Source: a virus
Reading direction: 5' to 3' (one strand)
Virus record (IMG/VR): IMGVR_UViG_3300035670_000767
Location: 1 to 34,402 of that record
DNA: 34,402 nt
This document shows, one piece after another, positions 1-34,402 of the stretch. Numbering within the stretch: position 1 is the stretch's first letter; each line of letters starts with the position of its first letter. The notes under the pieces are model-generated. The model saw only the letters and a program-made list of their open reading frames with translations, did no database searches and was not told where the DNA came from. Both the position numbers and the translations under genes were made by a program.

Positions 1-25
1 GAACTGTTTTGGATATGTGATAACA

Positions 26-268
26 ATGAAAAGAGAATTTGATTATCAAAAGCTTGTAATGGGATCTTTAATGGCTCGTAAACAACGAAATAACAAGTAT
101 CAGGAACTAGCTAAAAAGCTTCTGCCACCTGCTTTTATTGACTTAGTTCAGACAATTAATAGCAGACAGAAGTTTGAAACAGCTTGCACCATTATTGCAA
201 AACATAATGATTGCTATACCGAGTCAGAGATTGAATTATTTAAACAATGTTTAATTGAGAGGGTATAA
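26..268 (+). CDS. small hypothetical early protein (80 aa)
   Basis: A basic, soluble 80-residue protein of unknown function. No known domain is recognised; there is no signal peptide or membrane segment. A GTG nine bases upstream is also in frame, but the ATG at 26 is preferred as the commoner start; neither has a clear ribosome binding site, so the start is uncertain. The gene is followed within a few bases by a zinc-ribbon gene in the same direction, and both read towards the terminator at 528-550, so they look like the tail of a short early operon whose upstream part lies outside the window. Confidence 0.55.
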   Translation: MKREFDYQKLVMGSLMARKQRNNKYQELAKKLLPPAFIDLVQTINSRQKFETACTIIAKHNDCYTESEIELFKQCLIERV

Positions 269-269
269 A

Positions 270-500
270 ATGAGATACAAAAACGATCCTAAGTGGATAA
301 AAGCAAAGTATTATTCCAAGTGTAGTAAATGCGGAAAAGAGATATTAAAACAGAGTGCCTGTTTTTGGTATCCACTTGACAAATCTGTTTACTGCGAAGA
401 GTGCGGGAAAGTTGCTTCTGCACAGTTTGAAGCGGAAGCATTTGATGAGGAAATGTTAAGGAATCCAGAACCTAATGATTACGGCTCCCCTGACTTCTGA
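270..500 (+). CDS. small zinc-ribbon protein (76 aa)
   Basis: Two CxxC pairs (CSKCGK near residues 17-22 and CEECGK near residues 42-47) form a classic four-cysteine zinc ribbon, followed by an acidic C-terminal tail. Such proteins are common in phage early regions and may bind nucleic acid or a host protein; the target cannot be inferred. The ATG at 270 follows a purine-rich GAGAGGG site; an in-frame TTG at 255 is less likely. The 3' end overlaps the convergent minus-strand gene ending at 479 by 22 bases. Confidence 0.7.
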   Translation: MRYKNDPKWIKAKYYSKCSKCGKEILKQSACFWYPLDKSVYCEECGKVASAQFEAEAFDEEMLRNPEPNDYGSPDF

Positions 501-1027
501 TAATTTACCGATTCTAAAGGCAATACAGGCGCTATTTCAGCGCCTTTTTTATTGTCTATAGTAACACTAGGGCTGATATCAATAGCAGGCAATTCGGCAC
601 TAACAAGACTGATATTGATTACAGGATGCATACTGCCCTCTTGCTTAAGTCTAACCTCAGTCGATTCACCGAACCGTTCCCGATTAAGTTTGCCGATAAT
701 CTCTAAGATACTTTTTTGAGCTATCTGCAGTGCATAATATCTACCCTTAGATATACTTACTTCGTCACGTAATAGTTCAGCTGATATTGTTGATAGTTGC
801 TCCTCTAGCTCGTAACTATGCGCTCTGCGTAACCCCCAAAACTGTTCTTCAAATTCTGGATCGGCTAGCCACATATCAAATTGATGCCTTGGCAGTCTTA
901 AGACTTCACAGACTGCTTTAATCGTCTTAAACCTAGCATCTGCCTTGCGATATGCATCTAAAAAGATTTCCTGCTTTTCCTTCTCGCTTAAATTATTGTC
1001 TAATATATCTGGTAAGTTGTCGGTCAT
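479..1027 (-). CDS. probable terminase small subunit / HTH DNA-binding protein (182 aa)
   Basis: Residues about 20-65 resemble the N-terminal HTH of small terminases: a helix with repeated Ala/Lys, then LPRHQFDMWLADPEFEEQF, which matches the 'HTH followed by W-DPEF' signature of phage terminase small subunits and related packaging proteins. A helical middle with NRERFGEST and a disordered C-terminal tail follow. In packaging it would recognise phage DNA and load the large terminase. It stands alone on the minus strand among early genes, but on a circular map it lies directly upstream, in transcription order, of the portal gene cut by the right end of the window, which fits a TerS-TerL-portal order. 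The start codon has no visible ribosome binding site. A general HTH regulator is the alternative. Confidence 0.6.
   Translation of the reverse strand: MTDNLPDILDNNLSEKEKQEIFLDAYRKADARFKTIKAVCEVLRLPRHQFDMWLADPEFEEQFWGLRRAHSYELEEQLSTISAELLRDEVSISKGRYYALQIAQKSILEIIGKLNRERFGESTEVRLKQEGSMHPVINISLVSAELPAIDISPSVTIDNKKGAEIAPVLPLESVNYQKSGEP
528..550 (+). terminator. rho-independent terminator of the left early operon
   Basis: A six-base-pair perfect stem GGCGCT / AGCGCC with loop ATTTC is followed directly by six T on the plus strand. It would stop transcripts from the genes ending at 268 and 500. It lies wholly inside the 3' coding part of the minus-strand terminase-like gene. On the minus strand there is no T-run, so it should act in one direction only. 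Confidence 0.8.
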
Positions 1028-1044
1028 GGGGTAAATATCAGTAA

Positions 1045-1072
1045 ATAATAGGTTGATTAATCAAAGTATCAG
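1045..1072 (-). promoter_or_regulatory. candidate promoter for the terminase-like gene
   Basis: On the minus strand CTGATA (1072-1067) and TATTAT (1050-1045) are separated by 16 bases, ending about 18 bases before the ATG at 1027. The promoter overlaps the plus-strand promoter at 1053-1081 and shares the TTGATTAATCAA palindrome in its spacer. The -35 is a four-of-six match, so this is moderate evidence only. Confidence 0.35.
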
Positions 1073-1081
1073 CTTTATTAT
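1053..1081 (+). promoter_or_regulatory. sigma70-like promoter with palindromic operator
   Basis: TTGATT (1053-1058) and TATTAT (1076-1081) with the ideal 17-base spacer precede the operon starting at 1134. The perfect 12-base palindrome TTGATTAATCAA (1053-1064) covers the -35 element, which is where a repressor would sit. A second inverted repeat, TAGTAAA (1089-1095) with TTTACTA (1102-1108), lies just downstream of the predicted start of transcription and could be another operator or a leader hairpin. Confidence 0.55.
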
Positions 1082-1133
1082 TAAATTATAGTAAATCTTA
1101 GTTTACTACAATAAATACTTTTCGAGGGAATAT

Positions 1134-1517
1134 ATGGAACTAAATAAACTAGAATTAAATATTTATAATCAGCTTGGATCTGACAATGAAGATGAATTTA
1201 TAGAAACCTTAAAGGATGTTTGCAGAGGCGGTGCAAATGCAGGCTTTTCAGGGTTTACATACTCATCAGAATTATTAGAGTTTTATAATGACAATAAAAA
1301 GCTAATACTTGAGGAGTTAAAAGAGCTGGCCTCTGATATGGGGATCGGGTTGTTGGAGATGATAGCAGGATTTAACTGCTTAAAAGGTTCTGAATTAACT
1401 CAAGATGAAATTGCTGAAATAGTTTATGGCAATTCTGATCATGAGTGCAAATCAATGGTTATTGATGCTCTTTGTTGGGCAGTTTTAGAAAACACTGCTT
1501 TTAAATATGATAGGTGA
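1134..1517 (+). CDS. small acidic protein, possibly DUF7222-like (127 aa)
   Basis: An acidic helical protein. The stretch around residues 28-50, containing CRGGANAGFSGFTYSSELL followed by FYNDN, recalls the Gly-rich 'GC-SG--YY-dt--FYd' segment of a phage protein family I associate with DUF7222; this is from memory and not certain. Function is unknown. It is the first gene after the promoter at 1053 and has a good ribosome binding site (GAGGGA) in a leader similar to those before the genes at 4376, 4765 and 6239. Two further small genes follow with almost no gap. Confidence 0.6.
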   Translation: MELNKLELNIYNQLGSDNEDEFIETLKDVCRGGANAGFSGFTYSSELLEFYNDNKKLILEELKELASDMGIGLLEMIAGFNCLKGSELTQDEIAEIVYGNSDHECKSMVIDALCWAVLENTAFKYDR

Positions 1518-1520
1518 TTT

Positions 1521-1859
1521 ATGACTAAAAAAGACTTTGAGATTATACAAGATTATTTTTTAGGAGTATCTGAAAGGCTTCTTGAAGATGATAACGCCCA
1601 GATTCTAAGTAAACTCTGCGGTAAGCTTGCTATGACGTGGTGCAATACCGATCCTAACAAGGCAGGAGTTATGCTGCTGGACTGTATTAAGTGCTTTAAT
1701 GATGAGATTGCGAGAGTAAATTATAATCGTGGCCTATATGACGGAGTTCAGAATGGCTTAAAGATTATGAGCAAAGCGAAAAGGTTTGAAGGCTCAGAGT
1801 ATCGTGAGGCTGATGATTTTAATAGCACAATAAAGGAGGCAGCCAATGATCACGAATGA
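1521..1859 (+). CDS. small hypothetical protein (112 aa)
   Basis: An acidic, mostly helical protein with no recognised domain. It starts three bases after the preceding gene and overlaps the next by 14 bases, so the three genes 1134-2058 are one translational unit ending at the terminator at 2080-2110. No signal peptide or membrane segment is seen. Confidence 0.6.
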   Translation: MTKKDFEIIQDYFLGVSERLLEDDNAQILSKLCGKLAMTWCNTDPNKAGVMLLDCIKCFNDEIARVNYNRGLYDGVQNGLKIMSKAKRFEGSEYREADDFNSTIKEAANDHE

Positions 1860-2058
1860 GGACGGAATAGCCAATGGTTTAGCAATTCGAAGTTATCTTA
1901 ACTCTGCCGATCTAAAGCTAGATCAAGCTCAATATGAAGCCGTTGCAGAGATTATTGAACTTGCACATCAAGAAGGCAGAATAGCAGGTGGTAAGGCTAT
2001 GTTAAAAGAGATTAAAGAAAGACTTTATCCAGCCCTAGATCTTCTTAAAAACAGTTGA
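1846..2058 (+). CDS. small hypothetical protein (70 aa)
   Basis: A 70-residue helical protein with an AGGAGG ribosome binding site inside the end of the previous gene. It contains a run with Gln-rich helix, HQEGRIAGGKAML and a C-terminal ERLYPALDLL helix. The general pattern (acidic start, aromatic residue, 'G-A-L--I-E-L' helix) is shared loosely with the small proteins at 9532, 9746 and 10646. Function unknown. Confidence 0.6.
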   Translation: MITNEDGIANGLAIRSYLNSADLKLDQAQYEAVAEIIELAHQEGRIAGGKAMLKEIKERLYPALDLLKNS

Positions 2059-2079
2059 TTACCCTCGACAATGTTTTTA

Positions 2080-2110
2080 ACAGCTTGCACTTATTTGCAG
2101 GCTGTTTTTA
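2080..2110 (+). terminator. rho-independent terminator
   Basis: A ten-pair stem (ACAGCTTGCA, loop CTTATT, TGCAGGCTGT, one G-T pair) is followed by TTTTATTT on the plus strand. It ends the 1134-2058 operon and overlaps the last codons of the convergent minus-strand gene. No T-run follows on the minus strand. Confidence 0.8.
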
Positions 2111-2513
2111 TTTGTACCTCTGACACAATATCAGCTATATCAGGATAGCTTTTAACAGGCTCTTTCTTACGTCTGTTTATCCAGTAAAGTAACCTATTCA
2201 TACCACCAACAATCTTAACTTGTTCACTGTCGTTGTTACACCAACTACACATTTTAACAGGTAGATAAGCGATTCCTGCCTGAGCTGGCACACAGCCACA
2301 GTTAGTACACTGGGCAAAACCTGTCCACATAGGTGGCACTATGCCTTTCTGTAAGGCTAGTGTTATCTGGCAGTCAACGATTGAGTCAGGTGTTAGCTTA
2401 TAGCCTTCAGATTTCAGCATCTTCTTGGCTATTGGGGCTAAGTCTTTAAACTGCTTTTTTCTTAAATCCATTAATGATTTATATTTTTTTTCAAAAGAAT
2501 ACGCTTCTGTCAT
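2091..2513 (-). CDS. zinc-ribbon protein of the replication operon (140 aa)
   Basis: The middle carries CTNCGCVPAQ and, about 16 residues on, MCSWCNN: a CxxC...CxxC zinc-ribbon pair. The N-terminal half is a Lys-rich helical region; a basic NRRKK stretch follows the ribbon. It overlaps the upstream helicase gene by 23 bases, so it is co-translated with it and probably serves replication, perhaps as a DNA-binding or primase-accessory protein; this role is inferred from context alone. No catalytic primase motif is visible. Confidence 0.65.
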   Translation of the reverse strand: MTEAYSFEKKYKSLMDLRKKQFKDLAPIAKKMLKSEGYKLTPDSIVDCQITLALQKGIVPPMWTGFAQCTNCGCVPAQAGIAYLPVKMCSWCNNDSEQVKIVGGMNRLLYWINRRKKEPVKSYPDIADIVSEVQIKTACK

Positions 2514-3363
2514 CGTCTTTTTTTCCTCTAAATTCCTTTAAACTTTCCTCTTTTTTTGCTCGTCTTTTTTCTTCCTCATCTGCGACAGTAGAATAAAACC
2601 ACTCAATGTCATCATCTCCTTTAGGCCTGATTTCTATCTGAATTGGTTCTAATACTGATGGATCTTTTGGGCTTAAACATCTGGTTTTTTCAAAATGAAA
2701 CTCGAACACAGTCCCATCTGTAATTTTCCAGTTATCAGGCCGTCTAAGCTGAATAACAATATCAAGAGGGTCTTCTATATCGCTTATTCCTCTTTGCTTC
2801 CCCTCCTTGCCTGAATGATGCACGATTAAAACGCTTATACGCCTTTCCTTGAGGCTAATCAGCCAGTCCCTAAGCTTACCATAGGCTGTCCTGAAATCTT
2901 CCCTTCCTGACGGTTTACAGGCTGCTGATAGGTTATCTATAACCAAGAGCTTAGTATCGCCTATAATGTCATCCATCATCTTCTGACAATCCCTGTCTGC
3001 TAGGTTCCATGTAACACCACCCATATTTTCAAATGTAAACAACCTCACGCCATTTCTTTGAAGCCTAAACATGGCAGCCCTATTAATCATGGCGAACCTT
3101 TCAGTTAGTGCCTGCCTGCCCATCTCGCAATCAAAATATAAAACATTCTCAATGTTAGTTGACCACTTCAGGAAAGGACTGTTTGTAGCTACCGCCTGAG
3201 ACAATCCAAGGCTAAAAAACGTCTTTCCTATACCTCGCCATGAGTGAATCATGCATAAACTTCCCTGCTCCATCCATGGGTCAATAACAAAAGACTTCTC
3301 AGGAAACTCAACCTCGTTTAAATCAACCCAATCATGAGGGGGTTCTGTCATTTTCCAGTTCAT
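2491..3363 (-). CDS. RepA-like hexameric replicative helicase (AAA_25 ATPase)
   Basis: A 290-residue RecA-fold ATPase of the RepA/AAA_25 type found in phages and plasmids. Walker A is SWRGIGKTFF near residues 41-50, with Ser where Gly or Ala is usual in the first position. The acidic strand VLYFDCEM follows near residue 78, Walker B is KLLVIDNLSA near residue 140, and the conserved C-terminal block VLIVHHSGKEGKQRG then SDIEDPLDIVIQL matches the family's sensor and arginine-finger region. It would unwind DNA at the origin after loading by the upstream initiator gene, with which it overlaps by four bases (ATGA). It overlaps the zinc-ribbon gene downstream. Confidence 0.87.
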   Translation of the reverse strand: MNWKMTEPPHDWVDLNEVEFPEKSFVIDPWMEQGSLCMIHSWRGIGKTFFSLGLSQAVATNSPFLKWSTNIENVLYFDCEMGRQALTERFAMINRAAMFRLQRNGVRLFTFENMGGVTWNLADRDCQKMMDDIIGDTKLLVIDNLSAACKPSGREDFRTAYGKLRDWLISLKERRISVLIVHHSGKEGKQRGISDIEDPLDIVIQLRRPDNWKITDGTVFEFHFEKTRCLSPKDPSVLEPIQIEIRPKGDDDIEWFYSTVADEEEKRRAKKEESLKEFRGKKDDDRSVFF

Positions 3364-4166
3364 TTAACCTCTCTGATTAGGCTCTTATTGCCGATGTAGA
3401 AATAACCCCATTCTGCGTCAATCCCTTCGCCTAATAACCACCTATTACCCTTTCCGATCTCCCTGTTCCTCCAGTTCATAATCGTTCTGGCGTGGCATTT
3501 GAGTTCCTTAAACTCTTTTGGCTTTCTTTCAGCATAATCGTTTAACTGGTCAATCCAATAATAAACCTCCTGTTCGTTCTTACACTTTTTGCCTATGGCT
3601 GCGATTTGAGAGCTAGTCATCCATACGACACCACCACGATTGATAAGAGGTTCTTTAAATCTTGATAGGTGTTTAGGAGCATCTGGCGAGTTATCCTGAG
3701 GTTCGGTTTTAATGAGTTCTAACTGAGGTGCTACTGTGTGTATAGTATTCTTATCTTTCTTATCTATTCTTAGTTGTGCTCGTTTGATGCTCGTTTGATG
3801 CTCGTTTAGATGCTCGGTTTGGTGCTCGCTCTCTTTTTCTGGACTCTGATATCTTTCATAATTACAGATAGTTATAAGGCTATACTGGGTGCTCGTTTGA
3901 TGCTCGATTTGTTGTACCGTTTTCAAACCATTTAGAAAACGTTGTACTTTGGCTCTCGACCACTTCCACCTCTTCGCTAATTTAACCTGAGAAGTCATAA
4001 ACTGGCCCCTCTTTATGAGCACTGGCACTGAATCAATAAACAGCTCTTTATCTTTCCAATTTGCATGTAGTAGCATGTCAACCCATGCCTGACCCTTTGA
4101 GAATGTTCCCGATATCCAACATGAGCTTGTAAGTAGGTTTCTTGATAGTTTGATATAATTAGACAT
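3360..4166 (-). CDS. O-like replication initiator with winged-helix N-terminus (268 aa)
   Basis: The N-terminal 100 residues (SRNLLTSSCW, AWVDMLLHANW, then RGQFMTSQVKLAKRWKWSRA and KVQRFLNGL) match the winged-helix domain of phage replisome organisers and O-like initiators. Residues about 85-130 contain a repeated EHQT/HQTS pattern encoded by DNA repeats that look like origin iterons (3777-3911), as in lambda O. The C-terminal part is basic and likely contacts the helicase encoded immediately downstream. No Shine-Dalgarno site is visible before the ATG; the promoter at 4271-4300 probably drives it through a leader of about 100 nt. Confidence 0.8.
   Translation of the reverse strand: MSNYIKLSRNLLTSSCWISGTFSKGQAWVDMLLHANWKDKELFIDSVPVLIKRGQFMTSQVKLAKRWKWSRAKVQRFLNGLKTVQQIEHQTSTQYSLITICNYERYQSPEKESEHQTEHLNEHQTSIKRAQLRIDKKDKNTIHTVAPQLELIKTEPQDNSPDAPKHLSRFKEPLINRGGVVWMTSSQIAAIGKKCKNEQEVYYWIDQLNDYAERKPKEFKELKCHARTIMNWRNREIGKGNRWLLGEGIDAEWGYFYIGNKSLIREVK
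3736..3911. other. candidate origin of replication: iterons plus AT-rich stretch
   Basis: Seven copies of a TGCTCG-headed unit start at 3777, 3788, 3799, 3811, 3823, 3890 and 3901. The best three read TGCTCGTTTGA and the spacing is 11-12 bases, about one helical turn. Next to the cluster, 3736-3775 is AT-rich with strong purine/pyrimidine bias, suitable for melting. The arrangement inside an initiator gene, iterons then AT-rich DNA along the coding strand, is that of the lambda O gene. Origin function is inferred. Confidence 0.6.
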
Positions 4167-4247
4167 AGCAAAAAATAAATAGTTGCCTAATTAAATCGGG
4201 TTTGGTAGGATCTTCTTGTCAGAGAAAAATCGCTTACCCGATCTAAT

Positions 4248-4274
4248 AGCCCCCTTGTGGGGCTTTTTCTTTTA
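4248..4274 (+). terminator. rho-independent terminator
   Basis: Stem AGCCCC / GGGGCT with a five-base loop is followed by TTTTTCTTTT on the plus strand. No plus-strand gene ends here, so it either insulates the regulatory region from antisense read-through of the replication operon or ends a small unrecognised RNA. Just upstream, ATCGGGT (4195-4201) can pair with ACCCGAT (4236-4242). Confidence 0.7.
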
Positions 4275-4300
4275 TACCTCCAGAACAATCGTTCTGACAA
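4271..4300 (-). promoter_or_regulatory. promoter of the replication operon with operator in its spacer
   Basis: On the minus strand TTGTCA (4300-4295) and TATAAA (4276-4271) are 18 bases apart, each a five-of-six match to sigma70 consensus. The perfect inverted repeat CAGAAC-N4-GTTCTG (4281-4296) fills most of the spacer. This is a typical repressor position. The core GAAC-N4-GTTC equals the LexA box known from Gram-positive bacteria, which may be chance or a phage repressor site. Confidence 0.6.
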
Positions 4301-4340
4301 GTACGAAAAATCTTTCATATTTCATAATGTTTTATCCTGA

Positions 4341-4375
4341 TATAACCTAATAGCTCTTAACTATTCGGGAGGATT
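4341..4375 (+). promoter_or_regulatory. -10-like element and conserved leader before the gene at 4376
   Basis: TATAAC at 4341-4346 could be a -10 box, but the -35 position holds no good match. The following leader, CTTAACTATTCGGGAGGATT, closely resembles the leader before the exonuclease gene at 6239 and those at 4765 and 1134. Confidence 0.35.
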
Positions 4376-4696
4376 ATGGCGACTACATCACAGGACAACG
4401 AAACAATTATTTTAATCAACGATGCTGATCTAAGAGATGGCTACTTTAGGTTCTATACAACCAAGGAGTTAGACTATAATAGATTACTCAAGATTGCCGG
4501 AGACTCCCTATTTTCACCGACAAAAGTTACACAAACAAAAGATGGCCTTACTACATCATGGGATTGCAGAGTTCCAGTGTCTTTCCTCCAGCGTAGACGG
4601 TGGTTAATTCGCAAGAAACGGGTAATACCGCCTATCTCTGAGGAGAAAAAAGCAGAGATGGTCGCAAATTTAAGAAAAAGAACTAAAGTTATATAA
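4376..4696 (+). CDS. hypothetical early protein (106 aa)
   Basis: A soluble 106-residue protein with a very basic C-terminal half (LQRRRWLIRKKR and a Lys/Arg-rich tail), suggesting nucleic acid binding, though no domain is recognised. The start has a strong GGGAGG site. The gene stands alone between the divergent promoter region on its left and its own terminator at 4719-4750, so it is a single-gene transcription unit next to the replication operon; a regulatory or replication-accessory role is possible. Confidence 0.65.
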   Translation: MATTSQDNETIILINDADLRDGYFRFYTTKELDYNRLLKIAGDSLFSPTKVTQTKDGLTTSWDCRVPVSFLQRRRWLIRKKRVIPPISEEKKAEMVANLRKRTKVI

Positions 4697-4718
4697 ATTT
4701 CTGCCGATAGCTTATTTA

Positions 4719-4751
4719 ACCGATTGAGCGTTCAGTCGGTTTTTAACTTTT
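4719..4751 (+). terminator. rho-independent terminator
   Basis: A nine-pair stem ACCGATTGA / TCAGTCGGT (one T-G pair) with loop GCGT is followed by TTTTAACTTTT. It lies between the gene ending at 4696 and the lipoprotein gene starting at 4765, so the lipoprotein is expressed either by read-through or from an unseen promoter. Confidence 0.8.
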
Positions 4752-4764
4752 CGGGAGAATAATT

Positions 4765-5001
4765 ATGAAGGTTTATTTTGTTGCTCAGGTTTTATTAGCT
4801 TTTACCTGTATTTACTTTTTGTCTGGTTGCGCTTCAATTATTGGGATTAAGGAATACCAGTCCGGAGATACTCGAATTAGCTTTGTTACTGGGTATGATG
4901 TTGGTGCTGCCTTTAACGGGGTTGATACTGTTGATAACAATAGAGGCATTAAGCCCGGCGCAGGTTACGTCAATACTGCTACGAAAAAAGGTGCATACTA
5001 A
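4765..5001 (+). CDS. small phage lipoprotein (78 aa)
   Basis: An N-terminal hydrophobic signal ends in LSGC (Cys about residue 22), a type II lipoprotein cleavage site. The mature part is about 57 residues, polar and Gly-rich, with no recognised domain. It would be an outer- or inner-membrane lipoprotein. Phage lipoproteins of this size serve in superinfection exclusion or as outer spanins; the mature part is not Pro-rich as in Rz1-type spanins, so exclusion is as likely. A conserved TTCGGGAGAATAATT leader precedes the ATG. The stop overlaps an ATG at 5001 whose frame looks non-coding. Confidence 0.7.
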   Translation: MKVYFVAQVLLAFTCIYFLSGCASIIGIKEYQSGDTRISFVTGYDVGAAFNGVDTVDNNRGIKPGAGYVNTATKKGAY

Positions 5002-5040
5002 TGAAGTACGGTTTAATTCAAGAAATGGTAGGTAGAATTT

Positions 5041-5274
5041 ATGTTCAAAAACGCAGTAGATATCTTTACAAAGTGTATAGCGCACTTAATAACATGGGCG
5101 ATAATAAATTGCGTCCTGATAGGTGCGTATCAAATAGGCCGACACTGGCACTTATACACACTAAAGAACCAAGTAAACATGAGAGAGTTCATAGACTCGC
5201 TGTCAGACCAACAAAGGAGCGATGTAGCAGAGGCTATGTTCTTATACGAAAAGGCTGAAAAAACAGGTAAATAG
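5041..5274 (+). CDS. small single-pass membrane protein (77 aa)
   Basis: Residues about 12-33 form one hydrophobic membrane segment (IAHLITWAIINCVLIGAYQI); the remaining C-terminal half is hydrophilic and ends with an acidic helix. It follows the lipoprotein by 39 bases and may work with it in the envelope, for example in exclusion or lysis. The overlapping frame 5001-5258 is Arg-rich without membrane or domain features and is not annotated. The ribosome binding site is weak (GGTAGG). Confidence 0.55.
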   Translation: MFKNAVDIFTKCIAHLITWAIINCVLIGAYQIGRHWHLYTLKNQVNMREFIDSLSDQQRSDVAEAMFLYEKAEKTGK

Positions 5275-5793
5275 CTAACTTGAGGGCGGGTTGTTAAGAC
5301 CTGCCCTCTCTACAAATTCCCAGTACTTTTTGCTTGCCTGAGCTGTACTCCTTAGCTTCCTATAAAAGGTAGTAGTACAGATTTTATAAGAGCCTTCACT
5401 TCTGCCAACACACTTTAGATACCTTACCCACTCATCATCAGACCAGCGATTCCTGAGTTTTGTCTGCCTTGTTGATCCAGATAATATTCTTGATTCGGGC
5501 TGCTTAAATTTCCTCTCAACTGTGACGCAATATGTCCTTACTTTCATCCCCGCCTGAGTGTAGCTTGTTGCTCCTGATACGTTGTTAGGACCGCCAAGTC
5601 TGCATATAATCCTAGTAATTGTGGATAAACTTGTAGTGACTATGTAGAAGTACTTTCCACGAGGCGGAACGCAGATAATTACATCACCAGATTTGAGATC
5701 CCAAAAGAAATTTGAGTTAAATCTTTTAAGCGGAACATCAGCCTTTTTAGAAAGGGCTGTCGTCTTCTTCAGGCTTAGGGACTTCGATTTCAT
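5275..5793 (-). CDS. hypothetical protein (172 aa)
   Basis: A basic protein of unknown function. The N-terminal 25 residues are Lys/Ser-rich; the rest mixes beta-prone segments (DVIICVPPRGKYFYIVTT) with a basic C-terminal region containing RWSDDEWVRYL. It is the last gene of the minus-strand operon headed by the HTH gene at 6167. Its first 47 bases overlap the end of the preceding gene and no ribosome binding site is visible before the ATG, so a shorter product is possible. The hairpin at 5282-5308 lies in its last codons. Confidence 0.55.
   Translation of the reverse strand: MKSKSLSLKKTTALSKKADVPLKRFNSNFFWDLKSGDVIICVPPRGKYFYIVTTSLSTITRIICRLGGPNNVSGATSYTQAGMKVRTYCVTVERKFKQPESRILSGSTRQTKLRNRWSDDEWVRYLKCVGRSEGSYKICTTTFYRKLRSTAQASKKYWEFVERAGLNNPPSS
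5282..5308. other. long hairpin between convergent genes
   Basis: GAGGGCGGGT and ACCTGCCCTC pair over ten positions (one G-T) with a seven-base loop, just past the convergent stops at 5274 and 5275. There is no T-run on either strand, so a rho-independent terminator cannot be claimed; it may block 3' exonucleases or slow convergent polymerases. Confidence 0.45.
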
Positions 5794-5995
5794 CTAATAG
5801 AGGAAATTGTGTGTTAAGGGTATCTCTTATAGCCGCTACCTGCTCTAAGAAGTAGTAATTTGACTTCTTCCACTCACCAGAAGCCTTATCTTTGTATTGT
5901 TTTTCAATGGTAAAATACTTTTTGTCATCTTTCTGCCAAAGTATTATCGCCACTCCGCCGTCTAGCTTTACTACCTTTATTTTTTCTGCCGCCAT
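5747..5995 (-). CDS. hypothetical protein (82 aa)
   Basis: A small protein with a beta-rich first half (KVVKLDGGVAIILWQKDD, then a KYFTIEKQYKD strand) and an acidic Pro-rich tail ending DDSPF. The acidic end with a terminal Phe is reminiscent of the tail of single-stranded DNA-binding proteins and the size is small for one; this is only a suggestion. It overlaps the HTH gene upstream by 71 bases and the gene downstream by 47, an unusually compressed operon. Confidence 0.6.
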   Translation of the reverse strand: MAAEKIKVVKLDGGVAIILWQKDDKKYFTIEKQYKDKASGEWKKSNYYFLEQVAAIRDTLNTQFPLLDEIEVPKPEEDDSPF

Positions 5996-6167
5996 GCTTA
6001 TTTTTCATCCATTTAAATACTTCGTTTAGATTATATCTGACTGTTTTGCCATGCCTATAGTACGGCAAACCACACTTCTGTCTCCAGTTAAACACTGTTA
6101 ATGTGCAGACACCTAGCACCTGTGTCAGCTCTGCCGTATCTACCATCACAAACTTTTCTTTGTCCAT
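5925..6167 (-). CDS. AlpA/excisionase/MerR-like HTH protein (80 aa)
   Basis: Residues about 8-55 form a HTH_17-type winged helix: TAELTQVLGVCTLTVFNWRQ, GLPYYRHGKTVRYNLNEV and FKWMKNK, the usual order for excisionase/AlpA regulators that bind DNA. The C-terminal 25 residues are very basic. Its promoter (6174-6202, minus strand) overlaps the promoter of the exonuclease gene, so the protein may control the switch between these units. The -10 box ends only seven bases before the ATG and no ribosome binding site exists, so the mRNA is probably leaderless. Confidence 0.75.
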   Translation of the reverse strand: MDKEKFVMVDTAELTQVLGVCTLTVFNWRQKCGLPYYRHGKTVRYNLNEVFKWMKNKHGGRKNKGSKARRRSGDNTLAER

Positions 6168-6173
6168 GATTAA

Positions 6174-6202
6174 ATAATATATTGCTTATTCAAATTTATC
6201 AA
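6174..6202 (-). promoter_or_regulatory. strong sigma70-like promoter of the HTH operon
   Basis: On the minus strand TTGATA (6202-6197) and TATTAT (6179-6174) are separated by exactly 17 bases. Both are five-of-six matches. Transcription would begin at or next to the ATG at 6167. Confidence 0.65.
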
Positions 6203-6210
6203 GATATATT
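6182..6210 (+). promoter_or_regulatory. sigma70-like promoter of the recombination operon
   Basis: TTGCTT (6182-6187) and TATATT (6205-6210) have a 17-base spacer. The promoter overlaps the minus-strand promoter at 6174-6202 almost completely, so RNA polymerase cannot occupy both at once. A leader with TTCGGGAGA follows. Confidence 0.6.
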
Positions 6211-6238
6211 AAAACTTATCTATTTCGGGAGAATAAAT

Positions 6239-7159
6239 ATGGCTAAAATTCTAATTGACAACATCACATTTGAACCGGGCAAAGAGGCTTTCGAGCGTCT
6301 GCATGGTAAGAGTAACTATCTTGGCAGCTCTGAGATTGCAGTAGTCGCAGGGCTGAACAGGTTTCAGACACCCTTGCAGCTATGGATGAAAAAGACTGGC
6401 AGGGATACATCTACTGTCGATAACTGGGCTGTCTATGTAGGCAACCTATTAGAGCCTGTAGTTGGTCAGATGTTTGAGAAGAAACATCCTGAGTACTCAC
6501 TATTAAAAAACTACACTGTATATTCTCATGACACTATTGAGTGGGCAACATGCACTCAGGATTATAACCTTAGCTATCCGACATCATCTTCTGTCGAGAG
6601 CATATTAGAGATAAAGACTTCTGGCATCTGGGCTAAACAAGAGTGGGACAATGGAGAGGTTCCAGACTTTGCGCTCTGTCAGCTACAATGGCAGCTTGGA
6701 ATATTAGGCCATCCATACGGTTATTTAGCTGCCCTGATAGGAGGTAAAGAATACTTTGATAAGGAGGTCAAGTTTAGTCCAGATGCCTTTTCTCAGCTTG
6801 TAGAGCTAGGCGAAAAGTTCCTATCTCTTGTTAAGTCAGACACGCCACCTGATGCAAACTTTGCTGATGATTTAAGCTTTATCAGGCCGACAGTTAAATC
6901 GGTTGAGCTTAATTGCAGAGATTTACTTGATGAGTATCAGATCTTAACCGATGAAATTAAAAGACAAGAAGACATAACAAAGCTCAAACAGCAGGCAAGG
7001 GATACAATCAAAAACAAAATCATTCAGCTTATGGGTGATGCAGGTGAAGGTAAGTGCGGAGATTATCTTGTCACTCGAAAAGTTGTGCCGATTAAGGAAT
7101 CGCTAAGAAAAGCATATGAGCAAATAAGATTTAGTATTAAGACTTTAAAGGAGAAATAA
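6239..7159 (+). CDS. YqaJ/lambda-type exonuclease, viral recombinase
   Basis: A PD-(D/E)xK nuclease of the YqaJ family that would resect double-strand ends for single-strand annealing with the RecT protein at 14838. With the ATG at 6239 the protein has 306 residues. Motifs: YLGSSEIAVVAGL near residue 27-39, GNLLEPVVGQMFEKK with E near 72, CTQDY with the metal-binding D near 108, ILEIKTS with E near 124 and K near 126, and QLQWQLGILG near 150. An in-frame start 57 bases upstream lies inside the promoter and is rejected; the ATG at 6239 has a CGGGAGA site. A hydrophilic coiled region forms the C-terminus. Confidence 0.9.
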   Translation: MAKILIDNITFEPGKEAFERLHGKSNYLGSSEIAVVAGLNRFQTPLQLWMKKTGRDTSTVDNWAVYVGNLLEPVVGQMFEKKHPEYSLLKNYTVYSHDTIEWATCTQDYNLSYPTSSSVESILEIKTSGIWAKQEWDNGEVPDFALCQLQWQLGILGHPYGYLAALIGGKEYFDKEVKFSPDAFSQLVELGEKFLSLVKSDTPPDANFADDLSFIRPTVKSVELNCRDLLDEYQILTDEIKRQEDITKLKQQARDTIKNKIIQLMGDAGEGKCGDYLVTRKVVPIKESLRKAYEQIRFSIKTLKEK

Positions 7160-7160
7160 A

Positions 7161-7685
7161 ATGCCTAAACTAATTGAAGCTATGAAACAGATAAAAGATT
7201 TGCAGCGTAAAGCAGCAGATATAAGAGAGAAGATACAAAAGCACCATGCTGATATTGATATTGAGGTGCCAGTGTACGGCACACCTGAACAGCAGCGTGA
7301 TATGGTCTCTCAGTGGCTACAGGCACACAGTGATATTGTTAAAGAGATTGGCAAGCTAAGGTTTGCTATTCAGAAAACAAACATTCAAACACCTGTCACA
7401 ATCATACTTGGCGAGAAGTCGGTGACTAAAACAATAACCGAGTGGATATCAAGGCGCAAAGATTTAGCAGCTCTCGACGCTCAGGCTTGGGATTGTTTAA
7501 ACGACAAGGGCATTAAGCCTGCTATCAACATTCAAAAGACTGATGGCACCTTACAAGAGGTTAAGATTCGCAGGTATTACGATCCTAAAGTCAAAGATGA
7601 CAAAAGGGAGTTGTACCGTTCAGAGCCATCTCTTATTGATGGATCACTGGAAGTCGTAAACGCAGTAACAGATTTAGTTTTATAA
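7161..7685 (+). CDS. hypothetical protein, possibly DIP1984-like (174 aa)
   Basis: A helical N-terminus (residues 1-35, coiled-coil-like) is followed by a mixed region with KSVTKTITEWISRRKDLAAL near the middle and a C-terminal beta-prone part. The 'T-TEWI-RRK-L' segment is reminiscent of the small DIP1984 family, but this is weak. It lies one base after the exonuclease gene and is surely co-transcribed, so an accessory role in recombination or replication is possible. Confidence 0.65.
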   Translation: MPKLIEAMKQIKDLQRKAADIREKIQKHHADIDIEVPVYGTPEQQRDMVSQWLQAHSDIVKEIGKLRFAIQKTNIQTPVTIILGEKSVTKTITEWISRRKDLAALDAQAWDCLNDKGIKPAINIQKTDGTLQEVKIRRYYDPKVKDDKRELYRSEPSLIDGSLEVVNAVTDLVL

Positions 7686-7750
7686 TTAACGAGCAACAGG
7701 CAGAGCAAAAATATTATGAAGGAGGGTTAGACTAAACCATAGAGGTCAAC
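7681..7750 (+). promoter_or_regulatory. possible promoter upstream of the tRNA-like element
   Basis: A perfect TATAAT lies at 7681-7686 over the stop codon of the preceding gene, but no good -35 is seen at the expected distance. The rest of this stretch is non-coding, with a short imperfect inverted repeat GGTTAGACTAAACC near 7727-7740. Confidence 0.25.
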
Positions 7751-7823
7751 AGTGATATAGCTCAGTTGGTAGAGCAGTTCCCCATTAAGGAATGTGTTAT
7801 TGGTTCGATTCCAATTATCGCAA
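7751..7823 (+). tRNA. tRNA-like element, anticodon position AUU, atypical
   Basis: All arms of a 73-nt tRNA fold: six pairs of acceptor stem with an A-A mismatch at 1-72, a canonical D arm GCTCAGTTGGTAGAGC, an anticodon stem GTTCC/GGAAT with the seven-base loop CCATTAA, a five-base variable loop and a perfect T arm ATTGG-TTCGATT-CCAAT. Two features are abnormal: position 33 is C, not the near-universal U, and position 34 is A, giving AUU, which bacterial tRNAs for Asn do not use. No CCA is encoded. It may be a decayed tRNA, a tRNA mimic or a decoy for host tRNA-cleaving defence. Confidence 0.65.
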
Positions 7824-8034
7824 CAAGCCCACAATGCTACTTGTGAACATATTTAAGGCTTAAGACCGTAAGATGTAAGTTGGTAAGGTTTAATTTTAGT
7901 AAGTACGTAGGACATAAGAGTTAAGACTGGGCTAGGCTTAAAAACCTAGAAATCGGAGTTTTCTTTTTTAGTCTCCTTGAATGTTTAGAACTTCGCTTCC
8001 TGTCTGGGTGCTCACTTTTTTTAGAAGGTAATTT
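7824..8034 (+). ncRNA. structured non-coding stretch after the tRNA-like element
   Basis: No gene is seen in these 211 bases. Visible structure: AGCCCA (7826-7831) can pair with TGGGCT (7928-7933) to close a domain of about 108 nt. Inside it is the hairpin CACAA-TGCTAC-TTGTG (7830-7845), and GTAAG occurs four times between about 7868 and 7902. The hairpin CTAGG/CCTAG (7932-7949) and the T-run TTTTCTTTTTTA (7959-7970) may form a weak terminator. This could be a non-coding RNA processed together with the tRNA-like part, or simply decayed sequence. Confidence 0.35.
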
Positions 8035-9069
8035 ATGAAATACGGAATGGACTTTTTACTGGGTACTAAATATCCAAAGACTGTTAAGCAGGAGCATCCC
8101 CGAAGTTATGGTCTGGGTATATTTTTAGAGGTTAGCGGCGTTCCGCCTGCATATTCTCTGATTGATGAAATGGCAGGGCTTGGCATTCCCTTTATCAGAG
8201 TTCAGATGCTATGGAAAGACCTGCATGACTTTAAGCCTTCTGATGTCTCAATAGTTGAGCAGAGGATGAAGAAGCTTGTTCCTATAATAAATAAGCATAA
8301 AAACGTAAGATGGTATATCTCCCCTTGCTGCGAGCATGAGTTGAAAGAAAACCAATTTGAACCATTCGCTCAGGCAGTTTTAAAATATTGCCTGTTGTGT
8401 ACCGTTGTAAATAGTCCGAATAATGGAAAAGGGCATGTTAGTAAAAAATACCTCAACGAGTACCACCACGAAGAAAAGCCACGAGGCGGAAGTGACAGGT
8501 TTGCTGCTAGCTTTGACGGGGCTAACATCGTTGATAGTAATGTCACTAATTATATCAATAATTACGCTAAGGCCGAGTATCTCATGGTCTGGAATAGCCA
8601 ATGCAACGGAAACAGAAAAATCTTTAAGCCCGGAGAGAAAAGAGGACCAAAGGATTTTATCGACAGAGCCAAACGGATTTACTGGCCTACTCCAAAACAA
8701 ATTGATAGCTGGATATGGCTCACTACCCACGCAAAAGGATGTACTTCTGTGCCGAAGAACTGGGTCTTTAAAAGCCACTCAGACCAACATGATATGCCGC
8801 CAGAGGGGAAGGACCAAAAGCCTGTTTGGGTTAAACTGCCAAAGTTTAGGGCAATAGAGGTAAGGGCCAGAAACGGGCAGTTAGTCGATAAGGCTCCCTA
8901 TTTTGGCCCGTTCTCAGGCGGTGGATATAGGTATTACCACTCAGATTGGGGCTTTACGTTAGCTGAAAAGGCTATCAGAATCCAAGGTGATGGGGTGTGC
9001 GATATTTTTGCAGACGGTAAGAAAATGGGTCAGGTCAATTTGGCGTTCAGAGATGGATCGTACAGATAA
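8035..9069 (+). CDS. TIM-barrel-like protein, possible glycoside hydrolase (344 aa)
   Basis: The order of segments resembles a (beta/alpha)8 glycosidase fold: YGLGIFLEV, then GIPFIRVQMLWKD, KNVRWYISPCCEHEL, CTVVNSPNNGKG, FAASFDGANIVDS and EYLMVWNSQCNGN. The strand-4 'N-P' position has VNSPN where GH families often have NEP, so a classic acid residue is absent there. The C-terminal third contains a conserved-looking WVFKSHSDQHDMPPEGKDQK segment and a final beta domain. A soluble carbohydrate-active or scaffold protein is possible. There is no signal peptide, and its place among early plus-strand genes argues against a tailspike. Confidence 0.5.
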   Translation: MKYGMDFLLGTKYPKTVKQEHPRSYGLGIFLEVSGVPPAYSLIDEMAGLGIPFIRVQMLWKDLHDFKPSDVSIVEQRMKKLVPIINKHKNVRWYISPCCEHELKENQFEPFAQAVLKYCLLCTVVNSPNNGKGHVSKKYLNEYHHEEKPRGGSDRFAASFDGANIVDSNVTNYINNYAKAEYLMVWNSQCNGNRKIFKPGEKRGPKDFIDRAKRIYWPTPKQIDSWIWLTTHAKGCTSVPKNWVFKSHSDQHDMPPEGKDQKPVWVKLPKFRAIEVRARNGQLVDKAPYFGPFSGGGYRYYHSDWGFTLAEKAIRIQGDGVCDIFADGKKMGQVNLAFRDGSYR

Positions 9070-9259
9070 ACTTACAGAGATGGAGGCAAGGGCTAAAGTT
9101 TTAGGATTAGACCCTCAAGAGACACAAATATTTCTGCTTGGCGCTAAGGAGTTTGCAGCACTAACAGAAAAATATGCACACGCTGGAGAGTATGCAGGAG
9201 ATCCGAGAGGTATTTATGTTTTTGAGATGTTATACCTATTAAATAAAAAGGTTGAGTAG
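9053..9259 (+). CDS. small hypothetical protein (68 aa)
   Basis: An acidic helical protein starting inside the end of the 344-residue protein gene (17-base overlap). A longer in-frame start at 8987 would add basic residues overlapping the upstream gene and is less likely. No domain is recognised. It begins the run of very short, tightly packed genes that continues to position 14410. Confidence 0.5.
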   Translation: MDRTDKLTEMEARAKVLGLDPQETQIFLLGAKEFAALTEKYAHAGEYAGDPRGIYVFEMLYLLNKKVE

Positions 9260-9433
9260 ATGACAATCAAGCACACAAAACACGATGCGCTGGCAAAACT
9301 GGCACAGCTTACAGAAGCTAAGTTGCCACCTGTCGAAGATCCACCACCGCATAAAAAAGAAACAGACAAAGACCACAGAGCAAGAATTAACCGGGAGAGA
9401 CATCCCAAGATTGATAAAATATCTGATGAGTGA
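9260..9433 (+). CDS. very small hydrophilic protein (57 aa)
   Basis: An open frame from the ATG at 9260, directly after the previous stop, to TGA at 9433. The product is rich in Lys, Asp, Glu and Pro (LPPVEDPPPHKK in the middle) and is probably disordered. It overlaps the next gene by eight bases. Function unknown; the call rests on the tight packing with its neighbours. Confidence 0.45.
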   Translation: MTIKHTKHDALAKLAQLTEAKLPPVEDPPPHKKETDKDHRARINRERHPKIDKISDE

Positions 9434-9518
9434 ATTGGTAGTAATAGTTTGCTATGCGTTTCAGATGGCGCTTCTTATGGCAATCATTGTTGTGACGGTT
9501 AAAATTTGGAAACTTTAG
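9426..9518 (+). CDS. micro-protein with one membrane segment (30 aa)
   Basis: The ATG at 9426 overlaps the previous stop (ATGAGTGA). The 30-residue product is almost entirely one membrane helix (AFQMALLMAIIVVTVKIW) with a short basic end. Such proteins can modulate membrane proteins or act as small holin-like or exclusion factors. A longer reading of the same frame from 9285 overlaps the previous gene and is rejected. Confidence 0.45.
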   Translation: MSELVVIVCYAFQMALLMAIIVVTVKIWKL

Positions 9519-9531
9519 CAGCGAGGGCAGG

Positions 9532-9756
9532 ATGACTGATTTTGATTTAGAGAAGTTTGCGAGACAAGGCGTTGAGCATTTAGATCCTGAGTTTTATCTT
9601 GATGTGAAGGCCTTAATTAAAGGCCGGAAAGAGGGGTATTTTACTGCGCTAGGATTAGTACAGGCCGAACTAGCCGAAGTAATCCCGGAGCATAATCCAG
9701 CGCATCAAACGATTCAGAACGTGTTTAAAAAACTACGAGGACAGGATGACAAGTAA
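9532..9756 (+). CDS. small hypothetical protein, FDLE family of this phage (74 aa)
   Basis: A helical acidic protein with a good site (GAGGGCAGG) before the ATG. It starts M-T-DFDLEKF and contains GYFTALGLVQAELAEV and a terminal FKKLRG. The protein at 10646 starts M-K-NFDLEQY and has FLKALELVEEELL and TKLKGG in the same order, so the two look like paralogues. The gene overlaps the next by 11 bases. Confidence 0.6.
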   Translation: MTDFDLEKFARQGVEHLDPEFYLDVKALIKGRKEGYFTALGLVQAELAEVIPEHNPAHQTIQNVFKKLRGQDDK

Positions 9757-9952
9757 ACAGAAAGCAATCAGCCAGACACTAAAAGAGGCTAAAAAATACG
9801 GATACTATGCGCCTATTTATCTGGATGGATTTAATGATGCTCTTAAGCAGGTAGTTAAAGAGCTAAAGAAAAAAACCAATCCTGACTCATGGGGAGCGTT
9901 TGCATTACCGACAGTCGAGGAAATTATTATGAGGCTTAAAGATGACAAGTAA
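9746..9952 (+). CDS. small hypothetical protein (68 aa)
   Basis: A basic helical protein whose middle (YLDGFNDALKQVVKELKKK) loosely follows the pattern of the FDLE proteins at 9532 and 10646. Its start and the start of the following gene share the sequence GATGACAAGTAAAC, so each stop overlaps the next start in the same way, as if the junction had been duplicated. Function unknown. Confidence 0.55.
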   Translation: MTSKQKAISQTLKEAKKYGYYAPIYLDGFNDALKQVVKELKKKTNPDSWGAFALPTVEEIIMRLKDDK

Positions 9953-10283
9953 ACTACCAGAGCTATTGGAATGTCCTTTTTGTGGGGAAACTAAGTATTT
10001 GCATTACCCGATTGGAGAAGTCCGCACTTACTACACAGAGTGCCAATCTTGTAACGCTATGGGGCCGCAGTTTGCTAAGCAAGGCAAAGAGGAAGCAATC
10101 ACAGCATGGAACACTCGCCACCATTCAGCCTCACGAGATCGTGCAATTGCGAGGGCGGCTTGGGAGAAGTGCAGCACTGCTTTCTTTAGCTCAGATCCGA
10201 GCGTGTCTTTTATGGCAGCAGACGACTACCTGCAAAGCGATGAGTTTTTGAGTTTGATTGGGGAGAAGAAACATGGTGCATAA
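9942..10283 (+). CDS. Lar-like restriction alleviation protein (113 aa)
   Basis: The N-terminal 60 residues match the Lar family: LLECPFCGETKY, then CQSCNAMGPQ, then KEEAITAWNTRH, that is CPFCG - CxxC - G - EAI-AWN-R. The two cysteine pairs form a zinc ribbon. Lar of the Rac prophage modulates type I restriction-modification in favour of unmodified phage DNA; many phage members are known only by this signature. The C-terminal half lies outside the domain. Translationally coupled to its neighbours in the small-gene operon. Confidence 0.8.
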   Translation: MTSKLPELLECPFCGETKYLHYPIGEVRTYYTECQSCNAMGPQFAKQGKEEAITAWNTRHHSASRDRAIARAAWEKCSTAFFSSDPSVSFMAADDYLQSDEFLSLIGEKKHGA

Positions 10284-10644
10284 AAAAGGTTGCAAATTAG
10301 GCAAGTACAATAAGCGACAAAAACTTGAGTTTATCCATGGAATAGAAATCGAAAGTGGGGTAGAGCCGCCCCCCATGAATATGACCTCACCTTGGAGTTA
10401 TTTAGCTTGGAATATGAAAGCAAACGAAAGCGTCTTGTTAAAAAGCTATGACCATGTGATGAAGTTGAAACATTCTATTTTAAAACTTGGCTTCAAGACT
10501 ATTAGAAGAAAGATAGGGGAAGATCAGTGGAGGATCTGGAAGGTACATAAGAAGTATAATAAATCCCCGTCAGGCAATCCAATTCAATACTCTAAGAGAA
10601 CCCTAGATGTTATTAGTTCGGGTATTAGATCGGTTAGAGGATAA
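10273..10644 (+). CDS. hypothetical protein, possible nucleic acid binding (123 aa)
   Basis: A basic protein with a GGGGAGAAG site before the ATG at 10273; an in-frame start at 10258 is less favourable. The C-terminal half (NMKANESVLLKSYDHVMKL, then GFKTIRRKIGEDQWRIWKV) follows a pattern seen in many small phage proteins, 'K---S-L---------R--i---g-k---R---g--RIWk', whose role is unknown but is thought to be DNA binding. This family memory is loose. It overlaps the Lar gene by 11 bases. Confidence 0.6.
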   Translation: MVHKKGCKLGKYNKRQKLEFIHGIEIESGVEPPPMNMTSPWSYLAWNMKANESVLLKSYDHVMKLKHSILKLGFKTIRRKIGEDQWRIWKVHKKYNKSPSGNPIQYSKRTLDVISSGIRSVRG

Positions 10645-10645
10645 A

Positions 10646-10873
10646 ATGAAAAATTTTGATTTAGAGCAATACTTAAAAACTCTGGACGAAATGCCAGCTT
10701 GTAATATGCTTCCTAGTAACTTAGGGCGCATGGTTTTTCTCAAGGCTTTGGAGCTGGTGGAGGAAGAGCTTTTACCCTCTTTTTTAGGAGTGGAATATGC
10801 AGAAGCCGAAATAAAAGGGGTTATTACAAAACTAAAGGGAGGGGGAAATGAACATCAAGCGAGAGGTTTATGA
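10646..10873 (+). CDS. small hypothetical protein, FDLE family (75 aa)
   Basis: Starts at the ATG one base after the previous stop, with TTAGAGG upstream; a start at 10607 would overlap the previous gene by 38 bases. The acidic helical product shares FDLE near its N-terminus and a following 'AL-LVEEELL' helix with the protein at 9532, suggesting gene duplication. It overlaps the next gene by 26 bases. Confidence 0.55.
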   Translation: MKNFDLEQYLKTLDEMPACNMLPSNLGRMVFLKALELVEEELLPSFLGVEYAEAEIKGVITKLKGGGNEHQARGL

Positions 10874-11045
10874 CCGTATAGTTAAGGCATTAGAGCGAGA
10901 GCTTAGCGTGATTACGTCAAAGATAAATGGCAATCGCTATTCTTTTCGTAACTTAGAAAAGGAACAGACTGTCCTAAAGCGTGAGAAGGCGAAGCTGCAT
11001 GAAATGCTTAGAGACTTACGACCTAAAATCAAAGAGGCAAAATGA
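10848..11045 (+). CDS. small coiled-coil protein (65 aa)
   Basis: A highly charged, helical protein with a heptad-like pattern over residues 10-60 (AL--EL--I-SKI, NLEKEQTVLKREKAKLHEML). A strong GGAGGG site lies before the ATG inside the previous gene. Probably a dimeric coiled coil; the partner is unknown. It overlaps the next gene by four bases (ATGA). Confidence 0.6.
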   Translation: MNIKREVYDRIVKALERELSVITSKINGNRYSFRNLEKEQTVLKREKAKLHEMLRDLRPKIKEAK

Positions 11046-11212
11046 AAAAGCAACGTAAGGCGAGGGAGTGGTGGGTAGTGATATATACTCCGCCTGCATC
11101 AAAATATACAGACCTAATAACGTATAGGACTAAGAAGGCTGCAATGGATTGGCACAAGAAAGAGAGCGTCTTTAAAGTCCGAGAAGTTTTACCAAAAAGG
11201 AAAAGCAAATGA
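11042..11212 (+). CDS. very small basic protein (56 aa)
   Basis: An open frame joined to both neighbours by ATGA overlaps. The product is rich in Lys, Arg and Trp: N-terminal KKQRKAREWWVVIYTP and C-terminal VLPKRKSK. The compact size with aromatic and basic residues would suit binding to RNA or DNA, but no known domain is seen. The double overlap is the main support. Confidence 0.55.
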   Translation: MKKQRKAREWWVVIYTPPASKYTDLITYRTKKAAMDWHKKESVFKVREVLPKRKSK

Positions 11213-11532
11213 CTAAATCAAAACCCGATTCGGATAAGGCTATCAGCCATCTTGAAGAAGCTATTGAAAAAATCGGCCACAATCAAATTAAGAGCTGGCG
11301 GAGTGATGAGTATGCAATCGGAAGAAGCGAAAGTGTTTTGCTAGTTGGCGGTATCGAGATTGGAATATTCGCTAGAGCAGCGGCAAGGGAAGCTATGGAG
11401 TGGCTACTCGCCGAGGCGGAGAAGATGGCGATTGATATTGACCTTGATATAGAAGAAGGATGGTCAGGTGTTTACTTAAATAATGGGTTAATTAAGCTAT
11501 CAGACCTTAAAAAACTAATTTCAGAAGGATAG
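11209..11532 (+). CDS. hypothetical protein (107 aa)
   Basis: A soluble acidic protein: a helical N-terminus (HLEEAIEKIG), a hydrophobic segment SVLLVGGIEIGIFARAAARE too short and charged to span a membrane, and an acidic C-terminus with a tandem of D-I residues. No domain recognised. It is followed by the GTG-started HNH-like gene. Confidence 0.6.
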   Translation: MTKSKPDSDKAISHLEEAIEKIGHNQIKSWRSDEYAIGRSESVLLVGGIEIGIFARAAAREAMEWLLAEAEKMAIDIDLDIEEGWSGVYLNNGLIKLSDLKKLISEG

Positions 11533-11536
11533 GACA

Positions 11537-12070
11537 GTGCCAACAGTACATAAAGCACAAGTGATAGAAGTTGATAAGCCAAATAGAAAACGTAGATGTG
11601 TTTACTGTTGTAATATTTTTATTGCTAACATTACAGAGGTAAAAAAAGGGAAAGCTAAATTTTGTAATGCAAAATGCTATGCTGAATATCGTAAACTTCC
11701 AAAACCAAAATTACAGGACAATCGAGAGTATGTTTACAAGAGAAAGCTTAACTATTACAGATCGAGGCATGGGCTATTAGTCTATAGATACTTGTGGATG
11801 GTTCGGAGATGTAAGCAATTGCAAGCTTACAAAGCTAGGTCTCCAAACTTCACTAAGGAGGAATTTCTAAGAAAGTTTAAAAACGACAATAATTTAATTC
11901 GATTAATAGAAAACTGGAAAGTCTCTGGTTATTTAGAGAGGCTAACCCCTACGGTAGATAGGATTAATAACAAACTAGGATATCGTTTAGATAATATTCA
12001 ATTTTTAACTATGGAAGATAATACAAAAAAGTATCGTGAAATAGATTCAAAACTAGCGGGGGAAGAATGA
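11537..12070 (+). CDS. HNH-like endonuclease of phage type (177 aa)
   Basis: The N-terminal zinc-binding region has CVYC near residue 14 and CNAKCY near residue 46. The C-terminal block TPTVDRINNKLGYRLDNIQF followed by LTMEDNTKKY matches the 'SVDRID--KGY--DNIQ-V----N--K' signature of phage HNH endonucleases related to homing enzymes. The catalytic His pair is less clear, so activity is uncertain. GTG start with AAGGAT upstream. It sits inside the small-gene operon without disrupting neighbours, as free-standing homing endonucleases often do. Base composition is more AT-rich than its neighbours, hinting at later arrival. Confidence 0.75.
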   Translation: MPTVHKAQVIEVDKPNRKRRCVYCCNIFIANITEVKKGKAKFCNAKCYAEYRKLPKPKLQDNREYVYKRKLNYYRSRHGLLVYRYLWMVRRCKQLQAYKARSPNFTKEEFLRKFKNDNNLIRLIENWKVSGYLERLTPTVDRINNKLGYRLDNIQFLTMEDNTKKYREIDSKLAGEE

Positions 12071-12384
12071 ACTGTAGAAGATGTGGCAATCATCAATATA
12101 ATTATCAGGACGCTTTATGCTCAAATTGTATGATTATGGAGCAAATGAAGGCTAACGAAAATTTGAAGCCTATTAACTACGTTGCATACGAAGGCAGATC
12201 GACAGCAGACATCGAAGCCGAGCAACGCCAGCAAGAGCGCAAGCGGTTGTTTCAGGAGGTGGCTTTAGCTCTTATGTCAAATAGCTATACAACGGTAAAA
12301 AATGCGGACGAGCTAATGAAGCCAGTTGAGCTACTTACAGAAGCACTTCTGCAAGCTAGCGAGAAGTTCGCAAAGGGGGAATGA
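12067..12384 (+). CDS. zinc-ribbon / coiled-coil protein (105 aa)
   Basis: Starts with CRRCGN then CSNCM, a short four-cysteine zinc ribbon within the first 21 residues, followed by a Gln/Glu/Arg-rich helix (residues about 60-75) and a helical end. Its ATG overlaps the HNH gene stop and its stop overlaps the lipoprotein start. Function unknown; a nucleic-acid or protein adaptor is possible. Confidence 0.65.
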   Translation: MNCRRCGNHQYNYQDALCSNCMIMEQMKANENLKPINYVAYEGRSTADIEAEQRQQERKRLFQEVALALMSNSYTTVKNADELMKPVELLTEALLQASEKFAKGE

Positions 12385-12830
12385 TGAAATACCTGATCCT
12401 AGCCCTACTCTTAACCGGATGCTCTCTAAAGAAAGGCAACTACCCTGAACCTAAAGCCTACTCTGTGCATATCATTAACAAGCAAGCGTGTGCCTCAGAA
12501 TGGGAGGAGGCGAAAGAATACTTCTTAAGCATCGGAATCCGCATCGTCGAGGACACGAAAGCACCTTACCGCTATGTCTGCGTGCATAATCCGCTGGGCT
12601 TGATGCGGAAAGTTCTGTGTCCCATTGATGTTGTAGGGCTAACAACTTACGGCGGTCAGGATACGGAGACGGCTTGGAGCTTTAACAGCACTAAGACGAT
12701 TGTTCATGAATTAGCCCATTTGATTTTCAAATTGCCGCATGGCTCAGGGATTATGTTCCCAGACGATTTAGGGACGCAGCTATCGAGAGGATTTAGTGAG
12801 AAACAGTTGGAGGCGTTATCAAAAAAATAA
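12384..12830 (+). CDS. minimal metzincin-like zinc protease lipoprotein (148 aa)
   Basis: The signal LILALLLTGC ends in a lipobox (Cys 13), so the protein is anchored in the envelope. Near residues 106-125 lies TIVHELAHLIFKLPHGSGIM, with HExxH (His 108, Glu 109, His 112), a third His at 119, and IMFP immediately after, resembling the Met-turn of metzincins. The third His is one residue later than in HExxHxxGxxH. At 148 residues it is far smaller than usual metzincins. An ATG at 12381 is an equally possible start. Its role might be to cut envelope proteins. It ends in a slippery A7 run with a GGAGG upstream. Confidence 0.7.
   Translation: MKYLILALLLTGCSLKKGNYPEPKAYSVHIINKQACASEWEEAKEYFLSIGIRIVEDTKAPYRYVCVHNPLGLMRKVLCPIDVVGLTTYGGQDTETAWSFNSTKTIVHELAHLIFKLPHGSGIMFPDDLGTQLSRGFSEKQLEALSKK
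12809..12830 (+). promoter_or_regulatory. candidate -1 programmed frameshift site
   Basis: In the reading frame of the protease the last codons are TCA AAA AAA TAA, forming the slippery heptamer A AAA AAA (12821-12827). GGAGG lies at 12809-12813, seven bases upstream, like the stimulatory Shine-Dalgarno element of dnaX. The stop follows directly. The -1 frame is open for 55 more codons to 12994. Confidence 0.5.
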
Positions 12831-12994
12831 GAATTAGTAAGAAAGCGATAGAACTATCTAAGCTCGATGATGAATATCTTACGAAGCTGCTAGAAAAGAA
12901 AATAAAAAGAATGGAAAAGATTCTTAGAGAAAAAGCAACAGAAGGATATTTCGGAATTATTAGTGAAAAACAACTTAAGGAGATTGGGAAGTGA
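12818..12994 (+). CDS. -1 frame extension or start-less small gene after the protease
   Basis: The -1 frame is open from 12818 to TGA at 12992-12994, with a charged, coiled-coil-like product (ELSKLDDEYLTKLLEKKIKR, then MEKILREKATEGYFG). No ATG, GTG or TTG begins it; the only internal ATG (12911) gives 27 residues and has a weak ribosome binding site. The stop overlaps the GTG start of the next gene (GTGA), the hallmark of coupled translation in this operon, so it is probably translated. Options: -1 frameshifting from the protease, rare ATC/ATT initiation after GGAGG, initiation at 12911, or a one-base assembly error in the A7 run. Confidence 0.5.
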   Translation: MKKIRISKKAIELSKLDDEYLTKLLEKKIKRMEKILREKATEGYFGIISEKQLKEIGK

Positions 12995-13224
12995 GCGAGG
13001 TTGAAGTTAAACAGTTAGGGCTGATAGAGGCGCAACAGCATCATCATGTCGTTATTATGACAAATTCAGAATGTAAGGAGTTTCCGTTAGGGATAGGCTT
13101 TGCAAATGATTTAAACGAAACAGAGCATGTTGTGTTCTTAGATTTACATACAGCAAACGAGTTCGGGCAGAAATTCTTTTCTGCTTTTAACGATATGTTA
13201 ATTAAAGTTCGGGGAGATCAATAA
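12991..13224 (+). CDS. hypothetical protein (77 aa)
   Basis: GTG start with TAAGGAGATT upstream, overlapping the stop of the open frame before it. The product has QQHHHVVIMTNSE near the N-terminus and a helical C-terminal half (LHTANEFGQKFFSAFND). No domain recognised. Confidence 0.6.
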   Translation: MSEVEVKQLGLIEAQQHHHVVIMTNSECKEFPLGIGFANDLNETEHVVFLDLHTANEFGQKFFSAFNDMLIKVRGDQ

Positions 13225-13242
13225 ACAAATTGAGAGGATGAA

Positions 13243-13470
13243 ATGAGCGAAAATAATACAATGTCAGTATTTGTCGTAGTGGCTCCATCGGGAGATGTTT
13301 TTAGTAGTCAGGTTACGGCCCAAACAGCAGACGAAGCGTTGTATAAATGTGCAAATATTTCTAGATGTCCACAAATTAGAAAGGCTCAAGCGAAGCAGAT
13401 GGAAAAAGAGGGTTGGCAAGTTTATTCAAAGTTAAAATGGGACTATTTAAATTCAGAGAGGATGAAATGA
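13243..13470 (+). CDS. hypothetical protein (75 aa)
   Basis: A small alpha/beta protein (FVVVAPSGDVF strand, then an AQTADEALYKC helix). The leader GAGAGGATGAAATGA occurs here and again before the next gene at 13467, a repeated junction. No domain is recognised. Confidence 0.6.
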   Translation: MSENNTMSVFVVVAPSGDVFSSQVTAQTADEALYKCANISRCPQIRKAQAKQMEKEGWQVYSKLKWDYLNSERMK

Positions 13471-13838
13471 AAACAGAAATAGAAGAAATAGAAATTAATG
13501 GGACTAAGTACGTCAAGAAAGGCAGCGATCAACAGTTTGCGGTCAATGTTGATGGCTTGCCGTATGTAATTATTAGAGCAGACAGGGCTGGCGTATTTGC
13601 TGGTTACTTGAAAGAGGATAACGACACAGTTGTTATTCTTCATAACGCAAGACGGCTATGGTACTGGTCTGGTGCAGCGTCTTTAAGCCAGCTTGCAAAC
13701 GAAGGCGTTAAAAAGCCTAACGATTGCAAGTTCCCCGCTGCAAACACAACGATAAAAATAACTGGAGTGATTGAAAATATTCCTTGTACCGAGCAAGCAC
13801 GAAAAATAATTGAAGGAGCGCCAGTATGGTCAGCGTAA
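13467..13838 (+). CDS. DUF6948-like protein (123 aa)
   Basis: Starts at the ATG at 13467, after GAGAGGATGAA; a start at 13413 would overlap the previous gene. The central RADRAGVFAGYLKED and NARRLWYWSGAASLSQLANE followed by GVKKPNDCKFP, and the end IIPCTEQA-like segment, match a phage protein family I know as DUF6948, whose function is undescribed. The conserved 'RRLWYWSGAASL' core is strong. It overlaps the hexamer-repeat gene by 13 bases. Confidence 0.75.
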   Translation: MKTEIEEIEINGTKYVKKGSDQQFAVNVDGLPYVIIRADRAGVFAGYLKEDNDTVVILHNARRLWYWSGAASLSQLANEGVKKPNDCKFPAANTTIKITGVIENIPCTEQARKIIEGAPVWSA

Positions 13839-14008
13839 TAGATTCTGGCTTTGGCGATGGCTGTGGCTTTGGCTCTGGCGATGGCTCTGGCGATGGCTCT
13901 GGCGATGGCTGTGGCTTTGGCTTTGGCGATGGCTGTGGCGATGGCTCTGGCGATGGCTGTGGCTTTGGCTTTGGCGATGGCTGTGGCGTAACTATTTTGG
14001 AGGATTAG
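13826..14008 (+). CDS. Gly/Asp/Cys-rich hexapeptide-like repeat protein (60 aa)
   Basis: Between a short start (VSVID) and end (VTILED) the protein is a run of two-residue steps, Gly followed by Asp, Cys, Phe or Ser, with 23 units encoded by GGCNNT hexamers. The ATG has GGAG nine bases upstream inside the DUF6948 gene, and the stop is followed by GGAGG for the next gene, favouring this frame. The overlapping frames would encode all-hydrophobic and Trp/Leu/Arg repeats. The low-complexity product may be a disordered or metal-binding tail; function unknown. Confidence 0.5.
   Translation: MVSVIDSGFGDGCGFGSGDGSGDGSGDGCGFGFGDGCGDGSGDGCGFGFGDGCGVTILED
13847..13984. repeat. 23-copy GGCNNT hexamer repeat
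   Basis: Twenty-three uninterrupted hexamers of the form GGC-GAT, GGC-TCT, GGC-TGT or GGC-TTT. Order within the run repeats larger blocks such as GAT-TGT and TGT-TTT-TTT-GAT, indicating growth by unequal exchange. All three forward frames stay open across it. Confidence 0.9.
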
Positions 14009-14011
14009 ATT

Positions 14012-14410
14012 ATGAAAACAACACTACTATACGTATTCATAGCCGCAGGGCTGGTTATTACTATGACTTTGATGAGCTTGGAGGCTAGGGCTGAGAAGCT
14101 GATTATCAAAAACAAGTGCGCTCCATATCTAAATGAAGATCCGGCCGGATGGCCTTGTTACGACATAACTCAGGGGCTGGATAACCCTAAGCGGCTAGCT
14201 CGCTATGCTCAGGTGAAACGCAAGGCAAAAGCGCAGGGGGTAAACTTTAAAGGCATAACCGTTGTGCTTAACGACGCTGCATGCACACCGAACAGATGCA
14301 CGTATAAATTCCACGCTAAAGGTAATAAAGCCTACTTACCTCTAATGGATTGTTGGCAGGATTTCACTGATGGCATTAGAGTTTTAAAGCAAGCAGATAG
14401 ATTTAATTAA
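14012..14410 (+). CDS. secreted periplasmic protein (132 aa)
   Basis: Residues 1-28 form a Sec signal peptide (hydrophobic LYVFIAAGLVITMTLMSL then ARA before cleavage). The mature part is about 105 residues, basic, with several cysteines (KCAPYL, PCYDI, AACTPNRCTY, DCWQ) likely to form disulfides in the periplasm. No family is recognised. A GGAGG site precedes the ATG. Confidence 0.65.
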   Translation: MKTTLLYVFIAAGLVITMTLMSLEARAEKLIIKNKCAPYLNEDPAGWPCYDITQGLDNPKRLARYAQVKRKAKAQGVNFKGITVVLNDAACTPNRCTYKFHAKGNKAYLPLMDCWQDFTDGIRVLKQADRFN

Positions 14411-14423
14411 AAGGAAACATTAA

Positions 14424-14825
14424 ATGCAAAACAATACATTCAACGAATATTTCGCCAAAGGGCAGTTTTATGAAATGGTTAATGGGACTAAAACCCTATG
14501 TGATGTTAAGCAGTTTGCCGTTACGGTAGCAGCCAGCCAAACGGATGCTTCTCTGGTCGCAGTAGTAGCGAATAAAAGGATTAGGCTTCTAAGCCTAGCT
14601 GTTAAGTGCCATACAGCAGACTGTGATTATGCGCTAACAAGCAAGCCATCCGCATCGCCGGGGGCTGTTATTTTTACAGCTTGGGCAATGTTCAAGCAGC
14701 TTAACTTTTACCCTTATCAACAGATTGGGATAGTGGAAACTGGGATAGACAACGGTCTGGCAGTATCTACAGGCTCAGGCGGAGAACTAAGATTCTCAGG
14801 AAGATATATAGAGTTTACGCCATAA
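14424..14825 (+). CDS. hypothetical beta-sandwich protein (133 aa)
   Basis: An AAGGAAA site precedes the ATG. The beta-prone sequence (QFAVTVAASQTDASLVAVVA, then KRIRLLSLAVKC, and a final GELRFSGRYIEFTP) suggests a small beta sandwich like many phage virion-associated proteins, and is similar in style to the 103-residue protein at 27443. Its presence between a periplasmic protein and RecT in an early operon is odd for a virion gene. Function unknown. Confidence 0.6.
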   Translation: MQNNTFNEYFAKGQFYEMVNGTKTLCDVKQFAVTVAASQTDASLVAVVANKRIRLLSLAVKCHTADCDYALTSKPSASPGAVIFTAWAMFKQLNFYPYQQIGIVETGIDNGLAVSTGSGGELRFSGRYIEFTP

Positions 14826-14837
14826 GGAGATAACAAC

Positions 14838-15641
14838 ATGAGTAATTCAAATTCAGAACTATCAAATAAACTTGTCGCTCAGGGCGCTTCGATTAAGCCT
14901 AGTAGCTTTGTTGGTATAATGAAGCCTTGGTATGAAAATAGGCAGCAAAATATTGCAGACCTCTGCGGGAGTGCTGAGGATGCAAAGAGGCTTTACGTTG
15001 CAGCCATGAGCTATATCAGCAACAGGCCAGAGCTGATGAAATGTGAGCCAAAGAGTTTGCAACAATGCATCATGCAAAGTGCGACACTGAACCTGCATCC
15101 GGGCGTACTAAACGAGGCTGATTATCTTTGTTTCAAAGGTAAGGCTACTTTTGTCTGTGGTTATCAGGGGCTAATTAAGCTTGCAATCCAGAGTGGTATT
15201 GTCTCTGACATATCATCTAATGTTGTGTACGCAGCAGATGTCTTTGACTATCAGGAAGGCTCGAACGCTTTTATCAAGCACAAAAAGTTTCTTGGTAGCA
15301 GGAAAGATAGAGGTGAAAGGGTATGCGTGTATGCAATCGCCAATATGGTTGCAGGAGGGGTAAAGTTTGTCCTATTAACGCCAGAGGAGGTTCTATCTAT
15401 CAAGAACAAATCTATGGCTAAAAATAGCTCTTATAGCCCTTGGAATAGTGACGTAGACAATGAAGACGAAATGTGGAAAAAGACAGCGATCAAGAGATTA
15501 TCTAAGCTACTACCAAAGTCCACAAAGGCACTAAACTTTGCAAAGGCAGTAGCTCTTGATAATGCTGCTGAAAGTCCAGACGATAAGGACGCTTCGCTCT
15601 TGATGCCAGTGTTCGATGAATCAGAGTTTTTAGAGGAGTAA
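14838..15641 (+). CDS. RecT family single-strand annealing protein
   Basis: The family landmarks are present in order: residues about 55-85 PELMKCEPKSLQQCIMQSAT, LHPGVLNEADYL, FVCGYQGLIKLAIQSG near 95, the VFDYQEGSNAF region, and the C-terminal MWKKTAIKRLSKLLPKS. RecT anneals complementary strands after 5'-3' resection by a partner exonuclease, here the YqaJ nuclease at 6239. The pair is normally adjacent but here is separated by over 7 kb. Length 267 is normal. The acidic C-terminus ends with EFLEE. Confidence 0.92.
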   Translation: MSNSNSELSNKLVAQGASIKPSSFVGIMKPWYENRQQNIADLCGSAEDAKRLYVAAMSYISNRPELMKCEPKSLQQCIMQSATLNLHPGVLNEADYLCFKGKATFVCGYQGLIKLAIQSGIVSDISSNVVYAADVFDYQEGSNAFIKHKKFLGSRKDRGERVCVYAIANMVAGGVKFVLLTPEEVLSIKNKSMAKNSSYSPWNSDVDNEDEMWKKTAIKRLSKLLPKSTKALNFAKAVALDNAAESPDDKDASLLMPVFDESEFLEE

Positions 15642-15854
15642 ATGGATATTAAAAATGGTAGCGATGTAGTGCTAAAACCTATTTTCGTCAAGAAAGGGAG
15701 TAAGTATGAGGAAGAATTAAAGCCGTACTTTGTTACGTACTTTGACGATAGCGTAATCGAAGTGCCGCTTAACAGGGGAAATTACAAGAAGTATGCAATA
15801 TCATTCCCGAAGTTAAAGAGAAAGATGGAGAAAGTTCTTAAGATTAAACCTTAG
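15642..15854 (+). CDS. hypothetical protein (70 aa)
   Basis: Starts immediately after RecT. A small basic protein with alternating hydrophobic strands (DVVLKPIFVKKG, YFVTYFDDSVIEVPL) and a Lys-rich end. It overlaps the convergent holin-like gene by 11 bases. It may assist recombination, but this is by position only. Confidence 0.6.
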   Translation: MDIKNGSDVVLKPIFVKKGSKYEEELKPYFVTYFDDSVIEVPLNRGNYKKYAISFPKLKRKMEKVLKIKP

Positions 15855-16068
15855 TCTTAATCCACTTATGCAGCAGACCTAAGATAAGGTAAGCATTACC
15901 ACCAAGCTCTATAATCTTAGTTATGGTGTTGAGTAAATCTGCTCCAAGCTCCTCTGTTATCGGGAAGTCGGGAAAGAATATAGCAATAACTGATATTGCC
16001 AGTCCTATCCCTGTTTTCTTGCCGTTAAATGGTAGCGCTTTGAGTATCTTGTCCAATCCTACAATCAT
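15844..16068 (-). CDS. holin-like membrane protein (74 aa)
   Basis: Two hydrophobic stretches, GIGLAISVIAIFFPDF (about 20-36) and AYLILGLLHKWI (about 58-69), joined by a polar loop, with a basic C-terminus. Size and position at the end of the virion gene block fit a phage holin, forming the lysis hole in the inner membrane. It is the last minus-strand gene and no terminator is seen after it. Confidence 0.6.
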   Translation of the reverse strand: MIVGLDKILKALPFNGKKTGIGLAISVIAIFFPDFPITEELGADLLNTITKIIELGGNAYLILGLLHKWIKTKV

Positions 16069-16069
16069 A

Positions 16070-16279
16070 TTATTCCTTAATTTTACTAATCTTTAGGTCT
16101 AAAATCTTCTGTAAGTCATCTTCAGTCTTTTTCTTCTGCTTATGCGACTGCTTTTTACCCAGTACATAGCCACCAAAGATGCTTGTTATGATTCCTGATG
16201 CTATTGCAGTGATTGGGTTAGCTTTCGCCAATAATGCTATTGCGGTAGCAAGGGAGCTTAAATCGGTTGTTTCAATCAT
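16070..16279 (-). CDS. small membrane protein, holin or antiholin candidate (69 aa)
   Basis: One membrane segment (about 18-42, containing ITAIASGIITSIFGGYVLG) and a very basic cytoplasmic tail (KKQSHKQKKKTE). It lies two bases from both neighbours. Paired small membrane proteins at the end of a late operon often form a holin system. Confidence 0.55.
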   Translation of the reverse strand: MIETTDLSSLATAIALLAKANPITAIASGIITSIFGGYVLGKKQSHKQKKKTEDDLQKILDLKISKIKE

Positions 16280-16281
16280 GG

Positions 16282-18528
16282 TTAAACCTCTCCGGTATCA
16301 GTATTCTTAATTATGTTTTTGACGTAAACTCTTGTCTCTCTTGGAAGCTTGGAGCGTATGTCCTCGTATGTTGAGCCACCTGCTCCTGTAAGAGCTTTTC
16401 TGACGTTGCCAATGCCCCAGTTATACGCTGCAAGAGCAAGTTTTAGGTCGCCATCAAATCTATCAGATAGCCAGTTAAGATACGCTGTTCCAATAGCCTT
16501 ATTCTGCTCCTCGTTAAAAGGGTCATATTCGCCCGGAAGTCCTAGCTTTTTGTGCCACTCTCTGCCTGTTGAATCGACTAACTGCATCAGACCCTTAGCT
16601 GTACCATATTTAGTCTCAGGTCCGACTGCATCTTTGTTAAAACCACTCTCTACGGCAATAACATTTCGTATCACCTTCTCAGGCAGTTTGTTCTCAACCT
16701 CTTTGGGTGTTAAATCCACATCAGGGGTTGGTTGCTTGATTTCTTCACTTTTTTTTTCTGGAATAAATCCAGTATCCATTCTATCAGTTTCATTTTCTCC
16801 TCCATCGTCTGCTGATAAACCCATAATGACAGACTTTCCGGCTTTTGTTAGGTAATCAACCGCAGTCTTAATGTTTCTTGGCGTAGCATCCTTAATCATT
16901 AGCTCCGCAATCTTAGGATTTTGAAATGCTGCGCTAATAGCCTGCTGCATCACATCTGGTTTTCTTGCAACTGCTGATGCCATTTTGTTTAATGCAATCG
17001 CACCTAATATACCTACCGGACCACCAAAGGTAGCCGATGAACCAAGTATTCCATATCGGACAAATCTGTTATCAAGAAATCTTGCTGCGCTGGCGATAAT
17101 AGCACCGCCAACAACGCCTTTATTTTTGCTTGCAATCTTTTCTAGCGCCTTTAATTGCTCAGGCTCAAATAACTCTTGGAAGGCGCCACGATTCTTATTT
17201 ATCTTACCTAGCCAGCTTGTAGGAGTGCCAGAGAATGTTTCCTGTAACAAAGAAGCCTTACCAAGAGATAGTGCCTCTGGATTGCCCCCCATAACCTCTT
17301 TGAAGGTCTTTGCAGTCTGGCCGTTTGTAAGAGTTCTGCCTATCTTACTTGCTGCCTGCTGGTAATCATCTAACGACACGCCCCGACCTGCATATTTGCC
17401 TGTTCTAAAGACTTTATATAGGTCATTAGCCATCTCGCTAAACTCAGCTTTTTTGCTTGCAAGGTTATCTATGGCACCTCTTAGTGGATTTGATTCAACA
17501 ACCTTAGCTGTACCCTTAACAAAATCACCATATTTTTCGTTTAGGAGTGGAAAGCCTTCATCCGCTACTCTTGTAGCAGGGACAGCCTCTAATACGCCCT
17601 CAATCTGCTTAATTCTATCTGCTCCTTTTGGATCTAATGTACCAGCCCATCTCTGCTTTTTTAGTGCGCTTAGTTCGTCAGTTAGCTGAGAGGATTCACT
17701 TGATATCTCAGATACGGCGTTTAGTGCTTCTTCTTTCTGTTGACCTGCTACGTTCCTTGCTGTTTTAACCAAATCGCCTAGCAGTTCTTCTCTTGAAACC
17801 TGTCCTGACGCTGATGTTGAGGGTCTGGTAAGGACTGATGCATCATCAAGAGATTTGGCAACTGTGCCCATAACCTCATTAGCTGCCTCGTTACCACCCT
17901 GATAGAAATATCTTCCAAGCCCTTTAGCTCCGCTTACACCAGCTCTGAGCAAATCTGGCGCAGTCATAGTGGCCAACTCAACCCCAAGTTGACCAAGGCC
18001 GCCTTGTTCTACGAGATCGCCCTCTACTGCTGCTTGTCCTGCCAAACCTCCAGCCGTAGCAAGTTCAAGCTGCCTGAGAGGATTTGAGGATATAAACTTT
18101 CCTAGCTTGCCAATAACTCCCGGAGCGTTCTTTACAGCCCCGCCGCCTGCAAGAATACCGAGGACATCACCGCCAAGTTCGCCGCCTCTATGCGCTATTC
18201 TCCCTGCGCTCGACATCTGCCCCATTGTGCCTGTTTCTTCGTCTAATGCGGATTGGAATAGGTCGCTCATAGGTGTGCCACTAACCCATGTAGGGGACAT
18301 ATTTTTGACTGATTCGTAACCAGAAGCCAGAACACTACCGCCTAAATCCCCAAGTCCAAAGAAAGCACCTCCTATGCCCTCCAGAGCGCCTTTAGAAACG
18401 CCTCCTATGGTGTCTAATAGGTCGCCTGAGAATGAGCCTGTTGTTGAAGGTTGCGTAGATGAAGCGCCTTCGTCAGTTTCTACCTCGTATAGAGAACCAT
18501 CTTCAGTTTCGATTTCGTAGATAGCCAT
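16282..18528 (-). CDS. internal virion protein with C-terminal lytic transglycosylase (748 aa)
   Basis: The last 135 residues form an SLT domain: VIAVESGFN with the catalytic Glu near 627, AKGLMQLVDSTG near 645, and LALAAYNWGIGNVRKAL near 697. This would cut peptidoglycan locally so that DNA can enter the cell. Residues 30-220 are Gly/Ala-rich with hydrophobic glycine-zipper stretches, and the middle is helical, as in ejection proteins of short-tailed phages. The N-terminal YEIETEDGSLYEVETDEG motif is typical of such phage proteins. It is last in the ejection-protein series and directly precedes the holin-like genes. Confidence 0.85.
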   Translation of the reverse strand: MAIYEIETEDGSLYEVETDEGASSTQPSTTGSFSGDLLDTIGGVSKGALEGIGGAFFGLGDLGGSVLASGYESVKNMSPTWVSGTPMSDLFQSALDEETGTMGQMSSAGRIAHRGGELGGDVLGILAGGGAVKNAPGVIGKLGKFISSNPLRQLELATAGGLAGQAAVEGDLVEQGGLGQLGVELATMTAPDLLRAGVSGAKGLGRYFYQGGNEAANEVMGTVAKSLDDASVLTRPSTSASGQVSREELLGDLVKTARNVAGQQKEEALNAVSEISSESSQLTDELSALKKQRWAGTLDPKGADRIKQIEGVLEAVPATRVADEGFPLLNEKYGDFVKGTAKVVESNPLRGAIDNLASKKAEFSEMANDLYKVFRTGKYAGRGVSLDDYQQAASKIGRTLTNGQTAKTFKEVMGGNPEALSLGKASLLQETFSGTPTSWLGKINKNRGAFQELFEPEQLKALEKIASKNKGVVGGAIIASAARFLDNRFVRYGILGSSATFGGPVGILGAIALNKMASAVARKPDVMQQAISAAFQNPKIAELMIKDATPRNIKTAVDYLTKAGKSVIMGLSADDGGENETDRMDTGFIPEKKSEEIKQPTPDVDLTPKEVENKLPEKVIRNVIAVESGFNKDAVGPETKYGTAKGLMQLVDSTGREWHKKLGLPGEYDPFNEEQNKAIGTAYLNWLSDRFDGDLKLALAAYNWGIGNVRKALTGAGGSTYEDIRSKLPRETRVYVKNIIKNTDTGEV

Positions 18529-19928
18529 TATCTTTTCTTTGTAACTCTAAGAACCTTAGACCCTTGATACTCCTGTCCAACTTGAGGAACCAATGAGCTT
18601 GAAGGAGTTGCGCCAAGAGAAGAATCGGGGGCCATTTTACCAACATATTGATATGCTAACCCGCTAGTCCATGCCTCGTTTGGCTCACCAGTCTTAGGAT
18701 CTATCAACGGAATCTTTCGTCTTACTGCGTCCCATGCCTCATTAGCTTTGTTTGCAGGTACGCCAAGGGTTCTTTGTTCTCTCATGAAATCAACGTATTT
18801 TTCCTGCATGGCGGCTACAGCTTCGAGCTTATCGGCATAATCAAGATTAAATTCTTCAGTCTTATCTATCCCCGGATAGGCTTGCAGCATGATTTGAACG
18901 TCTTTATCTGACATTGGCCCCTTAAAGGCTGGCCCAATTTCCTCAATTCCCTTAGTCTTAAAGGCTTCAAGTTTTTGACCTGCCGTATAAGCATCCTCTG
19001 CATCAGAGAAAAGTAGACCTGCCGCCCCTTTGCCAAGTTGTAGCGCACCGCCACCAAATCCAGTGTATCCAGCAGCCTTAGAAGATGCCCTAATCGTAGC
19101 AGCGTTCTGTCTCGCTTTTTCTGCTGTCTTTGCTGATTCCTCTATAGATTTGTATTGATCCTTAATTTCATCAATTTGAGGCTGAAGTATCGTTCTTGCC
19201 TGTTGTAATGCTCCAACGGTAGGGGTGTCGCCGTCTGACAATGCTGTTGCCAAGGCTAGAACCTTAGCCCCAACGCTACCTTCTGGACCGCCTACGCCGT
19301 CTATTGCTCCACCTATAGTTGGTTTTGCTGTCTCTGTGCCGATATTAGGCTTTAGGTATTGAGACAAGACTGCATCTCTAAGCCTTGGATTACCAAACTG
19401 CACCCCCATCTGCTCAAGCTTTTTGCGCTGGTCTGAATCTTCGAGAGCTTTAATAAGAGCAAATCTGGCAACATCAGGATCTAATCCATCTGCACCAAGG
19501 GCATCAAAGGTAACATCGGGATAAACCTGCCTCATCTGTGGCAGCATTTCTTCTTGGAAAGTTCCCATTATGTCCTGCTCGCCGACTTGACCTAAGAAGC
19601 CGCCGCCTAGCCCTTTTATCGCATTAAAGGCCAGATTGTCCCAAAAGTCTCCGCCTTGAGGCACTGCTGTTTTCTGAAACGCTGCTGCGCCCTGCATCCA
19701 TGGGTTAGTGGCTTGTTCTTGCGTCAAATACTGGTCAAATGCACTAACGAGAGGGTATTTATTCTCCTGTTTAGCGGCTAATGCACCCTGAGAATACTGC
19801 CCAAGAGCGTACTGCTGCTTCATCTGGTCTAATGCAGATTGTTGCTGTAATTTCTGTTGATTCACAGCCTCGTTATAAGCGAGTTTCTGCTCATATTCTG
19901 CCTGAAGTTGTTCTGGTGTTTTTGCCAT
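18528..19928 (-). CDS. probable ejection (internal virion) protein (466 aa)
   Basis: A Gln-rich, Ala-rich helical protein: the N-terminal 60 residues carry many Gln (QQKLQQQSALDQMKQQYA), a coiled region occurs near 240-275, and a Gly-rich stretch near 290-310. No enzymatic motif. It overlaps the start of the transglycosylase protein by one base. Composition and location indicate an internal/ejection protein that leaves the virion with DNA. The family is not recognised by name. Confidence 0.7.
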   Translation of the reverse strand: MAKTPEQLQAEYEQKLAYNEAVNQQKLQQQSALDQMKQQYALGQYSQGALAAKQENKYPLVSAFDQYLTQEQATNPWMQGAAAFQKTAVPQGGDFWDNLAFNAIKGLGGGFLGQVGEQDIMGTFQEEMLPQMRQVYPDVTFDALGADGLDPDVARFALIKALEDSDQRKKLEQMGVQFGNPRLRDAVLSQYLKPNIGTETAKPTIGGAIDGVGGPEGSVGAKVLALATALSDGDTPTVGALQQARTILQPQIDEIKDQYKSIEESAKTAEKARQNAATIRASSKAAGYTGFGGGALQLGKGAAGLLFSDAEDAYTAGQKLEAFKTKGIEEIGPAFKGPMSDKDVQIMLQAYPGIDKTEEFNLDYADKLEAVAAMQEKYVDFMREQRTLGVPANKANEAWDAVRRKIPLIDPKTGEPNEAWTSGLAYQYVGKMAPDSSLGATPSSSLVPQVGQEYQGSKVLRVTKKR

Positions 19929-19936
19929 AATACCTT

Positions 19937-20872
19937 TTAGCTAAATAAGCTGCTCGCTAAATACTCACCTGCTTTCTTGCCAAATGCGCCTGCCAGTGGA
20001 CCTGCTAGAGAACTCCCTGCTTGGCTCCAAAAGCTTGGTTGTTGTTGAGTCTGTCCTGTAAAGTTTGGAACAGGTCTAAATGGAGAGAGCGTCATGCCAC
20101 CACCGCTTGGCCTGTTGCCACCGCCACCAGCTTTTGATGCGTTTAAAAGCTTCATCTGATTGCCAAAGTCTTGCTGCTGCAATCTTGATTGAAAGTCGTA
20201 TTCCTGAGCAGGTGCAACGCCAGTTATTAAAGCCTTAGTGTTTCCAGCTTCAAGCCATGGCCTGTCTCTTGTTTGGTTGTAGAAGCCAACACCTGTCTGA
20301 AACGCCTGATTAGACATATCAAACTGCCCGGTAGCCTCCTGAAGCCCCTGAGATACTGCCTGTGACTGATAATCTAACGCCCTAGCGTTTTGAGAATCAG
20401 AGAGCTGTTTAGCTCTTGCTGCGTATGCAGGCGAATCAACGCTATTGCCAGTGCTCTGTGCCCAACGTGCAAGATCGTCATTTTCCTGTTGTCGTCTTGG
20501 AGCGTCATATCTCTCAAATCGACCCATTAACTCTTGCTCAATCCTTGCTCTTTCTTCTGGATTGTATACAGCTTGCCCCGGCCCCTGATAGTTGTATGGA
20601 GTTGAGGCGGTTTGACCAACCACATCAGCCTGACCCTGAAAAGTGTTGCCTAGAGCTATATCAGATTCTTGCTGATTCTGAACTATAGCGTTCTCGGTGC
20701 CTGTAAGGTTTTTGCTGTTTTTATACTTAGGGTCTTTATTGTTTGGGGAGTCGCTTAGGTTTTTCTTCTTACCCGGTAGAGCGCCAGTTTTTGACTGATA
20801 TGTTTTACCAGTCTTAGGATCTCTATATACTCCCGGCGAAAGATAAATCCCTTTGCCTGTACTTTTAGCCAT
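19937..20872 (-). CDS. probable virion or ejection protein (311 aa)
   Basis: A Gln/Asn/Gly-rich protein. The N-terminus contains YLSPGVYRDPKTGKTYQSKT; the motif LSPGVYR recurs in the adjacent protein at 20874. The middle is helical (residues about 115-165), followed by a Gly-rich linker and a short glycine-zipper segment near the C-terminus (AGSSLAGPLAGAFGKKAG). Part of the tail/ejection block by position. Confidence 0.65.
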   Translation of the reverse strand: MAKSTGKGIYLSPGVYRDPKTGKTYQSKTGALPGKKKNLSDSPNNKDPKYKNSKNLTGTENAIVQNQQESDIALGNTFQGQADVVGQTASTPYNYQGPGQAVYNPEERARIEQELMGRFERYDAPRRQQENDDLARWAQSTGNSVDSPAYAARAKQLSDSQNARALDYQSQAVSQGLQEATGQFDMSNQAFQTGVGFYNQTRDRPWLEAGNTKALITGVAPAQEYDFQSRLQQQDFGNQMKLLNASKAGGGGNRPSGGGMTLSPFRPVPNFTGQTQQQPSFWSQAGSSLAGPLAGAFGKKAGEYLASSLFS

Positions 20873-20873
20873 T

Positions 20874-21530
20874 TTACCCCCTTATCCACTGTTTACCTAG
20901 AGAGCTACCTGCTGCTGCTCCCTGCCTTGCTCTGTCCATAGCGTTACCAGCGCCCTGTCTAAATGGGCTTCTGGCACCATATCCGCCTGCTGCATAAGCT
21001 TGCTTAGGACTTGCCCACCCCCGCTGACGTCCCATCTGACCGTTACCAAGGCTACCGTCTGGCATCCTGTAGACACCGGGGCTAAGTCTCTGAGGTACTG
21101 CGCCGTATCCTGCTCCACCGCCTTGCATTGGAGTTCCTCCGACCTGATTTAATGCTCCCTGTGCTGCCTGTTGAGCTTGTTGTATCTGACCTTGTTCAAA
21201 TCCACCGATTCCAACCTGAGCTGCTTGTTCTGGTAGAACAGCGCCAGCACCACCTTGAGCCTGACTTGCCAGTTCTGGAGTTATTGCTGTAGGAGCAGGT
21301 TCAGGTGTAATCGTGCCATTCTGCACTCCCTGATTATATGCAGCGTTTTGCATATGCTTCAGATTAGTCCTCTGCCTAGCATCAAACTGCTGCGTACCTT
21401 TAGGTAATGTAGGTAATGGCTGACCACTCTGAGCTGCAATTTGCGCCTGATTATAGGCTGCATTTTGAGCATGTTTAGCGTTAGTCTTTGCCCTCTGTGG
21501 GCTGATTAATCTTGATACACCTTTTGCCAT
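20874..21530 (-). CDS. Gln/Gly-rich virion protein with internal duplication (218 aa)
   Basis: Low complexity rich in Ala, Gln and Gly. Two related blocks, NAKHAQNAAYNQAQ (about 16-29) and NLKHMQNAAYNQGV (about 57-70), show internal duplication, and LSPGVYRMPDG near 150 repeats a motif of the next protein. Probably a disordered ejection or tail protein, inferred from composition and place. Confidence 0.65.
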   Translation of the reverse strand: MAKGVSRLISPQRAKTNAKHAQNAAYNQAQIAAQSGQPLPTLPKGTQQFDARQRTNLKHMQNAAYNQGVQNGTITPEPAPTAITPELASQAQGGAGAVLPEQAAQVGIGGFEQGQIQQAQQAAQGALNQVGGTPMQGGGAGYGAVPQRLSPGVYRMPDGSLGNGQMGRQRGWASPKQAYAAGGYGARSPFRQGAGNAMDRARQGAAAGSSLGKQWIRG

Positions 21531-21551
21531 ATTTTTCTCCTCTAAAATTTA

Positions 21552-23093
21552 TTATGGAACATTTGAGCCTTGTTCGTAAGATAGTAAAGAGCCGTAGTAT
21601 TGAGGCAGCGTGGTTGTGCTTGCCCCATTACTTCCTCCGCCTAAATAAAGCGAAAGATAAAAGGCTTCTTTGTTGATATCGTAAAACTTTTTGTTTACTG
21701 TCAACGAACTCACTACAGACTGAGATGATAGCGTTGTAATAAAATCGCTATAAGAGCCTATAGTGAGTGAAGGTTGCTGGTTGATTAGTGGTCTGACCTT
21801 ATTAAATTTCTTGTTACTATTCTGGCCGCCGTTTATATAGGCAGATTGTATATACCAGTTTATGCTGCTCCTATAAGCCTCTCCACTTCCCCACTGATCA
21901 TAGAGATTGCCCTGCCCTGCTTTCCATAGTGCTATTGATGCAGAGCCATCAGGAGCTTGAGTCAGGAAATACATATCAGAGCCAGCAGTAGCAAATCCAC
22001 TCAAAAATACGAGATTTACAGCTCCTGCCGGGGCCGGTTTATATCTTGACCATGCGCCTGTAGTCATGTTCATTACGAAAGCTGGTGCGTTTGATCTGCC
22101 TATGTATAGTAGGTTTTCTCTTGGAGAAATGGCGCATTGGTTAGGAAATATCCCCGCTGTTGGATTAGCATCCTGCGCTCTTATTAGTGGATCTATTAGT
22201 TTTGTAAGGGATAGATACCAAGAGCCGTCTTTCTTATTAGAAAGAATATCGTTTATCGAGATAATGCCGCCATTTGTTATAAAATGAGCTACTCCACCTA
22301 TATAGAATATTGAGTTTCTTGCAGTCAGAGGCGGTATGAAATATCTGCCATAGAGCTGCCAAGAACCATCAGTTACACCGGGATCTGCTCCTGTATAGAC
22401 AAGCACCTCGCCCTCTGTTGATACACAGAACCAAACTGATTCAGAATCCCTATTACTACCTTCTGGACAAGAGGAACCGCCAGCATATGCGCTACCGCCC
22501 TTAATAAACCAGCTATCAAGCGGCAGTCTGGTTAGTGGACTGGCAGCGCCTAATACCTGATCTATTGCGCCATACCATACGTTTCTTGAGCCTGCCTCGC
22601 AAAAATAGAGCCTGCCTCTATATACCCATGGGGCTTCAAGGTTTGTTGCTGTTAGACCTGTCCCTGTCCAGCCTGAAGTAATTAAAGTTGATGTTCCATC
22701 ATATGTTTTTGGGGTTGCCCCTCCACCTGCACCAAAAAGATAGCTCCTAAACTGGCAGAAATTTAGTCCATCCGCACATACAAAAGCTGCACTAAAAACC
22801 CCTGCTGTGGTGACAGAATGACCTAGATCATAGCCCTGAGTTAAGAAAGTAGTTGTTCCGCTTGGTAGGGCTAGGGGTGTTATTTTATAATTTGCTCCTG
22901 CTATTCCTGCGACTGTGTTAGACAAGCCAAGGATAGTGAAAGATTTTCTAACCTCTGAGTACGATTCTTTAGGTGCAACATTATACAAATCTATGGCGTA
23001 ATCAGGACTCATAGACACATAGGGATCTATGGCGTTTATGCCTCCTGTTGGCGGCGGTATATAGAGAATTTTGTTGCCCTGAGCCAGTGCCAT
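21552..23093 (-). CDS. tail nozzle / tubular protein B-like (513 aa)
   Basis: A beta-rich protein that starts KILYIPPPTGGINAIDPYVS and alternates short strands with Gly/Trp turns (GTSTLITSGWTGTGL, YRGRLYFCEAG, ENLLYIGRSNAPAF), the appearance of the beta-propeller nozzle proteins of short-tailed phages (P22 gp10, T7 gp12 types). It would form the distal tail tube below the adaptor. The ATG at 23093 overlaps the preceding stop and has GAGAAG upstream; the in-frame TTG at 23108 is less likely. Confidence 0.7.
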   Translation of the reverse strand: MALAQGNKILYIPPPTGGINAIDPYVSMSPDYAIDLYNVAPKESYSEVRKSFTILGLSNTVAGIAGANYKITPLALPSGTTTFLTQGYDLGHSVTTAGVFSAAFVCADGLNFCQFRSYLFGAGGGATPKTYDGTSTLITSGWTGTGLTATNLEAPWVYRGRLYFCEAGSRNVWYGAIDQVLGAASPLTRLPLDSWFIKGGSAYAGGSSCPEGSNRDSESVWFCVSTEGEVLVYTGADPGVTDGSWQLYGRYFIPPLTARNSIFYIGGVAHFITNGGIISINDILSNKKDGSWYLSLTKLIDPLIRAQDANPTAGIFPNQCAISPRENLLYIGRSNAPAFVMNMTTGAWSRYKPAPAGAVNLVFLSGFATAGSDMYFLTQAPDGSASIALWKAGQGNLYDQWGSGEAYRSSINWYIQSAYINGGQNSNKKFNKVRPLINQQPSLTIGSYSDFITTLSSQSVVSSLTVNKKFYDINKEAFYLSLYLGGGSNGASTTTLPQYYGSLLSYEQGSNVP

Positions 23094-23094
23094 A

Positions 23095-24249
23095 TCATTT
23101 CTTCTCAAAAACAGGTCTAGGCGTTGCGTTTGAAGTGTCTATCCACTTGCCGTTCTTATCAAATCCAGTTGGATAGCTATTGCTAAAAAGCTCATCCATG
23201 TCTTTTACAAAAACATCCCAATTCTTCTGACCAATCTGAGGAGCCACATTATATAAAGCTTGATAAGCAGTCTCAGCGTCATTGATTCCAAGTTTGCCTA
23301 AGAAGTGTTTATAGTTGTCTTTGACTGTTTTAAGGTCGTTTTTGTCTTTGAGATTTGCTGTTGATGCTGCTGCGAATTGAGTCGCTATTGATTCGCCCTT
23401 CTTGCCTCCACCGTAGCCCTGCAAGGCTGCAAGCACGTTACCATAGGCTGCTGCTTTGCCTACCGCTGGTTTAGATAGGTCAATATCACCCTCTTTTGTG
23501 CTGAAACCAAACTTATCTTTGCCCCAGTCGAATTGAGTACCGTCTGCTAAGTCGCCTTGGTAGTTGCTATCAAAAAGAGGTATTGCGTTCTCTAATACTG
23601 CTTTTCTCCAGCCGTCTCTTGTCTGCTGGCGCTCGCCTTTTGATGAACCAAATAGACTACCTGCTAGACCTGCTATGCCGCCTATCCCTCCCCCAATAGC
23701 TGCACCCCAAGGGCCAAAATATGACCCCATAGCTGCACCGCTTGCGGCACCCTGACCAAAGCCCCTAATGTTTCTTTTTCCACCGCTTGCTGCGTCACCT
23801 TGGCTCATAGCGAGGTTTGTAGCGCCTAATGCTCCGATAGCTGGCAGAAGCACGTTTCCAGCCCCGCCGAAGCCTGCAAGATCGAACATCCCACCACCTT
23901 CCAATGCTACTTCAGGCAAAACCTCACCCCCCATAGCTGTTGCGTTATATGCTGCGTTAGCTGCGGGAGTTGCTGCCAATCCTCCTGCGGCTGGTGTCAT
24001 AGCCTCTGCTGCGCCTGCAATTCCCAGTGCTTCTTTTAGCTGATCCTCGCCAACGTCTTTTAAACCTCCCATGAAACTTTGGCCTGCTTCTTGCAAGGGA
24101 TTAGCAGCCTGCTGCGGCGTGGGAACTGACATCGGTGCGCCTTGAGGCATCATTGAGCTTTGTAGTTGTCTTGGATCAACAGGTATCAATCGCCCATCAG
24201 GGCTTTGCATAAAGACATTACCATATTGGTCTTGAACATATTGGCTCAT
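23095..24249 (-). CDS. virion protein with glycine-zipper segments (384 aa)
   Basis: The N-terminus is YVQDQYGNVFMQSPDGRLIP; residues about 60-210 are Ala/Gly-rich with a marked glycine zipper (GPWGAAIGGGIGGIAGLAGS), which in ejection proteins is thought to insert into membranes; the C-terminal third is a globular helical region. It lies between adaptor and nozzle genes, with four-base overlaps, so it is a tail-associated or ejection protein. Confidence 0.65.
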   Translation of the reverse strand: MSQYVQDQYGNVFMQSPDGRLIPVDPRQLQSSMMPQGAPMSVPTPQQAANPLQEAGQSFMGGLKDVGEDQLKEALGIAGAAEAMTPAAGGLAATPAANAAYNATAMGGEVLPEVALEGGGMFDLAGFGGAGNVLLPAIGALGATNLAMSQGDAASGGKRNIRGFGQGAASGAAMGSYFGPWGAAIGGGIGGIAGLAGSLFGSSKGERQQTRDGWRKAVLENAIPLFDSNYQGDLADGTQFDWGKDKFGFSTKEGDIDLSKPAVGKAAAYGNVLAALQGYGGGKKGESIATQFAAASTANLKDKNDLKTVKDNYKHFLGKLGINDAETAYQALYNVAPQIGQKNWDVFVKDMDELFSNSYPTGFDKNGKWIDTSNATPRPVFEKK

Positions 24250-24980
24250 ACACCGAATCCTGAATCTGGTACGTTACTGCTACTTAAAAATCTCTGCCTC
24301 CTATACCTGCTACCGCAAAATATTGGCCCCGCTCCTCTTATGGCTGCAATTCTTTCGTTAGACCTCTCTAGTGCCTGAGCTGCCAATGTCTCATAGGCAA
24401 GACCTTTAGACCTAAAATAATGCGCCATTATCCTGAACCTCAATGCGTCATCATCCAGAACAGGTGCGTGAGTGTCTGCGCTAAATAGTGTTGCGTAAAC
24501 TGTTGGGCCAGTTGATGCGATAACCCTGTTGTTTGACATATATAGAAACTTGATTGTCTTACCGTTGTCGCTCGCATCTGGCGTTGGACTGATTGTTATA
24601 TCTGCCTGAGTGTAGCCAAGAACAATAAACCTCTGCCTGTTTAGATAGGATACATAGCTATATTGCCTCATCTGATACTGCTGAGGACTCATTGGAGCCA
24701 TTAACGCCCAGTTATCGCTTGTATTATAGACGGTATCAAACACCCAACCATCAAAGTCAGAGGGAAAAGCATATGTATTATCTCCTGTAGCAAGGGTTAT
24801 CGTTCCTTCTTTGATAAGCTGCGGCCATTCGAGTTCTCTGCATAACTCTTTGTTAGCCTCATTAGCTTTTTGTTGAAGTATCAGTGCGGCATCCTCTGTG
24901 CCTGCGTATAGGCCAGAAGCAAGGGCAGGTAAGCCCTCACTTTTTAGCCCGTTATTTACAAGGTCTAAGATGGAAGTCAT
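24246..24980 (-). CDS. head-to-tail adaptor (244 aa)
   Basis: Starts MTSILDLVNNGLKSEGLP and has a helical N-terminus ending CRELEWPQL, followed by a beta region with DNTYAFPSDFDGWVFDTVYN and SYLNRQRFIVLGYTQADI, then a helical region: the arrangement of P22 gp4 / T7 gp11-like adaptors that join portal and nozzle. The last segment is basic (RYRRQR) and ends in FGV. Its ATG overlaps the stop of the 16-residue basic peptide gene. Confidence 0.75.
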   Translation of the reverse strand: MTSILDLVNNGLKSEGLPALASGLYAGTEDAALILQQKANEANKELCRELEWPQLIKEGTITLATGDNTYAFPSDFDGWVFDTVYNTSDNWALMAPMSPQQYQMRQYSYVSYLNRQRFIVLGYTQADITISPTPDASDNGKTIKFLYMSNNRVIASTGPTVYATLFSADTHAPVLDDDALRFRIMAHYFRSKGLAYETLAAQALERSNERIAAIRGAGPIFCGSRYRRQRFLSSSNVPDSGFGV

Positions 24981-25030
24981 TATTTACCTCTCTTTCCGCC
25001 TTTACCTTTTTTCTTTCCTTTACATGCCAT
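24980..25030 (-). CDS. 16-residue basic micro-peptide
   Basis: The frame encodes MACKGKKKGKGGKRGK: nine Lys/Arg in sixteen residues with four Gly. It is preceded by GGAGGTGAT at the best distance, among the strongest ribosome binding sites in the window, and its TAA overlaps the ATG of the adaptor gene (TAATG). It could be a true product (a DNA- or capsid-binding peptide) or serve mainly to feed ribosomes to the adaptor gene. Confidence 0.6.
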   Translation of the reverse strand: MACKGKKKGKGGKRGK

Positions 25031-25045
25031 AACTATCACCTCCAA

Positions 25046-27439
25046 TTAAATCCCAAACTGAGCCATTAATTTAGCCACGACCGCCTGATGCTCCGCGTCG
25101 CTCCAGTACGTCCCCTGCACATATATCGGCTCGGAGATGGAGCCGTTCATCCAATTAGTTACGCCCGTTCCATTTCCTAATATCAAAACGGCTCCTGCTG
25201 TTGGAACTGTGTAAGATCCTCCGTTAGAATCTGTCGTATCTATCTGAACGCCGTTCTTATAAACTTTTATACCGCTAGAAGAAGTGCCTCCGTCGTATAT
25301 AAAGCTCAAAACAAGGGCTTCATTTGCGGAATATGCCCCGTTATTACTCGCTCTTTGAATATATGCGCTGGTTCCGTTGAAAAGACCAACAACTATTGTT
25401 CCATTAATTGAAAGCCTTGCTACGAATCGACTAGCTGTTGTCGTGTCGTAACCTGCCATTATATAAAAATTGCCCGATGAAACCAAATTGGGCTTCACCA
25501 CAACCGCCCCACTCATCCCGCCAGTAGGATTAACAGCAAGCGTAGTCGTAAGGTTATGCGTCGTGCCGTTGAACACAAACACCCTGTTGCCGTTTATGGA
25601 GGGGTAGATTGGGTAGGTGGTTGTGGGGGCGTAGGTGGAGGAGGAGGTAGCTACGTTAAAATCTATCTCTGTTGCGTGGATAGAAGATGCGTTATCTCCA
25701 TCATAAGCCCTAGTGTTAGAAGCATCCGTAATGTGAACCAAAAGACTGAGATTTCCAGTATTTGCTGCTGTTGCTGTACCTTCGATTATAGTCCAAACTC
25801 CATCAGCTGTTGCTGTTGAACTTACCCATGCTACACTTGTTCCTGTTGTCCCGACTACGGACTGAGTCCCTAAATCTACATACAAACGGCTAGTGCCGGT
25901 TGTCGGCCAAGTTAAATCGACAAGAGTATTTCTTGTCCCTGTTCCTCGTTTTGCTCTGTATTTTAGTCGGTAGGTTGTCCCTGTGACTACAGGAATAGAT
26001 CCTTGAGTGACGTAGTGAGTAGCAGCTGCCGCTGCGTTTTCTTTAAACTCTGTTGCCGAAATATTAACGGCGCTTCCATAGTTCCAATAGGAAGCCCCTG
26101 CCGCTAAGTTTTCGCTATATAGAACCCTATTCTCCCTATTATCCCCCCCTGACAGGATAGGCCTGTTGGCTGCTGTGCCCTGCGTTGCGGGAAAGGCTGA
26201 CGACAAGATCGCTGTGGTTGTGGTTGGGATGTAGGTGGGGGAGGCAGAGGCTAATTTAAACTCTACTGCTGTAGCATGGATAGATGAGGTGTTATCACCA
26301 TTATAAGCCCTAGTGTTAGAAGCGTCTGTAATATGTACCAGAATAGTAAGATTACCTGTATTCGCTGCTGTTACTGTACCTTCTATTATAGTCCATTCAC
26401 TGTCTGCTGTTGCCGTTGAAGTAATCCAAGCTACGCTCGTTCCGGTTGTGCCGACTACTGCTTGCGTCCCCAAATCGACATATAAACGGCTAGTGCCGGT
26501 TGTCGGCCACGTTAAATCGACTAGGGTATTTCTTGTCCCTGTTCCTCTTTTTGCTCTGTATTTTAGTCGGTAGGTTGTCCCTGTGACTACAGGAATAGAT
26601 CCTTGAGTGACGTAGTGAGTAGCAGCTGCCGCTGCGTTTTCTTTAAACTCTGTTGCCGAAAGATTGACCGCACTTCCGTAATTCCAATAAGAAGCTCCTG
26701 ATGCTAAGTTTTCGCTGTAAAGTACCCTATTCTCCAGCGCACTATTGGCATAAATCGGTGCTGCTGTGGTGGCTACATACACAGGGCTGATCCATGGGGC
26801 GGAGACTGAGCCTAGCTGAACGCTTGCGCTGTAAAGGTCTATCTTCTCTGTCCCTGCGGCGTTCCATATAACGGCCATTGTTGTGTTATTGGCTGCTGTC
26901 GCAAAGGACATACCGGCCATTATAGTAGTTGAGGCGGCTGTATATGTAAGAATAACTCGATACCGCTTGGTTCCTATCGTCTCAATAGTAGCTGTGCAAC
27001 CTGTGGCAGTTCCAAGAACTCCATTAAGCAAATCTACAACAACGGCCTTAGTTGCTGTCTGGTTATTACCAATAATCGCAAACTGATAATTATTATAGGC
27101 AATATCATAGATAGATCGGTAAACGGTTCCGACTGTAGCGGCTGAAGTTATTAGCTGATAAATCCCATGAGCGTCATTTGCTGCCGTAGCTGTAACAGTT
27201 GCTCCGCTAACAGTTGAAGGCCAGCCTGTCTTATTCCAAACTGCATTAGATAGCGTTTCAGAATAAGCAACCCTATTCTCCCTATCGCTCTGCGCCAGAT
27301 CATCAGCTTGGCTGACTGCGCCGTCTACGGTCGTTACCTGTAGATTGCCTGACCAGTAGGCCGTCGGCTTCGTGATAGAGGTTATAGGGGAGTAGGAACC
27401 ATCACTACCACGTCTATGAAATGCCCTTCTTTGAGCCAT
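25046..27439 (-). CDS. modular tail fiber with LamG-like C-terminal domain (797 aa)
   Basis: The N-terminal 60 residues (AQRRAFHRRGSDGSYSP and ITSITKPTAYWSG) probably attach to the virion. Three related beta-sandwich modules follow, each starting ENRVxYSExL (about residues 55, 235 and 435); the last two are nearly identical 200-residue repeats that look like carbohydrate-binding modules. The C-terminal 160 residues (GAVVVKPNLVSSGNFYIMAG, LSFIYDGGTSSSGIKVYKNG, then ILGNGTGVTNWMNGSI) form a concanavalin/LamG-type domain. Together this suits receptor binding on cell-surface glycans. Confidence 0.8.
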   Translation of the reverse strand: MAQRRAFHRRGSDGSYSPITSITKPTAYWSGNLQVTTVDGAVSQADDLAQSDRENRVAYSETLSNAVWNKTGWPSTVSGATVTATAANDAHGIYQLITSAATVGTVYRSIYDIAYNNYQFAIIGNNQTATKAVVVDLLNGVLGTATGCTATIETIGTKRYRVILTYTAASTTIMAGMSFATAANNTTMAVIWNAAGTEKIDLYSASVQLGSVSAPWISPVYVATTAAPIYANSALENRVLYSENLASGASYWNYGSAVNLSATEFKENAAAAATHYVTQGSIPVVTGTTYRLKYRAKRGTGTRNTLVDLTWPTTGTSRLYVDLGTQAVVGTTGTSVAWITSTATADSEWTIIEGTVTAANTGNLTILVHITDASNTRAYNGDNTSSIHATAVEFKLASASPTYIPTTTTAILSSAFPATQGTAANRPILSGGDNRENRVLYSENLAAGASYWNYGSAVNISATEFKENAAAAATHYVTQGSIPVVTGTTYRLKYRAKRGTGTRNTLVDLTWPTTGTSRLYVDLGTQSVVGTTGTSVAWVSSTATADGVWTIIEGTATAANTGNLSLLVHITDASNTRAYDGDNASSIHATEIDFNVATSSSTYAPTTTYPIYPSINGNRVFVFNGTTHNLTTTLAVNPTGGMSGAVVVKPNLVSSGNFYIMAGYDTTTASRFVARLSINGTIVVGLFNGTSAYIQRASNNGAYSANEALVLSFIYDGGTSSSGIKVYKNGVQIDTTDSNGGSYTVPTAGAVLILGNGTGVTNWMNGSISEPIYVQGTYWSDAEHQAVVAKLMAQFGI
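25560..26740 (-). repeat. tandem 600-bp duplication in the fiber gene
   Basis: Copies 25600-26136 and 26200-26736 are offset by exactly 600 bases. About 110 bases near 25949-26061 are identical to 26549-26661, with lower similarity outside, which suggests gene conversion between copies. Limits are approximate. Confidence 0.85.
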
Positions 27440-27442
27440 GAA

Positions 27443-27754
27443 TCATACTCCATCACCCGGTGTAATCTGTGCGTATCCGTTAGCTATTGCTCCTATGACT
27501 GCGTATCTATCATAGCCTGCTGGTCTGGTGAATATCTCAACACCGCCCGGTGGAATTATCATGCCGTTACCATCAGTGAAAGCTGCTGTAACAGTAGCAG
27601 AACTTGAGCCTATATTGACTGCTATTGCGCCAGTTGATGTATTAACAATTCTAACCTGTTTAGCTGCTGATACTATGTCAACTGCCTGAGACGATGCGCT
27701 AATTGTAACGTTTTTTGCTGTTGCTATGCTCGGTTGAAAGGAGAGAAAGCTCAT
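27443..27754 (-). CDS. small virion-associated beta protein (103 aa)
   Basis: A Thr/Ala/Val-rich beta protein (ATAKNVTISASSQAVDIV, KQVRIVNTSTGAIAVNIGS, IPPGGVEIFTRPAGYDRYAV, and a GYAQITPGDG end), matching a common type of small phage head-tail or decoration protein whose role is not established. It precedes the fiber gene in transcription by three bases. Confidence 0.65.
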   Translation of the reverse strand: MSFLSFQPSIATAKNVTISASSQAVDIVSAAKQVRIVNTSTGAIAVNIGSSSATVTAAFTDGNGMIIPPGGVEIFTRPAGYDRYAVIGAIANGYAQITPGDGV

Positions 27755-27761
27755 AAAATAC

Positions 27762-28037
27762 CTATAAAAGTTGACATAATGCCTGTTTTGAGAACTCTTG
27801 AATTTTTAGTCTGTCATCAAGATTTCTAACGTGACCTATTAATGATTCTACAACCTTTAGTAATTCCTCTTTAGTGCAATTAGCAAAAGGCTTAGGATCA
27901 CCACTATCATTAAACTTCCAGAGCATGTCCCCAATCGGCACAAGCAGGGGGAACTCAATTTGCTCCTCCTGCCTTGCCATTATCAGGTTATCAACTGTTC
28001 TGGTTAGCTGATCAAGGCCACCTAAATCACTTCTCAT
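27762..28037 (-). CDS. hypothetical protein (91 aa)
   Basis: A helical acidic protein (GLDQLTRTVDNLIMARQEEQ and a C-terminal coiled stretch). It overlaps the preceding gene by four bases, so it is part of the connector/accessory block between the capsid and the fiber. No domain recognised. Confidence 0.55.
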   Translation of the reverse strand: MRSDLGGLDQLTRTVDNLIMARQEEQIEFPLLVPIGDMLWKFNDSGDPKPFANCTKEELLKVVESLIGHVRNLDDRLKIQEFSKQALCQLL

Positions 28038-28417
28038 ATTTTAACGTATTCTTTTGTTAATTCGTTAATACATGCAAATAGACCATGAGTGCCACTTGTC
28101 AGCGTTACTGAGCCGTTGGTTGTTCCATTCAGGATGCCGTCAGTTGGGCAGAAAACTCTGACCTGTGCAGCAGCTCTATTTACAACAAACTGAGTCTTCT
28201 CAAATCCTCTTGCTGATGTTGGATCTCTTAGCTTAAAAACATCTCCGGTTGCGCTGGTTGCTGCGGTTACAACACAGATATCGCCCAGTCCTTCGTAAGC
28301 TTGAGATTGAACGCTCTTGCCTGTTAGCGTAATTCCAGTCTCAGTTGTAAGTTTAGCAATCTCTTTGGCTAACTCTGAGGGTGTGCCAATCTGCATTAAT
28401 TTTAATATTTCTGTCAT
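28034..28417 (-). CDS. hypothetical virion-region protein (127 aa)
   Basis: A mixed protein, helical at first (PSELAKEIAKLTTETG) then beta-prone (VCPT-like and GSVTLTSGTHGLFACINELT segments). Similar proteins sit after the capsid genes of environmental phages and have no assigned function. Overlaps its neighbours by four bases on each side. Confidence 0.6.
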   Translation of the reverse strand: MTEILKLMQIGTPSELAKEIAKLTTETGITLTGKSVQSQAYEGLGDICVVTAATSATGDVFKLRDPTSARGFEKTQFVVNRAAAQVRVFCPTDGILNGTTNGSVTLTSGTHGLFACINELTKEYVKI

Positions 28418-28992
28418 TTTACTTTCTCCGTAGTTTTAGATTTAGCCTTGCTTTCTAATTCAGCAATAATCTGATCTTTCTTTGCCAACGCCTCAGCCTG
28501 AGCGTCAAGTTGAAGCTGAATCGCCTCAAACTTTCTGTTCATTTCTGCCTCAGCAAATCTTTTATCAGAGCCTTCAAGGAAAGCGATTGCCTTCTTTCTA
28601 TCGGCCAACCCTCCCATTACTTTTGTTACCATAGCATCACTTGATTGAGCTAACTGCTCAACGCTATAGATGTCAGATGCTTCGTAGTTCTTAATCTGAG
28701 CAGGTGTCATGTTATCAAGCACTTTTAGAGGTGTGCCGATTCTCTCACCTTTTTTCTTAGCTAGGTACATCTCCCATGCGTCAGGGAATCGTCTGATATC
28801 TGAGTATTCTGCTGTGTCTCTTACGGGAACCTCTAGGACACTAAAAGAATCAGTTGTTATTTTTATGTATGGAATATCTATGTATTTTGGAGCATTGGGA
28901 TCGAAAGCTGCCTTGGGGTTAGGTCTTGCCTCATCTCTAAACTCAACAAACAGTGAATTATCTCTCGGATCTGGTCGTCTTGGTAGTTGCAT
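28414..28992 (-). CDS. hypothetical virion-region protein (192 aa)
   Basis: An N-terminal region with PRRPDPRDNSLFVEFRDEAR and a predicted C-terminal coiled coil (about residues 120-192, EAEMNRKFEAIQLQLDAQAE then KKDQIIAELESK). It is the first gene after the capsid-unit terminator at 29016-29040, so it is expressed less than the capsid. Function unknown; a structural role is likely. Confidence 0.6.
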   Translation of the reverse strand: MQLPRRPDPRDNSLFVEFRDEARPNPKAAFDPNAPKYIDIPYIKITTDSFSVLEVPVRDTAEYSDIRRFPDAWEMYLAKKKGERIGTPLKVLDNMTPAQIKNYEASDIYSVEQLAQSSDAMVTKVMGGLADRKKAIAFLEGSDKRFAEAEMNRKFEAIQLQLDAQAEALAKKDQIIAELESKAKSKTTEKVK

Positions 28993-29015
28993 ATTGTTTA
29001 ATCATCCTTCTTGGT

Positions 29016-29040
29016 TAAAAAGGGGAGATTACTCCCCCCT
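29016..29040 (-). terminator. terminator after capsid and decoration genes
   Basis: On the minus strand the stem GGGGAG-TAAT-CTCCCC is followed by TTTTT. It lies between the decoration protein gene (end 29052) and the next late gene (28992), probably allowing high capsid expression with partial read-through downstream. Confidence 0.75.
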
Positions 29041-29051
29041 CATGTTAATTA

Positions 29052-29585
29052 TTAAGCTACGCCCTCATCGTGGTTAGCACTAATGATGGTTGTTGCATAT
29101 ACTTCAGCAGCAGCAGCAGTTGTGATAGTAGCGCAGATAAACAATCCTGCGATTGCATCATCTGTTACTACGGCATCATCAACTACGCCATCAGTTGCAG
29201 TTGCAAACAACAGCTTATTCTCAGCGCAATCAACGGCAGCGAGAACTTTAATTCCTCTGCCAACTCCACCGCCCGGTCCCCTCCAGAACCAGCCGTATGA
29301 ACCGCTTGCGATAGCGACTTGAGGTATGCCCAAAATAGGCACAACCGAATCAATGTCACCAGCAGCAGCGGCAATTGCTAATGGAATAGCGGCGCTTGAT
29401 ATTTTGCAAAGCTGATAGGCTGAAAGAGCCTCATTTGCTTTTGCATATATCCAATGACCGCCTTGGTTATCAATAGCTCCATCGCCGGGTTTAAAACCAC
29501 CGGGGACAGTTCCATCAATAGCTGTAGCTGTTACTTCAAAATCGACCCCAACAGGGACGATTGAATATACATTTGTTAAAGCCAT
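29052..29585 (-). CDS. probable capsid decoration / cement protein (177 aa)
   Basis: A beta-rich Ala/Gly/Val protein (VYSIVPVGVDFEVTATAIDG, SAYQLCKISSAAIPLAIAAA, PQVAIASGSYGWFW, RGPGGGVGRGIKVLAAVD), directly after the major capsid gene. The pattern and place match head decoration proteins that clamp capsid hexamers. Function is inferred from context. Confidence 0.7.
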   Translation of the reverse strand: MALTNVYSIVPVGVDFEVTATAIDGTVPGGFKPGDGAIDNQGGHWIYAKANEALSAYQLCKISSAAIPLAIAAAAGDIDSVVPILGIPQVAIASGSYGWFWRGPGGGVGRGIKVLAAVDCAENKLLFATATDGVVDDAVVTDDAIAGLFICATITTAAAAEVYATTIISANHDEGVA

Positions 29586-29603
29586 ATATTTTTTCTCCTT
29601 ATA

Positions 29604-30575
29604 TTAAGCGTGTATAACACCTTGGTTTCTCATATTGGACACGCAGAGGTTTCCTGCCCATCCCATAATCTTAACCACACCATCTTGGTCAACGGCGTAT
29701 CTATCAGCACCTAATGGCTCCATGTTCCTCTCTGAGTGAACGACAAGATAGGTCTTGCCATGGTCAACAAAGTACATGTGACTTGCTGGACATGTTCCAC
29801 CAAGGCCACCGTCAAAATAGACAGGTATGTTATGTTTGTATGCATAGCTATCGTAGCCGCCTTTAGCTTTGGTATCAGAGGTAATTCTCTGTAAAGCCTG
29901 TAAAGATTGCTCGTAGTAGCTAAAATATGTGTTATCAGCATAGATGGCAGTAGGACGTGCTTTATCAGTTGCTAATCTTAGATACAGCGTATCCATAGCG
30001 TTTCTGATTGTAGCAGGACCAGCAACTACACCTTCCACAGAGAAGTCATAAAGCTTTGATTGCCAAAAGCTCCATGTTGCTCTGTTGATGTTTCCATATG
30101 TTCCAGTAGTAGGATCATCGGGAATTGCAGCTTGTAAACCACCAATCTGCTTACCGCCAGAGGCAGTTCCATCAGAATAGAGGTCAGTAGCAAAGTTGTT
30201 AGCGAAAGTAGTTTTAGCATTTTCAACCTTTGATTCCATCAAGTTAAATATTCTCTCTTTGCCAGCGTTCTTGAGCAATTCAAGACCAGACATAGAGACA
30301 GATATTGCGACTTGTTTCCAATCGTAGTTGGCTGCGCTAATAACGTCAGTTGGTGATACATCCAGAGTTTCCCAACCGGAATACCTCTGATAAGTACCAT
30401 TTTCTGCATATTCGAGAGGGACAACGATTGTTTCCCCGCCGCCTATAAGTTTGATTTTTCCTCGCTTGTTACATTCAGCGTAAAAAGCGACGTTGTTAGA
30501 GATATTATCAGTAATCTCATCAGCATAATGCTTGAGAGTTGTGGCTAATATCTCCGAGTAGTTCGGACTTGCCAT
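29604..30575 (-). CDS. major capsid protein
   Basis: The sequence MASPNYSEILATTLKHYADEI, the segment GGGETIVVPLEYAENGTYQR, a strand ISAANYDWKQVAISVSMSG and SDGTASGGKQIGGLQAAIPD are hallmarks of a widespread phage major capsid family with an HK97-type fold. Length 323 is typical. It forms the icosahedral shell, guided by the scaffold encoded just upstream. An expected ribosome binding site (AGGAGAAC) precedes the ATG. Confidence 0.9.
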   Translation of the reverse strand: MASPNYSEILATTLKHYADEITDNISNNVAFYAECNKRGKIKLIGGGETIVVPLEYAENGTYQRYSGWETLDVSPTDVISAANYDWKQVAISVSMSGLELLKNAGKERIFNLMESKVENAKTTFANNFATDLYSDGTASGGKQIGGLQAAIPDDPTTGTYGNINRATWSFWQSKLYDFSVEGVVAGPATIRNAMDTLYLRLATDKARPTAIYADNTYFSYYEQSLQALQRITSDTKAKGGYDSYAYKHNIPVYFDGGLGGTCPASHMYFVDHGKTYLVVHSERNMEPLGADRYAVDQDGVVKIMGWAGNLCVSNMRNQGVIHA

Positions 30576-30601
30576 TTTGTTCTCCTAAAACAGTTAATAA
30601 T

Positions 30602-31693
30602 CTAACGTGATGAGTGTTCTCTCCACGCCATTTCTATTGCTTCCCTAGCTGTGCGTGCTGTCTTAGGAGGTTCTACGGTTCGAGAGCTGGAGCCTGTGAG
30701 ACTTATCGCCGCTTCTTTGGCCTTCTGCGTCTTCTCGTCGCTGAACTTGACTTGTGTGTTAGTGGTACTCGTCAGCTTGGTACGCACTTGAGGATTTGCA
30801 TAAACTGCTCTGTTATAAGCCTCATGCAACGCCTCATAATCAGTAATATACGGATTCTCGGAATACACAAGAGGTAAAATTGACTTGATGTATGATTTAG
30901 CATCATTCCAAAATGGTCTTAATGGTTTACCGCTTGCATCTTTCTCAGAACCAAACATATCAAGCTGCGCTCTTAGCTGTGCTATCTCTTGTTGTTTTGC
31001 AGTTTGTTGTTGATTGGCGATTAATTCATCTACTCTTGGATCTCTTAGTGGAGCTGATTGTTGAGCTGATGGCGCTGAATCAAAATCTCTTGTTAGATCG
31101 TCAGGGCTAAGGTCATATCTCTTTGCAAGCTCAATTATTGCTCCGACTGGATCTTCTTCAAGATAATCGTTCCACTCCCAGAGAGCCTTTGTAGCTGAAG
31201 CAGGTGTTTTCTGTTCTAATCTTAACGCTCTAACCCTTTCAGGAGGGAATACTTCATCCCATGAAGCATCTGACCACTGAGCTATCTTGTCATTAACTGC
31301 CTGTTTATACCTAGCGACAGCAGCATTTCGCATATCCTCATACTTTTTGAGGGCTGTACGGACTTCAGGGGAAACTTTAGCCCACAGAACCTTGTCCTCA
31401 GCTTTCCAGAACGGAGGAGCATCCTCTGAAACTTGTATAGGTTGTTTAGCTGGCTGGACCTCTTTAGGTGGCTGTTTTGCCTTTCCTGTTTCATCAGCAG
31501 CATCACTTCCCAAATCTGAGCTAACTTTCTTAATATCTTCATTTGTTTCATCACCTGAGACTTCGACAGGGGTAGATTCAGGGGGCTGCTCTGTGACTTC
31601 TGGCTCGGTTTGTTCTGCTTCATTTTGTTTACCTTCGACTTCTTCAAAAGCCTTAGTTAGTGCCTGTCTTAGTGGGCTTGTTTCTTCTGCCAT
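30602..31693 (-). CDS. scaffold protein (363 aa)
   Basis: The first 110 residues are acidic and disordered (EVEGKQNEAEQTEPEVTEQP and similar), the middle is helical with Trp/Lys, and the C-terminal 40 residues are basic (SRTVEPPKTARTAREAIEMA), as in capsid scaffolds where the basic end binds the coat protein. It lies directly before the capsid gene. Protease motifs are not visible. Confidence 0.75.
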   Translation of the reverse strand: MAEETSPLRQALTKAFEEVEGKQNEAEQTEPEVTEQPPESTPVEVSGDETNEDIKKVSSDLGSDAADETGKAKQPPKEVQPAKQPIQVSEDAPPFWKAEDKVLWAKVSPEVRTALKKYEDMRNAAVARYKQAVNDKIAQWSDASWDEVFPPERVRALRLEQKTPASATKALWEWNDYLEEDPVGAIIELAKRYDLSPDDLTRDFDSAPSAQQSAPLRDPRVDELIANQQQTAKQQEIAQLRAQLDMFGSEKDASGKPLRPFWNDAKSYIKSILPLVYSENPYITDYEALHEAYNRAVYANPQVRTKLTSTTNTQVKFSDEKTQKAKEAAISLTGSSSRTVEPPKTARTAREAIEMAWREHSSR

Positions 31694-32002
31694 TTAATCC
31701 TTTTTGTTGATTGCTCTGTCTATATTGTCCCAGAGAGCTTTCTTAAGGCGCTCTGAGTTGTGGGTTGTAATAGGATTAGTGCGCTTTCTTTGGCTAATGA
31801 GATCGTTTCCAACCTCAGTATAGCCATAAAGCTTAGTTGTCCTTCTAAACTCACTTTTTGATGTGTAAATCTTATCGTCTGCGGGGTGCCAAGTGGGGGT
31901 CATTTCGTCTGCTATTACGGTATGGAAAGTATCTCTTGCTGGATCTTCCTCTATTGGGACAACCCCAATCCCTTTTTCATACCTAAATAGTTTCCTTGGC
32001 AT
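31694..32002 (-). CDS. hypothetical late protein (102 aa)
   Basis: A basic protein (RKLFRYEKG, WHPADDKIYTSKSEFRRTTK, ERLKKALWDNIDRAINKKD). It precedes the scaffold by a four-base overlap and is the first gene after an AT-rich intergenic gap. Unknown; the place suggests a head-assembly role. Confidence 0.6.
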   Translation of the reverse strand: MPRKLFRYEKGIGVVPIEEDPARDTFHTVIADEMTPTWHPADDKIYTSKSEFRRTTKLYGYTEVGNDLISQRKRTNPITTHNSERLKKALWDNIDRAINKKD

Positions 32003-32048
32003 ACCCTGATATAATACAATAAATCTAAATAAAGCAAGATATAAAATA
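32003..32048 (-). promoter_or_regulatory. possible late promoter before the head genes
   Basis: The 46-base gap is AT-rich. On the minus strand TTGCTT (32037-32032) lies 15 bases from TATTAT (32016-32011) or 18 from TATATC (32013-32008). Neither spacing is ideal. Confidence 0.25.
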
Positions 32049-32303
32049 TTATCTTTCAGTCATCATAAACAATAGCAGGATTTCCTCTAAGTCAAAGCCT
32101 AAGCCTAACAGATCCTCTGCTGCTGGGATAAGTGTTGGGTTGTCGGCAAAAAATGGGTGAATAAGTGCTGGATTGACCTTCTTTTTCTTCCCTCGGTAGG
32201 GAACCTGAACCCTGTCATATATAGCATCGTCATAGACTTGTTGACCGCCACCTACTCCTCCAGAAGTGCCATAATGAGGCTTAAGAAAAAAAAGTAAGGT
32301 CAT
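32049..32303 (-). CDS. hypothetical small late protein (84 aa)
   Basis: The N-terminus is hydrophobic (TLLFFLKPHYG), followed by a Gly-rich segment, a basic RGKKKKVNP stretch and an acidic hydrophobic end (LGLGFDLEEILLLFMM). Similar layout is seen in small phage proteins encoded next to capsid genes. Its ATG overlaps the stop of the coiled-coil gene at 32300. Confidence 0.55.
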   Translation of the reverse strand: MTLLFFLKPHYGTSGGVGGGQQVYDDAIYDRVQVPYRGKKKKVNPALIHPFFADNPTLIPAAEDLLGLGFDLEEILLLFMMTER

Positions 32304-32449
32304 CCCTTAGCCGCCTCGTCTAGCTTCTCAATTTGTTGCCTCAACTCGTTTATCCGCTGCATGGCCTGAGCCTGAAACGCCCTTGCCTTTTCAAGCTCTA
32401 AAAATAGCCTTCCCATCTCTGCTTCAAGTTCTAATTTTTTATTTTCCAT
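32300..32449 (-). CDS. small coiled-coil protein (49 aa)
   Basis: Open frame from the ATG at 32449, with AGGAAAAT upstream, to TGA, overlapping the next gene by four bases (ATGA). The product is an almost uninterrupted heptad-repeat helix (LELEAEMGRLFLELEKARAF, then INELRQQIEKLDE). Likely a coiled-coil structural or chaperone peptide for the head or fiber. Confidence 0.6.
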   Translation of the reverse strand: MENKKLELEAEMGRLFLELEKARAFQAQAMQRINELRQQIEKLDEAAKG

Positions 32450-32458
32450 ATTTTCCTT

Positions 32459-33943
32459 TTAAGCCGTATATTCGTCGTTGCTCCCAAGTCTTGCCATCTG
32501 ATAGTGGATGTCCACATACAAGAGGCCGACTTTGTTAGTGTAAGTATCTCCTGCTGCGCTTGAGTTTCTAAAAAGTCTACAAATCAGAATCGAAGATAAA
32601 TCATCTTGTGTGCTATCTGGTGTAATGCCTGAAAACGTTGCAATGTAATGCTTTCCGGCTGTGATGTTGGCATCATCTGGGACAAGAGTTGTGCTTGAAG
32701 TCACAATTACTGTGTCGCCAAAAGTAGCCCCCGGCTCTTTCCAACAATATTCTAAACCCCAGATTATGTCGGAACTATTGACCGTTGCGGCTGGCGTAAA
32801 ATGAACGTGAATTTTTATCTGTCCACTGTTCCATGAGTGCGGCAGTTGCGCAGTAAAGAATATCTCTTTCTCGTTTCCTGCTACTGATTCGTCAGTAAAG
32901 CTATAGAGCCAAACACCTTTAGAAGTTCCTGCGCTATCATCAAAATACTTTTCAAAAGCTGGCACCCCTGCCTCTGCGGCTGCTCTTACAGTTGGTTCAA
33001 CTCGTAAATCATCCCACGGTTGCGCTGTGCCTTCCATTGTCTGATGGCCTGTGTCATCAAACTTTGTGTAGTTTGTTGAGCCGCCATCACCAAAAACACA
33101 AGGGCCATCGGCCTCTACAGAATAAAGTTGATTTGATAAAACTACAGTATTACCGCTTCCAAAACCCCCTCTGCTCGTAGCCAACGCCCCACCAGCATCG
33201 GCATTTAGCTCCATAGCATTGCTGCCATAACCAAATCTAAAATAGCACCCGGCGTAATCGTCTAGCTCCCATAACCAAGCATTAGGAGTTACAGCGCTGC
33301 CGACCCACATCTGACCGCCGCCGCCGTTAACATCGTTAAAATAGGAATCTCCCGTTACGCTTAAAGCATAAGTGCCATCAACAATATAAACTGTTTTGGT
33401 TCCATCAGTCGCCTGAATACCGTAACCACCCTCTCCGATGTTGACAGTGTAAGTTCCGTCGTTGAAATATGCGTTATATGCGGAAACATAATACCCGGCT
33501 GTCAAAGTATTGCAGTTTATTCCCGAAGACTGAGCATCAACTGCATAAAATCCATTGCAAAGAGTAACGCTATTACTGCCATCGGTTGCATAGATCGCCC
33601 CAGTTCCGTTTGAGGTAACCTCTAAAAAACCCCCACCCAAACTGCCGTTGTTGTTGAGATACATTCCGTTCCCGGATATCTGGTAGAAGTCTCCGGCCAG
33701 AGCAAGTTGTCCGTAAACATCGAGGGCTTGGCTGTTGTAGCAAAGATTTACATAGTTCGCTCCGTCTGAAAAATAACCAGCCTTTGCGTTGGTAGCGTCG
33801 CCGAGAATAGCTTGATAGGTTGAGCCAACGGTAAATTTATAAGATCCTAAATCCACATCCCCCGTTGCTCCGGTGTAAGGGACCTTGCCAGTGCCATCGT
33901 CTTGCCGGTATTCGCCTAAAATGGGGTCTACTTTATTGCTCAT
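32459..33943 (-). CDS. fiber-like beta-repeat protein (494 aa)
   Basis: After the N-terminal VPYTGATGDVDLGSYKFTVG, common in phage fibers, come repeats of about 28 residues built on a 'DG-Y-V-I--G-YAI' pattern (SDGANYVNLCY, TDGSNSVTLCNG, NDGTYTVNIGEG, TDGTKTVYIVDG), suggesting a trimeric beta-helix shaft. The C-terminal 170 residues (LPHSWNSGQIKIHVHFTP, IIWGLEYCWKEPG, CRLFRNSSAAGDTY) match a widespread head domain of environmental phage fibers. It lies between the probable portal and the scaffold, an unusual place for a tail fiber, so it may be a capsid fiber. Confidence 0.7.
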   Translation of the reverse strand: MSNKVDPILGEYRQDDGTGKVPYTGATGDVDLGSYKFTVGSTYQAILGDATNAKAGYFSDGANYVNLCYNSQALDVYGQLALAGDFYQISGNGMYLNNNGSLGGGFLEVTSNGTGAIYATDGSNSVTLCNGFYAVDAQSSGINCNTLTAGYYVSAYNAYFNDGTYTVNIGEGGYGIQATDGTKTVYIVDGTYALSVTGDSYFNDVNGGGGQMWVGSAVTPNAWLWELDDYAGCYFRFGYGSNAMELNADAGGALATSRGGFGSGNTVVLSNQLYSVEADGPCVFGDGGSTNYTKFDDTGHQTMEGTAQPWDDLRVEPTVRAAAEAGVPAFEKYFDDSAGTSKGVWLYSFTDESVAGNEKEIFFTAQLPHSWNSGQIKIHVHFTPAATVNSSDIIWGLEYCWKEPGATFGDTVIVTSSTTLVPDDANITAGKHYIATFSGITPDSTQDDLSSILICRLFRNSSAAGDTYTNKVGLLYVDIHYQMARLGSNDEYTA

Positions 33944-34182
33944 GTCATCTTAATAGTCGTAGTCGTTCCGGCCACCGTAATTGTCTTTGTTGCAACAGTA
34001 ACGCCAGCTAGTTTGTAGGTGATAACCGTAGTCGCAGGGGCAAGGGCTTCGTCGATAACTTCTTCATCGTGCCGGGGGACACACAGGCCAGAAGTTACGA
34101 CCTGAATTTTACCATCAGGGCCAGAGACATATTCAACATCATAGGTGCCAAGCCTGTTATTATCTACCTGTTGAGCAGTCAT
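33940..34182 (-). CDS. small hypothetical beta protein (80 aa)
   Basis: A Thr/Val-rich beta protein (ATTVITYKLAGVTVATKTIT) that overlaps the fiber gene start by four bases. Probably a small partner of the fiber or a head protein. Confidence 0.55.
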   Translation of the reverse strand: MTAQQVDNNRLGTYDVEYVSGPDGKIQVVTSGLCVPRHDEEVIDEALAPATTVITYKLAGVTVATKTITVAGTTTTIKMT

Positions 34183-34184
34183 AG

Positions 34185-34402
34185 TTAATCATCCGTATCT
34201 TCTTCATCTTCTTCTTTTTCTTCGACTGTTACTTCTGCTGTAGTGCCATCAGATTTTTTAATCTTGCCGACTCTCTTTGTAGGTTTTGGAGCTGCTACGT
34301 TTACAACTGGAGCAGGTATTGATTTAAGAGCCTGAGCGAAAATAGAAGCAACGCCTGTTAAATCAGAAGATGATTTAGCACTTGACGTTGCCTCTCTAAC
34401 TT
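34185..34402 (-). CDS. C-terminal fragment, probable portal protein (partial)
   Basis: The frame is open from the window's right end to TAA at 34185 and gives 71 residues: Ser/Ala-rich helix, SIPAPVVNVAAPKPTKRVGK and an extremely acidic tail EEKEEDEEDTDD. The sequence alone is not diagnostic. Its place at the head of the structural block, three bases before the next gene, suits the disordered C-terminus of a portal protein. Confidence 0.45.
   Translation of the reverse strand, partial: VREATSSAKSSSDLTGVASIFAQALKSIPAPVVNVAAPKPTKRVGKIKKSDGTTAEVTVEEKEEDEEDTDD

Follow-up and report, generated by a model that had tools for sequence, protein, structure and literature searches.

A cluster of short direct repeats in a virus record of 34,402 bases (IMG/VR IMGVR_UViG_3300035670_000767, positions 1-34,402; hereafter the window) is very probably a phage replication origin that lies inside its initiator's own gene, next to the gene of a RepA-like helicase. 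The evidence comprises the array itself, a geometry conserved among relatives, selection at the level of the DNA, an A-rich flank, and the co-variation of iteron and recognition helix. Gene-embedded iteron origins as such are an already known kind of system.

The iteron array and its host gene

The features of the proposed origin and its two genes are all on the minus strand of the window:

3360-4166, minus strand: gene of the initiator P0001 (268 aa), DnaD-like phage helicase loader family, phrog_2514
3947-3968, minus strand: encodes residues 67-73 of the stretch WSRAKVQR (67-74), with which the recognition helix begins; best co-variation with the iteron
3890-3911, minus strand: second iteron group, a pair of units at 11-bp spacing (hexamer starts 3901 and 3890)
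3777-3833, minus strand: main iteron array, five direct CGAGCA units; spacing 12-12-11-11 in gene order, same geometry in relatives
3737-3776, minus strand: A/purine-rich, strand-biased block adjoining the array; 75% A+T, repeats of the GATAAGAATA type
2491-3363, minus strand: next gene, P0002 (290 aa), AAA_25 P-loop ATPase of the RepA-helicase type (E 5.4e-22)

The seven TGCTCG units described in the initial annotation are all present, with plus-strand starts at 3777, 3788, 3799, 3811, 3823, 3890 and 3901. Their spacing is about one helical turn, as had been proposed: the intervals are 11, 11, 12, 12, 67 and 11 on the plus strand, and in gene order 11, then 67, then 12, 12, 11 and 11. On the coding strand the unit reads CGAGCA, and all seven copies lie inside the initiator gene. 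The division into five and two units with a 56-base gap (3834-3889) is right if a unit is counted as 11 bases; the second group precedes the main array by 67 bp in gene order, and its codons form part of the winged-helix wing. Window-wide the hexamer TGCTCG is not enriched (17 found, 12.9 expected), and 7 of the 17 fall within 130 bp. Within the initiator gene CGAGCA occurs 7 times, against a mean of 1.4 and a maximum of 5 in 500 synonymous shuffles, and the longest chain of one hexamer has five members, compared with at most three in 2,000 dinucleotide shuffles and at most four in 2,000 synonymous shuffles. That the units encode EHQT repeats is true in part only: four of the seven give EHxx (EHQT, EHQT, EHLN and EHQT), whereas the remaining three fall in the two other frames and give T-S-T, T-S-I-K and R-A-Q. 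Because some of the spacings are 11, which is no multiple of three, the units run through all three reading frames. A DnaA box was not found near the window array.

The stretch adjoining the array had been described as AT-rich and strand-biased. Positions 3737-3776 are indeed 75% A+T, the coding strand being rich in A and purines, and a 9-10-bp repeat, TATTCTTATC, occupies 3746-3772. An AT-rich element next to the repeats is a feature of gene-embedded iteron origins, and this block is a candidate strand-opening element. GC skew, suggested as a check, was of no help in placing the origin: a broad minimum spans about 3.5-6.5 kb, and the skew is uninformative because it tracks gene direction.

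The N-terminal half of P0001 (residues 1-142) matches phrog_2514 with E 1.3e-26 in a profile search, which assigns the protein to that family; a second match of the N-terminal half is to phrog_186 (E 2.6e-16). The earlier description as an O-like protein is refined here: by profile match P0001 is a DnaD-like phage initiator and no homologue of lambda O. Its best matches are DnaD-like loader families, and the lambda O family is absent among its Pfam matches. In the AlphaFold2 model the N-domain (residues 1-108) is a winged helix (pLDDT about 97) with the recognition helix at 71-83 and the wing at 87-100; residues 118-181 are predicted to be a disordered linker, which takes in most residues encoded by the array and the A-rich block, and helices are predicted across residues 185-257. 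The solved folds nearest to this model are Crp-type winged helices (Z 8.7), and the initiator domain 4pt7 scores Z 7.0 over residues 1-102. Such scores reflect a common fold and not kinship; a search for kin closer than a Crp-like winged helix gave no fold match above the common winged-helix level. By sequence, neither P0001 nor P0002 has a convincing match among PDB chains, and the RepA_N profile (PF06970) has no match in the window or in the records of nine relatives at E up to 1.

A C-terminal DnaD/DnaB_2 domain is seen in the relative L216; none is recognised in P0001, although helices are predicted there. The part of the protein after the array varies among L216, L002, L009, L041 and P0001, the domain being recognised in L216 alone of these five. 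It looks as if the DNA-binding half and the origin formed one module that is joined to host-specific second halves.

The gene of P0002 overlaps the initiator gene by four bases, and P0002-like phage proteins carry annotations such as helicase RepA family or primase/helicase. Judged by these resemblances, P0002 is likely to be the replicative helicase that is recruited; its structure model was too poor for fold comparison. Elsewhere in the window, and far from each other on the plus strand, are genes for a RecE-like exonuclease (6182-7159; phrog_434, E 1.2e-52) and a RecT-like annealing protein (14838-15641; phrog_148, E 3.9e-51). Also on the plus strand, at 13846-13988, a 12-bp unit is repeated in tandem and forms a higher-order unit of 48 bp (about 12 copies; at period 48 the match is 96%); the open frame that contains it reads LWLWRWLW.

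Geometry and DNA-level selection among relatives

Relatives were drawn from virus contigs and bacterial genomes, and the DNA was taken around TICNYERYQ, a conserved motif that closes the N-domain. At least three identical hexamers in a chain occur in the 170 nt after this motif in 100 of 111 distinct genes, against 4.8 after dinucleotide shuffling; of 331 spacings in this set 155 are 11 and 112 are 12, while none is 10 or 13. In a non-redundant set of 107 genes (N-domain identity at most 80%), 45 genes have chains of at least five units and the spacing is 11 bp in 158 instances; synonymous shuffling lowers these counts to 0.7 and 7. Most of these 107 relatives carry an array of their own iteron in the same place and with 11/12-bp spacing; in about a tenth of them a clear array is missing. 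Control coding windows from the same loci had chains of at least five in 4 of 433 cases, and no 11-bp-spaced chain in any of the 433.

The order of the spacings also is shared. Fitted with any step from 9 to 14 allowed, 84 good arrays gave 12-12-11-11 as the best order in 27, 11-11-11-11 in 15 and 12-12-12-12 in 12. There is a tendency for 12 in the first two steps and for 11 in the final two, and the window array has the commonest order. Upstream of the array, units on the same strand lie mostly 66-68, 78-79 and 90 bp before it (82 genes): 58 of the 82 have at least one such unit and 31 have two or more, compared with 29.6 and 5.8 after synonymous shuffling, while a match on the opposite strand was found in 1 of the 82. 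The sequence of the unit varies from phage to phage (CGGACA, GGGACA, CGACGC, ACAACA, GAAACGC and others). As expected, because the iterons are phage-specific, a scan of viral contigs for the exact three-unit pattern gave no match; direct DNA similarity searches against phage records returned almost none. DnaA boxes were considered as a part of the design and dropped, with 2 found near arrays in 82 genes.

Past the last unit, the coding strand of 82 relatives is rich in A and purines for 40 bp, with A+T above the gene mean by 14 points in the first 20 bp and by 21 points in the second. Many relatives also have a short hairpin 25-75 nt past the array (52, against 8.7 after synonymous shuffles), with a stem of 6-9 bp and often a 4-nt loop such as TAAC or TAAA (for instance L006, L063, L128 and L258); in these origins it may act as a signal for priming or loading, or as an RNA signal. 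The window has no hairpin past its array, and therefore none is claimed for its origin.

Selection at the DNA level is apparent from codon usage. Among 204 pairs of relatives, synonymous codon differences at conserved residues amount to 15.8% inside the array and 39.0% outside it, and the value inside is the lower one in 175 of the 204 pairs, which are not independent of each other. The pair L004/L025 has 0 of 15 synonymous differences inside and 63 of 186 outside, and the pair L040/L043 has 0 of 17 and 54 of 214. Relatives that kept the protein repeat while synonymous changes destroyed the DNA repeat would have spoken against the origin; the comparison did not turn out that way. The earlier view of the protein repeat as a by-product of the DNA repeat stands, because the relatives keep array and geometry while repeat sequence and peptide change. 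Direct repeats under DNA-level selection within the initiator gene are a feature of gene-embedded iteron origins.

Co-variation of iteron and recognition helix

If the protein binds the repeats, iteron and recognition helix are expected to co-vary. In a comparison across 104 genes, the stretch of eight residues that best accounts for iteron similarity is the window WSRAKVQR (67-74), where the recognition helix begins. With overall N-domain similarity allowed for, its partial correlation is 0.30, against a median of 0.05 for all windows, and it also leads among pairs below 45% identity. The value was reached in 0 of 2,000 permutations, a test that ignores phylogeny, and for this reason more weight lies on how the windows compare with one another. 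Helix and iteron pair as follows: SPSAVERFL with ACCGGACA, SKSxVDRFL with CGGGACA, DKSKVRRFL with GAAACGCA, SLGKVQRFL with CGATAC and, in the window, SRAKVQRFL with CGAGCA. Residues 85-92 (IEHQTSTQ) also co-vary with the iteron, but as the upstream units encode them this is circular and was left out of the evidence.

We lean towards a wider reading, in which a large initiator family, spanning Staphylococcus, Vibrio, alphaproteobacterial, Bacteroidales and other phages and prophages, bears its own origin on one blueprint: two units, then, with the groups 66-68 bp apart, some five units in the order 12-12-11-11, followed by an A-rich block and in many cases a hairpin. Iteron and recognition helix would change together, so that the system becomes readable from sequence alone. 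If true, origin and cognate initiator could be located in this way in many uncultured phages; the paired helix and iteron sequences would offer natural material for deriving a code of protein-DNA recognition, and the same pairs would inform on origin incompatibility between phages. Repetitive, seemingly meaningless initiator peptides (EHQTEHLNEHQT and the like) would then be origin DNA read as protein, and the fixed 12-12-11-11 order raises a structural question, namely the phasing of the bound proteins on the helix. A description of the 11/12-bp blueprint or of the helix-iteron match was not found in the open-access literature that was searched; both look undescribed there, their novelty being uncertain.

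The proposed origin, its alternatives and known systems

That the site acts as an origin, and that the protein binds and wraps it, opens the strands and loads the helicase, we infer from the protein families and their precedents. The N-domain of P0001, a predicted winged helix, would bind the seven direct iterons (2 + 5), all in one orientation; with the iterons about one helical turn apart, the bound subunits would line up along the DNA and wrap it, and the wrapping would strain the adjoining A/purine-rich block until it opens. The C-terminal region, tethered via the flexible linker that the array itself encodes, may then bring the RepA-like helicase of the next gene onto the open strand.

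The same protein might instead bind its own gene to block transcription or to limit its own synthesis, with the origin elsewhere. Its Crp-like winged-helix fold and the clustered sites would suit a repressor, and binding would not in itself prove origin function. The sites, however, lie 260-390 bp inside the gene and not at a promoter, they are followed by the conserved A-rich block, and both the protein family and the neighbour belong to replication; we consider an operator without an origin unlikely, and the two functions may coexist. Very unlikely, and rejected here, is that the repeats are a low-complexity linker at the protein level or a minisatellite made by slippage, devoid of function as DNA. 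The two separate groups share one orientation, the units pass through every frame, synonymous shuffles destroy the arrays, synonymous change is depressed within them, and control coding windows of the same loci are free of 11-bp chains; these points outweigh the predicted disorder of the array-encoded segment and the capacity of slippage to create tandem repeats, of which the window has another at 13846-13988.

A partition site (centromere) like tubC can be entertained since TubR, which is among the weak fold matches of P0001, is a winged helix that wraps helically around split direct-repeat blocks (PMC5016525). In that type III partition system tubC lies upstream of the tubR-tubZ operon (PMC5016525), whereas the repeats here are inside a gene of a helicase-loader family with a helicase-like downstream neighbour; the layout is a different one, and judged by it this reading appears extremely improbable. 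An origin within the initiator gene remains the preferred reading, and TubR/tubC, with its winged helix on split direct-repeat blocks and wrapping along the DNA (PMC5016525) and with another function and gene layout, is a mechanical analogy only.

Several replication systems are closer. In phage 80alpha, ORF20 (SPP1 G38P-like) is not complementable in trans and is therefore thought to carry the origin (PMC5499656); it resembles our case as an initiator gene thought to hold an origin, but the protein is another one, and as a shared example it was discarded, having no 11/12-bp direct array and 15-bp, AT-rich sequences as its longest repeats. In lambda and the Stx phages, iterons and an AT-rich tract lie inside O, and extra iterons lengthen the protein (PMC7466680). 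The placement of both elements within the initiator gene is common to O and P0001; lambda O, however, belongs to another protein family, the lambda-type origins have four to six longer iterons in place of the 11/12-bp units, and the partner is a P-like loader rather than a helicase-like ATPase.

Rep of plasmid pSK41 (RepA_N) is, as much as lambda O, the best experimental analogue. Its Rep boxes are central in rep, and the linker that they encode is dispensable (PMC5703833). The two systems are alike in a DNA-binding N-domain of DnaD-like structure (PMC5703833; fold match 4pt7, residues 1-102), in repeats at mid-gene, and in a linker as the protein part encoded by the origin. They differ in that pSK41 has four Rep boxes, against direct 11/12-bp units in 2 + 5 here, and is a staphylococcal plasmid, against a phage in which the next gene codes for a likely helicase and a PF06970 match is absent. 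Among the phage DnaD-like loaders (phrog_2514/phrog_186), in which iteron sequence, unit number and C-terminal domains vary between phages, orf46 of Staphylococcus phage PVL has an N-domain of the same family, seven ACATCA units at exact 11-bp spacing with one more about 68 bp upstream, and an AAT/GAT-rich stretch after the units.

Follow-up and report, generated by a model that had tools for sequence, protein, structure and literature searches.

Programmed -1 frameshifting of the dnaX type, which is also that of IS3/IS911, joins a heptamer of the AAAAAA kind to a Shine-Dalgarno (SD)-like element upstream. Both, together with a -1 frame that stays open beyond the 0-frame stop, are present at a gene junction on the + strand of a viral record of 34,402 nucleotides (IMGVR_UViG_3300035670_000767; the window, by which we mean the whole stretch of DNA that was analysed). 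The junction differs from dnaX, however, in that no stem-loop or pseudoknot follows, the SD lies 7 nt from the shift site rather than 10 nt, the heptamer A_AAA_AAA is a weaker one, a start-like codon stands at SD spacing, and the searches for homologues, which could have given evidence of conservation, came back empty. A second comparison is with ATGA-type overlapping gene pairs, in which termination and reinitiation are coupled (PMC6728339). The likeness here extends to the shared strand, the intragenic SD, the short overlap and the neighbouring genes, which overlap by ATGA or GTGA, whereas ATC serves as the start codon here and, with the upstream stop falling 9 nt further on, the overlap comes to 13 nt. 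A few bacterial genes, infC for example, begin with AUU, AUC or AUA, and the candidate at this junction resembles them in having, behind an SD, an AUN codon as its sole plausible start. These three codons are listed among the rare natural starts in bacteria (PMC6397469), and since ATC is only a rare start, we class the -1 frame as working like an overlapping downstream cistron and not as a standard member of that class.

We propose that the -1 frame forms a cistron of its own, whose start codon is either non-AUG or lost, a reading that we hold to be probable, if well short of certain; the weights given to this and to the other readings are our judgement and were not computed. The upstream ORF (12381-12830, 149 aa) ends ...FSEKQLEALSKK TAA, its last codons being TCA AAA AAA TAA with the stop at 12828-12830, and the A7 run (12821-12827) forms an in-phase heptamer A_AAA_AAA that follows GGAGG (12809-12813) at a distance of 7 nt. 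The -1 frame, open from stop to stop between 12800 and 12994, continues for 55 codons from 12827 and closes with a TGA (12992-12994); the next gene (12991-13224) starts with GTG, so that the two share 4 nt as GTGA. All of this agrees with the earlier note, which had read these elements as a programmed frameshift extending the upstream protein. Nothing at the junction, however, requires slippage. GGAGG stands 4 nt before the ATC codon of the -1 frame (12818-12820), where genes of this operon normally start, so that the same elements can be read as an ordinary non-AUG gene start. The junction reads GGAGG CGTT ATCA, with ATCA in the place where neighbouring junctions show NTGA, one base off ATGA and in the same phase as elsewhere, and the 4-nt spacing is inside the SD-to-start range of genes in the window. 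Just 3.3% of the coding-phase 4-mers in operon genes are one mismatch from ATGA, and a chance match at the right SD spacing is accordingly expected in about 7% of cases, allowing for two codon positions. GGAGG alone is weak evidence, since only three of its 17 occurrences within 4300-15900 lie ahead of a called start, and on the same count we rejected the idea that it marks starts specifically in this genome.

If the -1 frame is a separate cistron, it would be a small one, about 58 codons long, within a series of early phage genes that overlap, with GGAGG as its own SD and ATC occupying the position of the ATG. Translation, if any, which we infer beside the observed sequence, spacing, frame and operon style, would begin at AUC, through initiation or coupled re-initiation, while ribosomes finish the upstream gene, the alternative starts AUA (12827) and AUU (12833) being less likely. 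The ATC may be a start that is natural but weak, or else it may derive from an earlier ATGA junction by a one-base loss or variation. In the -1 frame the A7 run reads AAA AAA (Lys-Lys) plus the first A of ATA, and it would then be part of an N terminus (M)KKIRISKK and not a designed slip site. Initiation and frameshifting have been confused in the same way before: in E. coli reporters, the apparent -1 expression of some constructs was attributed to an SD directing initiation to an AUA that lies 7 nt downstream in the -1 frame (PMC4066793). Several points count against a separate cistron. In-phase A7 is rare: in the fetched loci it stands directly before the stop at one of 1421 ORF ends and at none of the 1421 starts, and frameshifting would account for it directly. 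As a start codon AUC is very weak, so a gene kept functional in that way would be unusual, and the absence of any found homologue with a standard start also counts against this reading.

The remainder of the operon provides the comparison. Junctions elsewhere in it had been said to overlap likewise, and indeed six of the eight other junctions between 11042 and 13470 have 4-nt NTGA overlaps (11042, 11209, 12067, 12381, 12991 and 13467), the one at 12991 involving the -1 frame itself, while the remaining two (11537 and 13243) are short gaps. The SD of the gene at 12991-13224, TAAGGAG, lies 8 nt upstream of its GTG, inside the -1 frame. We followed the -1 frame beyond the end of every + strand gene of the operon and found it open for at least 50 codons at seven other ends (9952, 11045, 11212, 12070, 12384, 13470 and 13838); at all seven, the next ordinary ATG gene overlaps, by 11, 4, 4, 4, 4, 4 and 13 nt, respectively. 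An open -1 frame past a stop is thus common in this operon, where it results from gene overlaps, and the 13-nt overlap has a precedent in size (13826/13838). The gene at 11042-11212 (56 aa, MKKQRK..., MKKQRKAREWWVVIY...), missed by the ORF list because of its cut at 60 aa, has ATGA overlaps at both ends and shows the normal form of the plan, with an MKK... N terminus, a similar size and a standard start. Elsewhere in the surveyed + strand genes there are 16 in-phase slippery heptamers. One of them, TTTAAAT at 13446-13452, precedes a -1 frame of 128 codons that is simply the ordinary next gene (13467-13838), so that in this operon the combination of a slippery site and a -1 frame open beyond the stop comes about with no frameshifting.

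The -1 frame is probably coding, since it is rare in shuffles, scores best of the six frames by the codon model and stops in a GTGA overlap; the suggestion that it is translated without a start of its own is to that extent sustained. ATG, GTG and TTG are absent from its first 31 codons counted from 12818, so that the claim that it has no standard start holds as far as 12911, where there is an internal ATG, which however has no SD. The two frames overlap only in the 31 nt from 12800 to 12830, the heptamer included, and entry into the -1 frame must therefore occur there unless translation starts at 12911. It could instead be that the stretch is no longer translated, either as the remnant of a gene or as an AT-rich gap with a frame open by chance. 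The non-standard start would fit this, as would a codon-model score that is ambiguous, lying at the 9th percentile of true frames and being matched or exceeded by 15% of false frames. Yet a 55-codon open frame arose in only 28 of 5000 dinucleotide shuffles of the stretch (0.6%), the frame ends in the overlap with the next gene, and its position-specific base use is gene-like, with few T at position 1; hence we consider the loss or lack of translation quite unlikely. From 12818 the frame encodes (I/M)KKIRISKKAIELSKLDDEYLTKLLEKKIKRMEKILREKATEGYFGIISEKQLKEIGK, which AlphaFold, run on the single sequence, models with fair confidence (pLDDT 79.6) as a small helical protein with three helices (8-14, 18-41 and 50-57); a fold search with this peptide returned nothing significant. 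Similar C-terminal peptides, SEKQLEALSKK (12785-12830) and SEKQLKEIGK (12945-12990), occur in the two consecutive ORFs, and a duplication behind the shared SEKQL (GFSEKQLEALSKK / IISEKQLKEIGK) was rejected as not significant on shuffling (p about 0.08 for protein and about 0.05 for DNA).

Programmed -1 frameshifting at A_AAA_AAA, with GGAGG upstream as the stimulator and a helical tail of 55 aa added to the lipoprotein, is the strongest of the alternatives, and is still unlikely. It would account for an in-phase X_XXY_YYZ heptamer placed within the sole overlap of the two frames and for the open codons beyond the slip, and the 8 nt between GGAGG and the second base of the motif fall within the 6-17 nt range reported for SD-like stimulators of -1 frameshifting (PMC4066793). 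However, GGAGG serves equally well as an initiation SD, and an SD with ATC at start spacing is the simpler reading. No downstream stimulatory structure was found in the RNA (z +0.04 to +0.83 against shuffles), although such structure is common and not universal, and A_AAA_AAA is a much weaker slip site in E. coli than A_AAA_AAG (PMC5009743). The comparable slippery site at 13446 enters an ordinary gene, and conservation lends no support, as homologues of either ORF were not found. The programmed frameshift is therefore not required. That the phage makes its lipoprotein in two forms, by SD-stimulated -1 frameshifting at the stop without a downstream structure and with a charged helical tail, seems to us a shade less probable again. 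A one-base indel in the A run, as an assembly error or as a real frameshift or phase variant, would mean that a plain fusion, about 205 aa long, is the true or ancestral gene. Homopolymer runs are the usual sites of indels and the two frames meet exactly at A7, but both the start-like spacing of GGAGG to ATC and the near-NTGA junction would then be coincidences, and the other long -1 frames after stops in this operon are all separate genes; we regard it as slightly less probable than frameshifting. An error in the run had been named as the main alternative, and we retain it as a rival, but prefer the non-AUG start, which the earlier note had overlooked. Transcriptional slippage on A7, by which some of the mRNAs would carry A8 and encode the fusion, has a precedent in tssM, an interrupted gene that is reported to be rescued by transcriptional frameshifting (PMC4256274). 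At this locus it has no specific support, and we consider it very improbable. A run of seven bases is short for efficient transcriptional slippage.

Where the start in an ATGA-type overlap is non-AUG or lost, the junction can mimic a programmed frameshift: the SD is taken for a stimulator, the N-terminal lysines for a slippery run and the next gene for an extension. Such mimicry should be checked for whenever dense phage operons are scanned for frameshift signals. If frameshifting were nevertheless true here, an envelope-protein case would be added to the known examples, among which dnaX, IS elements and tail chaperones predominate.

The upstream ORF has a lipoprotein-like N terminus with a lipobox, LLTGCS, and a HELAH motif, which support a putative secreted zinc-protease-like protein, by motif only. 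It had been called a metalloprotease; HELAH and the lipobox agree with that, but relative to the metzincin pattern HExxHxxGxxH with a Met-turn, the sequence HELAHLIFKLPH has its third His one position late and no Gly, IMFP is only Met-turn-like, and the ORF has no match in Pfam or PDB and none in PHROGs at E<0.001 (best match E=0.047). A single-sequence structure model was unusable (pLDDT 35.6). In related phage contigs (L021, at 6007-6756, and L022), a secreted protein encoded about 0.65 kb downstream of DUF6948 carries the exact metzincin motif, HEIGHLNGAEH, plus YIMHP.

Homologues of the upstream ORF and of the -1 frame were not found in IMG/VR, phages, plasmids, genomes or 14 capsid-related contigs, collections from which close records may have been held back, and a PDB search, a search for the HELAH...LPH DNA pattern and a hunt by way of the neighbouring genes also returned nothing. 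In two loci (L036 and L061) tblastn gave weak matches to the -1 frame, but these lie inside unrelated genes and were rejected as coiled-coil or composition matches. Relatives were found for the capsid gene (40-47%) and for DUF6948 (up to 73%), and the pair formed by the upstream ORF and the -1 frame is in none of the stretches fetched.

Two further features were noted. At 13467-14008, and in the loci L020-L095, a DUF6948 gene is followed, often with an overlap, by an ORF that encodes alternating Gly-X repeats (GDGSGYG...) and whose DNA consists of hexanucleotide repeats. The literature searched contained no mention of DUF6948. The pairing is conserved, with the Gly-X ORF beside DUF6948 in 51 of the 67 IMG/VR DUF6948 loci that have enough downstream sequence, and it has no relation to the junction. 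The tRNA-Asn gene at 7751-7824 is reported by ARAGORN with the anticodon ATT, which is unusual, the anticodon of tRNA-Asn normally being GTT.
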